64,000 nucleotides of DNA from Kiritimatiellia bacterium (GCA_027493775.1 JAOSKE010000003.1:744845-808844); one strand, 5' to 3'; positions 1-64,000 are shown, numbered from the stretch's first letter. Made by a program: numbers and translations. The notes: a model not told the origin generated them from the sequence alone.

Positions 1-67
1 TCAGCAATCCGACGCCCAGCGCGACGCGGAGCAACGAGATTAAGTTTTTGCGACTGGTTCCGTTCAT
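1..67 (-). CDS. N-terminus of a hydrophobic protein, cut by the window edge
   Basis: Reading leftward from the ATG at 67-65, an open frame of 22 codons runs off the window. It begins MNGTSRKN followed by a hydrophobic stretch with two arginines and several Leu, Val and Gly residues, which looks like a first membrane helix. This start resembles the N-terminus of the lysylphosphatidylglycerol synthase TM-region (UPF0104, flippase-like) family, but 22 residues cannot prove it. It lies downstream of the GH13 gene on the same strand. No strong Shine-Dalgarno is visible. Confidence 0.35.
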   Translation of the reverse strand, partial: MNGTSRKNLISLLRVALGVGLL

Positions 68-213
68 CACGACAAGCAGGATAGCAGGAGGTCAGACTGC
101 CACGCCCCACACTTTGTTCAATTCTTTTCGCCCATGACGCCCAAAAGCGGACGTTACGCCTCCTTTTTCGCGGGGCGTCACATCCGAATTTTTGGCCCGA
201 GCGCTAAACTCCC
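68..213. other. Intergenic spacer downstream of the GH13 gene
   Basis: No gene is visible. An 8-bp inverted repeat (TGACGCCC at 135-142, GGGCGTCA at 173-180) with a 30-base loop could act as a weak terminator for the leftward GH13 gene. At 188-208, just past the GH13 stop, lies a sequence that recurs past the stop of the epimerase gene at 43574-43590 (shared core GAGCGCTAAA preceded by TTTTGG and CC). Confidence 0.4.
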
Positions 214-3200
214 TTACTCGACGGTCACGCGATAGATACGATGCCCCTGCGGCGGAGGGCCAAGCGTCGTGTTCGGCCCCTCATCATCCACGAACCGATA
301 CGTCCCGGTCGGGTTGTTTTCGTGCCAACTCCCCACGCCCAATGCTTGGTTGGCGAAGGGTTGCCAAATAACGCCGTTCGTGTAGGGCGCGTCGGTGAAA
401 TAAACCCGATAATTTCTTCCAGAGATCGTCGGCACGACGACACCAGTTCCCGAATTGATCGCGCGCACTATAAACACGGAGTCGGGGTCTGTCGGCGAAG
501 TTCCCGCGATAAGCTCGTTCAGGTTCGATTGCCCATCGCCGTCATCGTCATCGTCAGGCCCGGATGCGAGATCGCCAAAGTTTTCAATCTCCCAATCGTC
601 AGCCAGCCCGTCAGCGTCAAAGTCCAGCGGGACGATGATCTGCACAACGTTTGTGACGACGCTGTTCGTCGCTCCCCGTTGATCATTCGCGCTGAACACA
701 ACGAGGTTGGTCGTATTCACAAACGAGACGGGCATTGCAACCCACGAGAAGACGCCATTCGTAAAGAGTGCGCCAGCAGGGGCGGTAATCAATGTGGTCA
801 CGACCTCGTCGCCATCCAGATCACTCACCACAACCGGAAAGCTCGATGTCGAACCGAGCGCAAGAATTTGAGTCCCGGGTAGATCTATAACCGGCGGATT
901 ATTCGTCACCTCGTACTCCTCGATCTTCAGGTACTGAACCAACTCGCCGTCCGCCGTAATCGCAGGGCCCTCCATGCCGCCGCCTAGCGAGACGTAGAAG
1001 CCATTGTCATACAAATCCTGTCCCGTTCGCGGCCAACCATTGGTGATGTAGGCGGAGGCATCGCTCGAAGCGAGGTTGCGAACACGATATGTTTTGCTCG
1101 TATCCAAACCGAGCAAACCCCACGCGCCCTGCAAGTCCAAGACCGTTGTTGCAGAGAAGTGCGGTTCTCCGTGGCGCAGGAACAGCGAGGACGCAATCAC
1201 AACATCGCTCGTCGCCGGCGACGCATACGGCGTCTCGTATTTTGCAACGGAGAAGATGGAGCCTTCTTCCCCGCCACCGAGTTTGCTGAGGAAATAGCGA
1301 TTCTGACTGCGCAGCGCCGGCGAGTTGAGACGCGCCCAGTTCACGCGGCCATACCACTGCGGAAGGGCTTCCGAAAAATCGGGCGGGTTTTCCCAAACAG
1401 TGAGTTTGTTCCACTGCTTGAAGTGCGGAATCCATTTCCCAAAGTTCAGCTCGTGCCAGTTTAAGAATCCGTCGTTCTTGTTGTCAGGATCATCCGGATT
1501 GAACAGGCCGATACCCCACTCCTGTCCGTAAAACACCATCGGCAATCCGTCCACGGCGGAGACGGCTGCGTAGCGCGACGCGACCACCCACGGATCATTG
1601 TCCGGCATCACTTCGTCGTGACCGGTGAGGTTGAGCAGAATCGCGCCACCATTGTATGCCGCGCGACGGTCTTCGAGCGCCTGACGCAACTCGCCGGATT
1701 GATTGATGTGCTCCAGTGTGAAACGGAACACGAGGTTCTCGTTGAGAATATCGAAGTGGCGATTGGAGCGCGTGCCCGGCACGCCGCCATCGAGCGTCTC
1801 TGCCATGAACACGAAGTTCCATTTCATCTTGCGCGTGCGATTGATGATGTACTCCCAGAGCTGCGGCGGAAGCCCCTGTCCGAAGTCGCAGCGCAACGCA
1901 TCAATGCCGTAGTCATCGAACGCCGCATTGAGGTTGTCCGTCGGATGCCCGGTCTTCTTAAGCCAATACTCGGTGTAGTAGCCGAAGTATTTCCACAGCG
2001 CGACCGTGTCCGGCGTCATTCCCGCGTAATCGTACTGATCGCCCTCATTGAGATAGTCACCGTTATTATCCGGATTGTGCCGCACCAGCGCGGAGTATTT
2101 TCCGAAATACATTTCTGCGACATCATCCCACTTGCCGAAATCGCCACGATCCGGCGCGGTCGCGATATCGTTGTCATAGACATCGTTGTAGAACGTCGCC
2201 GGCTCGCCGTAATCCTGCCAGAAGGAGTACCAGCCGGGGTGTGCGCCAGGCATGCTTTGCATCGCATTCGTCGCATATCCGAGGTCCACGCCGCCCTGCC
2301 CCATCACCGCATCCCACGCGGTGTGATTGAACACGCCATCGAGCATCACATTCACCGTGCCGACGGCGCCGGTGTAGGTGTCGCACTGAAAGACAAAGTT
2401 TGTGAACTCGGCCATTGCGCCGGATTCCGTGTCGTCACGCCCGAGAATTGGAGCGACTGCAAAATAATCGCGCGTGGCGTACGGACTGCCCGGCTCGTAG
2501 CCATCGGGATCGCCACGCGTCGTGTCCGCGCTCGGATGGATCGGTTGGAACCAAAGGCAGTTAATCTGCATCTTATTAAGGTAACCGAGATTGAAATTCG
2601 TGAAGCTGTCCTGATTACCAGCCAACAGGTCGGAGAACGTGCTGCGTCCGTTCTTGTCGTTGCTCGTCGCCTTTACTGTCAACGGATTCACCTCGTACAG
2701 CGTCATCTCCAGCGCCTTGCGCGGCGACACAACAATCGCGTGATCGCGACGGCCCTCGCTCGAATACCAAAACCAGTTGGTATTGCCTTGCAACTTGTAG
2801 CGTGCGGTCAGCCGGTATGCGCCGGTCTTGCTGACCGTTCCCGTCCACTGATACTCGCGTCCGCCGAGCGCCACCATTGGGTATGCGCGATAGTACGCGC
2901 CGGTGTCGTTCGTCGTGATGCTGTTTCCATCCGGCGGCTTGATTCCATCGGGGATGCCGTCGCCGTTGTAATCCACATCTGCAAAATCACGGCGATCAAG
3001 GTTGGAGAACAACTCCACCTGCTCGACGGGGCTGATGCCCGGAATGGTGTAGCTCGCAACAATGGGGCGCGACTCGCCCGCGCGCTCATCCACGAAAAAC
3101 TTTGTCACGGAATAGTCCGCATTCTTTCCGTTGACCAGCAGGCCATCTGCGCCCGCGACGTGAAGCGAGAAGACAAACTCCTTGTTGTCCTCCGCTTCCG

Positions 3201-5151
3201 TGTTGTACTCCGCAAAACGCTGCAGGCCGGATTCCTGCCACGCGCCGATCTTGTAATGAACGTCGCCGATCATCGGCAAGCCGCTCACCGTCGCGACCCA
3301 CCACATCGCATTGCCATTCGGCGAGGCGTCCTCCTCCACGTGATCAAACGACATCTGCGCGACCAGCGTATTTACATCTCCCGTACCCTTGCCCGTAACG
3401 CCGACCGCGCTGCCGTTCGTCGTGTAATACAGCGCCGCTGCATCCACCCAGCTATTGCTGCCCGCGCCCTCGGTGTAGCCAATTTTCACCCAGAACTGCA
3501 CCGTGCCGTCGCCCACGACAACGCGATTCGCGTTGTGCCAAAGGAAACCCGCTTCCGTGCCCGGCGCACCGCCGAACGCAAAACGAACCGCATTTGATTC
3601 CGCCTCCGCCTGGCTCGCGAACAGCGCAGAACCCGTGCCGATCCACGTCGTGTCGCGATCCACGTAATCAACGCGCAGATAATATTCCACTTCGTTCGTC
3701 GCCGAATATGCGCCAGCCGGAATATGCGCCAGCCAATACTTGTTATTTCCTTGCTGACTATCAAAACTGAGCGGCGCCGCCGTCCACGCGCCACCACCGA
3801 CCAAGCGGTGATACAGCGCGCCGCCGCTCTGATCGCCCGTCGTTCCCTCCCCCTGAAACTGATTGCCCACATAGAAATAGACATCGTTATTCGTGAACGC
3901 ATTGAGCGGATTCCGCATCGTCACACCCGGCGGCTCCGCAGCGGCGGGAATATGCCAGGCATTGCCGAGGTTCTCCCCATCCGTGCCGTACGTAAATCGG
4001 AACGGCGCGGCCCGCGCACCCGCTTCCGTTAGAAACAGGATATTGTCCTCGCCATCGGCTGTACCGATAAACGTCGGATTGTGATCGGTCGCCGTGACCC
4101 GCAGATAATACTCCACCTCATTCGTCGCGCCGTATGTTTCACCCGCAATCGCAGCCACCCAGTATTGATTATTCCCCGTCGCGCTATCAAACGACGCAGC
4201 ATTTGTCGTCCAGCCGGCGCTGCCAACTGCGCGATGCACCAGTTGCATTCCGGATTGATTCGCGGGATTGCCGACACCGCCGGTTTGAACGCCGCTATAA
4301 AAATAGACCGCCTGACTCGGCGGCGCCCCGTTCGTCGGCGGGTTCCGCATAAACGCGCCGCTCGGCTCGGCGTTTGTCGGGAAGTGCCACGCATTCATCG
4401 TACCCGCGCGATAGCTGAAATTGGTCGCGCCGGATTTCTTTCCGCGCAGCGTGCCCAAATCAACGTTCGCCGCGAGCGCGTTCGACGGCATCGTGGAGGT
4501 CAGCACATAATAGTACACGCGCGTCCCCCCGGCCTGTGCCGGAAGCGTTGCGGTGTAATTCGACCCACCTCCCGTCGTCGCCGCAAGGACGCTGGGCGAA
4601 AAGGACGTGTTCGTCGTATAGCGAACCCACACCGTCTCCAGTGCGCTCTTCGGCGAACTCAACGTGATCGCAACACTCACCGCCCCTGTTGCGGCACTCG
4701 CGCTGTTGTCCGTGACGAACGGAATCGTCACCGGCTCCACACTCGTCTCCATGACCACATAGTTTCGGTCCCACCACGTCGAATCACCCGTCAGTCGAAA
4801 GGTGTAATAGAACCCGCTCGTGTGCCCGCCCAATGCGAGGTCTCCGCTGGACCCGCCGTTGTGCTTCGCGAGGCCGAGCTGGCTATTCTTGACCGCATTT
4901 GAACCGCCGGTCGCCAAGCCCCAGCTAAACGCCCAGTCGCCGGAGCGATCCATCTTGAAGGCCGATGTCCCGGCCGTGTTTGTCGCGCGCACGGTGACGG
5001 CGTAGAGGTTTCCGAAGTTCGTATCCACAGTCATCGGATGGAGATTCGACCACCCGTTGATATCGCCCCGCACATAATCCGCGCGAACAGGCAGCGACAA
5101 CAGCCCCAGCACACAAGCGACAACGCCCAAACCCACGGTTTTCAGCTTCAT
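214..5151 (-). CDS. Secreted multidomain GH13 alpha-amylase-like glycosidase, 1645 aa
   Basis: The protein starts with a Sec signal peptide (MKLKTVG, hydrophobic core, cleavage near VRA-DY). Three related beta modules of roughly 130 residues follow; the first two share AWH-x3-AEP-G, MRNP, VYFY and ATNEVEYYLRV. The GH13 catalytic barrel comes next: MLDGVFNHT near residue 941 (region I), DALRCDFGQG near 1088 (nucleophile Asp), AETLDG near 1118 (acid/base Glu) and GHDE near 1180 (transition-state Asp). Near 1515-1570 an Asp-rich run resembles thrombospondin type-3 calcium repeats, followed by a tail ending in YRVTVE. It should hydrolyse alpha-glucans outside the cytoplasm. A good AAGAAGGAG site precedes the ATG. 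Exact substrate is unknown; family assignment is secure, and the frame is intact. Confidence 0.9.
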   Translation of the reverse strand: MKLKTVGLGVVACVLGLLSLPVRADYVRGDINGWSNLHPMTVDTNFGNLYAVTVRATNTAGTSAFKMDRSGDWAFSWGLATGGSNAVKNSQLGLAKHNGGSSGDLALGGHTSGFYYTFRLTGDSTWWDRNYVVMETSVEPVTIPFVTDNSASAATGAVSVAITLSSPKSALETVWVRYTTNTSFSPSVLAATTGGGSNYTATLPAQAGGTRVYYYVLTSTMPSNALAANVDLGTLRGKKSGATNFSYRAGTMNAWHFPTNAEPSGAFMRNPPTNGAPPSQAVYFYSGVQTGGVGNPANQSGMQLVHRAVGSAGWTTNAASFDSATGNNQYWVAAIAGETYGATNEVEYYLRVTATDHNPTFIGTADGEDNILFLTEAGARAAPFRFTYGTDGENLGNAWHIPAAAEPPGVTMRNPLNAFTNNDVYFYVGNQFQGEGTTGDQSGGALYHRLVGGGAWTAAPLSFDSQQGNNKYWLAHIPAGAYSATNEVEYYLRVDYVDRDTTWIGTGSALFASQAEAESNAVRFAFGGAPGTEAGFLWHNANRVVVGDGTVQFWVKIGYTEGAGSNSWVDAAALYYTTNGSAVGVTGKGTGDVNTLVAQMSFDHVEEDASPNGNAMWWVATVSGLPMIGDVHYKIGAWQESGLQRFAEYNTEAEDNKEFVFSLHVAGADGLLVNGKNADYSVTKFFVDERAGESRPIVASYTIPGISPVEQVELFSNLDRRDFADVDYNGDGIPDGIKPPDGNSITTNDTGAYYRAYPMVALGGREYQWTGTVSKTGAYRLTARYKLQGNTNWFWYSSEGRRDHAIVVSPRKALEMTLYEVNPLTVKATSNDKNGRSTFSDLLAGNQDSFTNFNLGYLNKMQINCLWFQPIHPSADTTRGDPDGYEPGSPYATRDYFAVAPILGRDDTESGAMAEFTNFVFQCDTYTGAVGTVNVMLDGVFNHTAWDAVMGQGGVDLGYATNAMQSMPGAHPGWYSFWQDYGEPATFYNDVYDNDIATAPDRGDFGKWDDVAEMYFGKYSALVRHNPDNNGDYLNEGDQYDYAGMTPDTVALWKYFGYYTEYWLKKTGHPTDNLNAAFDDYGIDALRCDFGQGLPPQLWEYIINRTRKMKWNFVFMAETLDGGVPGTRSNRHFDILNENLVFRFTLEHINQSGELRQALEDRRAAYNGGAILLNLTGHDEVMPDNDPWVVASRYAAVSAVDGLPMVFYGQEWGIGLFNPDDPDNKNDGFLNWHELNFGKWIPHFKQWNKLTVWENPPDFSEALPQWYGRVNWARLNSPALRSQNRYFLSKLGGGEEGSIFSVAKYETPYASPATSDVVIASSLFLRHGEPHFSATTVLDLQGAWGLLGLDTSKTYRVRNLASSDASAYITNGWPRTGQDLYDNGFYVSLGGGMEGPAITADGELVQYLKIEEYEVTNNPPVIDLPGTQILALGSTSSFPVVVSDLDGDEVVTTLITAPAGALFTNGVFSWVAMPVSFVNTTNLVVFSANDQRGATNSVVTNVVQIIVPLDFDADGLADDWEIENFGDLASGPDDDDDGDGQSNLNELIAGTSPTDPDSVFIVRAINSGTGVVVPTISGRNYRVYFTDAPYTNGVIWQPFANQALGVGSWHENNPTGTYRFVDDEGPNTTLGPPPQGHRIYRVTVE

Positions 5152-5216
5152 AACCCAGCGGCTCCTTCTTAAAATTTCGGTTTCCCACCCCTGGACCCGT
5201 CAAGACATTCGGATAT

Positions 5217-5263
5217 TTCCAATCCTTGGAAGTCTTTCATCGCCCGACTTCCAACCCTTGGAA
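5217..5263. repeat. Paired palindrome element, 32-bp phased, upstream of the GH13 gene
   Basis: Two palindromes, TTCCAATCCTTGGAA at 5217-5231 and TTCCAACCCTTGGAA at 5249-5263, start exactly 32 bp apart with a 17-bp spacer. The second extends to a 19-bp perfect dyad (5247-5265). The pair lies 65 bp upstream of the GH13 ATG on its leader side. The same two-unit geometry recurs at 12509, 29361 and 50092. It may be a regulator-binding site or an RNA stem-loop; function is unknown. Confidence 0.75.
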
Positions 5264-5271
5264 GTTTTGCC

Positions 5272-5565
5272 TCAGCGCTCTTTTCGTTTGATCGTGAACT
5301 TGCGTTGCGTCGGCGGAGGCAGGCGAAATTCATCAGGCAGATCAATCCGCATGGTGGCGCCCTTGTCCTCGGACTTCGCGGGCGCGACAAACTCGGGCTT
5401 TCCGGGCAAGGTTTTTGACTCGGCAGATTCAGCGGGCAGCCCCGAAGCGTTCGGAACTTTGATTACGGACGCGCACGACGGACACTCGATAAACAGCCCC
5501 GCCAAATCGGGAGGCGCGTCGAGATTTTGACCACAATTGGGACAATCAAAGTTGATATCGCTCAT
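5272..5565 (-). CDS. Small zinc-ribbon protein, 97 aa
   Basis: The protein begins MSDINFDCPNCGQ and has two CPxC knuckles (CPNC near residue 8 and CPSC near residue 28) separated by about 16 residues, the layout of a zinc ribbon. The remainder is Pro/Lys-rich and likely disordered. I chose the ATG at 5565 because the zinc ribbon then sits at the N-terminus, as in the many short ribbon proteins of PVC bacteria; a longer frame reaches 5805 but adds low-complexity sequence. It lies upstream of GH13 on the same strand, separated by the paired palindrome. Role is unknown; DNA or protein binding is possible. Confidence 0.65.
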   Translation of the reverse strand: MSDINFDCPNCGQNLDAPPDLAGLFIECPSCASVIKVPNASGLPAESAESKTLPGKPEFVAPAKSEDKGATMRIDLPDEFRLPPPTQRKFTIKRKER

Positions 5566-5688
5566 TCGGACGCCCGCATAATTCTTCCTATCCGTCAGTG
5601 TAGCGGGATGACGCGACGCAATCCAACGTTTTTCGCGCACCGAAAAAGTGTCGCAACACCACGCGCACTGTCGCATATTGAGGGCTGC

Positions 5689-5874
5689 ATGTCGTTGCGT
5701 AAAAAATCTTCGAACCCGCTCTTTTTCGGGATGCGCCACCGCGTCAAAATACTGTGGATAGTCGTCGCCAGCATCGCGCTGCTGGTCGCGCTGTTCTTTT
5801 TGCAATGTCCATCAAGGCCTTCCAGCCACAACAGGGGCGGCTCATTGTCGCGGGCGCGTATTTCGCCGGGTTGA
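5689..5874 (+). CDS. Possible small membrane protein, 61 aa
   Basis: This open frame starts MSLRKKSSN, then has one strong hydrophobic helix (ILWIVVASIALLVALFF) and an Arg/Ser-rich tail. GAGGG lies a few bases before the ATG. It overlaps the first 70 bases of the gspK frame in another phase. It may be a real short inner-membrane protein of the secretion operon, the damaged end of an upstream gsp gene, or chance. No family was recognised. Confidence 0.3.
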   Translation: MSLRKKSSNPLFFGMRHRVKILWIVVASIALLVALFFLQCPSRPSSHNRGGSLSRARISPG

Positions 5875-6974
5875 GTGGCCTTCTTTTTGTTCTCTATCTC
5901 CTCACCTTCGTCGCGCCGGACGCACTTCGTCGTCGGCGCTCGCCCAGTTTCAAACAGCGGCTTGAAGAGGAAAACCACCGGCGAGAACGTCTGGAAAAAG
6001 CGGATCGCGCGGCCCAAAAGCGCGGCGGCGTTCTTGTTCTTCTGCTCATCCTCACCGGACTGATCGCCGCGCTCCTCGCGCAGTCTCACGCATTGACCCG
6101 CGCGCGAACCATTGAGCGGCAGGCCGCGCAGGAACACACGCAACTCCGCCAAGCAGCAACGGAAGCCGCCCGACTCGCGCTGCAACGCCTTGCCGATGAT
6201 CCCGATCTTACCGTGGACGCACTAAGCGAGGATTGGGCCGTAGAGCAAACCGAACAAACTCCGCTCGGAATTCAAACCCAGGTATCCGTGCGCGACGAGC
6301 AGGCATTCTTCGATTTGAATAATCTCGCCGCGCCCAACTCTCCCGGACGACGCGCGTCCGAGGATATTGCAATGGACCTGCAAACGCTTTGCGGCGACTT
6401 TGCGCCTTCCGCAAAAACAAGCGCGTTGCGCGATTTCGTGGACGAAGATACCGACGGCGCGAGAGAGACGGATTTTTATCGCCGCCTCGTCCCGCCAGCC
6501 ACCTGCCCAAACCGCGCGCTCTATGGCTGGCGTGAAATTCTCCATGTGGACGGCTGGTCGGAGGAACAGCTCGCACGGCGGCCACGCGCAAGCGCGATGG
6601 ACGGATTCAATGCAAGCCTGATTGACCACGCAACGCTGATCCCCGTCGCACGGACGCGCCCCATTCCCATCAATGTTAATACCGCCTCCCGCGAAACGCT
6701 CCGCGCGGTGATGGGCATCGAGCAGGATGCGCTGGTGGACACGGTTCTGGTGCTGCGTGAAATCCACCCGATCCGTCAACTGGACGTATTCTCCATCACC
6801 GCCGGACCCGAAACATTCGATCGCCTCCAACCCTTCCTCGATGTGCGCAGCCACTACTTCCGCATTCGCGCGCGGGCTGAACGAGACGGACGCCGCGCCG
6901 CCGTGGAGACCCTCGTAAAGCGCGAGGACGACGGACGCGTGCTTGTGCTCCAATGGGTGGAGGAACCGTCCTGA
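5805..6974 (+). CDS. gspK: Type II secretion minor pseudopilin GspK-like
   Basis: GspK forms the tip of the type II secretion pseudopilus with GspI and GspJ. The prepilin-like helix (RGGVLVLLLILTG, then ALLAQS) is near residue 73, followed by the typical long alpha/beta body with NVNTASRETLRAVMG, the helix-hairpin-helix-like segment common in GspK. Unusually, about 70 residues containing an extra hydrophobic segment (residues about 11-35) and a charged coiled stretch precede the prepilin helix. Either the true start is further downstream or this is a fusion. The stop overlaps the gspL start (TGATG). The order K-L-M matches the canonical gsp operon. Confidence 0.7.
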   Translation: MSIKAFQPQQGRLIVAGAYFAGLSGLLFVLYLLTFVAPDALRRRRSPSFKQRLEEENHRRERLEKADRAAQKRGGVLVLLLILTGLIAALLAQSHALTRARTIERQAAQEHTQLRQAATEAARLALQRLADDPDLTVDALSEDWAVEQTEQTPLGIQTQVSVRDEQAFFDLNNLAAPNSPGRRASEDIAMDLQTLCGDFAPSAKTSALRDFVDEDTDGARETDFYRRLVPPATCPNRALYGWREILHVDGWSEEQLARRPRASAMDGFNASLIDHATLIPVARTRPIPINVNTASRETLRAVMGIEQDALVDTVLVLREIHPIRQLDVFSITAGPETFDRLQPFLDVRSHYFRIRARAERDGRRAAVETLVKREDDGRVLVLQWVEEPS

Positions 6975-8309
6975 TGCCGCGGGGTCTTTCAGTCGCGCGC
7001 GGCGTTGATCTTGATGACGGCCATGCGGTTGTCGCTGAGGCAAAGAAGAACCTGCGTTCCGTCCAGTTCCGCGCCGCAAGCGGCTCGGACACGATTCCCT
7101 GCGCCGCCGCGCTTCCGATTCATACCGCGTTTCTAAGGCGTCTCACCGTTCCGCTTGAGTCGCCCGAAAAAGCGCGCCGCGTGTTACCCTCGTTGCTCGA
7201 CATCGAGCTGCCCTTCCCGCTCGAATCGTGTGCGCACGCCTTCTCTCAACTCGAACGGACGCCACAGGGCAATATCGAAGCACTTGCTGTTGCTGCGCGG
7301 ACGGAGGATATCGCCGCCCATATCGAACGATTGCGCAGCGCGGGGTTTGATCCGATTTTAATCGAGCATGAAGCCATCGCGCTTTGGCGTCAAAGTCTTG
7401 CCGAAATTCCACTTGCCCACGAACAACACCGGTTGCTAGTCTATCTTGGGCGCGACAGAACCGGACTCGTCATTGGGAGTGGACGCGGACTCAACGCCGC
7501 GACAGGATTGCGTCAGGGCGCGGCGGAACTTTCGGATCCGCAAAGCGGCGGCGCAAAGCGCCTCGCGCTGTGGTGCAAGACTCAGTGCGAAAAACACGGC
7601 GACGCAACGTGGCACATCGCGTGGTGCGGACCTGCCGCCGAAAACGCACGGGCGCAAAGCGCGGCAACGCGTATTTTGTCGGAAGGTGGCGTCGCAAAAA
7701 ACATCACGCACAAGGAACCCGAAAAATTTCTGGCGCGCGCACTGGCCGCGGGTCTGGTTTCCGGCAAATCCAATGACGGCAATCTGCGGACGGGCGAATT
7801 GGCCCACCCCGCGACGGGCCGCCTTTGCGCGAAGCCGGTCGCGCACGAGAGTGGCCGCGCTCGGCGTCGCGGCACTCGTTCTTATTGCGCTCAACATCGC
7901 GTGGACGCAACTCCTGACTCGAACACAAGCCCGGTGGCAACACCGATTGGAGGCGGAGGCCCAGGTGGTCGCCGGAACAGATCGCCTGCCGCGCGGTCAG
8001 GAGCTGCTGGCTGCGCAACGCGCAATCGAAGCGCAATCCGCAGGATGGAACGCCTTTCAGCGCGCGCGGGAACCGGGCGCCGAACAGACGCTGGTCAAAA
8101 TCCTCCGCGCGGCCACGCCGTACGGCTTGACGTTTCACAACCTCGTGATTCGGCCACAATCGCTCCTGCTTAACGGCACGGCAGCCGACTGGAACGATGG
8201 CGAAAAATTGGCGGCTGCGTTATCGGGCGACTCGTGGCGAGTCGTGATCGAGCGCAGTGACGCAGGGGCGGACGAACGGGTTCACTTCAAAATAACGGGG
8301 GAGCGATGA
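6974..8309 (+). CDS. gspL: Type II secretion inner-membrane protein GspL-like, frameshifted
   Basis: GspL links the cytoplasmic secretion ATPase to the pseudopilus platform. The N-terminal 270 residues look like the actin-like (PilM/GspL) fold: a start RGVDLDDGHAVVAEA, and LLVYLGRDRTGLVIG near residue 155. The frame breaks at a C4 run (7807-7810). Removing one C joins LRTGELAHP to RRAAFARSRSRT and restores a transmembrane helix (VAALGVAALVLIALN) plus the periplasmic ferredoxin-like C-terminus, ending in ITGER with a 4-bp ATGA overlap into the next gene. Unrepaired, the frame runs to 8173 as Arg-rich nonsense. Sequencing error is more likely than a true pseudogene. Confidence 0.7.
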
Positions 8310-8803
8310 GCGAAACACGCGCCCCATGGATCGGAACACTCGTCGCGCTGTTGCTCGCCCTCGGCGCACTTATTTTTTCCGCGCAAACCTTTCGCGCAAC
8401 ACCGGCAAAAATCGCGCAGATCACGCGCCGTCAGGCGGACTGGCTGCAACTCCGTCAAGCCTCCGCGAAACGGACGGCTGATCGCGCGACGCTGATGGAA
8501 ATGACCCGAAGCGGGAGCGCGACGCCGCTCGCCGAGATCCTGCGCGCACAGCGGCCGAGTTGGGCTGCGGAGGTTCGCGAAAAAGAACGCGAGCCGATCA
8601 CCGAAAACTGGTCTCTGCAACGCGCACAGGTTACCATCGCCTCCGTGAATCTCGCAGACCTCGGCAAAACTCTAGATGCGCTGGCCGCTGAACGCCCCCC
8701 GTGGCGAGCAGCGGAAATTTCCATTTCAGCGAGTGAACCGGGGACAGCGCGCGTCTCGCTTCTGATGGAGGGGTTGGTTCAAAAACCGACCTCTGCGCAA
8801 TGA
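8306..8803 (+). CDS. GspM/PilO-like secretion protein, 165 aa
   Basis: The protein has a short cytoplasmic N-terminus, one transmembrane helix (residues about 11-27, GTLVALLLALGALIFSA), a helical stretch and a small alpha/beta periplasmic domain. That is the architecture of GspM and PilO, which dimerise with GspL or PilN. Sequence similarity is weak, as usual for this family; position after gspL with ATGA overlaps on both sides is the main support. Its stop overlaps the start of the ABC permease gene, so it may be co-translated with the exporter. Confidence 0.6.
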   Translation: MSETRAPWIGTLVALLLALGALIFSAQTFRATPAKIAQITRRQADWLQLRQASAKRTADRATLMEMTRSGSATPLAEILRAQRPSWAAEVREKEREPITENWSLQRAQVTIASVNLADLGKTLDALAAERPPWRAAEISISASEPGTARVSLLMEGLVQKPTSAQ

Positions 8804-9600
8804 ACGCCATCTCCGCCGTCATCACACACCGCGAGCTGCTGTGGAACCTCGCGGCGCGCGAGCTGAAACTGCGTTATCGCGGCTCGGCGCTGGGCTTCTT
8901 GTGGAGCGTCCTGATTCCGCTGTTCATGGCGCTGATCTACGTCATCTTCCTGCGCATCCTCGGCGGACGCGGTGTGCCGCTGGCCGACATTATTATCGGC
9001 GTCTTTGCGTGGCAATACACCGTGCAGTGCGTGAACGCCGGGCTGAGCAGCATCACCGGCAGCGCAAATCTCGTAAAGAAGGTTGCGTTCCCGCGAATCA
9101 TTTTGCCGCTCTCCGCAACACTGGCGAATACCATCACGTATGCGATGAGCCTGATCGTGCAGTTCCCACTCGTCGCCATTCTTTTCCACACGACCGGACA
9201 ACATTTCAATCCGTGGATCGCGCTGCTGCCGATTGTCATGGTCGTACACATCATGTTCAACCTCGCGTTGGCGCTCTTTCTGGCGGGAATCAACGTCATC
9301 ATCCGCGACGCGCAACACCTTGTCGGCATTTTGCTCAGCGCGTGGTTTTTTGTAAGTCCCGTGATGTACAACATGGACTTCGTCATCGCGCACGTCGGCG
9401 ACCACCCGTGGGCGCCGAAGCTCTTTCTGCTCAATCCCCTCACCGTGATCATCAACGCCTATCGCAGCGTCATCACCGCCGACGTACCATTTCAGTGGGA
9501 GCTGGCGTCGTATGTGTCACTCGCGCTGATTGGCGCCTTCTTCGCCTTCTCGTACTGGTTGTTCAAGCGACTGCAAAAGGATTTTGCCGACTTGCTGTAG
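8800..9600 (+). CDS. wzm: ABC-2 type polysaccharide export permease (Wzm-like)
   Basis: This 266-residue integral membrane protein has about six predicted helices and the ABC-2 signature of O-antigen and teichoic acid exporters: an N-terminal amphipathic start with RELKLRYRGSALGFLWSVL, KKVAFPRIILPLS near residue 93, and a C-terminal NPLTVIINAYR segment. It should form the transmembrane channel for an undecaprenyl-linked polysaccharide, powered by the ATPase encoded immediately downstream (9-bp gap). The 4-bp overlap with the gspM-like gene is unusual for this family. The glycosyltransferases at 48.9-52.4 kb could make its substrate, but they are far away. Confidence 0.85.
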   Translation: MNAISAVITHRELLWNLAARELKLRYRGSALGFLWSVLIPLFMALIYVIFLRILGGRGVPLADIIIGVFAWQYTVQCVNAGLSSITGSANLVKKVAFPRIILPLSATLANTITYAMSLIVQFPLVAILFHTTGQHFNPWIALLPIVMVVHIMFNLALALFLAGINVIIRDAQHLVGILLSAWFFVSPVMYNMDFVIAHVGDHPWAPKLFLLNPLTVIINAYRSVITADVPFQWELASYVSLALIGAFFAFSYWLFKRLQKDFADLL

Positions 9601-9609
9601 GCGCGCATC

Positions 9610-10791
9610 ATGTCCACCCCGGCCATAGAAGTAGAAAACCTCGGCAAGAGCTATCGCCTGCGCGGCATCGCAAAAAGCTCGCTGCGCGACATCCTCGTCC
9701 ACGGCTGGAAGAAGCAGCAAACCGAAGCCTTCTGGGCGCTGCGCGATGTGTCCTTCACCGTCCCGCGCGGTTCCAGCGTCGGCGTCGTCGGTCCCAATGG
9801 CTCCGGCAAAAGTTCGCTCCTCGGCCTAATTGCGGGAACGATCACCCCGACCACCGGCACCGTGAAGACACACGGCACCATTTCGTCGCTCCTTGAGCTG
9901 GGCGCGGGATTTCATCCCGATCTTTCGGGACGTGAGAACGTGTTTCTTAACGCGGCCATCCTGGGAATCCCGCGTGAAGACATTGCGCGGCGGATGGATC
10001 ACATCATCGAGTTCTCCGGCTTGCGCGACTTCATTGATATGCCGGTCAAGAGCTACTCCAGCGGAATGTACGTGCGACTCGGCTTCGCGGTGGCGGTCGA
10101 AATGAATCCCGAAATTCTGCTTGTGGATGAAGTCCTCGCAGTCGGCGATCTCGCGTTCCAAATGAAGTGTCTCGACCGCATTCGCGATTTTCAGAAGCGC
10201 GGGAAGACCATCCTTCTCGTCACACACGACCTCACGACTGTGGAGCAGTTTTGTGACGATGTAAAATTGATCCATCAAGGCCATCTCGTCGCGCAGGGCG
10301 ATCCTTCCGACGTCATCCTGACCTATCTCAAAACCTATATGGCGCGCATCGGCCACCTTAACGTGGAGGAACATGGCACGCGCGAGGTGGAATTCGCCGA
10401 CGTGCGCCTGTTGGACGAGAATGGAAAAGAAGCGACCACCTTCACCACTGGGCGCACGATGGATATTGAAATTCACTATCGGGCCAAACAACCAATGGAC
10501 CAAGTGGTCTTCGGGTTCTCGATCAAGACAGGCAATGGCTTCTTTATTTACGGCACGAACACGCAAATTATGAACGTGCCCGTGCCCACGCTTAGCGGCG
10601 ACGGCGTTGTTCGCCTAAAAATCGAACCCCTTTCCTTGATGGAGGGAAAGTATTTCCTCTCCCTCGCCATTCATTCGTGGGATCACACCGTCCACTACCA
10701 TCGCCGCGAAGACTGGTATCCTTTCGCGGTAAAAAGCGAATCCCCCGCCCACGGCATCTTCCAGCTCCCCTGCAAATGGCAAATCAATTAG
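9610..10791 (+). CDS. wzt: Polysaccharide ABC exporter ATPase with C-terminal carbohydrate-binding domain (Wzt-like)
   Basis: The nucleotide-binding domain shows Walker A GPNGSGKSS (61-69), signature YSSGMYVRLGF near 147-157, Walker B ILLVDEVLAVGD near 170, and a switch histidine in LLVTHDL. Residues from about 255 on form a beta domain (FADVRLLDENGKE ... IHSWDHTVHYHRRED) matching the Wzt C-terminal domain that reads the polysaccharide terminus in E. coli O8/O9a-type systems. That suggests export of a finished, end-modified glycan. It follows wzm directly and ends at a shared terminator with recN. Confidence 0.88.
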   Translation: MSTPAIEVENLGKSYRLRGIAKSSLRDILVHGWKKQQTEAFWALRDVSFTVPRGSSVGVVGPNGSGKSSLLGLIAGTITPTTGTVKTHGTISSLLELGAGFHPDLSGRENVFLNAAILGIPREDIARRMDHIIEFSGLRDFIDMPVKSYSSGMYVRLGFAVAVEMNPEILLVDEVLAVGDLAFQMKCLDRIRDFQKRGKTILLVTHDLTTVEQFCDDVKLIHQGHLVAQGDPSDVILTYLKTYMARIGHLNVEEHGTREVEFADVRLLDENGKEATTFTTGRTMDIEIHYRAKQPMDQVVFGFSIKTGNGFFIYGTNTQIMNVPVPTLSGDGVVRLKIEPLSLMEGKYFLSLAIHSWDHTVHYHRREDWYPFAVKSESPAHGIFQLPCKWQIN

Positions 10792-10811
10792 CGCCTCCTT
10801 CCGCTGGCGCT
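10790..10811. terminator. Bidirectional hairpin between wzt and recN
   Basis: AGCGCC (10790-10795) and GGCGCT (10806-10811) form a 6-bp stem around a 10-base loop. The hairpin begins inside the wzt stop codon and ends one base before the recN stop codon, so it can serve both convergent genes. There is no clear T-tract on either side. Confidence 0.45.
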
Positions 10812-12474
10812 CTATCTCCGCTCCAACATCTCGCGGGCGTGTTGGAGGGTGACCTTGGTGAGGTCTTTGCCGCCGAGCATTCGGGCGATTTCGTCCACGC
10901 GCGATTTTTCATCGAGCGGCTCAACTTCCGTGAACGTGCGTCCATCGTGGACGCGCTTTACAACCGCGAAGTGCGTTGATCCCTGCGCGGCGACCTGCGG
11001 AAGGTGCGTGATGCAAATCACCTGATGGCTCGCGCCAAGCGCCGCAAGTTTTCGGCCGACCGCAATTCCCATCTCGCCGCCAACATTCGCGTCCACTTCA
11101 TCAAAAACAAGGAGTGGAATTTTGTCGTGTTTTGCCAACACCGCCTTTGTCGCAAGCATCACGCGGGAAATTTCGCCGCTGGACGCAATTTCGCGCAACG
11201 GCTTTTTTTGCCTCGCCCAGGTTAGGCGCAAATTCAAACGATACTTCGTCACAACCGGTCGGGCCCGGCTCCGCCTCACGTGTTGCCACGCCAAATGCGC
11301 CGTGCTGAAAGCCCAGTTCGCGGAGTTGCGTCGTCACGGCTGTTGCAAGCTCGTCCGCCACCGCGCGGCGTTTCTTTTGAAGCGCGCGGCCGACCGAAAG
11401 CAGCTCTTTGCCCGCGTCATCAATTTTCTTTTCAACCGCTACCAATTTCTCTCCACGTTGCGACAACTCCTTGAGCGCCTCGCGTGAATCTTCGAGAAGC
11501 TTAACCAGCCCAACAGCATCAACGCCGTATTTCCGCTTCAACCGCTGATACATCGCAAGGCGCTGCTCCAGCCAATCCAATCGCGCGGGATCGGCCTCCA
11601 CGCGATCCATCGCGTCGCGCATGGTTTCCGCAAGCGATTGAAGTTGTTGGGCGGTGGCACGAACCTCCCCCTTCCATTCCTCGGCATCGGGAAGCAGTCG
11701 TGAAAGTTCTTCCAGCGCCCGCTGTGCGCCAACTAAAGAATCGAATGCGTTGCCCTCCCCATCTTGAAGCGCACCAAGAACGCCTTGGCCCAACTCAAGA
11801 ATTCGCTGCGCGTGACTGGCGACGGCGTGCTCCTGCGCCACGGACTCATCCTCGCCCGCCTCCGGCTTCGCTTCTTCGAGTTCCTTGATTCGGAACTGAA
11901 GCAAATCCATTCGCGCGGAAACTTCTTCATCTCCGCCCTGCAGGGCATCGCGTTGAGATTCAAGTTCCCGCAGTACGCGATACTTTTCGGCACAGGCCGC
12001 CCGCTCCTTTTCGAGCGCGCCATACGCATCCAAAACATCCAGTTGAAATCGGGGGCTGAGCAACGATTGGTGATCGTACGGCCCGTGCATATCCACAAGC
12101 CGCTCGCCGAGCCGCTTCATCGTCTGCAGCGTGACGGGTGTGTCGTTGACCAGATTCTGCCCCGCGCCCGAATCTTTGACGATCCGGCGAATAATGAGCT
12201 GCCCTTCTTCGGCGGGGGGCAGGCCGAGTTCCTCCAGCAACGCCGGCAAATCCTTCAACGCGGTCACATCGAACACCGCCTCCGCGCCGCACGCCTCTGC
12301 GCCCGCGCGAATCCATTTCCGATCCGCGCGTTCGCCGAGCAACAATTTCAACGCGCCGATGAGAATGGATTTGCCCGCACCGGTTTCGCCCGTAATGACA
12401 TTCAGCCCGGCTCCCCACTCGATCCGGGCCGACTCTACCAACGCCAGATTTTTGACGCGCAATGAAAGCAGCAT
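10812..12474 (-). CDS. recN: DNA repair protein RecN, frameshifted
   Basis: RecN is an SMC-like ATPase in double-strand break repair. The head shows Walker A GETGAGKS (29-36), then HGPYDHQSLL, a long coiled coil, and C-terminal SSGEISRVMLATK (signature), LLVFDEVDANVGG (Walker B) and THLPQVAAQG. The frame breaks at a T7 run (11203-11209; A7 on the coding strand). Removing one A joins FAPNLGEAKK to PLREIASSGE. The start at 12474 puts MLLSLRVKNLALVES at the N-terminus, as in other RecN proteins. A degenerate paired palindrome lies 34 bp upstream. The break is probably a sequencing error, since both halves are well conserved. Confidence 0.85.
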
Positions 12475-12508
12475 GTTTGCAGCATACCAAATTCGATTTC
12501 CTGTACAT

Positions 12509-12555
12509 TTACAATCCCTGCAAATCCCGCCAAACACTTTTTCCAAACATGGAAA
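12509..12555. repeat. Degenerate paired palindrome element upstream of recN
   Basis: TTACAATCCCTGCAA at 12509-12523 and TTCCAAACATGGAAA at 12541-12555 are decayed copies of the TTCCAA-N3-TTGGAA unit. They start exactly 32 bp apart, like the cleaner pairs at 5217, 29361 and 50092. The element lies 34 bp upstream of the recN start codon. Confidence 0.5.
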
Positions 12556-12580
12556 GTTTTTGCGCCCCTCCGGCGCGCGG

Positions 12581-12609
12581 TTGACAAACGCCCTTCCCTT
12601 CCCTAGCGT
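12581..12609 (+). promoter_or_regulatory. Sigma70-type promoter of the tRNA-Met gene
   Basis: TTGACA at 12581-12586 and TAGCGT at 12604-12609 are separated by 17 bp. The -10 ends 15 bp before the mature tRNA 5' end, which leaves room for a short leader. Confidence 0.7.
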
Positions 12610-12624
12610 CTATTCCCTTTCTGA

Positions 12625-12701
12625 GGCGGCGTAGCTCAGCCCGGTAGAGCAGGGGACTCATAAGCCCTTGGTCGGGGGTTCAAATCCCTCCGCCGCCACC
12701 A
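12625..12701 (+). tRNA. tRNA-Met (anticodon CAT)
   Basis: A full cloverleaf folds: acceptor GGCGGCG/CGCCGCC, D-stem GCTC/GAGC, anticodon loop CTCATAA, T-loop TTCAAAT, with CCA encoded at 12699-12701. The anticodon stem lacks three consecutive G:C pairs next to the loop (its last pair is an A-G mismatch), so an elongator is more likely than the initiator. A lysidine-modified tRNA-Ile(CAT) cannot be fully excluded. Confidence 0.92.
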
Positions 12702-12735
12702 GATTCTCCACCCCAGCGCGTCGTCCGGCAAACAG

Positions 12736-12904
12736 TGACAACAGGTTTGGGATGGTCGGAATTAGGCCGGATTAGGCTGGAATAGGCCAAATGGCGGGGG
12801 TTTGGGGCGCTCGGGGAGTGTCAAATCGAGTTTGGTAACAAATCGGCGTCCTGACGGGCCTTTGACACGGGTTTGGTAACGATTGACACTGGTTTGGGAA
12901 CGAT
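12736..12904 (+). repeat. Left-end array of putative transposase-binding sites
   Basis: Four same-direction copies of a motif close to TGACA-N2/4-GTTTGG-N-AACGAT occur: 12736 (TGACAACAGGTTTGGGA), about 12819 (TGTCAAATCGAGTTTGG), 12863 (TGACACGGGTTTGGTAACG) and 12884 (TGACACTGGTTTGGGAACG). Two copies occur inverted at the right end. This matches the multi-site ends recognised by MuA-family transposases. No gene is visible in 12702-12952. Confidence 0.7.
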
Positions 12905-12952
12905 AACGGCGCTTTGCAGAACGGATGCAATGAGGCTGCAGGTGGGATGTTC

Positions 12953-13321
12953 TCACAGGTTTAATAGGAATTGGCCACTATCGATTTGAGCTACTCGACA
13001 GCCGTCTATCGTCGCAGAATCGTCGCGGCGCGCCCGGAGAATACGCACGCGGCGCAGGCGTGCGAGAGCTTCGCGGCGGATGGTGTTTTTCGCGCGAATC
13101 CACTCGGCGGTGGTAGCGCGTGAGACGTGTTTGAAACCCAACGTCGATGACGAAATCGTGAACTCTGTAAGGAGTCCCGGCCGCTGGCCGCTCTGACGGA
13201 ACGCACGATCTGTGACCCGAAACTGTTGAGCCAATTCGCGTGCAGTTACCCAGCCTCCGTGCGCCAGGAGATAAAGCTCGATGCGTAATGCGAGGTCCGA
13301 GTTGAGTGCATCACAGGTCAT
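12953..13321 (-). CDS. Phage early protein with helix-turn-helix, 122 aa
   Basis: This is the last gene of the leftward early operon. The N-terminal half (LRIELYLLAHGGWVTARELAQQFRVTDRAFRQ) reads as a winged helix-turn-helix; the C-terminal half is Arg-rich (RREALARLRRVRILRARR), suggesting nucleic acid binding. It resembles winged-helix proteins found near gemA in Mu-like phages, but I cannot name a family. The ATG at 13321 overlaps the end of the GemA-like gene by 11 bp. The longer frame to 13432 is not supported. Confidence 0.55.
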   Translation of the reverse strand: MTCDALNSDLALRIELYLLAHGGWVTARELAQQFRVTDRAFRQSGQRPGLLTEFTISSSTLGFKHVSRATTAEWIRAKNTIRREALARLRRVRILRARRDDSATIDGCRVAQIDSGQFLLNL

Positions 13322-13862
13322 TGTGTGCGGGCTGCGCTTGTGAGCGACGACGCGCAGTGAGGCGGCGACGGTGAGTATCCAGGGCACATAGGATTTTGCG
13401 CAGCAATTCTGCGGGGCAGTCGGCCATCGCATCCGGCAGATGATGATAACGGTTCATCGTCGCGTAAATTGCCTGGGCATAACTCCACCCGCAATAGCGA
13501 CCTTCAATCCGTCCGAGCGCATCGAGGGTTTTGACGATTTGGTGGCGCATCCGCCGCTCGGCGCTCGCGGTTGCGTGAGTTATCATTTGTTCATCGTTTG
13601 CGAGGACCGCGAACCTGATTAACAGATAATCTAAATCCGTCGTGTTATTGCAGGCGGTCGTCGAGGTGACCCCGCAGGCTTCGTAGAGGTTTTGGCGATA
13701 CCAGAAATCACGCATTGCGTGATTGTCACTTTGAACCTGCTCGCGCGCACAATGGGCGTTCCAGGCTCGCTCGACGAGCGATCTAAACATGCCTTGCTGT
13801 GCGCGCGAGAATCCCACGGAGCTAGCCCTTCTCGCCTGGCGCCTAGATCGGCGCACCCTCAT
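13311..13862 (-). CDS. GemA-like (Mu gp16, DUF1018-type) regulator
   Basis: This 183-residue protein begins with a basic tail and SRAQQGMFRSLVERAWNAH. Its C-terminus, GWSYAQAIYATMNRYHHLPDAMADCPAELLRKILCALDTH, matches the layout of Mu GemA proteins (aromatic helix, then a leucine-rich helix beginning ELRKI or similar). GemA in Mu affects host gene expression and replication. The ATG at 13862 overlaps the Gam stop as ATGA. Similarity is judged by pattern only, so family is likely, not certain. Confidence 0.6.
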   Translation of the reverse strand: MRVRRSRRQARRASSVGFSRAQQGMFRSLVERAWNAHCAREQVQSDNHAMRDFWYRQNLYEACGVTSTTACNNTTDLDYLLIRFAVLANDEQMITHATASAERRMRHQIVKTLDALGRIEGRYCGWSYAQAIYATMNRYHHLPDAMADCPAELLRKILCALDTHRRRLTARRRSQAQPAHNDL

Positions 13863-14371
13863 TTCACCACCTCCAGTTCGATGACCTCCTTCGCAGGCTC
13901 CACGTAGAAGCGATCCGCTTGAGTGACCACCACACCGAGGGCCTCGATATTTTCGCTGCCGAGTCCAATCAGCGCCTGCTTGTCCACCTCTTCCGTCGTG
14001 CGCACGCACGACGGATTCATGCGTTTGAGCAGATTGAGTATCTTCTCCCAGGTCATGCCTCTCTTGGGCTTCAGCATTGGCTTCCCAAGTCGGAAGCCGA
14101 GAATGCCATGCAGCAGCGCAATGGATCGCGTCGGCGCGAACTGATCCTCGTGTGCGCGCGCCCACACTTCGAGCGACTCGAAGGCGTTGTCATATTCCGT
14201 GCGCCACGTCGCCAGATTTGGCTCGTGGCGCTCCTTCACGCGCGCCAGCTCCTCGTTCATTTGCGCCTTGGCCTCATCGTGTCGCACGCTCGCGATGCAG
14301 AGGGTTCGCATGATGTGTTCGATGTCATCACGCGTTAGGTTCTCAATCTTACTTCGCTCTTTCTTATTCAT
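13859..14371 (-). CDS. gam: Gam-like host-nuclease inhibitor
   Basis: Mu Gam is a Ku-like protein that coats DNA ends and blocks exonucleases. This 170-residue protein is rich in charged helices early on and has the conserved block ALLHGILGFRLGKPMLKPKRGMTWEKIL, typical of the Gam family, with a C-terminal FYVEPAKEVIELE strand. Length matches Mu Gam (about 174). Its position in the early operon after the MuB-like gene is also typical. It overlaps both neighbours. Confidence 0.85.
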   Translation of the reverse strand: MNKKERSKIENLTRDDIEHIMRTLCIASVRHDEAKAQMNEELARVKERHEPNLATWRTEYDNAFESLEVWARAHEDQFAPTRSIALLHGILGFRLGKPMLKPKRGMTWEKILNLLKRMNPSCVRTTEEVDKQALIGLGSENIEALGVVVTQADRFYVEPAKEVIELEVVK

Positions 14372-14645
14372 GTGTGATCTCCTCTACGTCGTGCAGGGTA
14401 ATGATTATTTCGTTCACGCAATAACGCATGTCGCGCAGCTTCGCGTTGCTTTTTAAAAGGCCGGCCATCTCGTCATGCACCGGTTTGACAAGCGAATAAA
14501 CTACGGGGTTAAATTCACCGCCCGGCACCAACGACATGAGTAATTGCGCGGCGCGCCGACACGACTCAATGCTGGTCAGATTAGTAACCCTGATTGCTTG
14601 CAGCGTATCGTCAAGCTGTGTCAATAACTTGGTTAGTGTGATCAT
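14364..14645 (-). CDS. Phage early protein of unknown function, 93 aa
   Basis: This mostly helical small protein (MITLTKLLTQLDDTLQAIRV ...) ends in an acidic tail (DVEEITHE). It has no recognisable domain. It overlaps the MuB-like gene by ATGA and the gam gene by 8 bp, so it is expressed with the transposition proteins. Small genes at this spot vary among Mu-like phages. Confidence 0.6.
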   Translation of the reverse strand: MITLTKLLTQLDDTLQAIRVTNLTSIESCRRAAQLLMSLVPGGEFNPVVYSLVKPVHDEMAGLLKSNAKLRDMRYCVNEIIITLHDVEEITHE

Positions 14646-15727
14646 CGTGACACCACCTGTTCCTTCGCCGCGTAGGCGCGCTGCCCCATCATTTGCTTGC
14701 GCAGTTTGATCGCCTTGAGAATGTGCGCTTCTCCGACGCGCTCCTTGGACTTCGCCGCAATGCGCGACGCGACCTTGCAGACCTCAACCAGGATTCCCAG
14801 ACGCCCTTGCTCGTTAGCGATTGCGCGGAATAACTCGACGAGCTTTTTTGTCGGAGTCAGGTACTGCGCGACAATCGGCATCCAGTCGTCGTCGCTGATG
14901 TCTCGATAGAGACGTATCGGCATTCCGATCCGCCCCAATATCTGCTCGTATTGATACATTGAGCGACGCAGATCATCGTCGAACCGCTGTGTCGCTACGA
15001 GCGCGACCGCGCAGTTCGTGCGGTCATGAATATCACGAATAATCTCCAACACCGTCGGCGTTGTGCGACGATCACCAGGCATGAGGCGATGCGCTTCGTC
15101 GACAATCACGATGCGGTTCGCATTGAACGCGCGAATCAACGCTTCGTAGAGCTGCGGGATGCTCAGATTTTTATTGGCGCCAACCGCGTCTGCCAGGATG
15201 CGCAGAAACATTTTGGTGCCGCCATACGGTGGCGCAGTAACCAAGACACTCGTGCCGTGATTGTTCATGTCGCGCCAGCGGCGGACGGCAACCGTCTTGC
15301 CCATCCGGGATTCTCCGATTATCGTCGTGATCGAGTTGTTCGCGAGCGCGTAATCCAGGCCCGCGCTGATCATCCGCACGATGGAGTTTTCAACCACCTG
15401 GTTTCGCTGGATCGATCCGCGCTGCTCTGCAATGCGCTTGTAGCTACGGATCGCCTTGACGATATTAGCCCAACTGCCCTCGTAGGTCCCCTTAAGCACG
15501 CGGAAGACGGTTGATTTGTCGTATCCGATTGCGTCGCTGAGTGCGCCCCAATCCATCCGATTGTCGAGCGCGTGCTGGTGCAGCCAGAGCAGATCGGCCT
15601 GAATGTCGGCGTCGAGTGACCGCCAGTTGTCGAGATTGAGCGGCATGTTGATTCGGCTATGCGCCGACGCTGCGAGAGCCTTTTCCGACGCAGTGATTTC
15701 TGCGGCGGGCGTTGCTGATGTTACCAT
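14642..15727 (-). CDS. MuB-like AAA+ ATPase, transposition target-selection protein
   Basis: MuB polymerises on target DNA, activates the transposase and confers target immunity. This 361-residue protein has an N-terminal helix-turn-helix (WGALSDAIGYDKSTVFRVLKG, residues 60-80), Walker A GESRMGKT (138-145), Walker B RIVIVDEAHRL (D210, E211), sensor region VALVATQRF and a helical C-terminal domain with many basic residues. Length and layout fit MuB-type proteins (about 310 aa in Mu) and related TnsC/IstB-class ATPases. It follows the transposase genes directly. Confidence 0.88.
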   Translation of the reverse strand: MVTSATPAAEITASEKALAASAHSRINMPLNLDNWRSLDADIQADLLWLHQHALDNRMDWGALSDAIGYDKSTVFRVLKGTYEGSWANIVKAIRSYKRIAEQRGSIQRNQVVENSIVRMISAGLDYALANNSITTIIGESRMGKTVAVRRWRDMNNHGTSVLVTAPPYGGTKMFLRILADAVGANKNLSIPQLYEALIRAFNANRIVIVDEAHRLMPGDRRTTPTVLEIIRDIHDRTNCAVALVATQRFDDDLRRSMYQYEQILGRIGMPIRLYRDISDDDWMPIVAQYLTPTKKLVELFRAIANEQGRLGILVEVCKVASRIAAKSKERVGEAHILKAIKLRKQMMGQRAYAAKEQVVSR

Positions 15728-15755
15728 TTTGCTTTACCTTTCTGTTTTGGAAAAT

Positions 15756-16550
15756 CTAATCACGCAACAGGTCGGCGATCTCATCCGGCGGCAGCGCGTC
15801 GTCGGCTTCGCCTGCGCGTGTCGTTGCGGCCGAAATGTCATCGTCAGAGACATGGACGCGAGAAATCGCTTCGCGCCGCCGCGACTCGGCAGCGCGCTGC
15901 TCGCGTCCGAATTGCTCCGTCGCGTCGAGCGCACGCGACAACGTGCGCGAATTGACGTGAGCCCCAGCCCTCCGGGTCGGGGCGTCATCCGGCTTGAGCG
16001 GAAGTTGATAGACGGCCTTCGCAATTGCGTCGCGGTTATCGCGCGCGGCCTCGACCGCTCGCTCGGAATCCGGCTCGTGCAGGTCTTGCAGACGCCTGGC
16101 GATATGAGACTGAAACCGGCGCGCCGCAGCCAACTCGTTGCCCGCGCTCGACGCGTCGAAATGGCGAGCCAACCCCTTGCGGGGTAGCGTCTCCACATAA
16201 ACACCGTCGCGCGTCATCACATGGATATAGCGCGGAGGATTTTCGAGGCGGTTAAACACCACCACCACCTTTGTTTCCCCGGTGCAACCGCGCAGCGTAA
16301 TTGAGTCTGGGGCGAAAAACTTGTAGTTGCGTCGACCGATCTGGAGATCGATTTGACCGCGCGAGACCGTCGCCATGCGCTTCGCGCACATGATGCAGGC
16401 GGCCAACTCGTCAGAGATGCGCTCAACGGCTCCGCGACGCTGTGCGTACTCACGCGCGGGATCATTGGTAACAACGCGCTCGCGTGGGAGTGTTTTGGGC
16501 GCCGCTGCGCCGTGCGTCGCGAAGTGAGCGTTGCGAAGTTGTGTCGTCAT
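15756..16550 (-). CDS. Separate MuA C-terminal beta-barrel domain protein, 264 aa
   Basis: Residues about 60-135 (VSRGQIDLQIGRRNYKFFAP ... VVVVFNRLENPPRYIHVMT ... VYVETLP) match the small beta-barrel that follows the DDE core in MuA (Mu-transposase C-terminal domain). A long Ala/Arg-rich helical region follows, as in MuA domain III, which contacts MuB. In Mu these parts belong to one 663-residue chain; here they are a second gene overlapping the catalytic gene by ATGA. The start MTTQLRNAHFATHG looks like a genuine N-terminus. An artefactual split cannot be ruled out but would need a stop, not just an indel. Confidence 0.7.
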   Translation of the reverse strand: MTTQLRNAHFATHGAAAPKTLPRERVVTNDPAREYAQRRGAVERISDELAACIMCAKRMATVSRGQIDLQIGRRNYKFFAPDSITLRGCTGETKVVVVFNRLENPPRYIHVMTRDGVYVETLPRKGLARHFDASSAGNELAAARRFQSHIARRLQDLHEPDSERAVEAARDNRDAIAKAVYQLPLKPDDAPTRRAGAHVNSRTLSRALDATEQFGREQRAAESRRREAISRVHVSDDDISAATTRAGEADDALPPDEIADLLRD

Positions 16551-17873
16551 AGAGGAGGCTCCCAGACGCCAGGCGTGACCTCGCGCTGTGTGAATGTGCT
16601 GTGGCCGCTGTACTCGTGGCCCGTCGAATGGTTATGCGCGTCGATGGCGGCGCGAACCGCCGCGCGAACCTCTCGCAGGTAAAGCATGGGAAGACGGAGT
16701 TTCAGCCGCCCCGATGACGCACGCTCAATCGTTGCGAGCGTCTGCGCCTCCGCAGCCAACGATCCCGGCGAAAAATTGTCGGCCCCGTTGTAGCCGAGGT
16801 TCTGCGGCGCGTTGTCGTATTTATTACCGCGCTGACCAGGCAACGTCATTAGTGCAATGTGCAGCCGACGAAAGAATGACTCGACGACAGCCTTTCCGGC
16901 TGCGTGACCTCGCGACACATCGGATGGTGCACCGACCCACCGAATGGAGCCATCCATAGATGTACGATGTATCTTGATCCGCCCGCCGCTACCGCCCTCA
17001 AGAATGATCTGTGCGCTCTCCGAGCAGGCGAGCGTGCCGCGCTCGAACCGAATGTGCGTCGTGTAATCCGCGCCGATGCCGAAGCCTTCGACCTGCAACG
17101 AATATGCCAGGAGCTCGTCCACGTCCTCCTGTTTGATCGCGCTCGACGGTTTGATGACCCAACCGACCACGTACCGCGAGGAAACCTCCATCATCACGTA
17201 CATTGTGACCTCGACCACACGACCCGTGGCCTCGTCAACGCAGAGGATGTCGAGCCGCACATCATCGAGCGTGTAGAGTTCGCACTTCCGCAGCATGGAA
17301 TAATCCATATCAACATACGCGGTTACCGCGCGGAGCCTGGACTGGCCGAACACGCCCGCTGCGCGTTCGCCGACCGATGGCCGCCAGCGATAGAGTGATC
17401 GCGTGGAACACGGAAAATCGGGCTTCGAGTCGAGAGGCAGACCGCGCTGAAGACAATAGTCGTCGCGCGTCCCAATCCCTGGGATCGGACGGTTGTGCTC
17501 CCAGTCGCGTCGCAGTGACTGGATTGCCGCGCTCATGTTGAGCACGCCTTCCAGCGTCGCGCGTCGCTGGAAGTCTTGAATCAATTCCGGCGGCTACCGT
17601 TCGGCGGCCGCCGCTGTAGTTAAGCAAAAGCGCATCGGCGCTCCGGCCGCCGTCGCGCCATTTATCCCACGTGCGGCGCAATGTCGTCATTGATACGCGC
17701 AGATATTTCCCGTTGCAGAGCAGCGTACCCGTTAATTTGCCTAACGCTTCGCGCATCGCATTCTTTAACGGCACGCGCTCGCTAGCCATCGTCTGCTCCA
17801 TCCACGCGCAGGCGTCGTGCAGGAGGCGCGCACGTTGGCGTTGCCAATATTTTTGTCGGCTTAGACCCCCCAT
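16547..17873 (-). CDS. MuA-type DDE transposase catalytic subunit, frameshifted
   Basis: The N-terminal about 90 residues (GLSRQKYWQRQRARLL ...) form a basic helical DNA-binding region. The frame then breaks near 17587-17600; removing one base joins it to ELIQDFQRRATLEG and the integrase core. Candidate catalytic residues are Asp in LDDVRLDILCVDEATGR, an acidic residue in IRFERGTLA, and Glu in KAVVESFFRRLH. The middle position reads ERG where DRG/DNG is usual. GAGAGGAG precedes the ATG at 17873, which overlaps the upstream gene by 13 bp. The beta-barrel domain is in the next gene. The enzyme should cut and join the phage ends at 12.7 and 42.2 kb. Confidence 0.82.
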
Positions 17874-18604
17874 CGCGGACGGCTCCTCTCGTTGCCCGGA
17901 TCGGGCGACCAGTTGCACGCTGTCGAGTCCTGCAACGTATCGAGCAGGCGTCGCTCGGCCGCGTCGCGCTGTTCCGCAGGCATCAGATGTCGGCACTCCA
18001 GAAACTCCTGGCACGCGGCGGCGAGCCGTTCGCATATCTGCACCGCAATCGGCGGTTCGGTTTTCTGCGGGCCGCGAATCCCGCCGGGCTTCTTCGGCTG
18101 TGCCATGATCTCCCAGTCGAAGTAGAGCTGCGTCAGCGTCTTCTCATTCGTGACGTGCCTGATTACCCTCGCAATCCGCTCGTGCGCCGGATTGAATACG
18201 TCCATCGGAGAAGGCAGGTTCAGCAGTGCAAGCGTGTTTCCTGTTTTGTGCTGTGCCTCTGCAACCGCCGGCAAAAGCTCCGCCATCTCCGTCGCCGGCA
18301 GCGCGGAAATCCGCTGTTCGAGCTTTTGCGCGAGGTTGATGTAGTTGTCCGCGCTGCTTGCAGAAAACGGGAGCGACTTCTTCCAGCCCAAGAATCCGTT
18401 TCCGTGCCCAAGTTCTCTCTTTTTCTTGAGGATTTCCGCCCCGGCCATCGCCGCGCACCAAACAGACAGTGTGCCGCAGCGCTCGGCGGCAAGGTGGTAA
18501 TTGACCACCTTCTGCGCCTCGGCGTCCAAATTCCCAACTAATTGGGAATTTGCCTTTTCTGCCGGGAGCACTGCTGGAGTTTGCGTGCTGACGGGCTTCG
18601 TCAC
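17861..18604 (-). CDS. Phage early protein, DUF3102-like, 247 aa
   Basis: The start is a GTG at 18604 overlapping the previous stop (GTGA). The middle section (ILKKKRELGHGNGFLGWKKSLPFSASSADNYINLAQKL) resembles the DUF3102 pattern, in which a short Trp-containing segment precedes a helix seen in partition-like and phage proteins. The C-terminal third is charged and helical with several Cys and Arg residues. A DNA-related role is plausible from context only. Longer frames upstream overlap the neighbouring gene and are not credible. Confidence 0.55.
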   Translation of the reverse strand: MTKPVSTQTPAVLPAEKANSQLVGNLDAEAQKVVNYHLAAERCGTLSVWCAAMAGAEILKKKRELGHGNGFLGWKKSLPFSASSADNYINLAQKLEQRISALPATEMAELLPAVAEAQHKTGNTLALLNLPSPMDVFNPAHERIARVIRHVTNEKTLTQLYFDWEIMAQPKKPGGIRGPQKTEPPIAVQICERLAAACQEFLECRHLMPAEQRDAAERRLLDTLQDSTACNWSPDPGNERSRPRWGV

Positions 18605-18987
18605 GACACCACCTCGCGCAGGTTGAGGAGCGCGGGGAGTGTCGTTGTTTCGCTGACCTCGACCGGGTTCGCAACAAAGTGACGCCGCTGTACTGCTGGC
18701 ATGGTTGCCGGCGCGGTCTGCGTGACCAGCGCGGCGCGAGCCAGATCCACGTTGGGCGCGTACATATTTGCCGCGACCATTTGTCTGGCTTGTTGCGAGA
18801 CGCGGTGCGCGAAGGCCTCCAATGTCGCCCCGGCGGGCGAACACGGGTCGTTGCCGAATGTCATTTCCGCGCGGAGGAAACCTTCCGCCTCATTCAGCGC
18901 TCGCATGGCTGCGCTGATGTGATCGTTTGCGTCTGCCACGCGATCAATCGCGTACACAATGGCGCGTTTGTCTAGTTCGATGCTCAT
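18601..18987 (-). CDS. Phage early protein of unknown function, 128 aa
   Basis: This Ala-rich helical protein starts MSIELDKRAIVYAIDRVADANDHISAAMRAL. No motif was recognised. It sits between the putative DNA-binding proteins and the DUF3102-like gene, 5 bp from one and overlapping the other by 3-4 bp. It is probably co-transcribed with the transposase. Confidence 0.6.
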   Translation of the reverse strand: MSIELDKRAIVYAIDRVADANDHISAAMRALNEAEGFLRAEMTFGNDPCSPAGATLEAFAHRVSQQARQMVAANMYAPNVDLARAALVTQTAPATMPAVQRRHFVANPVEVSETTTLPALLNLREVVS

Positions 18988-18992
18988 GTGAT

Positions 18993-19373
18993 TTACCTTT
19001 CGTGTTTGGGGGCGTGGACGACCTGCATATCGAGATCAAGTTGCGACGTGAGTGCGCGACCAACCGTGGGAATCGGTTCGCGAATGCCGAGTATCCGCTT
19101 GTGTATTTGGAGCACCGCAGACGTACGCAAAATGAACCAGCGCGACTTCTTGCCGCAGCCCCAATCCGCGACATCCATCTCGCGATTATCAATCATGTCC
19201 TGCACCGTCGCGGGACTCAGGCCGGTTGCACTGATGAAATCGGGTCGCGTGATGACATAGTTTGAAGGGCGGTCCGGCGGCAACCGCGAGACCCAGTGAT
19301 CGGCCATCTGGAGTTGACCGATCGTCATCATTGAGCGCAGGTCGGCGAGCGTATAGTGCGGCGCGGCGCTCAT
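18993..19373 (-). CDS. Phage early protein with possible helix-turn-helix, 126 aa
   Basis: The central segment (TRPDFISATGLSPATVQDMIDNREMDVADWG) has the shape of an excisionase-like (MerR-like wing) helix-turn-helix. The C-terminus (ILRTSAVLQIHKRILG) is a basic helix. It overlaps the Cro-like gene by ATGA and is therefore the second gene of the leftward operon. A role like Ner or another early regulator is possible; none is shown by sequence. Confidence 0.55.
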   Translation of the reverse strand: MSAAPHYTLADLRSMMTIGQLQMADHWVSRLPPDRPSNYVITRPDFISATGLSPATVQDMIDNREMDVADWGCGKKSRWFILRTSAVLQIHKRILGIREPIPTVGRALTSQLDLDMQVVHAPKHER

Positions 19374-19582
19374 CGTTTCCCGCGCTCCCGTGCGATGATC
19401 GCGTTGTAGCGCCGCAGCAGGCTGACGGAGCGCCGCCCGCCGGAAAGCACCTGATAGAGATGCGTGCGATGGACACCCAGCAACTCCGCGTGGCGGCAGA
19501 TCCCAGGGAAGCGCACGTGCCCAACCCGGCCCGGCAGCGATGATTTTTTTGGCTGTTCGTTTGTGGATGTAGCGCGTAGCAT
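19370..19582 (-). CDS. Cro/Ner-like helix-turn-helix protein, 70 aa
   Basis: Small size, basic N-terminus and GICRHAELLGVHRTHLYQVLSGGRRSVSLLRRYNAI show a Cro/YdaS-type helix-turn-helix (turn at ELLGVHRTHLYQVL). It is the first gene of the leftward early operon and is divergent from the putative repressor 29 bp away, the classic arrangement of a lysis-lysogeny switch. It probably represses early or repressor transcription, as Ner does in Mu. Confidence 0.7.
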   Translation of the reverse strand: MLRATSTNEQPKKSSLPGRVGHVRFPGICRHAELLGVHRTHLYQVLSGGRRSVSLLRRYNAIIARERGKR

Positions 19583-19585
19583 GTG

Positions 19586-19600
19586 AGTAGATTTACTACT
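19586..19600. promoter_or_regulatory. Candidate operator in the divergent Cro/repressor gap
   Basis: AGTAG-ATTTA-CTACT is a dyad in the 29-bp gap between the Cro-like and repressor start codons. It is the only inverted repeat there and is well placed for binding by either protein. No clear -35/-10 pair fits between the genes, so the promoters may lie inside the coding regions. Confidence 0.5.
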
Positions 19601-19611
19601 GGATTGCTACA

Positions 19612-19989
19612 GTGTCAACAGAAAATAGGAAAACAATAGCAATTCGTCTGGAAGGCCTTAAAGCCCACTACGTTGTCACATGGGGCGAGTTGGCCGAGCG
19701 AATTGGGATCGCTAGGTCAATGATTGACTTTCTGCGATTCGGAAAAAAAGAAGCTGGGCCAAAAGTTTTGCGCAGAATAATCGAAGCGGAGCGCGCCGCC
19801 GGTTTGTTGCCTGCGGAGCCTCCACATCCAACGCCTGGAGAGACGCACGCGCAGGGCGTCCATGCTTTGGAAACAGTTGCGCCGGCGGACCGCGTGGCGC
19901 GAGGGGCGCGAAGGGATGATCGGCTGCGCGCCGCGCTGCGGAAGGTCCGGCTGGCGTTGGACGAGCTAGAAAAAGCACTGGAGGGCTGA
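19612..19989 (+). CDS. Putative phage repressor with helix-turn-helix, 125 aa
   Basis: The start codon is GTG. Residues about 20-60 (VVTWGELAERIGIARSMIDFLRFGKKEAGPKVLRRI) form a lambda-repressor-like helix-turn-helix. A Pro-rich linker and a C-terminal helix (LRAALRKVRLALDELEKALEG), possibly for oligomerisation, follow. Its position divergent from the Cro-like gene suggests the immunity repressor, although Mu c repressor is longer (196 aa). It is followed within 2 bp by a small membrane protein gene. Confidence 0.65.
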   Translation: MSTENRKTIAIRLEGLKAHYVVTWGELAERIGIARSMIDFLRFGKKEAGPKVLRRIIEAERAAGLLPAEPPHPTPGETHAQGVHALETVAPADRVARGARRDDRLRAALRKVRLALDELEKALEG

Positions 19990-19991
19990 AC

Positions 19992-20201
19992 ATGGAAGCG
20001 ATGGTCATTCTTGTTTGCATTACCGGCGGTGTGTCGCTGCTGTGCGCGCTGGGGGGCTGGGGCCTGGATATGCCGGAGCTGGTGTTGGTCGGATATATCG
20101 TCGGCACGGTGTGCGGGGCGCTGTTGGCGATCGTTCCGCTGTTTGTTTGGGCGGCCGTGCGCCGATTGCATAACGAGATCGCCGCGCAACGCCGCCGATA
20201 G
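19992..20201 (+). CDS. Small two-helix membrane protein, 69 aa
   Basis: Two hydrophobic segments (MVILVCITGGVSLLCALGG and LVGYIVGTVCGALLAIVPLFVWAAV) are followed by a basic tail (RRLHNEIAAQRRR). Size and topology would suit a class II holin, but many phage membrane proteins look like this, and its place next to the repressor also fits a superinfection-exclusion protein. No family was recognised. Confidence 0.5.
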   Translation: MEAMVILVCITGGVSLLCALGGWGLDMPELVLVGYIVGTVCGALLAIVPLFVWAAVRRLHNEIAAQRRR

Positions 20202-20428
20202 CCTCGCGTTGATCGGGATTGTCGGTTTAATCCATATCACGCTCGTTGCGCGGATCGTAATGACGCTATTGATGGAGGCGCGTAGTGTCGCGGGCAAATG
20301 CGACGCAGACCACTCCATCGCCTCCAAAACACCTACCTACCCCACACTGCATGGAGTGAGTCTGCTCGCATAAGGCGCTTCGAGGAGCGCCTGCGCTTTA
20401 ATACCCAAAAGAGCAATGGGAGCGCAGC
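20202..20428. other. Spacer between the immunity genes and the late operon
   Basis: A 37-codon open frame (20260-20373) is the only coding candidate and is weak. A perfect hairpin lies at 20373-20392. GGGAG at about 20418-20422 serves the next ATG. This spacer probably contains the late-operon promoter region, but I see no convincing -35/-10 pair and no Mor or C gene. Confidence 0.4.
20373..20392 (+). terminator. Hairpin upstream of the late operon
   Basis: AGGCGCT (20373-20379), loop TCGAGG, AGCGCCT (20386-20392): a perfect 7-bp GC-rich stem. It is followed by GCGCTTTAA and has no long T-tract, so termination is plausible, not certain. It would separate repressor-region transcripts from the late genes. 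Confidence 0.45.
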
Positions 20429-20861
20429 ATGTTAGGCCCGTGCTGTGTTCCGGCCGAAAAGCGGCGCACCGGTAGTTTTTACCTTTCTGCCGGTGCGCTG
20501 CTGATTTTTCTTGCCGCCAGTGTTGCATTCGCAGACCCATTCGGCGCGGCTGCGCATGCGCAAAACGAATCGCGGGGCGAATGGGTCACCAACCTGGTCT
20601 GGTTCATCGGCGGCGTCGCGGAGCTCGCTGACGATTATCGGATTCACGCGCCGCAAGCCTCCGCTGGAGGTCGAGTTCCTTCGCCGCGAGGAGGCTGAGA
20701 CTCGACTGCAAGGGCTGTCCAATAAAATCGACGCGCTCCGCGCCGAGATGCGCGCTGATCTCGCGTCGGTGGCCGTGGAAATGCGCGCATCGGACAAGGC
20801 GACCGCAGACCAGTTGCAATCCATATTTGAGCGACTCGGACAACTTAGGGGGGTTAAATAA
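20429..20861 (+). CDS. Mu gp25-like (DUF2730-type) membrane/coiled-coil protein, frameshifted
   Basis: The N-terminus has a membrane segment (LSAGALLIFLAASVAFA) and a second one broken by a one-base insertion near GG at 20620-20621. Removing a G gives LVWFIGGVASSLTIIGFTRRKPPLEVEF, then a charged coiled coil (LQGLSNKIDALRAEMRADLA ... ERLGQL). The RRxPPxExEF block followed by a coiled coil is typical of the DUF2730 proteins that precede gp26-gp27-gp28 in Mu-like phages. Function is unknown. It overlaps the next gene by TAATG. Confidence 0.6.
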
Positions 20862-21112
20862 TGGTGCGCGAGGATGTCGGCATGGCGATTCTGCACGTGC
20901 TCTCCCAGTGTCGCGGATTCAAACTTCCGCGCGAGTCGTTGTTTGAGCGCGTGCGTTTACGCATGGGTGAGTCGGTCTCATACGATGAGTTGATTTTGAC
21001 ACTGCAATTTACGCGTGATGCGGATTGGGTCGCGTTCGACTTGAATAGTTTCCGCCGCGAACGATTTTGGCTGACGCAGCGCGGCCAAATGCAGTTATCG
21101 GATGGAGTGTGA
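20861..21112 (+). CDS. Mu gp26-like phage protein, 83 aa
   Basis: The sequence reads as a small winged helix: LPRESLFERVRLRMGESVSYDELILTLQFTRDADWVAF ... RERFWLTQRGQMQL. The spacing of helix, helix and a final aromatic wing fits a DNA-binding fold. The position between gp25-like and gp27-like genes matches Mu gp26. It overlaps the next gene by 11 bp. Role unknown; possibly packaging or terminase assistance. Confidence 0.6.
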   Translation: MVREDVGMAILHVLSQCRGFKLPRESLFERVRLRMGESVSYDELILTLQFTRDADWVAFDLNSFRRERFWLTQRGQMQLSDGV

Positions 21113-21659
21113 CGTGGCCCCAAAAAAACCACGCGCAGATTCGGTACTCAAAACGCTCCCGCTCGAATTGCAGCGAGAGGTTATTGATCGCTTGGGTCGT
21201 GAGAGTCAACGCGCAGTGCGTACATGGATCAAGGCCGCGCACGGCGTCGAGACCTCGCCGACTGCGCTCACAGAGTTTTATCAGTGGTGGCACTCGGAAC
21301 GTCAGTTGGAATCGTATTCAAAGGACGCCACGCGATTCCGCGACACGCTAAAACAGATGCAGTTGGCGGGCGAGTTGGATGTATCGGATATCGCGATCTC
21401 CGACACAGCGCAGGCGTATTTCGAGCTGCGCACGATGCAGGCCGATGACGCCCACGCTTATGCGACCGTCAAGGCACGGCGTCAACGCGACCGCGAGTTA
21501 GCCATCCGTGAGCGCATGGTTGCAGACCGCGAGCGGCGCACGGCAATACTGGAAGAAAAAGCGGCGCAGGCCGATCGTGCCCTCGGCATCATGCAGGACA
21601 AAACGCTCAACGAGTTTCAACGTATCGCGCGGATGCGCGAGTGCTTCTTGATCGGGTGA
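21102..21659 (+). CDS. Mu gp27-like terminase small subunit (DUF3486-type)
   Basis: This 185-residue protein begins with PKKPRADSVLKTLPLELQREVIDRLG, the characteristic opening of DUF3486 proteins, followed by LTEFYQWWHSERQLE and a long Arg/Glu-rich helix (ATVKARRQRDRELAIRERMVADRERR). It should bind phage DNA and recruit the large terminase. It lies directly before the large subunit gene, with a 2-bp gap. The tail (NEFQRIARMRECFLIG) is a short amphipathic helix. Confidence 0.8.
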   Translation: MECDVAPKKPRADSVLKTLPLELQREVIDRLGRESQRAVRTWIKAAHGVETSPTALTEFYQWWHSERQLESYSKDATRFRDTLKQMQLAGELDVSDIAISDTAQAYFELRTMQADDAHAYATVKARRQRDRELAIRERMVADRERRTAILEEKAAQADRALGIMQDKTLNEFQRIARMRECFLIG

Positions 21660-21661
21660 TT

Positions 21662-23204
21662 ATGGCTTCTGCACAAAAAGACGCGATTGAGCAGTTGCGC
21701 GCGCAGGTCGAAGGCGCGCGCGCGCGCGGCGCGGGAGAATCCGTTATGGAACGCGGATTTAGAGAAGCTCGAAAAACTCGTGGACGCGCACGAAATCGCT
21801 ACGTCGCATCGCGGATGGAAAAACCCGTATCCAAAGGACGACCCACGATCATTATTGTTAGAGTATCAGTTCCGTAATTTTCACGATTCCGCCAGATTTA
21901 AAGCCTCGTTGCAATCGCGTCAAACTGGAAAAGACTTCACGCATCAGGGCGAAATCGCTGCTGATTGTCATGCCCGGCCGGGCGCCGACTGGATGATTGC
22001 CGCGCCATCTGAGCGTCAGGCGTTGGACTCACTTGAGCAGGGCAAGATGTGGGCGGAGGCGTTTGGGCTGCTGGTGGACGACTTTCGCGACGAGCGCGAA
22101 GGCAGTACAACAAATACGCTGCTTAAAAGTGCGGAGATTAAATACTCGAATGGGTCGCGTGTGCGCGGCGTTCCGGGAAGACCGTCCACGACGCGCGGCC
22201 GCAGCGTGAACGTGCTGCTGACAGAGTTCGATTTCTTTGAGGATCCGCAAGCGACCTGGCGCGCGATATTTCCGTCACTGACGAACCCGCTGCGCGGCGG
22301 CGAAAAGAAGCTACGCATCGCCACGACCCCGAATGGCAAGGGCGGGGCAATGTGGAAAATTTGGAACAAACCGAACACGCCGAACAGGCCGTGGTCCCGT
22401 CATCTGGTCACAATTTATCACGCCGTCCTAATGGGGCTGCCCGTGGACGTGAAGCAAATACGAGAGGCGATGGACGACCCTGACGGCTTTGACCAGGAGT
22501 ATCTGTGCCAATTTCTCGACGGCTCGAATGTCTTGCTCCCATACGATGTGATCCAGTTCGCGGAGAGTTTCGAGGCCACGGAAGCGTGGGACTTCACACA
22601 GGCTGGCGGCGCAGACAATATCTTTTGCGGCATCGACTTTGGCCGCTCGAATGACCCCACCGTTTGCTGGACGCTCCAACGCGTGGGCGACATCCTGTGG
22701 ACGCGCGAGGTGCTCGTGCTGGAGAACTGGTCCACGCCCGCACAGGAGGAAATTCTGCGCGGACGAATTAAGGCCTCGTCGCGCGTGTGCTTTGATTACA
22801 CCGGGCCTGGCATCGGCCTTGGCGACTACATCGTACGAGAGCATGGCCGTTGGAGTCCGGACGGTCACGAGTTCGGGAAGGTTGAACTTTGCACGTTCAC
22901 GCCTGGCTTCAAGCGCGAAATTTTCCCGAAATTGCGACGACAGTTTGAGACGCCCACAAAGCTACGCATCCCGGTCAGCACGACGATACGTGAGGATTTG
23001 CACGCGATGCAGCAGGTGATCACAAATGGGGAGTACAGCTACTGGTCACCGCGTACGCGGCTCGGTCACTCAGATCGTTGCACCGCGCTTGCACTGGCTG
23101 TGCGTGCGGCGGGTCGCAGCCAGCCGCCGGGCCGGATCATGCCGTTTTCTAGTCGGCGCGGCCGCGCGCATGAAGCCTTCCGGGACGTGGGGGTGTTCGC
23201 GTGA
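21662..23204 (+). CDS. Mu gp28-like terminase large subunit, frameshifted near the start
   Basis: This motor packages phage DNA by headful cutting. The ATPase domain shows FKASLQSRQTGKDF (adenine-binding and Walker A-like), VNVLLTEFDFFEDP (Walker B region) and TTPNGKGG. The nuclease domain has FCGIDFGRSNDPTVCW (catalytic Asp) and a late HSDRCTALALA. The frame from MASAQKDAIEQL enters a GC dinucleotide run (about 21712-21730) and must drop one base to continue as ENPLWNADLEKLEKL. Length after repair is about 514 residues. Its GTGA overlap with the portal gene matches tight packaging-operon organisation. Confidence 0.85.
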
Positions 23205-24716
23205 GCCGGCGCAAGAATTTTATCGAGCAAACCAACCCGCTGCGCGGGCTGACACCGACGGCTGTGGTTAACTATATCGAGGCCGGGCAGCGCGGCGAGT
23301 TGCCGATGCTGATGTGGCTCTATTACATCATCGAGCAGAGCGACCCCGATCTCCTTGCCCTGGTCGAGCGGCGAACCTCGGCAGTATGCGAAATGGATTG
23401 GAACATCAACGTCGCGCCGAACGCGGGCGAAACGCAGAGCGCGGACGCCGGACTCGCGAAGACGGACTTGCGCGCGGCGTACGACAAAATCGAAAACCTC
23501 CAGCAGGCCATCGCGCATCTCGCGCTGGCGTCATTTAGAGGTTTCTCGATCTGCCAGCTTCAGGACGCGGACGGCAACCCCCGCCTCGCCGGGCAACGCA
23601 ACGCGCATTGAGTGTCTGCCGCACTGGAACTTTGTGCGTGATGGCATTCGCCCGGCCTTCCGGTGGAACCCGGACGCACAACAAACCTCATTCGACGCGC
23701 TCGCTGGTGAGCCGTTGGACCCAATTCGCGACCGACTGCTGATTCGCGTGGTCGAGCGCCCGATTAATCGGATCGCGTTGGTGAAGTTCATCCGGTCGAA
23801 TTTCACGCAAAAGGCGTGGTCGGATTATATCGAAAAGGTCGCGTCTGATGGGACCTTCATTACCGAGCCGCCGGGCATGACGGATGAGAAGAGGGAGGCG
23901 TTTGCGGCGAGCGCGGCGAACGCGTCGGAGGGCGGCGGCGGCACGCTCCCATACCAGTCCGATGTGAAGTTCGCGAACATGCAACGCGGTCTCGCGCCAT
24001 TCGAACCACACATGCGGTTCTTGCGCGAGCAACTCGTGATGGCAGGAACCGGCGGGCTGTTGACGATGCTATCGGAGCCGACGGGTATCGGCGGCGGCGC
24101 AACAGGTGCGCACGCGGATGCGTTCAGGACCATCGCGCGCAAAGAGGCCCGCGAGATTTCCGAGGTGTTCCAACGCGGCTTCGATAAACCGCTGTTGCTA
24201 TCACATTTTCCCGGCCAGCCGATCTCGGCGTGGTTCGAGTTGGCCTACCGCGAGGAGACGGACACCGGGGCGTTGACCAGTCAGGTGGTGGAACTCGCGC
24301 AGGTTTTCGACCTGGATCCGGATGAGATCGGCGAGAAGACGGGCCTGAAGTTGTCGCGGCGCGTCGTGCCAGCGCAGCCGGCTGCGTTTTCATTCAATTC
24401 CGCTCGCGACGCGGTGCGCGGAACGCGAGGCACGGAAAGCGCACAGGAGCGCGCAAACCAATCGCTCGTTAGCGAGGCGGTAGAGAAGACCCTCGGTGCG
24501 CGGCGTGGACTTCTGAAGGATTTTTTCGCGGACCTCGACGCGCAACCCGGCTCGCTGTCGGAAGCGCAGTTTCTGGACCGGCTAGAAAAACTTGTGGATG
24601 CGCTGCCCGAACTCATCGGTGACAGCGGACTCGATGACGCGCAATCCATCTACGAAGGGGTCATGGGCGCGGGCCTTGCGAATCAGATCGCTGCGGCATT
24701 GGAGGGCAGAACATGA
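23201..24716 (+). CDS. Mu gp29-like portal protein (DUF935-type), frameshifted
   Basis: The portal is the dodecameric head vertex through which DNA passes. The N-terminus (NPLRGLTPTAVVNYIEAGQRGELPMLMWLYYIIEQSDPDLLALVERRTSAV) is diagnostic of the DUF935/gp29 family. The frame breaks between 23578 and 23593 in C5 or G3; removing one base gives GN-x4-GNATRIECLPHWNF and continues with DRLLIRVVERPINRIALVKFI and GNxGGL-type segments to the end. GTG start overlaps the terminase stop. Repaired length about 504 residues, typical for the family. The last 90 residues are an acidic helical tail. Confidence 0.85.
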
Positions 24717-25216
24717 TCGCGCTCTATCGTGGTCGTTCATGGGTCTCTCGCGCTATCCGGTGGTACACATGGGGGCCATATAGCCATGCCAGTTATGTGG
24801 CACCAGACCTGGCATACGAGATTGAGTCATGGGGTCGCGGCGGCGTTCAGCTTCACGACCGCATCGGCGCGGCGCACACCGATGCGGACGTAATTGATCT
24901 ATACACCGTGGATGTGTCGGCGCAGCAGGCGCGCGTGATCGAGCAGTTTCTCCGCGAGCAGGTCGGCCGCCGATATGACTGGCACTCCGTGTTCCACTTC
25001 GTTTTGCGACGCACGGAGCATGTGCGCGATCAACAGCGCTGGTTCTGCTCCGAGTTGATTTGCGCCGCATATCGCGCGGCTGGCGTAGAGTTGCTCGCGC
25101 GACCGTGCTACTCCGTCTCCCCCTCGCTCCTTGGGTCGTCGCCGCTGCTACGTTTCGTGTCTAGCGGTACGCGCGTGAATCTCGATGCGATACGCAGAGG
25201 TGAATCCAATGCGTGA
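24713..25216 (+). CDS. YiiX-like (NlpC/P60-superfamily, permuted) cysteine peptidase
   Basis: The pattern WGPYSHASYV (His25) followed much later by RWFCSELICAAYRAAGV (Cys112) is the permuted NlpC/P60 order seen in YiiX/YebB-like enzymes, where the catalytic His precedes the Cys. Such enzymes cleave peptide or amide bonds in peptidoglycan or acyl groups. No signal peptide is visible. It overlaps the portal gene by 4 bp and opens a tightly overlapped cassette of membrane and lipoprotein genes, so a lysis or entry role is plausible but unproven. Confidence 0.7.
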   Translation: MIALYRGRSWVSRAIRWYTWGPYSHASYVAPDLAYEIESWGRGGVQLHDRIGAAHTDADVIDLYTVDVSAQQARVIEQFLREQVGRRYDWHSVFHFVLRRTEHVRDQQRWFCSELICAAYRAAGVELLARPCYSVSPSLLGSSPLLRFVSSGTRVNLDAIRRGESNA

Positions 25217-25337
25217 TCTCACGGCCTATTGCGTTGTGGTTTTGCTCGCGCGTCTCGGTCGGTGGATTGAACGTGCGAGTCTGCGCCTCGACCGTCACTG
25301 GTCCGTTGGCTGGTGGACTGTGGAGCGTGGCGAATGA
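25209..25337 (+). CDS. Small amphipathic membrane peptide, 42 aa
   Basis: This short frame (MRDLTAYCVVVLLARLGRWIERASL ... WWTVERGE) overlaps the gene before and the frame after, both by a few bases. The hydrophobic N-terminus and Trp/Arg-rich remainder could give a membrane-active peptide. It is too small for family assignment; the overlap pattern is the main support. Confidence 0.4.
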   Translation: MRDLTAYCVVVLLARLGRWIERASLRLDRHWSVGWWTVERGE

Positions 25338-25576
25338 CTCAGTTTAATCATTTAACCGGTATCGCTTCCATCGTTATCACATCTCGTCGCGCGTGTGTGA
25401 TTATGCGCCGCATGAATCGGGTCATCATCGCTGCAACAGTTCTTGTCGCCGCTCTCGCAGCGCACGGCTGCGCAGCGCGTCAACCCGGTTACGACTATCG
25501 CTGGACATCGCATCACAGCGCGGTCGGCGGAGACGATGGGACTACGACATACATCGGTATCGGGAGGACGTTTTGA
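25334..25576 (+). CDS. Small lipoprotein, possible outer-membrane spanin subunit
   Basis: The ATG at 25334 is coupled to the previous stop (ATGA), but a better signal peptide starts at the internal Met at 25412: NRVIIAATVLVAALAAHGC, with a lipobox-like AHGC. The mature part is short and rich in Tyr, His and Gly, ending in GIGRTF. Phage o-spanins (Rz1) are short lipoproteins like this and usually lie near lysis genes, but they are normally Pro-rich. The 25412 start may be the true one. Confidence 0.5.
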   Translation: MTQFNHLTGIASIVITSRRACVIMRRMNRVIIAATVLVAALAAHGCAARQPGYDYRWTSHHSAVGGDDGTTTYIGIGRTF

Positions 25577-25920
25577 TGAAGAGCAATAGCGGAGAGGTCA
25601 TCACGATGGTGCTGGTCGGGTTGGCGATTGGCTCGCTCGCGAGTGTGATACGCGCAAATTCGTGGGCGCAACAGCAGGCCAACATGCTTGGTACGGCCGT
25701 GCCAGTGCGCGCGTACATCGCCGAAAAACCGGTGGAAGCGCTCGCGCTTCCCGCGCTCGGAGCCGCTGCTGGTTGGGGACTATCAGAGCTGACATCGAAT
25801 GACGGTAAATCAAACGATTTGCAGCCGATATATGTGACGAGCGGTCGCGACACCACGCTGAGTATCTCCGGCCGAGATGGCAGCACGAGTAATACGCAAC
25901 GACAGGAGGACAACCGATGA
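25576..25920 (+). CDS. Phage membrane protein of unknown function, 114 aa
   Basis: A hydrophobic segment near the N-terminus (VITMVLVGLAIGSLASVI) is followed by a second weaker one (EALALPALGAAAGWGLSEL), then a polar tail rich in Ser, Asp, Asn and Gln. The start overlaps the lipoprotein stop (TGATG), and the stop overlaps the next lipoprotein start (ATGA). It could be a holin or an inner-membrane spanin partner, but it lacks the coiled coil typical of i-spanins. Confidence 0.5.
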   Translation: MKSNSGEVITMVLVGLAIGSLASVIRANSWAQQQANMLGTAVPVRAYIAEKPVEALALPALGAAAGWGLSELTSNDGKSNDLQPIYVTSGRDTTLSISGRDGSTSNTQRQEDNR

Positions 25921-26087
25921 TTAAACGCGCAATCGCCTTCGCGCTGCTTGCGGTAACGCTGAGTGGATGTGGTTCGCTGACCGGCGTGCAGCCGTATCCC
26001 GGTCCTGCGCGTCGTGATGACAACACCGAAATACCCGTGCCGCGCGGCATGGAGAACATCCCCAGACACCCGACGAGGCCAATATGA
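25917..26087 (+). CDS. Small lipoprotein, 56 aa
   Basis: The start is MIKRAIAFALLAVTLSGC, a textbook lipoprotein signal with lipobox LSGC. The mature peptide of about 38 residues contains several Pro and Arg residues (YPGPARRDD, PVPRGMENIPRHPTRP). Short Pro-rich lipoproteins in phage lysis regions are often Rz1-type o-spanins, and this one fits better than the gene at 25334. ATGA overlaps on both sides. Confidence 0.6.
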   Translation: MIKRAIAFALLAVTLSGCGSLTGVQPYPGPARRDDNTEIPVPRGMENIPRHPTRPI

Positions 26088-26839
26088 GCGAACACCTACG
26101 CTTTCGCGGGCTGGAGCCGACCCCGGTTGAGCAGCGGGTCTCGTTTCGCAGTCCTGGCTTCCCGGAGTGGGTACTATCACAGGACAATCGTTTCGCTGCT
26201 GCCAACCGCAACAACGATTGGTTCGACGAGGTGATCGCGCTGCCCGCGCAGATTTATCCGAACTGCTTCGTCGTCTGTTGGGTCAACCTCATCATGGACC
26301 TGATCCGACGCGAGTTCGGTGCCGACGCAATCCCCGAGGGCTACGCGCTCGATTACAACGGCATTTATGAACGCCTCGACGCGGCGCGAGGCGGCGACCG
26401 AACGGCGGGCGGGCAAATGGACACCGTGCTCAAATGGGCGCCTGAGCATGAAGGTTGGTTTGAGGACGTGCGCTGGACGCCAGCATATTTCCCCTATCGC
26501 CCCGATTTCGCGGAACGCATGTTAGCCGTGATGCCCTTTTGCATCGGCATGGCGACCCACAACGGTTGGTTCGCACCGGACGATAACGGATACATCCGGC
26601 CGGGCTTGCCAAATCCGACGGCAGGCCACGCGGTTCACGTCGTGGACCATCAGTGGAGAGGCAACACCGGTTACTCATTTTTCCCGCTGCAATGGGGATA
26701 CGATATCGGACACAACGGGTATGCCTGCATGGCCGATGAGCACGTCGTCCAGTCGCAGCTTTCGGACTGTGTGACGCTGTATCTACCAGACGGAGTCGGG
26801 CGCTGGTGGGAGGAAAAGCTTGTGGAGATTCCGTCGTGA
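26084..26839 (+). CDS. Papain-like (C1-type) cysteine peptidase
   Basis: The order of motifs matches papain: IYPNCFVVCWVNL with C65-W66 (compare SCW of papain), then PTAGHAVHVVDH (His182) and FFPLQWGYDIGHNGYACM (residues 200-216), which parallels the NSWG-x3-W-G-x3-GY block. The Asn of that block reads Gln or Leu here. No signal peptide is visible. C1 peptidases are rare in phages. In this cassette it could act on envelope protein, on the capsid, or as an anti-host factor. The next gene starts inside its stop. Confidence 0.65.
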   Translation: MSEHLRFRGLEPTPVEQRVSFRSPGFPEWVLSQDNRFAAANRNNDWFDEVIALPAQIYPNCFVVCWVNLIMDLIRREFGADAIPEGYALDYNGIYERLDAARGGDRTAGGQMDTVLKWAPEHEGWFEDVRWTPAYFPYRPDFAERMLAVMPFCIGMATHNGWFAPDDNGYIRPGLPNPTAGHAVHVVDHQWRGNTGYSFFPLQWGYDIGHNGYACMADEHVVQSQLSDCVTLYLPDGVGRWWEEKLVEIPS

Positions 26840-26973
26840 CCGCGCCAAATCAATCAGGCGGCCCGATCCGCCGCAAGACGCCCCAAGACCTGGACTCGTG
26901 GGGGATCGCCGTTTTGCAAGACCAACTGGCTAAAATGCAATGGCATCACGTGTGCATGGGGCGGGCGAAATGA
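26836..26973 (+). CDS. Small phage protein, 45 aa
   Basis: A GTG start overlaps the papain-like gene stop (GTGA), and the stop overlaps the protease/scaffold start (ATGA). The product (VTAPNQSGGPIRRKTPQDLDSWG ... CMGRAK) is soluble and basic and has no known motif. The perfect two-sided coupling argues that it is translated. Confidence 0.45.
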   Translation: MTAPNQSGGPIRRKTPQDLDSWGIAVLQDQLAKMQWHHVCMGRAK

Positions 26974-28022
26974 GCGTCAAAGCCCTCAATGCCATCGCGA
27001 ACGCGTGCGGCGACGGAAAATTCGCGCTCCGGGAAGACGGCTTCGTCCAGGTGATGCCGCTCGGCAAGTTTCCGGGCACAGTGGACTTCGGCCTATCGAA
27101 GCCCGACGACGCGGCCGACGCAGAGCAGGACGCGGAGGGCCGCTGGGTGCTGCCGATCATCCAGGTGATCGATGAGAGGTCGGTGCGTGCCTGCGCGATG
27201 TATCACCCTCCGGACACGCTGATCGATTACGAACACAACGCAAACCGGCCCGACGGCGAAACTCGCGCGGCTGGCTGGACCGAGGCAGTCGAAGTGCGCG
27301 ATGACGGGCTGTGGGCAAAAATCCGTTGGAGCGCGGACGGCCTCGCCGATGTGACCGGAGGCAATTACAGATTCCTTTCGCCGGTCTTCCCGTGGTCCGA
27401 GATGGAGCACCTGGACGGAAATCGCTACCGCCCGCTCGGATTCTCCGGCGCGGCGCTGACCAACACGCCGAACCTGTGCCCGATCAAGGCTGTCAGCAAT
27501 TCCGCCCGCAACTCAAAGACTTTGTCTCCCCGCGTGGGGAACGCCGGAACGGCCCCGGACTTGGCCGAGCGTGAACAGGAGAAAATCCAAATGAACGAGA
27601 AGCTGATTCAGGCGCTCGGTCTGCCGCCCGAGGCCACGGAGGACGATGTCCTCGCGGCCGTTGGCGACATCCAAAAGCGTCTGAGCGAACTGGAAGGCGC
27701 GCAGGCCGAGGCGCAGGTCGAGGACGACCTGAAGACGCTCGGCGACCGCGTCGAAAATCGCGACGCCCTCAAGAAGGCGTTGCTCAAAGACCGCGACGCG
27801 ACTCTGTCGGTCGTGAATGCGCTGAAGGCGCCGAAGGCTGTCGTGCTCAACGCACGCGCGGTCAAGACGCCGGCCGCTGCGGCCGCATCCAACGCGAGTT
27901 TCGCGCGGGAGCAGGAACGCACGGTCGAAAACTACCGCATCGAAAACAAATGCAGCCGCAAAGAGGCGTGGAACGCGGTGCGCCGCGAGCGCCCCGAGCT
28001 GTTCAAGCAGCGGGAGGACTAG
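26970..28022 (+). CDS. Mu I-like capsid maturation protease with fused scaffold
   Basis: The N-terminal 190 residues match the phage I-protein family: VLPIIQVIDERSVRACAMYHPPDTLIDYEHNANRPDGETRAAGW, with the His and Asp/Asn residues of this class, then GGNYRFLSPVFPW and LTNTPNL. A linker follows, then a helical scaffold-type C-terminus (LSELEGAQAEAQVEDDLKTLGDRVENRDALKKALL). Start chosen at 26970 by ATGA coupling. Length 350 is like Mu I (361). It lies just ahead of the decoration and capsid genes, as expected. Confidence 0.85.
   Translation: MSVKALNAIANACGDGKFALREDGFVQVMPLGKFPGTVDFGLSKPDDAADAEQDAEGRWVLPIIQVIDERSVRACAMYHPPDTLIDYEHNANRPDGETRAAGWTEAVEVRDDGLWAKIRWSADGLADVTGGNYRFLSPVFPWSEMEHLDGNRYRPLGFSGAALTNTPNLCPIKAVSNSARNSKTLSPRVGNAGTAPDLAEREQEKIQMNEKLIQALGLPPEATEDDVLAAVGDIQKRLSELEGAQAEAQVEDDLKTLGDRVENRDALKKALLKDRDATLSVVNALKAPKAVVLNARAVKTPAAAAASNASFAREQERTVENYRIENKCSRKEAWNAVRRERPELFKQRED
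27591..28022 (+). CDS. Internal in-frame scaffold protein (Mu Z analogue)
   Basis: Inside the I-like gene, an AGGAG at 27577-27581 lies 9 bp before an in-frame ATG at 27591, better than the signal at the main start. Translation from it gives a 143-residue helical protein (MNEKLIQALGLPPEATEDDVLAAV ...) equal to the scaffold half. Mu makes its scaffold Z from an internal start in gene I, so the same device is likely here. Inference from the SD and family precedent. Confidence 0.65.
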   Translation: MNEKLIQALGLPPEATEDDVLAAVGDIQKRLSELEGAQAEAQVEDDLKTLGDRVENRDALKKALLKDRDATLSVVNALKAPKAVVLNARAVKTPAAAAASNASFAREQERTVENYRIENKCSRKEAWNAVRRERPELFKQRED

Positions 28023-28025
28023 AAA

Positions 28026-28409
28026 ATGGAAAAGCGTGACAAAGCAGTAGTGGTGATCGAACCGGCAGCGGACCACCGCGAGAAGGAAGGCTTCTTCGTT
28101 CTCGCGAGCGGCGCACTGCCGTCTGACGCGGCAGGTATTCCGCTTGGCGTCATCGTCCAGGGCGAAAACACCGACGGGCGAGACACCGTTGCGACCGCCG
28201 GCTTCGGCGGCACGGTGACTGTCAAGCTCTCGGCATCACCCGGCGCCGTGAGCCTGGGCACGTACCTCGTGCTCGACGGCACGACGCTCGGCGCGGCGAA
28301 AGCCGATCTGGGCTCGGGCAATCGTGTCCGCGTGGCGCGCGCGCTGGAGCCTGGCGTCGCCGGCGAGCTGATCGAGGCGTACCTGGTCGAACCCACGGCG
28401 CTGACCTAA
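28026..28409 (+). CDS. Putative head decoration protein, 127 aa
   Basis: This mostly beta protein (KAVVVIEPAADHREKEGFFVLAS ... GGTVTVKLSASPGAVSLGTYLVLDGT ... VRVARALEPGVAGELIEAYL) resembles DUF2190-type and lambda D-like decoration proteins, with the typical Ala/Gly-rich barrel and the phrase ARALE-x-G-x2-GELIE. The position between scaffold and capsid genes supports this. It would trimerise on the capsid surface. Confidence 0.65.
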   Translation: MEKRDKAVVVIEPAADHREKEGFFVLASGALPSDAAGIPLGVIVQGENTDGRDTVATAGFGGTVTVKLSASPGAVSLGTYLVLDGTTLGAAKADLGSGNRVRVARALEPGVAGELIEAYLVEPTALT

Positions 28410-28430
28410 CCCAAAGGAGCATGAGATAAA

Positions 28431-29355
28431 ATGAGCAATCGCACACAGGGGTCGCTGAATCCGACCCTCACCAACTACGCGAAGGGCATCGCCCAAGAGC
28501 GCGCAAGCGCCGTCGCGGAGTTCATTGCGCCGACCGTCTCGGTCGGTGCGAGCATCGGCCAGTTCAAAAAGTTCGACGACAAGAACGCCTTCCAGGTGCT
28601 CGACGCGTCGCTTCCGGACGGGGCCGATCCGAAGCGCATTGAGTTCGGCGTGAATGACGGCACGTTCAACTGCCGGCCCTACGCCCTCGAAGTGCGCGTC
28701 ACAAAGGCTGGAGCTCGACGCCATCGGCGACAGCGACCCGCTGGACATCCAGCAGGCCAAGATCGACACCCTCGTCTCGTCGGCCGTTCTGGCTCACGAG
28801 GACGCGGTGCTGACCAAGGCCAAGGCCGGCCTCTCAGCCATCAATGGCAAAGGCAACTGGTCGAGCGGCTCCGTGGATCCAATCCAGGAACTGGACGAGC
28901 AGATCATGTCTATCGCGGTGGAAACGGGCATGATGCCCAACTCCATCCTGATGGGCATCGGTGCCTGGAACGTGTTCCGTAATCACCCCAAGGTGATTGC
29001 GCGCATGCCCGGCGCGGCGCTGATCGGCGTCACTGCCGCGCAGGCGAGCCAGTTCCTGCTGAACCCCGGCCTGGAGATCCGCGTTGGAATTCTGTCCAAG
29101 GACACCGTCAAGTTCGGCGCGACGAAAAACGCGACGAATATCGTCGGAGCCGAGGCATTCGTGTTCCATCGCGGCGAAAACCCGAGCACCTACGACCCGA
29201 GCTTCGCGAAGACGTTCCGCGTCAACGGCAGCGGGATCGAGTCCGTGTACAGCTACGACGCCCCGAACGGGCTGTATCAGGGCCACATCGTGTATTGGAG
29301 CGTTGATACGCAGGTCGTGTCGCTCCCGTGTGCGCGGAGACTCAGCATCACATAA
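28431..29355 (+). CDS. Major capsid protein, frameshifted
   Basis: AAAGGAG lies 13 bp before the ATG. The N-terminus (NPTLTNYAKGIAQERASAVAEFIAPTVSVGASIGQFKKFDDKNAF) and the later PLDIQQAKIDTLVSSAVLAHEDAVLTK and NSILMGIGAWNVFRNHPKVIARM read as a phage coat protein of the HK97 fold (long N-arm, spine helix, P-domain ending in VYWSVDTQVVSL). The frame breaks at GG 28710-28711; dropping one G gives VTKAELDAIGDSD. Repaired length about 307 residues, like Mu T (305). It is followed by a paired palindrome. Confidence 0.75.
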
Positions 29356-29360
29356 CGAAT

Positions 29361-29409
29361 TTCCGGGGGTTGGAAGCGTGTTGCAAGACCGTTTCCAACC
29401 CTTGGAAAC
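29361..29409. repeat. Paired palindrome element inside the prophage
   Basis: TTCCGGGGGTTGGAA (29361-29375) and TTCCAACCCTTGGAA (29393-29407) start exactly 32 bp apart. The second extends to a 19-bp dyad, 29391-29409. In RNA, GGGTTGGAA can pair with TTCCAACCC across the spacer. The element ends 23 bp before the next gene and follows the capsid stop. Three host loci in this window carry the same geometry. Confidence 0.75.
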
Positions 29410-29432
29410 AACCGTGCAACCAAAGGAAGAAA

Positions 29433-29819
29433 ATGAAAAAAATGAAAATCGCACGCGGTGCGCTGGCCGCCGCAGCAGTTATGGCCGTCTCCCTTACGAC
29501 GGCATACGCCGTCACGCCTGCGCGTCTCGCGACGACGGCGGAGAACGGAGTCGCTACGTTCTCGAACGACGCGAACTACGTCGTATGGAAACCGCTCCGC
29601 GTTGACGCAGTGGGCATCCAGCCCTCTAGCAACGCAGTGACGGTCTCCGTCGTGCAGGATGGCATCACGAACGTCATCGGCTCCGGCACGGCCAGCAGCG
29701 GAGCCGTCGGCGTCGTCATCACGAATACGGCATACGTGTTCAAGGGCGGCGTCATTACGGTCGCCGCCGGAACCAACAGCACGGCGATCGTGCGCGTGAT
29801 CTCCGAGGTCTATCCGTAA
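29433..29819 (+). CDS. Small secreted beta protein in the head operon, 128 aa
   Basis: The start MKKMKIARGALAAAAVMAVSLTTAYA is a classic Sec signal peptide; the mature part is Val/Thr/Ser-rich and beta (VWKPLRVDAVGIQPSSNAVTVSVVQDG ... GGVITVAAGTNSTAIVRVISEVYP). AAAGGAAGAA lies at the right distance. A secreted protein between capsid and gp36 genes is odd for a phage. It may decorate the host envelope, or the hydrophobic N-terminus may serve in virion membrane contact. No family was recognised. Confidence 0.65.
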   Translation: MKKMKIARGALAAAAVMAVSLTTAYAVTPARLATTAENGVATFSNDANYVVWKPLRVDAVGIQPSSNAVTVSVVQDGITNVIGSGTASSGAVGVVITNTAYVFKGGVITVAAGTNSTAIVRVISEVYP

Positions 29820-29862
29820 TTAAAGGGCGGCGGCGGGCCACGCGCCCGCCGCCGCGTCCGCA

Positions 29863-30321
29863 ATGGCCAACTGGAGCACAATCACGGAGGCGGATCTGAA
29901 GGACGCGAAAGTCGCGGCCCTTGTTGACGCCTTTAAGAGCGCCGCGCTTGGTGTTGGCCAGACCAACCCCATTCCTGCCGTGATCGCGAACGTGGTCGCG
30001 CGTATTCGCGCGGAGATCAAGGGCTGCTCGAACAACGCGCTGGACGCGGACGCGAACAAGATCCCCGCCGACCTCAAATCGCTCGCGTGCCGGATGATCG
30101 TGCGCGAGTGCCAATCGCGCCTACGTCTCGCGCTCAAAGAGGACGAGAAGGAAGAGTGGCGGCAGGACGTGCGCTATCTTGAGCGCATCGCCGCTTGCGA
30201 TGTGCCCGTTGCCGCGCCGGACAGCCCGGAGACGGATCCGACGGTTCAGAGCGCCGCGCCGGTCCCGGCTATCGCCGCGCCGCGTCGTCAATTTTCACAA
30301 GCCGGACAGGACGGCCTTTAA
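29863..30321 (+). CDS. Mu gp36-like (DUF1320-type) head-tail protein
   Basis: The 152-residue protein opens MANWSTITEADLKDAKVAALVDAFKSAAL and has a central helical region ending CRMIVRECQSRLRLALKEDEKEEW, with an RYLERIA motif. This matches the DUF1320/gp36 layout (two helical hairpins with a WxTIT-type start), a head-completion connector. The Ala/Pro-rich tail may be disordered. Gene order capsid then gp36 fits Mu. Confidence 0.65.
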   Translation: MANWSTITEADLKDAKVAALVDAFKSAALGVGQTNPIPAVIANVVARIRAEIKGCSNNALDADANKIPADLKSLACRMIVRECQSRLRLALKEDEKEEWRQDVRYLERIAACDVPVAAPDSPETDPTVQSAAPVPAIAAPRRQFSQAGQDGL

Positions 30322-31541
30322 TGGAACTGCTCGCACACATCGCGCCGCTGGACGAAGCCGTGAAGAAATTCGGCGCACGTAGCATCGTCGCCTCGAAGGC
30401 GCGCACAGCGGAGTGGGAAAAGGTTGCGCTCGATCTCCGTGACCGTGCGTTTTTTTCCGCCCGTGTGGACCGTGCGCGGTTCCTGAGGACGGCGCAGGAA
30501 AAGCTCAAAGACGCCATCTCGCAGCGGCGCGAACAGGTCGCACACGGCGAGGCGATTGTGGACCGCAGCAGCTTTATCGGCGACCTGCGCAAGTTGGCCC
30601 TGCGAGAGGGACTCAGCGACGGCACCGGCGGCTTAACCGACGTGGCCTCGCGTACTCGTCTCGGCCTGATCTACGATATGCAGCTTCGCATGGCGCAGGG
30701 CTACGCGCAGCGCAAGATGGATCTCGACCCTGACGTGCTCGACGCATTCCCAGCGCAAGAGTTGGTGCGCGAGGAGGAACGGAATGTTCCGCGCGATTGG
30801 GAGGCCCGCTGGACCGCAAGGGGCGGCGAGCTGATTGCGGGGCGGATGGTCGCGCTCAAGACCGACCCGATCTGGACGAAAATTTCGCGCTTCGGCACGC
30901 CCTGGCCGCCGTTCGACTTCGGCAGCGGCATGGGACTCAACGACGTGAGCCGCGACGAGGCCGAGCAACTCGGACTCATCTCACCCGGCGCACCGGTAGC
31001 GGCGGAAGACGAATACTTCAACAAGGAGCTTGCCGCGTCCGCCGAAAATGTAGATGTGGACTTCCTGAAGGCATCCTTCGGCGATCAGGTGCGGATCAAG
31101 GACGGCAAAGCCGAATGGGTCGGGAATTTGATCGGCGATCTCTTTGACCAAGTCGCACCCATTTGGGAGTCAGGCGGGAAGTTTGATACCAAGGAATTCA
31201 GGGGCAGAGCCGTTGATTTTGGGCGAGCCACCCCGACTGCGGTTGAAAAAACGTCGGGTATGGCCGACCTTGCGGGGGCCCGGATGCAGCTCCGACCCGA
31301 CAACATTTTCCACATGCTGAAATCGCACGGGGCCGAAAAGAACAAGGCGCAAATGTCTCTCACAAAAGACGACGTGGAACTCCTGCCATTCGTATGGCGC
31401 GATCCGGACGCGGTTGAAGCGGGAGACAAGCCGCGCTCCCTCGTCTTCAAAAAAACGATCGGTGGCACAACGTATCTGGTGGCCTGGGACGAGATGCACA
31501 ACAGGACCTACCAAGCAAACTCGATGTGGGTGAAAAAATGA
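30321..31541 (+). CDS. Minor head (MuF-like) protein fused to a putative PBECR-type nuclease domain
   Basis: Residues 1 to about 225 are helical with RTRLGLIYDMQLRMAQGYAQR and the diagnostic FGTPWPPFDFGSGMGLNDVSRDEAEQLGLI of phage minor head proteins. The C-terminal 85 residues (LRPDNIFHMLKSHG ... LTKDDVELLPFVWRDPDAVE ... KKTIGGTTYLVAWDEMHNRTYQANSMW) match the phage-type Barnase-EndoU-ColicinE5/D-RelE-like (PBECR) fold, with a likely catalytic His in the first helix and an Asn/Thr near the end. Such fusions may be injected RNase effectors. TAATG coupling with gp36-like gene; in Mu this gene precedes I, so order is rearranged. Confidence 0.75.
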   Translation: MELLAHIAPLDEAVKKFGARSIVASKARTAEWEKVALDLRDRAFFSARVDRARFLRTAQEKLKDAISQRREQVAHGEAIVDRSSFIGDLRKLALREGLSDGTGGLTDVASRTRLGLIYDMQLRMAQGYAQRKMDLDPDVLDAFPAQELVREEERNVPRDWEARWTARGGELIAGRMVALKTDPIWTKISRFGTPWPPFDFGSGMGLNDVSRDEAEQLGLISPGAPVAAEDEYFNKELAASAENVDVDFLKASFGDQVRIKDGKAEWVGNLIGDLFDQVAPIWESGGKFDTKEFRGRAVDFGRATPTAVEKTSGMADLAGARMQLRPDNIFHMLKSHGAEKNKAQMSLTKDDVELLPFVWRDPDAVEAGDKPRSLVFKKTIGGTTYLVAWDEMHNRTYQANSMWVKK

Positions 31542-31638
31542 AGGCGCGTTGCCTTGTCGCTGCGTGGTGCAATCACCCTTGGGCAGACGTCCGAAACGAA
31601 AACAAGGGCGCGCCTACAAGTTCAAGGATACACCTCAC

Positions 31639-32232
31639 ATGATTTCCGTCAACATCACCGATACGCTCACGCCGCATCATCGGCGGGTTATGAGCACGCT
31701 GTCCTCGACGCGCCCGCTGATGGCGCGCCTGGGAAAAACGGCGGAGGTCATCATCAAAAACCGCTTCGAGGACCAGAATCGTCGCCCGAACAAGCGCGGC
31801 TGGCCGAAGAAGAATTTCTGGACGCAGGTCAAGCGCAGCACGGCACTCAACAGCGTGAGCGAGCGCGAGGCGACGGTGGCCATCTCCGATCCCCGGTTCG
31901 CCCTGCAATATCACGGCGGCACGGTCAGCGCAAAGCGCAGCCGGTTCCTCGCCGTGCCGCTGACCGCCGCCGCTTACGCCGCCGGTTCGCCGCGCGAGGG
32001 GAACACGCCGAACCTCTTCGTTTTGAAATCCCGCTCAGGGCGCGGCGCATACCTGGCGGAAGCCGAGCCGTTCGCCTGGCGCGGCACGGTGCGGCTCTGG
32101 TACGCGCTCAAGCGAGCGGTGAATGTCCCGCGCAACCCGGACGCGCTGCCGCCGGAGGGCGATATCGCCGCCGCGCTGGACCGCGAGGCCCGCGCCTATC
32201 TGGACGCCGTCCTCCAGAAAGGGACAGCCTGA
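31639..32232 (+). CDS. Mu gpG-like virion morphogenesis / tail completion protein
   Basis: The start MISVNITDTLTPHHRRVMSTLSSTRPLMARLGKTAEVIIKNRFEDQNRRPNKRGWPKK is the signature of the gpG/phage tail S family: a short beta start, amphipathic helix and then a basic segment. It continues with ALQYHGGTVSAKRSRFLAVPLT. Length 197, like Mu G (156) and P2 S. I preferred the ATG at 31639 to the one at 31549 because family members start this way. It should seal the head-tail joint. Confidence 0.7.
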   Translation: MISVNITDTLTPHHRRVMSTLSSTRPLMARLGKTAEVIIKNRFEDQNRRPNKRGWPKKNFWTQVKRSTALNSVSEREATVAISDPRFALQYHGGTVSAKRSRFLAVPLTAAAYAAGSPREGNTPNLFVLKSRSGRGAYLAEAEPFAWRGTVRLWYALKRAVNVPRNPDALPPEGDIAAALDREARAYLDAVLQKGTA

Positions 32233-32657
32233 TGCTCAAGGAACTCCAGGAGCGTATTGTCGAGCACATCAAACGCGATCCGTTGTTTGCGGACGTGACG
32301 GTGGTCGCCGCCGTCAAGGGGCGCATCGCCGATGAAATTGAAAAGGCGCTGGGTTCGCTCGGCCTGCTGGTGGTGGTGGAGCCGCTGCGCGGCCCGCTCA
32401 GGCATGTGGGCGGCCGCATCAGCACGGAACCGCAGTTCGAGGTGAATGTGATGGAGAACGTCACGCTCAACCGTGCGCGCGCGTCGTTCGCGACCGCCGA
32501 CGATCTGACCGAGCGCATCTGTTGGCTGCTGCGAGGCGGCCAGACGCCGCCGCCCCCGATATTCGCCGTGGGCTGGGAACTCGCAAGCGACTTGGACGAA
32601 AATTTCGGCTACCGCGTGGAGGCGAAGACGCGCGAGCCGTTGGAGCTGTCGCCATGA
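32232..32657 (+). CDS. Mu gp37-like (DUF1834-type) tail protein
   Basis: The 141-residue alpha/beta protein (LKELQERIVEHIKRDPLFADVTVVAAVKGRIADEIEKALGSLGLLVVVEPLRGP ... FEVNVMENVTLNRA ... GRRVEAKTREPLEL) has the pattern of short tail terminator-type proteins: an N-terminal helix, a strand with a Pro/Gly-rich loop, then VNVxENVTLNR. The ATGA coupling with gpG-like gene and the order gpG-gp37 support the call. Confidence 0.6.
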   Translation: MLKELQERIVEHIKRDPLFADVTVVAAVKGRIADEIEKALGSLGLLVVVEPLRGPLRHVGGRISTEPQFEVNVMENVTLNRARASFATADDLTERICWLLRGGQTPPPPIFAVGWELASDLDENFGYRVEAKTREPLELSP

Positions 32658-33265
32658 CCCATATCAATCTCATTGTGGATGTGGAGCGCCGCCGCCTGGT
32701 GACGGAGCTCGGCGCCTTCGACAACGAAGCCCCGGCCTTCGTGCGCGGCGACGACGTGCTGCTGCGTATCCGTTTCGTCACGGTGGACCGCTCCGCGCAG
32801 CCCTATGCGCTGTCGCCTGTCGAGTTCGACCCCGACACCGTATTTGCCTTCGCGGGCAAGTCGTCGTTTGGCGGCGCATTACAGGTCTTTGCCGGAAACG
32901 ATGACTGGAATAACGATGGGGATTGGGACGAGGTTGACCCCGAAGTCGGCAAGTGTTGCGTGCGCGTGAACTTCAACGGCGAATCGCTGCTCGCCGCGAT
33001 CGGCAGCCAGCAGGCGCTGCGGATGTTTTTGACATCTCCGCTGCGTTCGGCGGCCTGAACACCACGCTGCTGCTCCTGGATGTGCCGCTGGCCAACGACG
33101 TGCTGCGCGGCGACGAGACGGTTCCCGATCCGGTGGAGGACTACGCCACGCGCGCGGGAAACGGAGGCGTATGTTTCCGACCGCATCGGCGCCGGGATCC
33201 AACTGGTCGAGGAAGACGGCAAAATGGCTGTTTATGTCAACAGTATAAAACGAGGGGAAATATGA
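32654..33265 (+). CDS. Phage structural protein, two frameshifts, about 203 aa
   Basis: The start MTHINLIVDVERRRLVTELGAFDNEAPAFVRGDDVLLRIRFVTVDRSAQPY reads as a beta-rich virion protein. The frame is lost at T5 (33026-33030), where one T seems missing, regained as DISAAFGGLNTTLLLLDVPLANDVLRGDETVPDP, then lost again at GGG (33156-33158, one G extra) and regained as ETEAYVSDRIGAGIQLVEEDG. After both repairs the gene ends with TGA at 33265, overlapping the next start. Tail or baseplate role is likely from position only. Confidence 0.55.
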
Positions 33266-34719
33266 TGCGTGGTTTCTTGGGGATATTGGTCTGCGTCTTA
33301 CTTGCTGCGTCGGTACATGCAGAGCCGAGCCGCTTGCCGCACGGGGTGGAGTCGCCGGAGATCACGCGGCGCGGGGCTGACGTGATGGTGGAATCCACGC
33401 TGGTTGTCGCGCCGTTCGACGGCGGCGCGATGTTTGCAGCCACGAACCTGCCCATCTACCTTGGCGACGACGAGCACGTGGAGACCGTCGCGCCGCTCGC
33501 CGGAACTGTCGGCGCACGGCTGCGCCTCACGAATGAGTATATGCGCGCGAATGGCGCTATCGTGATTTCGCAGGGCGGCTTGGATCTCGCGAGCGGGAAT
33601 GCCGGGTCGTTGGCTGGCGGCGCGGATGTGCTTGTTATGAAGTGGGCGTACAGTGCGGCGACAAACCCCATAACGATCACGTATGTGGCCGCGCCGCTGC
33701 TGCCGCAGTTCGAGGACACGAACGATGTACCCATCCTCGCCGCGCCGCCGATCATCAGTGAGCTGGAGTTCTACACGCTGGCCGATACGTCGCTCGCCGA
33801 GCGCGTGACGGAGCTGAGAGACCAGGTGCTGCGCGTGGATGATCCCGTCGGCGCGCGCGACGCGGCGAACAAAGCGTACGCCGACCAGGTCGCGAACAGC
33901 GCGTATCAGTCCGCGCACCAGCAGATTTATCAGCGCGAGGGTGCGACGGACCTCGCGGGCAACCCGTTGCAATTCTCGCCGCGCTATGAAGTGGTCGGCG
34001 TGAGCAACGACCTGCAAATCAAGTATGGCGGCTACGTGATCGGGGCCTTCGAGGGTGGCAACGCAGCAATCCAGCCCGCCATCCTCGACTGGCGTGTCAA
34101 CGGCGCGACGCAGGTCACGATGACCGTGCGCACGTCAGAACTCTATCTCAACGACCTCTCCGTGCAGTGGTCAAGCAACTGGTGGGGAGGGTGGGCCACC
34201 GTCGCGACCAACGTCATCACGAGGCAGATGCTCGACGAATACACCGCCCGGCTGGTCATCACGATGGCGGTTGACAACCTCGGCTACCTGCGCTTGCTCG
34301 ACGGTTCCGGGGCCATCGGCGCGGTGCAACTGCGAGTCCAATCCTTGCACGTGCTGGATGACGTGATGGTCGGCGGCCGCATCTACCTCGGCTCGACGAA
34401 CGTGTGGATCGGCTACAACGAGCAGGAGGAGGTCGTAATCAATTCGACCGACGGCACAAACGGCGGCCCGAACGAGATGTTACTAATCTCGGGCCAAACA
34501 ATTCGGAACAATTACGGGGGCAGCGCGTGGTTCGATGAATACACCGTGCGGCTCCAAGATGATGCGCAGTTCGGCGGGCTGCAAACAGTCGGCTTGCAAA
34601 TGGAGTCGATCGAGGGCGTGCGGTTCCTGAACACCGGTCACATGTACTACGACTCCACCAACGACGTGCTGAAGGTCTGGTCCGGCAGCGCGTGGAAGAA
34701 TTTTTCGCCGGTGCCGTGA
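33262..34719 (+). CDS. Tail-fibre-like protein with Sec signal peptide, 485 aa
   Basis: A signal peptide (MMRGFLGILVCVLLAASVHA) precedes a long beta-rich chain with a fibre-type repeat motif DPVGARDAANKAYADQVANSAYQ near residue 192 (compare the DAxNKxYVD linkers of phage tail fibres). The C-terminus (HMYYDSTNDVLKVWSGSAWKNFSPVP) matches the last strand of many fibre tips. A cleavable signal on a fibre is unexpected, since virions assemble in the cytoplasm. Start overlaps the previous stop (ATATGATG). Confidence 0.7.
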   Translation: MMRGFLGILVCVLLAASVHAEPSRLPHGVESPEITRRGADVMVESTLVVAPFDGGAMFAATNLPIYLGDDEHVETVAPLAGTVGARLRLTNEYMRANGAIVISQGGLDLASGNAGSLAGGADVLVMKWAYSAATNPITITYVAAPLLPQFEDTNDVPILAAPPIISELEFYTLADTSLAERVTELRDQVLRVDDPVGARDAANKAYADQVANSAYQSAHQQIYQREGATDLAGNPLQFSPRYEVVGVSNDLQIKYGGYVIGAFEGGNAAIQPAILDWRVNGATQVTMTVRTSELYLNDLSVQWSSNWWGGWATVATNVITRQMLDEYTARLVITMAVDNLGYLRLLDGSGAIGAVQLRVQSLHVLDDVMVGGRIYLGSTNVWIGYNEQEEVVINSTDGTNGGPNEMLLISGQTIRNNYGGSAWFDEYTVRLQDDAQFGGLQTVGLQMESIEGVRFLNTGHMYYDSTNDVLKVWSGSAWKNFSPVP

Positions 34720-34769
34720 CGTTATGAATATCGATTTGGTTAATTGGCTACTAAAAACGGAGGATCAAC

Positions 34770-35465
34770 ATGGCTGAGCAACTGGGAGCAAGCGATATTA
34801 TCGGCACGCTGGGGCTGGGCACGCCGCTGGCGAAGTTCGAGACGCAGGAGTTCACGAAAACCAGCGGCACGAAGTATGCCCAACGCAAGTCGCGCGTTGG
34901 CGACGTGATCGAAGAGGCGGTCACGGAAACCGTCGAGGAATATGAGCTGTCGGTACTGGTGAAAGACCACTCTAAACCGGCGGTCACAATCGATCTGGGC
35001 GGCGCTGGGTATGGAAGCGGGGCCAATGCGCTGGTCGTTACCCGCGTCAGCGTGAGGCAGGTAAGTAACAACTACCCCACGCTGTCGCTGACGTGTCACC
35101 GGCACCCGGTTCTGGAGTCCGGCGCGACGCATGATGCGCGTAAATACGCCGTGACCCTCCCGGCGCTGTGTTGGGGCATCAACGAGGTGATATCCATAAC
35201 CGGCGCGACCCCGCCGGAGGAAATCACCTCGGCGACGTTTGAGGCGTCCGTGGACCATGTGGACAAGTATAACCGCGAGGGCACGAAGTTCCTGATCGGC
35301 GCCTCGACGAACTGCCAGCTCGTCGAGACGCTGGAGGTGCTCAAGTCGAGTGACCCTGATCTGCAAACTAATTGGTTCGCCGACCCGGCCGCCACGAAGG
35401 AAATAACGGCCGACTTTGCGACCAAAACGCTGAAGCATCACCGCCACCTGCCTCCGGCGGCCTGA
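34770..35465 (+). CDS. Putative tail tube-like protein, 231 aa
   Basis: The protein (MAEQLGASDIIGTLGLGTPLAKFETQEFTKTSGTKYAQRKSRVGDVIEEAVTET ...) is mostly beta with a segment EYELSVLVKDHSKPAVTIDLGGAGYGSG and late acidic loops. A single abundant-looking structural gene ahead of a chaperone-sized gene and a tape-measure-like gene is what a major tail protein would show. No family motif is evident. AACGGAGG precedes the ATG. Confidence 0.5.
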   Translation: MAEQLGASDIIGTLGLGTPLAKFETQEFTKTSGTKYAQRKSRVGDVIEEAVTETVEEYELSVLVKDHSKPAVTIDLGGAGYGSGANALVVTRVSVRQVSNNYPTLSLTCHRHPVLESGATHDARKYAVTLPALCWGINEVISITGATPPEEITSATFEASVDHVDKYNREGTKFLIGASTNCQLVETLEVLKSSDPDLQTNWFADPAATKEITADFATKTLKHHRHLPPAA

Positions 35466-35474
35466 TCGGGGCTT

Positions 35475-36341
35475 ATGCACCCCTTCGCCGACAGAGTCGT
35501 GCTGCGTGTGCAGAAGGCCGGCGGTCTCATTCCTCTGCCGGACGCCTGGCCGGACCTCGCGGAGCTGGAGCGCCTCGCCCAGGGCATCTCGCGCCGGGCG
35601 GAACCCCGGTTTGAGGAGTTCGCGGCGCCGCTCCATATCAAAGGCGAGGCGTTTCACCAACCCACCGTCGGCGCGATCTCATGGGCGCGCCGCCTTGCGG
35701 AGCAGTTCCCGCGCGATCCGGATATCGGCGAGATCGCGCTCCTCTATAGCTTGACCGTTGCAGACGTACGCAAGCTGCCCGACGAGCCCGCGACGGCACG
35801 AATCGCGGTCGGGCGCTGGGCGCGACGAACCCGGATCGCGATGACCGACGCCAGGGAAATCTTCGCGCTGTTGTTCCCCGCGCAGCGCGAAACGGACGAA
35901 GGCGCGCTCCTCAAAGCGCTGCGGATGGAGCATGGCGATGATTCGGCGAAGTGGCCGGACCCGGCGCTCCGTGAAGCGGTCGGCGCCTGGCTGGCGCTCT
36001 GCAAGGCGGCGGACGCGGCCGCCGAGGACCGGTCGGTCTATAAATCGATTATTTTTGCCGTGATGCGCGAATACGGCGGTACGCTGGACCACTGGATTTT
36101 CGAGGTGAGTCTCGACGCGCTTCTCGCTGCCGCCGATGAGATTCTGAAGCAGAGCGAGGCGAAACTTGCGGCGGAAAAGAAGGCGCACGGCGTCGCCTGC
36201 GCCGAGCGCTGGTCGGTGGATGCGCAGGCCCGCTTCACGCTCTTCGCGCGGGCGTTTGAGCGGAAGTACGCTCCAGCAGGCGCGCGCCCGCAAAAGCCAG
36301 CAGCCCCATCATCCGAACCGCGCACAGCAGGTGCACCATGA
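35475..36341 (+). CDS. Phage protein in the tail-assembly-chaperone position, 288 aa
   Basis: This Ala/Arg-rich helical protein shows no domain I can name. It lies between the tail-tube-like and tape-measure-like genes, where siphophages encode assembly chaperones, but it lacks an obvious programmed-slippage partner. The final residues are Pro/Ala-rich. Its end overlaps an opposite-strand gene. Confidence 0.5.
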   Translation: MHPFADRVVLRVQKAGGLIPLPDAWPDLAELERLAQGISRRAEPRFEEFAAPLHIKGEAFHQPTVGAISWARRLAEQFPRDPDIGEIALLYSLTVADVRKLPDEPATARIAVGRWARRTRIAMTDAREIFALLFPAQRETDEGALLKALRMEHGDDSAKWPDPALREAVGAWLALCKAADAAAEDRSVYKSIIFAVMREYGGTLDHWIFEVSLDALLAAADEILKQSEAKLAAEKKAHGVACAERWSVDAQARFTLFARAFERKYAPAGARPQKPAAPSSEPRTAGAP

Positions 36342-36498
36342 GCGCGCCCGGCCAGCCGAGCCATATCCAGCCCTGTGCCAGCGCGCCAAGCCACAGGAAC
36401 CCCTCGCCGACGCGCCCCGCGAGCATCTGCGCGATTCCGGGAAGGGCGACGGCCAGCAGCCCGCCCCGCCACACGGCCCGGTTCAATTCAGCCTTCAT
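36235..36498 (-). CDS. Small membrane protein on the opposite strand, possible moron
   Basis: The 87-residue frame reads GGLLAVALPGIAQMLAGRVGEGFLWLGALAQGWIWLGWPGALMVHLLCAV, the TM2-type pattern of two helices with an LPGxxQML-G-x-GEGxLWL turn. It faces the late operon, overlaps the preceding gene's 3' end by about 107 bp, and fills an otherwise empty 170-bp gap on the plus strand. Independent expression from the lysogen is likely. Confidence 0.55.
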   Translation of the reverse strand: MKAELNRAVWRGGLLAVALPGIAQMLAGRVGEGFLWLGALAQGWIWLGWPGALMVHLLCAVRMMGLLAFAGARLLERTSAQTPARRA

Positions 36499-36513
36499 GG
36501 AGCCAGTGTAGCC

Positions 36514-37960
36514 ATGCCCGGCATCGATTACAAGGTCTCGCTCGATTCAAGCGGGCTCAACAACGGACTGCGGTCGGTTAGCGCGGTGAACTCCGCGTTC
36601 GGCGCGTTTTCCTCGCTGTTGCGCGGCGATTTTGTCGGTGCGGCGATGCAGGCGCGCAACGCCTTTATCGCACTCAAGGCCGCGATGCTCGCCAACTCGT
36701 TTATCGCTGTGGCCGCCGCGCTGGCGTCCGTCGGCGCGGCACTCGCCGCCGTCGCCTGGCGCAAGCACCAGGCGGACATCGAGGCACTTAAAAAAGCCAC
36801 GGAAGACCTGGCCGACGCGACGGAGCGATATAACCGCACGGTCAAAGACATCACGTTCAAGCGCGCCGATAACTCCGGCAAGCTGAAAATGCTGCAAGAC
36901 GAACGCGCGAAAATTGACTTCGATATCGACGTGCAGCGGAACATCGACACTGCGTCGGACCCGTCGGCTGAGGCGCGCCGGCAGGCGGAAATCAAACGGC
37001 TTGAGACGGAGCTGGCAGTCAAGGACGATGAAATTCGCGAGGTGCGGAACCGGATTGATGAGGAGCGTGAAAAAAGGTCTCGGAACAGGCCGCGCAACAG
37101 AAGCAGTTCGATGACAAGCGCGCCGCGCTTGTGTCTGAATCCGGCGCACTTTCCACGAAACTACGCCGGGGGAGATGTCATTTGATGACCGCGCCCTCGA
37201 GAAGGAGTTGATCTCCGAAATCACAGCGATGGAGACCGAGCGTGACGGCATCCTTTTCGACGTGATGCGCAAGGAGGAATTGGGCGTCGCCATCTTACAG
37301 AAAAAAATCGAGCTTCAGCGGACGCAAAACAAGCTCCTTACCGAGGAGCGGTCTGCGAAAGACAAGGAACAGTCCGCAAAAGACGCGGACGCGAAGAAAA
37401 TGGCCGGGGTCAAGAAAGCCGAGGCCGAGTACGGTTTTGCAAAACTCACCCCCGACCAGCAGCTCTCCGGAATTGAAGAGCGAATGAAAGAGATCATGGG
37501 GAACGCCGGATGGGAAAAGGACGCCGGTGCGCGCGCCGAAATGCTGGACCTGCGCAAGCGCCGCGATGCCATCGAGTCGGCAAAGAAAAATGAAGAGGGC
37601 AAAAAGGAGCTTGGCGGCAAGTCATACAACCTGCTGCTGGGCGATGACCAGCGCATAGACCTGCTGGAACAGGCGCGACGCAGCCGATCTGACGACGTGA
37701 TCCGCATGGCTGGCTCGCGCGCGGGCGGTTTCATTGATAGCGACGGTGTGCGTCGCATGACGGGCAGCCGTGCCGGCGGCTTCTCGGACCGTCTTCGACC
37801 GTCCGCCTTCGCGCGGACGGCGGCCGAACTGGAGGCGAAGCGGAACGGCATGGCCATCGCGGCCGCCGAGAAAACCGGCGAAGAGCAGCCGGTCGAGATT
37901 AAGGGCGACGCCGTTAACTACTTGCGGGTCATGGCCGAAGCGCTCCGGAAGGAGGCATAA
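36514..37960 (+). CDS. Tape-measure-like tail protein, two frameshifts
   Basis: The start MPGIDYKVSLDSSGLNNGLRSVSAVNSAFGAFSSLL is followed by two hydrophobic helices (AAMLANSFIAVAAALASVGAALAAVAW) and a long charged coiled coil, features of a tail tape measure protein. One A is missing in A6 (37070-37075) and one G in G5 (37168-37172); adding both gives one chain running through KKVSEQAAQQKQFDDKRAAL and RRGEMSFDDRALEKEL to the end, about 482 residues. That would set a short tail. An internal fragment starts at 37175 if left unrepaired. Confidence 0.65.
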
Positions 37961-38342
37961 ATGTCCCTGCCTACAAACTATAGTGAAGACTGGTGGCTGA
38001 TAAAAGACAGCCCCAAGTCCCTCATCGAGGAGGTGCGCTCCGGAGAAAGCGGCGCGGTGATGGGCTATCGCGAGCGGCGCATGTTCACAGTCGCGATCGC
38101 GCGTCGGTCATTCAAAGTAACTACATTTGTCTCTGAGCAGGGGAGCACTAAATCAAGTTTCACCCTCAAGACGGGGCCGAACACGTCGGTCGGTGTGGCC
38201 TATACGGGGAAAAAAGTTCTACTGCGTGGAACACACGCGCGATTTAGTGAACGCCGAAACCGGCGAATATGAGGAGAAGCAGACATGGGTACATCGTTCG
38301 GAGGGAGAGGAACACCCGCTGACTTGGCTCACGGGAGGTTAG
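37961..38342 (+). CDS. Phage tail-region protein, frameshifted, about 126 aa
   Basis: The start MSLPTNYSEDWWLIKDSPKSLIEEVRSGESGAVMGYRERRMFTVAIARRSFK is followed by a beta segment. The frame slips at A6 (38210-38215); dropping one A gives YTGKKFYCVEHTRDLVNAETGEYEEKQTWVHRSEGEEHPLTW. It starts 1 bp after the tape-measure stop and meets an opposite-strand gene with a 4-bp stop overlap. Role unknown. Confidence 0.55.
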
Positions 38343-38665
38343 CGCCGCCGCCGGGCGCGCTCGCGCAGGTCGATGGCCTGATCGGGGGAAAGGACGCGTG
38401 CGCCCTTCGCGCCCGGCGATACCGCGAATCCGTCGGACGTGCGGATCAGGTGGAAGGTTGCGTGCGGCGTCGTCACGGTGTAGCCGTCGCGTTCGCGAAT
38501 CACATGGGTGTCGCCTCGCGGGGCGCTGATCACCCAGCCCCAGGGCCGATTAATGATCCGGCCCGGTATGATCGCGGCCACCGCCGCCTGATCGTCTTCC
38601 GTCGCGGCGCCCGCGTTGCCTGCGAAAAGAAGAGCTATTGCAAGGGCTATTCCGACCGCTTTCAT
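38339..38665 (-). CDS. Secreted protein on the opposite strand, possible moron
   Basis: A signal peptide (MKAVGIALAIALLFAGNAGA) is followed by a compact 88-residue beta domain with alternating strands (IINRPWGWVISAPRGDTHVIRERDGYTVTTPHATFHLIRTSDG) and a basic tail ending in RERARRRR. It runs against the tail operon between two plus-strand genes, so it should have its own promoter. Alternative starts upstream reach 38701. It may act in the periplasm of the lysogen, for example in exclusion. Confidence 0.6.
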   Translation of the reverse strand: MKAVGIALAIALLFAGNAGAATEDDQAAVAAIIPGRIINRPWGWVISAPRGDTHVIRERDGYTVTTPHATFHLIRTSDGFAVSPGAKGARVLSPDQAIDLRERARRRR

Positions 38666-38681
38666 ATATTGAATCATACCC

Positions 38682-39200
38682 ATGAACCTTAACATCTTCA
38701 AAGAAAATTATACCGGTCCGATTTTCCTGAAGCGGGTGTTCAGTCACATGAACGCGGTCAGCCGCTGCCTTAACAACACGCGCGGCATCGGCGGCGTCCG
38801 CGTAACGCCCAATGAGTTCGGCGGCCTCGACATCTCCGCCGACGGGTCCGGCGATTTCGACCTCTCGAAATTCGCGTTCGGCTGGGGCGCGCCGAACGCG
38901 AATTTCGAGATCGCCGACAACCAGGTATGGATCGCGGAGGGTTACGTCGAGGGACGCTACGGTTACCATCGTGTACCGGGGGCGGTGGTAAACGTCGGCG
39001 GCAACGCGCAGTCTAAAACCATCATCATCGTAACGGGCGATCAGAACGGCGCGGTCATCGAGCAGAACTCCGTGGCGGAAAATGCGTTCACAGGCGACAC
39101 CAGTCATACGTTCCAGCGCGCGTTGTACCGCGTCTATTTGCGCGACGGGAAGGTCGTGTTGGATCAAGTCATGGCGGGTGTCGGGGGCATCGTCGTATGA
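38682..39200 (+). CDS. Phage tail-region protein, 172 aa
   Basis: The protein begins MNLNIFKENYTGPIFLKRVFSHMNAVSRCLNNTRGIGGVRVTPNEFGGLDISAD and is beta-rich, with repeated turns of the type GxVxNVGGNAQSKTIIIV. It looks like a virion fibre-associated or baseplate protein. Its start overlaps the leader of the opposite-strand secreted protein, and its stop overlaps the next start by ATGA. Confidence 0.5.
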   Translation: MNLNIFKENYTGPIFLKRVFSHMNAVSRCLNNTRGIGGVRVTPNEFGGLDISADGSGDFDLSKFAFGWGAPNANFEIADNQVWIAEGYVEGRYGYHRVPGAVVNVGGNAQSKTIIIVTGDQNGAVIEQNSVAENAFTGDTSHTFQRALYRVYLRDGKVVLDQVMAGVGGIVV

Positions 39201-41585
39201 GGTCGCTCGCGCTGCTCGCACTCCTAATTCCGACGCTCGCATTTGGGTACAGCGAGACAATCCCGGCCACAAATTGGCTGGGGTTGTTCAGTGCGGTCGC
39301 GGAGCGGAATGAGGCGACGTGGTTCAATAATTCGGGGACCACCAACAACTACTACTGGGATAATCAACTAGATCAACGCGATCCGCTCGTGTGGCGCCAG
39401 CCAGTGACGATCGCGCTCGGAGTCGTGCCGTCGCCGTGGCAGCCAATGATCTGCGTGACTAACGGCACCAACGTCCTATGTTGGACGAACTACATTGCGC
39501 TCACCACAGAGACGCGGGACACAACGAACTGGTTTGACCCGGAGGCGTACGCGCCGCAGATCGCGACCAACTTCGTGTGGTATAACGGCGATGACAAATT
39601 GACGGATTTCTCGCTCCCGGAAGCGCTCACGGTCACGCCGAGTCGCGTGGCGATTCAGGCGTTGGATTTCCAGATCGTCAACTTCCTACCATTCTTTGTT
39701 GATATTGATCGCATGAAAAGCGTGGCCAACGCATCCGATCTGGATGGCGAAGAGCTGATTGACGCATGGTTCTCGACGCCGATGCGGACGAATTATTACT
39801 GGGTGGATACCGATCACAACTGGGTTGAAGACACCTGGTACGGCGTCCCTGAGTACCCGTCTGCATTGCCCCTGCTCACAGTCTCGTCCGCGTGGGCAAA
39901 CGCCGGCATCGAGGCCAACCGCTGGCCGATCGAGACGGTGACAAACACGCGATCCTACTGGGGTTGGGAGGTCGGCATGTTTAACACGTACACGACAGCC
40001 CCGATCACGACGGTCACGACCCAATACGAGTATCGGTATGGGTTTAATCTCTCGCCAACCGCAACGCCGTGGCGGGTCCTCCTCGGCGATGTGTATTGGG
40101 GCATGACCAACTCCACGAATTGGGTGGTTGTCAACGTCGTAGATGGCGTGACGCACACAACCCGCTGGCGTCAAGCGTGGATTGGCCCATCGCCGCGCGC
40201 TCGTGGATACGTCCTGCATTGGCAGCGCGCGGAATTGCCGCCGGTACGCCTACTCATGGGCTCCCGATGGCTACGCCACAAATATGATGCGCTTTATCCC
40301 GCCGGATGTTGAGACATCATGGAGTTCTAACAGCGCACTCAACGGCTGGTCCGTCGATTTTTCAGGCGCCGCATTCGCCGGTACGTCAAACGCCTGGCGG
40401 TGGGAGGATTCGCGGACGGTGACTGTGCCGTTTACTGATATGGACTTCACGAACTCGACCGAGGCCATATATGAGATCGCACCCGTCAACGAGTCGAATG
40501 AGTTCTCGTGTTACTACGCGCTCACCAATCTGGTGATTAATGATTGGCCGGCAACGTCACTGATCTACTCCAACGACGTGCTCATATCGGGCTTGCCCGA
40601 TCTGATCGGCGCTCGACTGGAGATCACACTCGATGGCACGAGCTACGAACTGACGGGACTCCCTAATCGCGATGGCGGATACGGCGCACCGTGGGACTGG
40701 GATTTGCGACCCGAGGACTATTCGCAGCGTGTCGCGGTTGTGCGACAGCTCCAGTGGATGACTACGGCCTCGCATGGCAACCCGCGCCGCCTGACGGCGC
40801 TTCGTGGATGGGTGCCGAGCGGCTCCTATCCGACGTATGACAGTTTCTTCCTCGGCGACATGTCGCCGCCGCCCGTAATCCCACCGTATGACCCCGACAT
40901 CATAACCAACCTCAACTACTACGGCTCGTGGTATATGGGCAGCGTCGATATCTGGCACACCACAAAGAGATGGTACTGGGACGATGACATTGACGACTAT
41001 GTGTATTACTTTACCAACGATTGGGGCGCATTTCGTCCAGAGACAATCATCGATTGGCCAGACCTGGTGTCGTATGCGCTCTCCAACCTCTCGCCGCGAC
41101 TCAACGCAGACGTTACGCTAGCGGGGCGTGTCACTCGCAACGACTATCCGGTTGAGATCGATCTAGAGGGCGGCTGGGAGAGTCCCACGGGGCGTTTCGT
41201 GCAAGTAGTTGCGCCCCCATCGTTCCCGGCACACCTAGTCCACGGCGCCAGTTATTACGACAAGGACAGCAATAAGATCACCTGGAGCAACGTGCTGACG
41301 ATTGCGACCGATCCGGCGGGTCCGGACGAATTATATGCCCGCTCCCGCATCACGATACCGTGGGAGGGCGGCCGCAACCCGCTAACCCTCGACGATTTCC
41401 AGTGGATTGACTTCGATCCCTCCCGCTTTGCCTGGCTCGCGTCATATTGCAACTACCCAGGTCGGGATCCGTATTGGGCGGGCGAGAGCGAGACGCTATA
41501 CTGGCTTCCGGCCACCCGCCGATTTCTGCGGGATGAGACGTGGGTCATCCGATGGCAGTTCGACAGCCTGCCATACCCCCCATAA
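39197..41585 (+). CDS. Large signal-peptide-bearing tail protein, probable receptor-binding or fibre protein, frameshifted
   Basis: A short signal peptide (MRSLALLALLIPTLAFG) precedes a roughly 795-residue chain very rich in Trp, Asn, Tyr and Thr, with many WxxxTN and TNxYYW turns, as in adhesins and fibre tips. The frame slips by one extra base near 40230-40250; dropping a G near the CCGG-TAC segment joins LPP to YAYSWAPDGYATNMMRF. The last 156 residues lie in the first copy of the 547-bp terminal repeat and end with SLPYPP. As the last gene before the right end it would be a natural host-range locus. Confidence 0.6.
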
Positions 41586-41663
41586 CCCGACTGATCGCCT
41601 CGAAAATCCCGGAATCGTTGCCAAATCGATGTCAAATGTTCCCAAACCTGTTGGCGGAATACA

Positions 41664-42133
41664 GCTAGCGGGGCGTGTCACTCGCAACGACTATCCGGTT
41701 GAGATCGATCTAGAGGGCGGCTGGGAGAGTCCCACGGGGCGTTTCGTGCAAGTAGTTGCGCCCCCATCGTTCCCGGCACACCTAGTCCACGGCGCCAGTT
41801 ATTACGACAAGGACAGCAATAAGATCACCTGGAGCAACGTGCTGACGATTGCGACCGATCCGGCGGGTCCCGGACGAATTATATGCCCGCTCCCGCATCA
41901 CGATACCGTGGGAGGGCGGCCGCAACCCGCTAACCCTCGACGATTTCCAGTGGATTGACTTCGATCCCTCCCGCTTTGCCTGGCTCGCGTCATATTGCAA
42001 CTACCCAGGTCGGGATCCGTATTGGGCGGGCGAGAGCGAGACGCTATACTGGCTTCCGGCCACCCGCCGATTTCTGCGGGATGAGACGTGGGTCATCCGA
42101 TGGCAGTTCGACAGCCTGCCATACCCCCCATAA
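41664..42133 (+). pseudogene. Duplicate 3' fragment of the large tail gene
   Basis: This second copy encodes the same C-terminus (LAGRVTRNDYPVEIDLEGGW to SLPYPP) without the 640 upstream residues. It has no ribosome-binding site of its own and one extra C near 41870 that shifts the frame. It is a remnant of the terminal duplication. Confidence 0.8.
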
Positions 42134-42153
42134 CCCGACTGATCGCCTCGAAA

Positions 42154-42210
42154 ATCCCGAATCGTTGCCAAATCGATGTCAAATGTTCCCAAACCTGTTG
42201 GCGGAATACA
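42154..42210 (-). repeat. Right-end inverted transposase-binding sites and phage terminus
   Basis: Read on the minus strand from the CA at 42209-42210, the end is TGTATTCCGC, then CAACAGGTTTGGGAAC, then TTGACATCGATTTGGCAACG. These match the left-end motif in inverted orientation. A second identical array ends at 41663, the first-copy terminus. Confidence 0.7.
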
Positions 42211-42219
42211 CCGGGGCGC

Positions 42220-43459
42220 TTAATCTTGTTCGTCGAGGCTGACGGGTGTACGCAAGACACCGTTTTCGTCGGGGTGCGTGAAAAGGCGGCGGGCGAGACG
42301 GTGCGCCCCGCGCAGGAAACGCTCTTCAATCGCAGGACTGGCAGATGGATTCAGACGGGCAATTTCTTTTGCGTCGAATAGGTGTTCCAGCCCCTTGCAA
42401 AAATCTTCGGATACCAGCTCAAAAACGGGCGCCATCGGCCCGCACACCCGAACCTGCGAGGCGCGCATGACCTGGATGAACGGAGCGAGGTGGCGTCCCA
42501 ATCGCGTCGCAGCAGCGCACGCAAGGCGCAGCGCGTCGGCGTCGCCGTGCTGAACGAGTTTAATAAAATCGCTCAGTCGCCGCACGGACTTGCGCCGCAA
42601 TGTTTCCATCAGCGCCCAGCCGCCCGTGTAGGCCTCCAGACAGCCACGCCGACCGCAATGACAGATTCGTCCGTTCTTTTCGATTCGAATATGCCCCAAC
42701 TCCGGCAGGGTCGGTGTGCCGTCATGCCGATCTGCGCCGAGCGGAAAAAGCTGACTTCCGCGTCCGAATATAACGCCGACGCCGAGGTCCCAATACACCA
42801 CCATCGTGTTGGTGTCCGGGGGAAGCGATTCGCTTTCGCCGAAGTAGAAGGCGAGTCCGAGCGGAACGGATTGGCAGGGAACGCCGGTCGCGGTCTCAAT
42901 GATCTCTCTGAAATCCACGCCGTCGAGGAGCGGAAAGTTTGCCGCCTTTCGGAACAACGCCCGTCGCGTGATCGAGGAGGCCAGGCAGATACACCGCGCT
43001 CTCGCGAAGCTCTGCGCCTCGGGCATGGGCCAGCTCTTTTGCCCGTTCCGCAAATTCTTTTACCATTTTGCGCAGCTCATCGCGTGAACGAATGCCCGAT
43101 AGATCGCGCGCTTCACGCAACACCGGATTCGCGCCAAAGTCTGCAACGGAGGCGTGGAGGAATGGCACGTCGAATACCAGCGCCAGCGTGTGATTTGCCA
43201 GCTCGTCCCAACCCCAAATGACCGTCGGGCGTCCTGCGCCACTGCGGCGCGACTCCAAGCGTCGGATGTAGCGCTCGTGTTCCAGTCGCTGCAAGTGCAA
43301 GTTGCACGTTCCGCGCGACAACCCCAAATCGGTCGCGATCTGGGAAAGCGAGACGTTGCCGTGGTCGGCCATGTACTGCAGAACCGGACGCGAGCTGTCG
43401 AGGTTCTTCAGGTTGATTCGATGTGCAATATATCCGGCAAGTTGTTTCTGCTTACTCAT
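42220..43459 (-). CDS. ROK-family transcriptional regulator (NagC/Mlc-like), frameshifted
   Basis: The N-terminus is a winged helix-turn-helix (VLQYMADHGNVSLSQIATDLGLSRGTCNLHLQRLE). The ROK domain has VYWDLGVGVIFG and the zinc motif CHCGRRGCLEAYTGG. The frame slips at TTT 42947-42949; removing one base gives VVPKAANFPLLDGVDF. Repaired length is about 412 residues, right for NagC/XylR regulators. It is downstream of a nucleotide-sugar epimerase and near a PIG-L/NagB module, suggesting control by an amino sugar. The prophage right end lies 9 bp past its stop. Confidence 0.82.
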
Positions 43460-43566
43460 CTCTTCCTTGGCCCAGTCACGCGCCCCCTTTTAGCACGCGG
43501 CCCGGCATTCGGGGAATAAAGAAGTCCGCAAGGAATGCCTCGCTCGCTTTTTACGCATTTTGAAAC

Positions 43567-43582
43567 GCCCCAATTTTGGGGC
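43567..43582. terminator. Hairpin past the epimerase gene
   Basis: GCCCCAA-TT-TTGGGGC is a perfect 7-bp stem with a 2-base centre, 6 bp past the leftward epimerase stop. The flanking GAGCGCTAAA also occurs past the GH13 gene. It may terminate the epimerase transcript; a T-tract is not evident. Confidence 0.5.
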
Positions 43583-43588
43583 CGAGCG

Positions 43589-44533
43589 CTAAATGACCGA
43601 TACTCCTTCGTGTACGAGCAATTCACGAAGCCCGGCCTTCAGATCGTGCGCAGCGCGATAGCCCATTCTTTCCTCAATCGCCGCAATGGATGCCGCAGAA
43701 TCGCGGATGTCACCCGACCGCACGGGGGCGAATGTGGGCTCCATATTCTGTCCCGTCAGCTCGGACAATACGCGAAGCAGATCCAACAGCGATGCCGTGC
43801 GACCGGACGCGACATTGAATACGGAACCGTCCCCCACCCCCGGCGTCTTCATCGCTTTGAGGTTCGCCTGCACAATGTCGCGAACAAACACGAAATCGCG
43901 CGTCTGTTGTCCATCGCCGAACACCGTCGGCGTACTTTTCTCCCGCGCACACTGCACAAACTTCGATACGACGCCGGAATAAGGCGAGCGTGGGTCCTGG
44001 CGCGGACCATAGACGTTAAAATAACGCAGCGCGACGGTTTCCAAACCGTATAGATTGTAAAAAATGCGCAGATAATGCTCACCCGAGAGCTTGGCCACAC
44101 CGTACGGCGATTCTGGCTGCGGCCGCATTTCCTCGCGCTTTGGCAACGTCGGATCATTGCCATAGATCGCGGCGGTACTGGCAAAAACCAAGCGGCGCAC
44201 CTTGTGATCGCGCGCAGCAATAAGCACGTTGAGTGTGCCCGTGGAATTGATGTCGTGGTTGTCGCGCGGTCGTTCGACGGAATCGAAAACAGAGACCAGC
44301 GCCGCCTCGTGAAACACGACACTTACGTCCTGCATCGCGGCGACAACAGTCGTTGTGTCACGCACGTCGCCCTCGATGATTTCCACCTCGCCTTTTACAG
44401 CATCGAGATTCTTGCGGTGTCCGCTCGATAGGTTATCCAGTACGCGCACACGATGCCCTTCGCTGACCAGCGCCTCGACAATATGTGACCCGATAAAACC
44501 GCATCCCCCCGTAACCAAAACGTGTTCGCTCAT
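43589..44533 (-). CDS. NAD-dependent nucleotide-sugar epimerase (UDP-glucose 4-epimerase type)
   Basis: The Rossmann start VLVTGGCGFIGSHIVEAL holds the GxxGxxG motif (residues 9-15), followed by VFASTAAIYG and the catalytic YGVAK (Tyr and Lys). The C-terminus has PTVFGDGQQTRDFVFVRDI, the usual substrate-binding block. It interconverts UDP-hexoses or UDP-N-acetylhexosamines (WbpP/GalE group), feeding polysaccharide synthesis. I chose the start at 44533 because an AAAGG site lies 6 bp before it; the frame opens at 44572. It is divergent from the ROK-like kinase gene. Confidence 0.88.
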   Translation of the reverse strand: MSEHVLVTGGCGFIGSHIVEALVSEGHRVRVLDNLSSGHRKNLDAVKGEVEIIEGDVRDTTTVVAAMQDVSVVFHEAALVSVFDSVERPRDNHDINSTGTLNVLIAARDHKVRRLVFASTAAIYGNDPTLPKREEMRPQPESPYGVAKLSGEHYLRIFYNLYGLETVALRYFNVYGPRQDPRSPYSGVVSKFVQCAREKSTPTVFGDGQQTRDFVFVRDIVQANLKAMKTPGVGDGSVFNVASGRTASLLDLLRVLSELTGQNMEPTFAPVRSGDIRDSAASIAAIEERMGYRAAHDLKAGLRELLVHEGVSVI

Positions 44534-44579
44534 CTTCATCCTTTCGTCGTTCGCGATACATCCTCGAAACATCTAATTT

Positions 44580-44607
44580 ATTTGCTATATCAAATTTACT
44601 TGTCAAG
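44580..44607. promoter_or_regulatory. Candidate promoter and ROK-type operator in the divergent gap
   Basis: ATTTG-CTATAT-CAAAT (44580-44595) is an inverted repeat within a longer imperfect dyad (TTTATTTG ... CAAATTTA). On the minus strand TTGACA (44607-44602) lies 17 bp from an AT-rich -10 (AAATAA), so the dyad sits between the promoter elements. NagC/Mlc sites have AT-rich arms of this kind, and a ROK regulator is encoded 1.1 kb away. Assignment to that regulator is inference. Confidence 0.5.
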
Positions 44608-44634
44608 GACGGAAGTGTTGGGCAAGGTTAGAGC

Positions 44635-46050
44635 ATGAATACGACAACTTCCAGCAGTTCGGACGGAGCGCACGGCATCGAAAAAAGCCCTGCGCTGGAC
44701 CCCAAGTTCCTACCGCTCGGGCGTTTTTTCATGGATTACGAGCGGCGATGCAGCCAGTCGCCCGACGCGCAACCCATCGAAATTGCGCTGGAGGGGACGC
44801 CCGGCGTCTTCTCGCGTTGGCGCGGAATGTTGGCGACCGGAAACAATCCGGATGCAGAAGCGCTCGCTTATCTGCAACATGCAGTAAAATTTTTACTCTG
44901 GGCCCGCGGCGGTGCGACGCTGTACTTGACTGCTCCTGTATATGCGCAACGCCACGTCGCGGCTCTTTTTCATGAAGGCGGCGCACTGGCCTTCGACGCC
45001 GGACTGATGAGCCGCGCATTCGAGCGTCCATTCAAACTGCACATTTGCGCCGCCAATGAACTCCCGGACGAAACAGATCGAGGCGAAAAGCTCGGTGGGC
45101 ATCTCGATGGCTGCCGACTGGGCTTCGACTTGGGCGCAAGTGACTACAAAATTGCGGCGGTGCGCGATGGCGAAGCCGTATTTAGCGCTGAGTTTCCATG
45201 GAATCCAGTCGTCGAAAAAGACCCGGCCTATCACTACCGACGCATTCAAGAAGGGCTGCGGCAGGCGGCGTCCCATCTGCCCCGCGTGGATGCGATCGGG
45301 GGAAGCTCGGCGGGCATCATCGTGGACAACAAAATTATGGTCGCCTCGCTTTTTCGCGCAGTGCCGCCGGACGTTTTTGAGCAGCGTGTGAAGCCGCTCT
45401 TCCTGCGTTTGCAGAAGGAATGGAATGTGCCGCTCGCAGTTGCGAACGACGGCGATGTCACTGCACTGGCCGGGGCGATGTCGCTGAAGCGAAATGGGAT
45501 ACTCGGTATCGCCATGGGATCAAGTGAAGCAGTCGGCTACCTCGACCCGCGCGGGCGCATTTTGGGTTGGCTCAACGAGCTGGCCTTTGCGCCGGTGGAT
45601 GCGCGACCGGATGCGCCGGTGGATGAGTGGTCGCGCGCACCGGGCGTCGGCGCACAGTATTTTTCGCAACAAGCGGTGAGTCGTCTGCTCAATTCGACCG
45701 ACATCGAAATTCCGCGTGGAATGCCACTGCCGGAACGCTTGCTCAAGGCGCAGAAATTGGCGACGGATGGCGACAAGCGCGCCGAGCGAATTTTTGAAAC
45801 CATCGGCGCCTATCTCGGCCACACCCTCCCCCTCTATCGCCACTTCTACGATTTCGGCGATGTGCTCGCGCTCGGTCGCGTCACGTCGGGGCACGGCGGT
45901 GAAATACTAATCGCAACGGCGCATATCGTGTTGCAAGAGCTGTACGGTGAATCGGGCGCACCGTTTCAACTGATTGTGCCGGATGAACGCTCGCGCCGCG
46001 TCGGACAAGCCGTCGCCGCTGCCAGTCTCCCGCCACTGTCTGTTACTTAA
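44635..46050 (+). CDS. ROK-like sugar kinase-fold protein, 471 aa
   Basis: The ASKHA nucleotide-binding fold is visible: LGFDLGASDYKIAAV (phosphate-1), IGGSSAGIIVDNKIM and AVANDGDVTALAG (ROK-type ligand-binding Asn-Asp), then ILGIAMGSSEAVGYLD (phosphate-2). The N-terminal 150 residues are an extra helical region not usual for ROK kinases. It probably phosphorylates a hexosamine or hexose, or senses one. It leads the divergent operon with PIG-L and NagB genes, so an amino sugar is likely. Confidence 0.65.
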   Translation: MNTTTSSSSDGAHGIEKSPALDPKFLPLGRFFMDYERRCSQSPDAQPIEIALEGTPGVFSRWRGMLATGNNPDAEALAYLQHAVKFLLWARGGATLYLTAPVYAQRHVAALFHEGGALAFDAGLMSRAFERPFKLHICAANELPDETDRGEKLGGHLDGCRLGFDLGASDYKIAAVRDGEAVFSAEFPWNPVVEKDPAYHYRRIQEGLRQAASHLPRVDAIGGSSAGIIVDNKIMVASLFRAVPPDVFEQRVKPLFLRLQKEWNVPLAVANDGDVTALAGAMSLKRNGILGIAMGSSEAVGYLDPRGRILGWLNELAFAPVDARPDAPVDEWSRAPGVGAQYFSQQAVSRLLNSTDIEIPRGMPLPERLLKAQKLATDGDKRAERIFETIGAYLGHTLPLYRHFYDFGDVLALGRVTSGHGGEILIATAHIVLQELYGESGAPFQLIVPDERSRRVGQAVAAASLPPLSVT

Positions 46051-46062
46051 AGGAAAGAACCC

Positions 46063-46917
46063 ATGAAGTTTTCAAAGCCACAAGCCACGGTCTTCGTCCC
46101 CGATTCACTCGCACCTGAACAGGCTGCGGCGCGAGTCACGCATCTCGGCATCGGGGCACATCAGGACGACCTCGAAATCATGGCGATGCACGGCATCCGC
46201 GAGTGCTATGGTCGCAAAGACCTCTGGTTCGGAGGCGTCACCTGCACCGACGGCGCGGGGAGTGCGCGGGTCGGGGCCTATGCTTCGTATAGCGATGAGG
46301 AGATGAAACAAGTTCGTCACCGGGAGCAGGACAAGGCCGCGATGGTCGGGGGCTATGGTTTGATGGTTCAACTGGAACATCCGAGCAGCGCTGTAAAATC
46401 ACCATCGGAGCGCGCCACAGTGACCGGCGATCTCGTGGAGCTGTTCAAACATGCGCGACCGCAGGTGGTCTATACGCACAACCCGGCAGACAAACACGAC
46501 ACGCATATCGGCGTCCTCCTCGCCGTCCTCGATAGTCTGCGCGGATTGCCGCCGGAGCACCGTCCAAAAAAACTGTTCGGCTGTGAAGTCTGGCGCGGGC
46601 TGGACTGGATGCTGGATACAGACAAGGTCACGCTCGATGTCGGCGGGTGGGATCATATGTTCCACACCCTCGTCGGCTTGTTCGACTCACAAATCGCAGG
46701 CGGCAAACGCTACGACCTCGCCACATTGGGCCGTGCACGGGCCAACGCGACATATTTTCAGTCGCACCGCGTGGACACCTCCGACCTGCTCTGGTTTGCG
46801 ATGGATTTATCTCCCCTGCTTCGTGACGAGCGTCTCGACTTGATTGAATTCGTGGATCAGTATTTAACGCGATTCACGAATGACGTGAAGACGCGTCTCA
46901 AGCAACGAATGGGCTAA
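46063..46917 (+). CDS. PIG-L/LmbE-family deacetylase
   Basis: The family motif AHQDDLE (residues 32-38, metal-binding His and catalytic Asp) and the later HNPADKHDTHIG (metal-binding His) are clear. These zinc enzymes remove acetyl groups from N-acetylglucosamine derivatives. Its place directly before NagB suggests a route from acetylated amino sugar to glucosamine phosphate, analogous to NagA. Length 284 is normal. A GGAAAG site precedes the ATG. Confidence 0.85.
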   Translation: MKFSKPQATVFVPDSLAPEQAAARVTHLGIGAHQDDLEIMAMHGIRECYGRKDLWFGGVTCTDGAGSARVGAYASYSDEEMKQVRHREQDKAAMVGGYGLMVQLEHPSSAVKSPSERATVTGDLVELFKHARPQVVYTHNPADKHDTHIGVLLAVLDSLRGLPPEHRPKKLFGCEVWRGLDWMLDTDKVTLDVGGWDHMFHTLVGLFDSQIAGGKRYDLATLGRARANATYFQSHRVDTSDLLWFAMDLSPLLRDERLDLIEFVDQYLTRFTNDVKTRLKQRMG

Positions 46918-46921
46918 GCAT

Positions 46922-47704
46922 ATGGAAGTCATCATCCTCCCGGATGCAGCCGCCGTCGGCCTAGCTGCTGCAAAGGTTATTGCAAAACAGTTGCGGAACA
47001 ATCCCCGCAGCGTCCTCGGCCTCGCCACCGGCTCATCACCGATTCCGCTCTATGCAGAACTAGTGCGAATGCACCGCGAAGAGGGCTTGGACTTCAGCAA
47101 GGCGACCTCCTTCAACCTCGATGAGTATGTCGGACTCGCGCCCGACCATCCCCAGTCGTACCGTCACTTCATGCAGGTCAACCTCTTCGACCACGTGAAC
47201 ATCCCACCCGCGCACACGCACGTTCCGGATGGAATGGCCGAGGACATTCCCGCTGCCTGTGCCGCGTATGAAAAGGGGATCGCAAAGGCGGGCGGAATAG
47301 ACGTACAGGTGTTGGGCATCGGCGCGAATGGGCACATCGGCTTCAATGAACCGAGTTCGTCCCTGCGTTCGCGTACGCGATTCAAAACACTCACTGAAAA
47401 AACCTGCCGGGACAACGCGCGCTTCTTCGACTCCGTGAACGAAGTCCCGCGCTACTGTGTCACAATGGGCATCGGCACCATCCTCGAAAGTCGGCAATGC
47501 CTGATGATTGCAACCGGCGGCAACAAGGCCGACGCCGTCGCAGCGATGGTTGAAGGCCCGCTCTCTGCAATGTGTCCCGCATCGGCATTGCAGTTGCACA
47601 CCGCAGCAAAAGTTTTCGTGGATGAAGCGGCGGCGGCAAAGCTGACTTACACCTCGTACTACCGCTGGGTTCACAACAGCCGACCCGATTGGCAACGAGA
47701 CTAG
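46922..47704 (+). CDS. nagB: Glucosamine-6-phosphate deaminase
   Basis: NagB converts glucosamine-6-phosphate to fructose-6-phosphate and ammonia. Diagnostic blocks are GLATGSSPIPLY, FNLDEYVGL (catalytic Asp), LGIGANGHIGFNEP (catalytic His and Glu) and VTMGIGTIL. At 260 residues it is the typical length without an allosteric C-terminal extension. It lies 4 bp after the PIG-L gene, likely one operon, probably controlled by the ROK regulator upstream. Confidence 0.92.
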   Translation: MEVIILPDAAAVGLAAAKVIAKQLRNNPRSVLGLATGSSPIPLYAELVRMHREEGLDFSKATSFNLDEYVGLAPDHPQSYRHFMQVNLFDHVNIPPAHTHVPDGMAEDIPAACAAYEKGIAKAGGIDVQVLGIGANGHIGFNEPSSSLRSRTRFKTLTEKTCRDNARFFDSVNEVPRYCVTMGIGTILESRQCLMIATGGNKADAVAAMVEGPLSAMCPASALQLHTAAKVFVDEAAAAKLTYTSYYRWVHNSRPDWQRD

Positions 47705-47760
47705 CCCCCGGCCCGCTTTGCGCGATTGGTCGCGATGCGTTAAGCTCCATACGAAACGCA

Positions 47761-47979
47761 ATGACGACAAAACTCCGCAAAGTTGAAGGCACGGGGCCAG
47801 TGCCACCAGACAAGCAGATCATCTGGCTCTCCTGTTGCGAACAGTGCCTCTTCTGGGAGCGCACAAGTTATCTGGTCACCGGAAACTGCCGCCGGTACCC
47901 TTACCCCAAAATGTACGCGTGGCAACAGTGCGAACACTGGGTCAACAAAAACGGGCATAAGAGTTTTTTTGAGCGGTAA
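47761..47979 (+). CDS. Small cysteine-rich protein, 72 aa
   Basis: Cysteines at 25, 26, 29, 43 and 57 give CCxxC then two single Cys spaced by 13 residues each (GNCRRYPYP, QQCEHW). Four of them could bind zinc or an iron-sulfur cluster. Many aromatic residues surround them. The start at 47761 gives MTTKLRKVEG. It directly precedes an aldo/keto reductase gene (5 bp), so an accessory redox role is possible. No family name is recognised. Confidence 0.6.
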   Translation: MTTKLRKVEGTGPVPPDKQIIWLSCCEQCLFWERTSYLVTGNCRRYPYPKMYAWQQCEHWVNKNGHKSFFER

Positions 47980-47983
47980 AGCA

Positions 47984-48871
47984 ATGAGTATGACGTTGAG
48001 AAATTTTGGGAACACGGGACTGCGCGTTTCCGCACTCGGCTTCGGCGGTTCGCATATCGGTGGCGACGACATCACGAACAGCGATGCCGCGAACATTTTG
48101 CACAGCGCAATTGACCTCGGCATCAACCTAATTGATACCGCGCGGTCCTACGACTTGAGCGAGGAGCGAATCGGGCTCGCCCTCGGCGCACGTCGAAAAG
48201 AGATCATTCTTTCCACAAAAATAGGATACGGCATCGCTGGCTTCACAGATTGGACGGCGGAGATTATTTCCGCAGGGATCACGGAGGCGTTGCGCCTGCT
48301 CCGCACGGACTACCTCGATATCGTCCATCTCCACTCCTGCCCGCTCCACACGTTGAAAAACAGCGGCGTCGCGGAAGAATTACAGCGCGAGGTGCAGTCG
48401 GGTCGAATTCGCATCGCTGCGTATGCAGGCGACAACGAAGAAGTGGAGTGGGCAGCGGCATCCGGACTCTTCGGCAGCGTCCAATGCTCCATCAACATCT
48501 GCGACCAGCGCCCCATTTCACACACATTGCCGACGGCAATGGAAAAACAACTCGGCGTCATCGCAAAGCGTCCGCTGGGAAATGCGCCGTGGAATCGTGC
48601 CGCCAAACCAAAAGGCGGAACAACGCTCCAAAACTGGGAACGATTTCACGAAATGGGGATGCACGATTGGGGCCTGGATTGGGCCGATGTCGCGCTCCGC
48701 TTCACCGCCTTCACCCCCGGCGTCCACTCCTGTATCGTCGGAACCCGCAACCGCGACCACCTCAAGGCCAATGCAGAGGCCGTCCAGCGCGGGCCACTGG
48801 ATGCGGAACTCGTCGCGCGCATTCGTGACACATTCCAAACGCACGGGACAGACTGGAAGAGCGGAATTTGA
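47984..48871 (+). CDS. Aldo/keto reductase
   Basis: The protein starts MSMTLRNFGNTGLRVSALGFGG and contains the catalytic tetrad: Asp51 in NLIDTARSYD, Tyr56, Lys79 in STKIG, and His in IVHLHSC near 119. NADPH-binding IAKRPLGN and IVGTRNRDHL are at the end. It belongs to the group of short bacterial AKR (about 295 aa). Substrate unknown; the sugar genes nearby suggest a sugar or polyol. The frame is intact. Confidence 0.85.
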   Translation: MSMTLRNFGNTGLRVSALGFGGSHIGGDDITNSDAANILHSAIDLGINLIDTARSYDLSEERIGLALGARRKEIILSTKIGYGIAGFTDWTAEIISAGITEALRLLRTDYLDIVHLHSCPLHTLKNSGVAEELQREVQSGRIRIAAYAGDNEEVEWAAASGLFGSVQCSINICDQRPISHTLPTAMEKQLGVIAKRPLGNAPWNRAAKPKGGTTLQNWERFHEMGMHDWGLDWADVALRFTAFTPGVHSCIVGTRNRDHLKANAEAVQRGPLDAELVARIRDTFQTHGTDWKSGI

Positions 48872-48929
48872 TTTCTTCTTTGCTCGTACGCGGGTTAGAC
48901 TCACTTTAACGATTAACCAAGGAGTTTTG

Positions 48930-50076
48930 GTGCGCGTTTGTTTGGACATCCAATCTGCGATAGGCGCGCGCGCTGGCGTGGGTCGCTACACGAAGTTGCT
49001 CGCAGAACACCTCGCCCCGCTTCGTGGCGCAAATAATTTTTCCCTCTTTCATTTCGATTTTCACCAGCGCGGCCACTCGCTCACTACCGGCGATACGCCG
49101 GTTCGCTCCTGCCGCTGGATGCCTGGTCGCTTTGCACAAAAGGCGTGGAAAACCATCGGCTGGCCGCCCTACGATTGGTTTTCCGGAAGCGCGGACGTAT
49201 TTCACTTTCCCAATTTTATCCGCCCACCGCTCAAGCACGGCGCATCCGTGGTCACCATTCACGACCTCGCGTTTCTGCGGTTTCCCGAAACGATCGAAGA
49301 AAAAAATCTCGCGTATCTGAAGGGTCAAATCGAACAGACCGTACGCAACTCCACCGCGATCATCACCGTCTCCGAATTCACCGCGCGTGAGGCGCGTGAG
49401 CTGCTCAACGTTCCCGAATCAAAGCTCCACCCGATTCATTCGGGATTGGACCCCGCTCTTGCAGCGCCCCACCCCGGATGCAACCAAGGCGCTGCGAAAA
49501 CGTCTCAAGCTCGAACGCCCCTACCTGCTCTCCGTCGGCACGCTGGAGCCGCGAAAGAACTATCCGTTTCTAATTGAGGTTTTTGACCGTCTCGAAAAAT
49601 TTGATGGCGACCTAGTCATCGCCGGTCGGCGCGGATGGAAGTTTGAACCCATCTACGAACGCATCGCGCACTCTCCGCGCTGCGACCGCATCCGTGTCAT
49701 TGAGGATTTGGGAGAAGGCGATCTGCCCGCGCTTTACGGCGGGGCAGAATTATTTCTGCTTCCTTCACTCTACGAAGGGTTTGGTTTCCCGCCCCTCGAG
49801 GCGATGGCCTGCGGCACTCCCGCGCTCGTGACGCCGGGCGGCTCATTGGAGGAAGTGTGCGGAGGGGGCGCGATTGTTTTGCCCGACGGCAACGCGGAGC
49901 GGTGGGCGCAAGAAATCACCGCGCTCCTACAAGCGCCCAGTGCGCGCGATGAGCTGCGTCAGCGCGGTGCCGATTTTGTCACGCGCTATTCTTGGCGCGA
50001 GACGGCGCGAAAAACCTGGGCCGTGTACGAACAGGCCCACGCGATCTATCAGGCGGAGCGCACACCGTCCGCATAA
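48930..50076 (+). CDS. GT4-family glycosyltransferase, frameshifted
   Basis: The GTG start at 48930 has AAGGAG 5 bp upstream. The N-terminal domain (VCLDIQSAIGARAGVGRYTKLLAEHL ... VVTIHDLAFLRFPE) and C-terminal domain (LLSVGTLEPRKN ... LPSLYEGFGFPPLEAMACGTPALV) are those of GT4 enzymes, including the EGFGFPPLE (E-x7-E) donor-binding motif. The frame breaks at C4 (49467-49470); dropping one C gives LAAPTPDATKALRKRL. It probably transfers mannose or a similar sugar during cell-surface glycan assembly. First of three GT4 genes. Confidence 0.85.
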
Positions 50077-50085
50077 ACATGCGCC

Positions 50086-50144
50086 GCGAATTTCCAAGGA
50101 TTGGAAAAGAGGTCGAAAAAGAGTTCCAACCCTTGTAAATTCGC
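50086..50144. repeat. Paired palindrome element between two glycosyltransferase genes
   Basis: TTCCAAGGATTGGAA (50092-50106) and TTCCAACCCTTGTAA (50124-50138) start 32 bp apart. GCGAATTT (50086-50093) and AAATTCGC (50137-50144) bracket the pair as an 8-bp perfect inverted repeat, so the region can fold as one long hairpin. It ends 23 bp before the next GTG start. Confidence 0.75.
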
Positions 50145-50166
50145 ACGCGACCCACAGGATGCACGA

Positions 50167-51301
50167 GTGAACATTTGTATTGATGCCCGTTGGATTTTCC
50201 CAAAGCTGTCCGGAATCGGCCTGTACACGCAGGAGCTGATCCGCGCCCTCGTCCGTGTGGACACCGAGAACAATTACACGCTGCTTTTCAACGATCCCGC
50301 CGTATTGACGCGAACGGAAATGCTGACGGGAGCGGAACGCTCCCCGCGCTTCCGTTCCCGCCTCATCCCGTACGGACTTTTCACACTCCGCAACCAGTTC
50401 GCTCTGCCGCGCTGGCTGAAGCGCGAGGGGTTCGATCTTTATCACTCCACCAATTATATGATGCCGTTGCCGCGCCCCGGCCATGTGCGACGCGTCGTTA
50501 CAATTCACGATCTGATTCCCCTCCTCTTCCCCGACCACGCGCCGCGCTCGAAGAAGACCCGCCTCTTCCCCTTGTACAAAAAAATTAATGCACGAAGTTG
50601 CGGCGCACGCGGATTTGATCATTTCACCGAGCGAGTCCACGCGACGCGACATCATTCGAGAACTGAAAGTCCCCGCCGATCGCGAATCACAAGTCGTGAG
50701 CATTCCCGAAGGCGTCACCTCGGACTATAAGCCGGGACCACGCCCGACTGATCGCGACGCGAAAATCATTCTCTATGTCGGGCGCAGCGACCCGTACAAA
50801 AATTTGCCCCGCCTCGTGGAGGCGCTGGGCGGCGTGCGCGAAGAGGGTATCAACGCTCGCCTTCGCGTCGTTGGCTCGCCCGATCCACGCTATCCCCAGG
50901 CGCCGCGTCGCGCAAGGGAGCTTGGCCTCGAGCCATTCATTGATTGGACGGGCTACGTTTCTTCGGATCAGTTGATCAAAGAATATCAAACCGCCGATGT
51001 TTTTTGTCTCCCCTCGCGTTACGAAGGATTCGGTCTGACGCTCCTCGAGGCGATGGCGTGTGGCACACCCTGCGTATGCAGCAACATCGGATCGCTACCC
51101 GAGGTCGCGGACGATGCCGCACGCAAAGTGGATCCAGCGATTCTTCCCGAATTGGTAAGCGCATTGACCGAGGTGTTGAGTCGGCCCGAAATCGCAGAAG
51201 ACCTCGCGCGACGCGGAGTGGAGCGCGCGGCCCAATTTACATGGGAAAACACCGCGCGCAAAACGATTGAAGCCTATCGCACGCAAGCGCTGGAGGCATA
51301 A
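50167..51301 (+). CDS. GT4-family glycosyltransferase, frameshifted
   Basis: The GTG start gives VNICIDARWIFPKLSGIGLYTQELIRAL, a standard GT4 opening. VVTIHDLIPLLFP, ILYVGRSDPYKNLPRLVEAL and PSRYEGFGLTLLEAMACGTP follow. The frame is lost at A7 (50578-50584); dropping one A gives PLYKKLMHEVAAHADLIISPSE. Repaired length is about 377 residues. A paired palindrome sits in its leader. Linked to the neighbouring glycosyltransferases, so all three likely build one glycan. Confidence 0.85.
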
Positions 51302-51314
51302 TTCGCAAACGAAG

Positions 51315-52433
51315 ATGCTCAAATTTCCTTCAGATTGGTCCTCACTAAACGTCGCGCTGGCACACGACTGGCTCACGGGAATGCGCGGCGGCGAAAAGTG
51401 TCTCGAACTCTTATGCGAAGGCTTCCCAAACGCCTCGCTGCACACCCTGCTACACAACCCGAAGGCCGTTTCGGACACGATTAATAATCGCGTCATTCAC
51501 ACCTCGTTCCTGCAACACATCCCCGGCATCACGCGCCACTATCGCTACTGGCTCCCCACGTTTCCAGTGGCGGTGCGCGGGTTTTCACCGATCGAGGCCG
51601 ACGTGCTGATTAGCACGAGCCACTGCGTCGCGAAAGCCACCCGCGTGAAGCGACCGGGCAAACATCTTTGCTATTGCTTCACCCCGATGCGCTACGCATG
51701 GACCTTCCATGACGAATACTTCGGCGCACGGAGCCTGAAACAAACCCTCGCGAAGCCCATTCTCGCCGCACTGCGCGATTGGGATAAGCGTGTCAGCGAT
51801 CGCGTTGATCGCTTCATAGGAATCAGCCGCCATGTCTGCGACCGGATCAACCGATTTTATGGACGCGACGCAGAGCTGGTGTACCCGCCGGTGGACACCG
51901 AGTTCTACACACCGCCCGAAGGCGAATCCCGTCGCGGCGACTTCGACCTCGTGGTCTCCGCACTCGTCCCCTACAAGCGCGTAGATCTCGCTGTCCGCGC
52001 ATACACCCGTTCGGGACGCGCCCTTAAGATTGTTGGAATCGGAACCGACACTGATGCACTTCGTTCAGTCGCCGGCCCCAACGTTGAGTTCCTCGGGTGG
52101 CGTTCCAACGAAGAGATACGCGATCTCTACCGCCAGTGTCGTCTCCTTGTATTCCCCGGCGAAGAGGATTTCGGCATCGTCCCGCTAGAGGCCCAAGCCT
52201 GCGGCGCCCCCGTCGTCGCCTTTGCCCGCGGCGGCGCACTAGAGACCCTCATCGCCGACGAGACCGCCATCTTCTTTGACGAACAAAGCGAAGACGCCCT
52301 GATCGCCGCAGTCGAAACCTGCGGCACAACGACCTGGAGCACCCAGACCATCCGCCAAAACGCCGAACGCTTCAGCGAGCAAGCCTATCTCGACGGCATC
52401 GCCACCAACATCACGGCCTTGCTCTCTCCATAA
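51315..52433 (+). CDS. GT4-family glycosyltransferase
   Basis: This intact 372-residue enzyme starts MLKFPSDWSSLNVALAHDWLTGMRGGEKCLELL, typical of a GT4 subgroup annotated in O-antigen clusters (the HDWL-x2-MRGGEK start). The C-terminal half has LVVSALVPYKRVDLAVRAY and FPGEEDFGIVPLEAQACGAPVVA (E-x7-E). Start at 51315 chosen over an upstream Met because the family begins here. It is 13 bp past the previous gene. Confidence 0.88.
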   Translation: MLKFPSDWSSLNVALAHDWLTGMRGGEKCLELLCEGFPNASLHTLLHNPKAVSDTINNRVIHTSFLQHIPGITRHYRYWLPTFPVAVRGFSPIEADVLISTSHCVAKATRVKRPGKHLCYCFTPMRYAWTFHDEYFGARSLKQTLAKPILAALRDWDKRVSDRVDRFIGISRHVCDRINRFYGRDAELVYPPVDTEFYTPPEGESRRGDFDLVVSALVPYKRVDLAVRAYTRSGRALKIVGIGTDTDALRSVAGPNVEFLGWRSNEEIRDLYRQCRLLVFPGEEDFGIVPLEAQACGAPVVAFARGGALETLIADETAIFFDEQSEDALIAAVETCGTTTWSTQTIRQNAERFSEQAYLDGIATNITALLSP

Positions 52434-52569
52434 GCGACCAGCCTTGTATCCGCCCTGTTTGAATGAAGGTTGTGATTGATTCCGTAGCCTTGGCGTAGGC
52501 GGACCCTGTCGCGCCGTACGCGCCATCTTACCGATTGAGCAATTTGAGGATTGTTGCTACATTCAAAGA

Positions 52570-54000
52570 ATGAGCGCACCGATATCTAATGTCCGACCGC
52601 CACCGGATGATGTGCTGGCGAAAATTGCGGATTATGTTACGGGAGCGCCTCCCGAAGGCGCGGAGGCGTTTGATACCGCGCGGTATTGTCTGATGGATAG
52701 TATCGCCTGTGCGCTGATGGCGCTGAAATACCCCGAATGTACAAAATTGCTCGGTCCGCTGGTGCCCGGTGCAACCCTCGAGGAGGGGGCGCGGGTCATC
52801 GGCATGAAGGATGAGCTGGACCCGATGCGAAGCGCGTTCAATAACGGGGCGCTGATTCGATGGCTGGACTTCAATGACACTTGGCTGGCCGCAGAGTGGG
52901 GACATCCGTCCGACAATCTCGGGGGCATCCTCGCTGTCGCCGATTGGATGAGTCGGAGCGGAAGGAAAGTGACCGGACACGATATTTTAACCGCAGCGAT
53001 TCGCGCACACGAAATCCAGGGCGTCCTCGCACTGAATAACAGTTTCAATCGCGCGGGAATGGATCATGTCATCTTGGTGCGTATCGCAACTACCGCGGTC
53101 GTCACAGCGATGCTGGGCGGAACACGCCAACAGGTCATCAATGCGGTTTCGAATGCGTGGGCGGATGGCGGAGCGTTGCGGGTGTATCGTCACGCGCCGA
53201 ACACGGGTTCGCGCAAATCCTGGGCCGCAGGTGATGCGACGAGCCGGGGTGTCTGGCACGCCTTCAATGCGCTGCGCAATGAGATGGGATATCCGGGCGC
53301 ACTGACCACCACGGTGTGGGGCTTCCAGGATTCTCTTTTCCGGAACAAGGAAATCACACTCGCACGACCGCTGGGCAGCTATGTGATGGAGAACGTGCTG
53401 TTCAAAATTTCGTTTCCCGCTGAGTTTCACGCGCAAACGGCTGTCGAGTGCGCGTTCAAACTGCATCCGCAGGTCAAGGATCGGCTCGACGAGATTGAGC
53501 GCATCGAAATGACGACGCACGAGTCCGCAATTCGGATCATTGACAAAACCGGTCCCCTGCACAACCCGGCGGATCGCGATCACTGCCTTCAGTATATGGC
53601 GGCCATTGGCCTCATCTTCGGCCAGCTCACCGCAGACCACTACGAAGACAAGGTTGCAGCGGATCCGCGCATTGATGCGCTCCGCGCGAAGATGGTGGTC
53701 GCCGAAGACAAGCGGTACAGCACGGAATATCTCGATCCGGATAAGCGTTCAATTGCCAACGCGATTCAAATCTTCTTCAAAGGCGGCGCACACACGGAAA
53801 AGGTCGAGGTGGAATATCCCGTCGGCCACCGCCGCCGCCGCAAGGAGGGCATCCCGCTGCTCGTTCAGAAGTTCCAAGCTGCGCTTGCAGAGCAGTTCGA
53901 CCCGGCGAAGTGCTGGCAGATTATGAACGTGTTCGACAACGCAGAGCGGCTTGAAAAGGCCAAGGCTGAAGAGTTAATGGGCCTTGTAGTCGCCTCGTAA
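52570..54000 (+). CDS. prpD: MmgE/PrpD-family dehydratase, 2-methylcitrate dehydratase-like
   Basis: PrpD dehydrates 2-methylcitrate to methylaconitate in propionate breakdown. This 476-residue protein shows the family blocks [84 protein letters not shown] and the C-terminal [18 protein letters not shown]. Length is right for PrpD (about 483). No other methylcitrate-cycle genes are in view. A strong hairpin follows. Confidence 0.88.
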
Positions 54001-54018
54001 GACAAATATCAACAACCC

Positions 54019-54061
54019 ATCGCCCGCGCGACACGCCAATTGACCGCGTCGCGCGGGCGAT
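54019..54061 (+). terminator. Strong hairpin terminator after prpD
   Basis: A perfect 14-bp stem (54019-54032 with 54048-54061; ATCGCCCGCGCGAC and its complement) around a 15-base loop, followed by TTGTT, lies 19 bp past the prpD stop. Confidence 0.75.
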
Positions 54062-54148
54062 TTGTTAATGCGGGAAGGCGCGCGAGCGCATGGGCGGAGT
54101 GCGCGTTGTGCGGCTCCTTGGCGCAGAAGAACTATTGTTAAACAGATA

Positions 54149-54188
54149 GCCCCCGCAGTAGGAGCAGGAAGGCTCCTACCACGGGGGC
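54149..54188 (-). terminator. Strong hairpin terminator after the GH57 gene
   Basis: GCCCCCG (54149-54155) pairs with CGGGGGC (54182-54188), and TAGGAGC (54159-54165) with GCTCCTA (54172-54178), separated by small internal loops. It lies 14 bp past the leftward GH57 stop and is followed on the minus strand by TATCTGTTT. No gene is visible in 54001-54201. Confidence 0.7.
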
Positions 54189-54201
54189 ATTGGAGGCGCG
54201 C

Positions 54202-57200
54202 TTATTGAACGAAACCGATTCGATAGAAGTTCGTGGACAAGTTCAGATTTGTGAGCGTGAGGTTGATCGTGGCACCGTCGCCGATGCGCTCCGAGCCGGC
54301 TACTTTTTGCCAGTTCGCTGTCGGCATAAGCATCGGGCTGGACCAAATCGCGTACGTCACGCCGGGCGCACTGCCGTTGATGCTGAGCTGCAAGTTGCCG
54401 GCGCCAATCTGGAGCAAGGCGGCATTGATCTCCGGGGGCTCGGATTGAGCATCCCGAATGACGATGATGGAGTCGGAGTGATTCGTCCATCCACCGGCCG
54501 CCGGTGAAGTAATCTTCAACCCCTTGAAGAAGAAGTCGCGATTCGAGTTGTTTCCGTCCGTCGTGCCGTTCTGATAGCTCCACGCGCGGAATGAGTCCAC
54601 CACTCCACTCACCGCTCCGGTATAAGTCCGCGTTGAGCCGCCAACCGGCGTGACATTCACAGAATAGGTCGTCGGGCTGGACAAGGTGAACGCGATATCC
54701 AACCCCTGGTCAGTCCAGTTGATGTCGGTCGCCGTCGGAGTGGCACCCTGCTTGTAATGCTGTTCGCCACCGATGAAGTAGAACTGCCAGACTTGGTTGC
54801 TTCCGCTCTTCAGCTCAATACCGATCGAACCGGGCGCATCCTGCCAGAGCCAGCCGTTCTGGATATGGACGGAGAAGGTTTGTCCGCTGCTAAGCCCTGT
54901 CGAGAAGGGACGGCTTGCGTCGGCCAAGTGGTTGGTTTCATGCGACCACATGCCCCATCCCTTTTGCGCGTCAATGAAGTGCCCGCTATTCCCATTTTCT
55001 GCCTGCAACACCCATGCACCAAACCCGGTGCCGCCGTTGTTGCCATTGTTCCAGCCGCCGGAATATGCGGCGTCACTGGCGTCGTCGCTGGCGTTCGTCG
55101 CCGTACCACTCACCACCACGTTCGAGCCTTTCACGATGATCTCGTTTCCGCCAACGGCGAGCGCAATGCCCGGAATGGCCCAGGGCGTGACGGCAACGGT
55201 TGAGCCGAACGCGCCCGTCGCCACGTTGGTCCACGCGAGTTGACCCGACATATCGTCGGCAACGCCGGAGATATTTACAGTAGTCGTCTCGTAGGGAACA
55301 TGCGCACCGGTTGCCGGATTGGTGATCACCAGCCCCGTCGGCACAGGATCGCAATTTTGGATATCAAAGTGCCAATCCGCGCCGCCGTTGTTGTCCCAAA
55401 TGCCGCCGCCATCGTTGAAGACGACGTCAATGTTCGTCGAGCCGGCAAGCGGGGTGTACACATACGTCCAGTTCGCGCCGCTCTTGGTCATACTCGGATT
55501 CGGCAAAATCACGTCCTGCCAGCCGTTGCGGCCGATGTGAATCTTAACCGAGCCCCGCGCCCTGCAAGTTGCGCCCGGCCGGGTTGTAGGTGATCGTGAT
55601 CGGCGCGCAGCCGGCCGCATTGGTCGGGCTGATCGAGACCGGACCCAGCGGCTCCTCCGGCCCTTCGCCGCAGCCGGTGACGGCCTTGTGCCAATCACCG
55701 CCGCCGTTGTTGTCCCACACGTTGTTGCCATCGTTGAAGACAACATCAATCACGGTCGTGTTTGTCGGGACGGTATAGACATATTCCCAGTAATAGCCGT
55801 TCTTCGTCATCGTCGGATTGGGTGTGATCACGTCCGTCCACCCGTTGCGGCCTATATGGATTTTGATTGTGCTCGCATTCTTCAGCGGGCCTTCGTTGGG
55901 GTAGTAGCGAATGGTGACAGGATCGCAGTTCGCCGGAAGCTCGCCGGATCGAAGACGACGGCAGAGGGCCCGACAGGGGCTTCGCAGTCGCGGATGGAAA
56001 CTTTCCAGTTGTTTCCTCCATTGTTGGCCCAGTTTGCTCCACCATCGTTGAACGCCACCTCCAACTGCGGCGCGTTGTCGGGAATTTGATTTGTGCCAAA
56101 CGTGTAGCTGAAGGTGTTGCTGCCATCGCGCGTCATTGCGACGCTGGCCCAATCGTTCGTGTTCGTTGAGAAGTGATAGCTGATGTTCACCACGGCAGCC
56201 GTCGCAAGAGGCGACGTGGCCGCATTGAAGTTCACCGTGATCGGGGCGCAATCCGAAGGCGCCCCGGGGTTGAAGGATGCCGAAGGCGACAGCGAGCTTG
56301 CGCCGCCGTCGTGCTCGACGAAGACGTGCTGAATGTCCGACTTCGAGATATTGCTGCGGCCGTCCGTCGCCTCAATGTAGTAATCGAGCAACTTGCCGCG
56401 GAAGCCGGGCACATTCGCATCGGTAATTTTGGCAAAATAGTAATCCGCTACAACTGGATTGGGCCAGAACGCGGGATCGAAGTTGAAGTAGTCTATCTGA
56501 CCGTTTGCTGCGGCCGCATTGAGCGCCGTGCGCGTCTTCGGCAACACGCGCTTGGTCATCGGGATGCTGATCCACGAACCAACATCCGCGCCGCCCGCGT
56601 AGGTTTCGTTATCCGTTGTCGCCAGCGAGTTCACGCCATCGTTGTCCACGCGCACCTTGAGGACCACCTGGCCATCGGGAATACCCGAGAGATCGTAGGC
56701 GTGCGTCCAGACATAGAATTCGCTCGGCATCTTCTTGAGGAAGCGCTCATCGCCACCCGGGATCCGGTTGTACCAACCAAACGTATAGGCCCCTGGGTTG
56801 TACGGAAACCGCTGCGGCTTCAGCACCGTCGGACCCGTCGCATCCTTATCCATGCGCGTGGACATGAACGATTGCAGCTTGTCAATCGCGCGCTTGGTCG
56901 CGAGGCCGGGCTTCGTTTCGTCATCGTTGCCCAAGCCGCCGTAATAGTTGAACCCGGAATCGAGTCCGGCGAGGTAGATGTGCCACGCCAGCTCGACATC
57001 GTTCGGGTTCATCCACGTGCCGTCCCAATCGTATGGCGCCTGCACCTTCCACGCCGCGACGCTGCCACCCTCATCTTTAAGAATCTGCTCCGCCGTGATT
57101 ACCCAGTTGGCACCCGCCATCAGCGGGGCATAGCTGAAGAACTTGAGCGCAAAGCCCGGCGTCTCCAAATCCGCCTGCGTGCCTGGATAGCGATTCGTCG

Positions 57201-58494
57201 CGCCGATCGCCGTGTTGTAGAGCGGCGGCTCGATCCATTTCAGGAAGTTCGGAGAACCGTAATCCATCTCCGGGAAAATCCATGCGCCGTCTTCGATGTG
57301 TACAAGATCCGCATTCGCCTTCGCGGCATTCACAAAACCCTGCGGCGTATTCTTCACGTAACCCGCATTTGCGGAGTCATTGAAGAACTGCGGCGTGGCT
57401 TCCCTCCATGAACTGTCCCCGCCGCCCCACGCATTGTCACCGTCCGAGGCCGGCATCACAATGAGCGGCTTATTCGAATCATTTGCGTAAGGTGCGATAA
57501 AGTCTTGGATTTTGCCGATGCCCTCATTGGCATAGCCGAAGCGGTAACTCAACACGTCGTCGGACGGAACAAGGTACATCTGTTTTACCGCGCCCGACTC
57601 GGGGTTCACGTATTGCGCCTTGTGGAGTTGGTACGCAAACGGAGCCACGTTCCACGCGGCGTTCCCGGGATTCGGCTCGCTATACCACCAGCCGGTCGTC
57701 GGCGAGGGGCCGAGCAGGTCCGCTTTGTTCGGCGGGGTTGAAAAAATGCCGTACTGGTTCCCATCGAGATTGAACTGATTGAAGTAGGTTGGAGCAGTGC
57801 GGCTCAAGTGGTGACTGGCAACGATGGACCACTCGTATCCCTCCTCCACCAGCACATCAATCAACGACTGCGAGAACGCCATTTCCGTCGGGAAATATCC
57901 TTTTGAGTGATCGGACAAATCAGAGTTTCCGCCCCACGCCTTCCACCACGCCTGTTTGAACGTCTGAAGCTCCTTGCGGAAAACTTCTTTCGGGAGCAAC
58001 GGCGCGAGCGAGTGGTGATAGGTAAAGCCGACGAGATCGAGACGACCCGACTGGCGCGCGGAAGTGTTTCCACTATTCCAGTTTCCTCCATACCCAAGAT
58101 TTCCGCCCGCACCAAGCTGACGAACGTTATCAATCAGCGAGCCGGAATAGCTCAGCGCGAAACCACCACCCGAAAATTGGTTCAGCGAATTCGCAGGTCC
58201 GCCCTGATAGGCATTGCGCCGATCATCCAAGCCGAAAATGTCCGTGAGGTTGTTTTCCGGATGCTGGCTGGAGCTGATGCCGCCGTAATTTTGGCCGGAT
58301 TTGAGGACAATTGAATCCCATGCGTACTGCACGCGCTGATTCTGGCTGCCGTTGCTATTCCACTCCGGCCAGTAAATCGGCTGGTGATTGTGCCAAAATC
58401 GGGAAACGTGAACATTCTGAGGCGCCGCAAACACGGCTGACGCCATAAGCGCCGTACCCATCGCCGCCAGTGTGATCCATGCTGTCTTTTTCAT
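54202..58494 (-). CDS. Secreted GH57-family glycosidase with three starch-binding-like modules, two frameshifts
   Basis: A signal peptide (MKKTAWITLAAMGTALMASAVFA) precedes the GH57 domain: RFWHNHQPIYWPEW (region 1), TEMAFSQSLIDVLVEEGYEWSIVASHH, and MPASDGDNAWGGG (region 4). Three modules follow, each with a C-API/PVTI start and an FNDG ... NNGG ... W end; the last two carry KIHIGRNGW as in CBM25/26 starch-binding domains. A tail ends in NFYRIGFVQ. The frame breaks near 55937-55947 (one base missing, joining FDPA to ELPANCDP) and at C4 55553-55556 (one extra, joining LQGAG to SVKIHI). Repaired length is about 1430 aa. GAGGG precedes the ATG at 58494. Likely extracellular amylase or amylopullulanase. 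Confidence 0.85.
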
Positions 58495-58694
58495 TTTTTC
58501 AACCCTCTTCACGATAGATATAAACCGATTTACTAAAACGCTACACCTGCCAGCATTTCGATGTAAAGAATATAAGTCAAAACTTTTACTAAAATATTCA
58601 GCACTACGCAATCCTCTTTTGCTGAAGCGTTTAAGTAGGCGGCCTGGAGAATGGCGTTGCGTGATTCGCCGCATCATCCTACCGTGACCTTCGT
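58495..58694. promoter_or_regulatory. AT-rich divergent intergenic region between GH57 and pdxB
   Basis: This 200-bp gap is far more AT-rich than its surroundings and must hold promoters for both genes. TTTACTAAAA occurs twice in direct orientation, at 58529-58538 and 58585-58594, 56 bp apart, possibly regulator sites for the amylase gene. No clear -35/-10 pair stands out. Confidence 0.45.
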
Positions 58695-59841
58695 ATGAAG
58701 ATTATTTGCGCAACAAGTGTAGCCTTGGGACACGAGGCGTTTTCCACAATCGGCGAGGTCGAGAATATCGCAGAGCGCGACATTGATTCAACCGTGGTTC
58801 GCAACGCGGCAATGCTCATCACCCGATCAAAGGTCAAAGTGAATCGTGCGTTGCTTGAGAATAGCAGCGTCCGCTTCGTCGCAACGGCAACCGCGGGCTA
58901 TGACCACTTTGACATCTCTTCCCTTAAAGAGAGGGGCATCGCGTGGTACTCCGCCGCTGGCTGCAACGCGAACAGCGTAGCAGAGTGGGTGGTCGCCGCG
59001 CTGTTGAAACTCGCGGTTGAGCGGAATATGCAACTCGAAGGAAAAACACTGGGCATCATTGGCGTCGGCCACGTCGGCTCACGCGTCGTCGCCCTCGCGC
59101 CAGCGTTGGGGCTGCGAATTTTACTCAACGACCCGCCGCGCCAACTCGCCGAAGCCGGATCGCAGTGGAGCAGCCTCAATACGCTACTCAGCGAATCGGA
59201 CATCGTCACCCTTCACGTTCCGCTGACCAACGAAGGGCCACACGCAACACGCGGGATGGTGGACGCGGACTTTTTCTCGCGTATGAGGCCCGGCGCGATA
59301 TTCCTCAACGCCTCACGCGGCGAGGTTGTGGACGAACCGGCGTTGATGCAGGCGCTCGACAACAAACAGGTGAGCCACGCGCTCCTCGACGTCTTCGCCC
59401 ACGAACCCGACGTGAATCCGGCACTTGCGGAAAAAGCAAATCTCGTCACCCCGCACATCGCGGGCTACTCTTACGAAGGCCGCGTGCGCGGCACAGAACT
59501 TTGCTACCTCGCTGCGTGCAGCATTTTGAAGGTCAAGCCGACATGGACCCCGCCCCCGCTTCCGGCCGATCCTGCGCGAATCATCCAGCTTTCGGACGGC
59601 CAAGCAAATCCCGTCGCCGCTCTCGCAGAAGCCGTGCGCACGGCGTACAACATTAGATCCGACGACGCCTCATTGCGTGCTGGTCTCGGCAGCGACGAAG
59701 CAGCGCGTCGCAAATATTTTTCAACGTCTCCGCAGCCACTACCCCATCCGCCACGAATTCCCCGCCTACACCATCCACCCGTCCGCGCCGCCTCCCCTTG
59801 CCAACGCCCTGACTCGCCTCGGGTTCGTTACAGCGAGTTAG
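58695..59841 (+). CDS. pdxB: 4-phosphoerythronate dehydrogenase (PdxB-like), frameshifted
   Basis: PdxB oxidises 4-phosphoerythronate in pyridoxal phosphate synthesis. ATAGYDHFDISSLKERGIAW, GIIGVGHVGSRV (NAD site), LNASRGEVVDEPAL (Arg), and TPHIAGYSYEG (catalytic His) are all present, and the ending is of the PdxB type with a C-terminal dimerisation domain. The frame breaks at T5 (59717-59721); dropping one T gives YFQRLRSHYPIRHEF and a stop at 59841, for 381 residues, exactly the usual length. It overlaps the restriction gene stop by 3 bp. Other hydroxyacid dehydrogenases are possible but less fitting. Confidence 0.8.
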
Positions 59842-60576
59842 GAATCTTTCGCAGCGCCCGAATTTGCGGACACAAGCTTCGCCCACAGAATGGAGCCATC
59901 TTCCCCGCAATACTCCTTGCTGAACTCCAACGTGAACTTGTTGATCACCTTGACGTATTCGACCTGAAACTCATCGTTCCGCTCTTTTGCCTTGCAGCCC
60001 AGCGGCTCGATAATTTCTGTATATAAATCCTTGTCGCCCGAAACAAACTCCCAAAATCGCTGGCCGCACAATTTGAGATAATCTCCTTTGTCGGGCGCAT
60101 TATCTTTGCCGTAGCAACAACCGTTAACCGCAATCACGCGCAATCCGCTCTGTGTGTTCGTACCCAGCACTTTTTTTGCTTTCTTAAAATCATCCTTCAT
60201 CTTCGCTATCTGGCGGCTATTGCCCCAATTCGGGCCGGACTTTATGGAAACAAGGTATTTGGTTTGGTCCCGATCAAACTCAAGGTCTATTCCCTCCGCA
60301 GACGATTTTTTTGCCGTTGAAGGCGCGGGCGCACACAAAGATCGCCAGTTCCTCCAAAAATCCGCCAAAAATCCCCTCTTCCTGCGAAGAAAGGTGCGCA
60401 TCCAGGACACCCCGAACCAAATCGTGCGCTGTGTTCTGGTTTTTTGCCCGAAACAGATACGGATTCTTTCGCGCCAAAACTTTTTTTAGCTGTAAGCCTC
60501 GCAAAGCTTCGATCCGCCGCTCGTGAAAGCGACGGATATTCCGCTCAATGAACCCTTCTAGTCTGTTTTTTGGCAT
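59838..60576 (-). CDS. Type II restriction endonuclease (PmeII/MjaII-like), frameshifted
   Basis: After the methyltransferase gene, MPKNRLEGFIERNIRRFHERRIEALRGL begins a nuclease of about 245 residues. A PD-(D/E)xK-like core reads SSAEGIDLEFDRDQTKYLVSIKSGPNWGNS, with Asp then Ser-Ile-Lys in a plausible catalytic spacing. The later INGCCYGKD and KLCGQRFWEFVSGDKDLY are distinctive; I associate them with PmeII/MjaII-type enzymes from memory, without a search. The frame breaks at T7 (60306-60312; A7 on the coding strand); dropping one A restores NGKKSSAEG. Its start lies inside the methylase gene end. Confidence 0.75.
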
Positions 60577-61430
60577 ATTTTTTATTTGTCGCAGGCTTGG
60601 GATCAAGCAGGACAATCTCAACCGAGCGGGTCTTTTCTTCGGCGAGCTCCACATATTCCCGTTTGACATCAATTCCAACCGTGTTTCTGTGAAGCCGCTG
60701 CGCCACGGCGCATGTGGTTCCGCTTCCTGCGAACGGGTCCAGCACCCAGTCCCCTTCTTGCGTAAAAAGTTTTATGAACCACTCCGGCAGGGCGCGCGGG
60801 AACGTGGCGCTATGATTGCGGTTGTCTGTCTCGGTCGCTAAATGGAGAACATTGGAGGGATAGGCCTTGTCCCGCCCGACCCAATTCGCGATATTTTTTC
60901 CGAAGCCGCTTCCGACTTGTGAATCGAAGCGAACAACATCGTTTTTTCCAAGATGCTTGAGTCTCGTTTTCGCCCAACTCCCCATCGGCACCATTACGCT
61001 TTCTTGAAACATCCGAAATTTTTTTGTTTTGTTGAATTGCAGGCAGCGCTCCCACGCATCGCGGAATCGGTTCGGCCATTTGCCCGGATGGCAGTTGCGC
61101 TTGTGCCAGATAAACTCCTCCGTCCAGAGCCACCCCTGTTCACGAAGGGCAAGAATAAGCTCCAGCACATACGTATGCCGCTCCGCCGCAACCACCTTTT
61201 CCTTGATATTGAGGATGAATGTTCCCGTTGGCTTCAACACGCGCAAAAACTGCTTACTTTTGGGCAGAAACCAGGCGACGTACTCGTCTGGACTTATCCC
61301 GCCGTAGGTCTTTGCGCGGCTATCCGCATAGGGCGGCGACGTGACGATGAGATCGAAAAAAATTATCGGGGTAATCCAGCAAAACATCTGCGCAATCCCC
61401 ATGCTTTATGACGGCTTCGATGGTCTTCAT
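60545..61430 (-). CDS. Type II DNA methyltransferase, frameshifted
   Basis: TSPPYAD (motif IV) precedes DPFAGSGTT (motif I) in the permuted order of beta-class amino-methyltransferases. The SPPY form is typical of N4-cytosine methylases, although N6-adenine enzymes can have it. The frame is lost at A7 (61356-61362); dropping one base gives NFFDLIVTSPPY and restores the start MKTIEAVIKHGDCADVLLDYPD at 61430. It protects host DNA from the downstream endonuclease and is expressed first, as usual. Length about 294 residues. Confidence 0.85.
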
Positions 61431-61548
61431 TGCTTTGCCCCATTCTAACCGGAGCGCGTAGGAATTACCAGTTCCCACGATTTCGATTTTGTCTGTCGGG
61501 AAACTTTGCTAGAGAGTAACGAAGGAATTAATAATCGGCGGCACATTT

Positions 61549-62226
61549 ATGGATCCTGCACTACTTAATAAAGTCCTCGTCAATAGCGGCTATTTTCTGC
61601 AGCTACTCGCGCTGCTCACCAAGGACATTCTCTGGCTGCGCGCCATTTTGATCGTCGCGCAATCCGTGGTCTGCGTGTATGCGTACCGAATCGGCGTGAT
61701 GCCGATCTTCTTCTGGAATATCGCATTTGTCACAATCAACTGCTTCCGACTCGCAGGAATTTTGAACGAGCGTCGCCCGATCAAGCTTCCACCCGATGAA
61801 GAAGATACCTATCGCCGGACGTTTTCCGCGATGACGCGACGCGAGTTTCTCTACCTTTGGGAAATGGGGCACGCGCAGGAACACGACAACGCGCAGCTCA
61901 TCCGCGAGGGAGAAAAGCAAAAAGATCTCGTGCTTCTATTGGATGGACACGTTGCGGTTCAGCGCGAGGGCAAACACCTTGCACGACTCGGTCGCGGAAC
62001 ATTCGTTGCAGAGATGAGTTTTGTTTCGGGCGAACCCGCCTCTGCGGATGTAATCGCGGATGGCATGGTTCGCGCGCGCGCATGGTCGCAGGAAAAACTT
62101 TTGGCGTTGGAACAGTTGAACCCTTCGTTATTAATTAAACTGCAAAACATCCTCGCACGTGATCTATCGAGTAAAGTTAAGGCGGCAAATCAAGCGAAAC
62201 AGACTGGGCAATCAAGTTTGGAATGA
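61549..62226 (+). CDS. Popeye-like membrane protein with cyclic-nucleotide-binding fold
   Basis: Three hydrophobic helices (residues about 13-70) lead into RLAGILNERRPIKLPPDEEDTYRRTFSAMTRREFLYLWEMG, then a cNMP-binding beta roll (LIREGEKQKDLVLLLDGHVAVQREGKHLARLGRGTFVAEMSFVSGEPASADVIADG). The three-helix plus RRPxK...YRRxF plus cNMP arrangement mirrors animal Popeye (POPDC) proteins, which bind cAMP. Bacterial members are known but scarce. The classical phosphate-binding RxA is absent; AEMSFVSGEPASADV occupies its place. Overlaps the next gene by ATGA. Confidence 0.7.
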   Translation: MDPALLNKVLVNSGYFLQLLALLTKDILWLRAILIVAQSVVCVYAYRIGVMPIFFWNIAFVTINCFRLAGILNERRPIKLPPDEEDTYRRTFSAMTRREFLYLWEMGHAQEHDNAQLIREGEKQKDLVLLLDGHVAVQREGKHLARLGRGTFVAEMSFVSGEPASADVIADGMVRARAWSQEKLLALEQLNPSLLIKLQNILARDLSSKVKAANQAKQTGQSSLE

Positions 62227-64000
62227 AAAATTTGAGCGCAACTCGCATGGCGCTGGTTGCACTCGCACTGTTTTCAGCCACATTGGGGTGTACGCAGCGC
62301 GGGGACGGCTGGCGCGAAACACCGTTGCCGGATAACGCGGTCGTCATCCTCCAGCACGGCGACGCACAAAAAGATGAATCGCGCCGCGCGGAAGAACTCA
62401 TCCTGCGTGCGGCATTTCCAAACGCAACCCACCTGCCGGCGGATCAACTCATCGCCGCAGGCCCTGTTCTCCGGCGCGACGGCGCCGTGCTACTTGTTCC
62501 ACGTATTCGTGAACTTTCTCCAACACTTCGTTCAGCGCTAACCAACCACATCAGTAGAGGCGGCCCAACATTAGTGTGGGGTCTCGATCCCCTATCTCGC
62601 GATCAAGCCGACCAACCCAGTATTCTACCGGCAGCAACCGAGTTCTACTCTTTCACAACACGTCGCATTGAAGGCGTGCATAACGGGTTATTAAACGTTC
62701 GTTCGCCGATGCGATTGCAAAGTCCATTCCCATTCACGGGCACGACCAATGCGACCGTTCACTGGATTCCCCTCGCCCGAGCCCTGGCGCCAGCAAATCT
62801 ATTGCAAGGCTGGCCTGCGTCGCTATGGGTGGACACCACCGATCCAAAATTACTTCGTGCGTGGGGCTGGATCGGGTGGGACCCCGACGAAAACGCGCAG
62901 CAGCCACAGCAGGCGCTCCTGCAACTTGTTGCGTCACGATTGGCTCAGCGCAATTTTCTGCTGCGCGCCGGATTTGAGCGTTACTCGTTCGAACCGAACG
63001 ATACGTTGAACATCCCCGTAAAAATTGCGGTCGCGCCGCCCTCGCGTGGGCCGTGGCGCGTCACCGCTGAAATGGAAAGCGAAGATGGCGCAGTCACGCG
63101 GCGCCTTTCCGACACCATCGCGCCGCCGCACCCGGTCTCAATCATCTCCACATCGCTCTTCCTCGGCTACCGCGCCGCGACGACTGCAGCAGGAGCAGAG
63201 AACAACGCTTCATGTGTCATTGTTGAATGCGACAAACAATCTGCTTTACGCCGAAAACAGACAGCCGGTCCGGATGCGCGCGGAGGCGGACACTGTGCGC
63301 GGCGCTCCCGAAGAACGCATCGGCGCACGCGCGGCGATGTTCACGCTCGGCCCGACGCAATGTTCTTCTGCTGGGCGCTGATTATGCCCCACTCTCCGCC
63401 GCTTCGCCGCACAGCGGCCTCGACCCCGACTTTTTCGATCCGGCCCTTCTCAAGCGCGATATTTCGCTCTTTCGCGACGCGGGCTTCAACGCCATTGCCG
63501 TTCGCTACACTGCGGAAGAGCAGGCGCCGCAGCTTCGTATTCTACTCGACGACCTGCGGGACAATCGAATTTGGGCGCTTCTACAAATTCCCGCGCTCTC
63601 TCCGTGGAATCCTGATTGGGCCGAGGCAAAAAATCTGCTCGATGGGTTGGGCCTCTCAACCAACCACCATGTCTTTGCGATATCTCCCGGAATCATCGCG
63701 CCGCCCCGCCCTGGCGCGGAGATGGAGCGTCTCGACTCGGCATGGAAAGCGTGGCTTGAAGAGCAATACGGCAGCGTTGCGCGCGCGGAAGAGAAACTCG
63801 GAATCCACAACAACACCCCCGCGATAGGTTCGTGGTGGGACGCCGAAAATAGTGCGTCTCCCGCTTGGCGGCCAGCCGCGCGCCGCTTTCTCGAAGATTT
63901 CGCCGCGCGGCATTACAGCAATTGCCGCGCATTTCTGCGCGCTCGCAACTGGAACGGTCTTTTTAGCGCGGCGAGCGGAACCACTCTTGATCCCGCAGCA
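62223..64000 (+). CDS. Secreted lipoprotein, possible glycosidase, frameshifted and cut by the window
   Basis: The start MKNLSATRMALVALALFSATLGC has a lipobox (TLGC). The first about 330 residues include a GATase-like or beta region (HLPADQLIAAGPVLRRDGAVLLVPR). The frame slips near 63200 and 63358 by one extra base each; restoring both reads NATNNLLYAENRQPVRMRAEAD, then VLLLGADYAPLSAA and a barrel-like segment (RDISLFRDAGFNAIAVRYTAEE ... AWKAWLEEQYGSVARAEEKLG). The latter resembles GH42-type glycosidases (WxxWLxxKYG), but active-site residues are not yet in view. Runs past the window end. Confidence 0.6.

Follow-up and report, generated by a model that had tools for sequence, protein, structure and literature searches.

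Lysis of diderm hosts by phages is usually explained by the functions of a holin, an endolysin and a spanin, with LysB as a further factor in mycobacteria. Canonical NlpC/P60 enzymes cleave peptidoglycan. Lipids, conversely, are the ligands or substrates of the published permuted members of this family: a fatty acid was bound by YiiX (PMC3142127), LnsA acts in lipoprotein N-acylation (PMC7387801) and Tox-Act1 is a phospholipase (PMC12994826), and Xu et al. argue that the S1 site of YiiX is ill-suited to cell-wall substrates (PMC3142127). That an enzyme cutting lipid bonds can take part in lysis is known from LysB (PMC5707550). Among the other systems relevant here, the spanin lipoprotein Rz1 of phage lambda contains 10 Pro in 40 aa (PMC6139136), and gp25 and the lysis genes 22-25 of phage Mu have been described (PMC9239132). 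In this study, a stretch of 64,000 nucleotides from a Kiritimatiellia bacterium (the window) was analysed, in which a Mu-like prophage carries, inside its head operon, a seven-gene cassette that is moderately likely, judging from its predicted products and their relatives, to represent a host-lysis (egress) module with a proposed lipid or lipoprotein-acyl mechanism.

Genomic setting and organisation of the cassette

The source genome comprises 3.2 Mb in 5 contigs, the window spanning positions 744845-808844 of contig C3, and the prophage is Mu-like by gene content: a TniB/AAA-type MuB relative and a transposase-like gene lie on the minus strand of the element, followed on the plus strand by terminase, Mu portal, protease I, capsid, Gp36 and tape-measure-like genes. 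Apparent frameshifts split phage genes (the portal near 23560, the capsid near 28690 and the frames at 20429-20861) and also the host genes at 11101-12546 and 48423-50076. Since host genes are broken in like manner, these frameshifts are probably sequencing or assembly indels, and the notion that the breaks in portal and capsid prove a dead prophage was dropped. On the right side of the element, a near-exact tandem duplication of approximately 547 bp (41117-42210), whose copies differ by single-base shifts, may be an assembly artefact. Signal-peptide-like starts, which are unusual for virion proteins, were observed on the structural-region genes 29328-29819, 32953-34719 and 39197-40312, and some counterparts in two other loci (L016 and L145) start in the same manner. 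Additionally, Pfam recognises a PBECR3 nuclease domain (3e-8) in the minor-head-type ORF 30195-31541, which by this domain content is a polymorphic-toxin-like fusion.

The original prediction placed seven coupled frames between the portal and protease genes, and all seven were recovered. They fill 24713-26973 on the plus strand, bounded by the end of the Mu-type portal ORF at 24716 and by the start of the Mu-like protease I ORF at 26970, and encode, in order, a YiiX-like enzyme, p42, lip1, mem, lip2, a C1 papain relative and p45. All eight junctions, including those with the portal and protease genes, overlap by 1-8 nt. Seven of these are of the predicted ATGA, GTGA or TGATG type: ATGA joins portal to YiiX gene (24713/24716), p42 to lip1 (25334/25337), mem to lip2 (25917/25920), lip2 to the C1 gene (26084/26087) and p45 to protease I (26970/26973), TGATG joins lip1 to mem (25576) and GTGA joins the C1 gene to p45 (26836/26839), leaving the junction between the YiiX gene and p42, at which the overlap is 8 nt (25209/25216). 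Coding potential was assessed with a codon model built on phage structural genes, six frames being compared per ORF. The stated frame ranked top of the six for each cassette ORF; the scores of lip1 and lip2 were weak (-0.05 to -0.08 per codon), and that of p42 was nearly tied with one reverse frame (0.13 versus 0.12).

The two predicted papain-fold proteins

The first gene (24713-25216, plus strand) encodes a protein of 167 aa with no apparent signal peptide, which matches phrog_1128 (1.4e-29), a family placed by PHROGs in the category of moron and host takeover. As a single sequence the protein falls below the Pfam cut-off (15 versus 27 bits). An alignment search for YiiX-like genes yielded 256 viral stretches and 16 genome contigs, and seven other genomes of the phylum contain matches at 27-48% identity. 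The only convincing matches of a 42-sequence family profile to solved proteins were 3KW0 (5.7e-9) and 2IF6 (1.4e-7), both of which are permuted NlpC/P60 proteins. H25, E38, Y88 and C112 are invariant across the 42 aligned sequences and, counted along the profile alignment, coincide with His49, Glu64, Tyr127 and Cys154, the catalytic set of 3KW0 as numbered in PMC3142127. The permuted NlpC/P60 assignment and the His25 and Cys112 of the original prediction are thereby borne out, with Glu38 and Tyr88 completing the set, and fold family and active-site residues together identify the product of gene 1 as a permuted NlpC/P60 enzyme of the YiiX-like type. Given the lipid ligands and substrates of the published permuted members, lipid or lipoprotein-acyl chemistry appears likelier for this protein than peptidoglycan peptidase activity.

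The sixth gene (26084-26839, plus strand) encodes a protein of 251 aa which shows no signal peptide. In family searches the protein alone matched 3OIS only weakly (0.0077) and Pfam C1 below its cut-off (0.17; 12.4 versus 20.7 bits), and hhalign against the set of phage C1 proteins returned 0.0011 at a probability of 20%. A profile combining it with 14 phage C1 proteins matched 3OIS at 7.8e-92, and the protein occupying the same place in locus L030 is a clear C1 peptidase (5e-17). In the alignment with these 14 proteins, C65 and H182 are retained, the Asn-Ser of C1 enzymes is represented by Leu202-Gln203 and the position of the oxyanion Gln is a gap; the catalytic Asn is Leu because LQWG replaces the NSWG of C1 enzymes. 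The papain-like peptidase that had been predicted here therefore keeps its Cys65 and a His, but neither the usual Asn nor the oxyanion Gln. No close homologues were detected in phage records, viral contigs or genome contigs, nor in the rest of a 388-genome sample of the phylum. AlphaFold2 models reached a pLDDT of 34 for the protein alone and 42 with 15 sequences, too low to judge the active site, and the cathepsins listed by Foldseek for the latter model (E about 1e-3, TM about 0.25) are partly circular, since the input alignment consisted of C1 proteins. Gene 6 would encode a very divergent xylellain-like C1 papain relative, whose activity may be weak or altered, or which may be a pseudo-enzyme. 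Contrary to the description of the two peptidases as unrelated, both are predicted to be papain-like in fold, one of them circularly permuted.

Small proteins and lysis gene candidates

The remaining five genes, all on the plus strand, encode small proteins. The 42-aa p42 (25209-25337) has one weakly hydrophobic segment (KD19 maximum 1.01), and p45 (26836-26973), which starts with GTG, is recognised as a 45-aa ORF with its overlaps; neither has a family match in Pfam, PHROGs or NCBIfam. Of the two lipoproteins originally predicted, lip2 (25917-26087; 56 aa) is upheld by its LSGC motif, the only one to fit the published lipobox consensus; lip1 (25334-25576), a possible lipoprotein with a hydrophobic segment (KD19 2.20) and an uncertain start (25334, 25403 or 25412), carries AHGC, which departs from that consensus. 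The mature part of lip2 comprises 39 aa with 8 Pro and resembles Rz1 in size and composition. The 114-aa mem (25576-25920) has an N-terminal hydrophobic segment (KD19 2.14 at residues 7-25) and a second, weakly hydrophobic stretch, and no coiled coil is obvious by eye. It is a candidate inner-membrane partner of lip2, and together the two proteins resemble, rather than belong to, the known spanin pairs.

Outside the cassette interval, a protein of 69 aa with two hydrophobic segments (19992-20201, plus strand; KD19 2.53) represents a holin candidate. It has no confident family assignment and, like p42, matches no holin family (PHROGs and NCBIfam for the 69-aa protein). Two overlapping ORFs (20429-20861, plus strand) together would encode a protein with an N-terminal transmembrane segment and a coiled coil, for which a family match confirming a likeness to Mu gp25 was not found.

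Gene neighbourhoods in other phages

A comparison of gene neighbourhoods, as the original prediction had suggested, revealed that the YiiX and C1 pair recurs between portal and protease genes in two other Mu-like contigs. The order in L030 is portal, YiiX, lipoprotein, C1 and protease I, and that in L126 is portal, YiiX-family protein (family HMM 5e-6; no Pfam match), C1 and protease I. The two genes are also adjacent in L054 (a 369-kb contig) and L176, both unrelated contigs. A YiiX-like gene was present in 7 of 101 C1 loci, five of the seven being L030 or L126 again and the 101 including the same contigs counted more than once. The pair is recurrent, yet not the rule among C1 genes.

According to PHROGs, nine genes directly adjoining YiiX in other phages are endolysins; the corresponding tally for control genes cannot prove the absence of endolysins among them, as 25 of 119 families are listed. 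Across 95 YiiX loci, 22 endolysin-like genes were identified, 21 of which lie within 700 bp of YiiX, where uniform placement would put about 2.7; the searches used ten endolysin sequences, picked for adjoining YiiX, and one amidase, and these queries account for ten of the 22 hits. When the query loci were removed, 11 of 12 endolysin-like genes were within this distance, some of them in closely related contigs. Furthermore, a lipoprotein gene, called by a simple lipobox rule, is the immediate neighbour of YiiX in 19 of 81 non-redundant loci versus 6 of 419 control genes (Fisher 1e-11), and overlaps the start of YiiX in the Lentisphaerae loci L016, L018 and L021. The idea that such YiiX-adjacent lipoproteins are unimolecular spanins was rejected, their second segments being weakly hydrophobic in most cases. 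Relatives of YiiX also adjoin transmembrane/coiled-coil proteins or, in some other phages, follow the capsid gene. A gene of L061 is 70% identical over 71 residues to one of the window phage; in this locus YiiX is flanked by a transmembrane/coiled-coil gene on one side and by TerS/TerL-like genes on the other, which is where Mu carries its lysis genes. Among C1 genes, that of L140 is adjoined by an Amidase_2 gene (5e-21) and a weak holin match, that of L143 is near a holin_6_1 match just below its cut-off, and that of L181 is 25 bp from a lysozyme relative; most other C1 neighbours were uninformative.

A set of loci (L016, L018, L019, L021-L024, L231 and L233) encodes a terminase, a Mu-type portal, protease I and a capsid protein and terminates in a pair of lipoprotein and YiiX genes; tail genes were not seen within the stretches examined. 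Four copies of elements with this ending are present in genome G081, with a replication-type gene set upstream. These are possibly tailless capsid-encoding elements.

Proposed function and alternative explanations

The context and homology of the cassette, on which its interpretation as a lysis module rests, favour this function, for which we infer the timing of expression, the export, the substrate and each step as follows. Placement in the head operon would cause the cassette to be made late. The 19992-20201 protein, perhaps with the product of 20429-20861 or p42, would open or weaken the inner membrane, which would allow the two papain-fold proteins, lacking signal peptides, to reach the envelope. 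There, the Cys-His-Glu site of the YiiX-like enzyme would attack acyl bonds in membrane lipids or in lipoproteins, weakening the outer membrane or its attachment, while mem and lip2 would form a spanin-like pair; the C1 protein, provided that it is active, would cut an envelope protein or peptide.

Lysis was one of the guesses of the original prediction, and it gains support from YiiX-like genes that adjoin endolysin and lipoprotein genes and from the few C1 genes that adjoin amidase, lysozyme or holin genes. The recurrence of the YiiX and C1 pair and the Pfam scan of this element, in which no endolysin domain was detected, are likewise in line with the lysis reading. The portal-protease interval, however, is an unusual slot for lysis genes, and a peptidoglycan-cleaving enzyme was not identified in the window. 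The suggestion of a protease in place of a muramidase survives in part only, because the literature favours lipid or lipoprotein-acyl substrates for YiiX; additionally, the YiiX of relatives often accompanies an endolysin and the C1 protein is devoid of two helper residues.

A related explanation, in which the C1 or YiiX protein is itself an endolysin that cleaves peptidoglycan peptides after holin action and so replaces a muramidase, is considered unlikely. It would agree with the cleavage of peptidoglycan by canonical NlpC/P60 enzymes, with the sub-threshold holin-family match near the C1 gene of L143, and with a Pfam scan in which no known endolysin domain was detected in the 52 ORFs of the prophage or in the 34 ORFs of the L126 contig, the bearer of the same YiiX and C1 pair (undescribed or frameshift-broken endolysins would be missed by such a scan). 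The claim that no conventional lysozyme lies elsewhere in the phage holds for the 52 ORFs scanned, among which a standard endolysin, named in the original prediction as the contrary result, was sought and not found. Against this explanation, a separate endolysin accompanies YiiX in many relatives, the window C1 protein is without the usual Asn and Gln, and the S1 site of YiiX is regarded as ill-suited to cell-wall substrates (PMC3142127).

Less probable still is a role for YiiX in adding or removing acyl chains on the neighbouring lipoproteins, which would change the surface of the lysogen, for instance in phage exclusion. While the adjoining lipoprotein genes, the LnsA precedent (PMC7387801) and the filing of the family by PHROGs under moron and host takeover are in line with such a role, endolysin neighbours are frequent, and the overlap of cassette genes with head genes suggests late rather than lysogenic expression. 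It is very improbable that the enzymes belong to the virion or serve in head assembly, for example by entering with the injected DNA or by acting on the prohead, since the portal-protease I position in three Mu-like phages and the location of YiiX after the capsid gene in others are outweighed by a position that differs among phages, a maturation protease that the phage already possesses, lipoproteins that fit a virion role poorly and lysis genes that are the neighbours elsewhere. No positive evidence was gained for the envelope-entry and host-takeover roles that had also been raised.

The proposed lysis role may extend beyond this prophage. It is conceivable, if rather doubtful, that YiiX-type enzymes constitute a widespread and unrecognised class of phage lysis proteins which act on lipids or acyl anchors, working together with small lipoproteins, and which in some Mu-like phages replace the endolysin-spanin set in conjunction with C1 proteins. 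If true, an acyl-type enzyme that recurs beside lipoproteins in lysis cassettes would offer an enzymatic means of breaching or loosening the outer membrane, a PHROG family currently classed as moron would gain a function, and the question of the missing endolysin in these Mu-like phages would become testable. A published statement of a link between YiiX, lipoproteins and lysis was not found in the literature covered, from which subscription journals were mostly excluded.

Comparison with known systems

The YiiX-like protein is akin to the YaeF/YiiX-like enzymes (MEROPS/Pfam C92; 2IF6 and 3KW0) in its profile match, its His-Glu-Tyr-Cys order and its four catalytic positions; in contrast to these, it is phage-encoded, falls short of the Pfam threshold as a single sequence, and itself carries neither a signal peptide nor a lipid anchor, being coupled instead to separate lipoprotein genes. 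The C1 protein has Cys and His in common with xylellain-type C1 peptidases (3OIS), whereas their catalytic Asn and oxyanion Gln are missing from it. LysB of mycobacteriophages is a possible analogue, as an enzyme that cuts lipid bonds in a third lysis step (PMC5707550), although fold, host and substrate differ and the function of LysB is established, while that of the YiiX-like protein is proposed.

With the two-component spanins (lambda Rz/Rz1 and Mu gp23/gp23.1), the cassette shares a short Pro-rich lipoprotein gene that overlaps the end of a gene encoding an N-terminal hydrophobic segment; mem and lip2 differ from these in having no sequence match, in the lack of a clear coiled coil in mem, and in sitting with two enzymes inside a head operon. 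Finally, compared with the Mu lysis genes 22-25, no gp22-like endolysin was found in the corresponding slot of the window phage, but the small membrane protein gene and the gp25-like frames at 20429-20861, which are like Mu gp25 (DUF2730) in position and layout only, lie in the customary place, upstream of the terminase genes.
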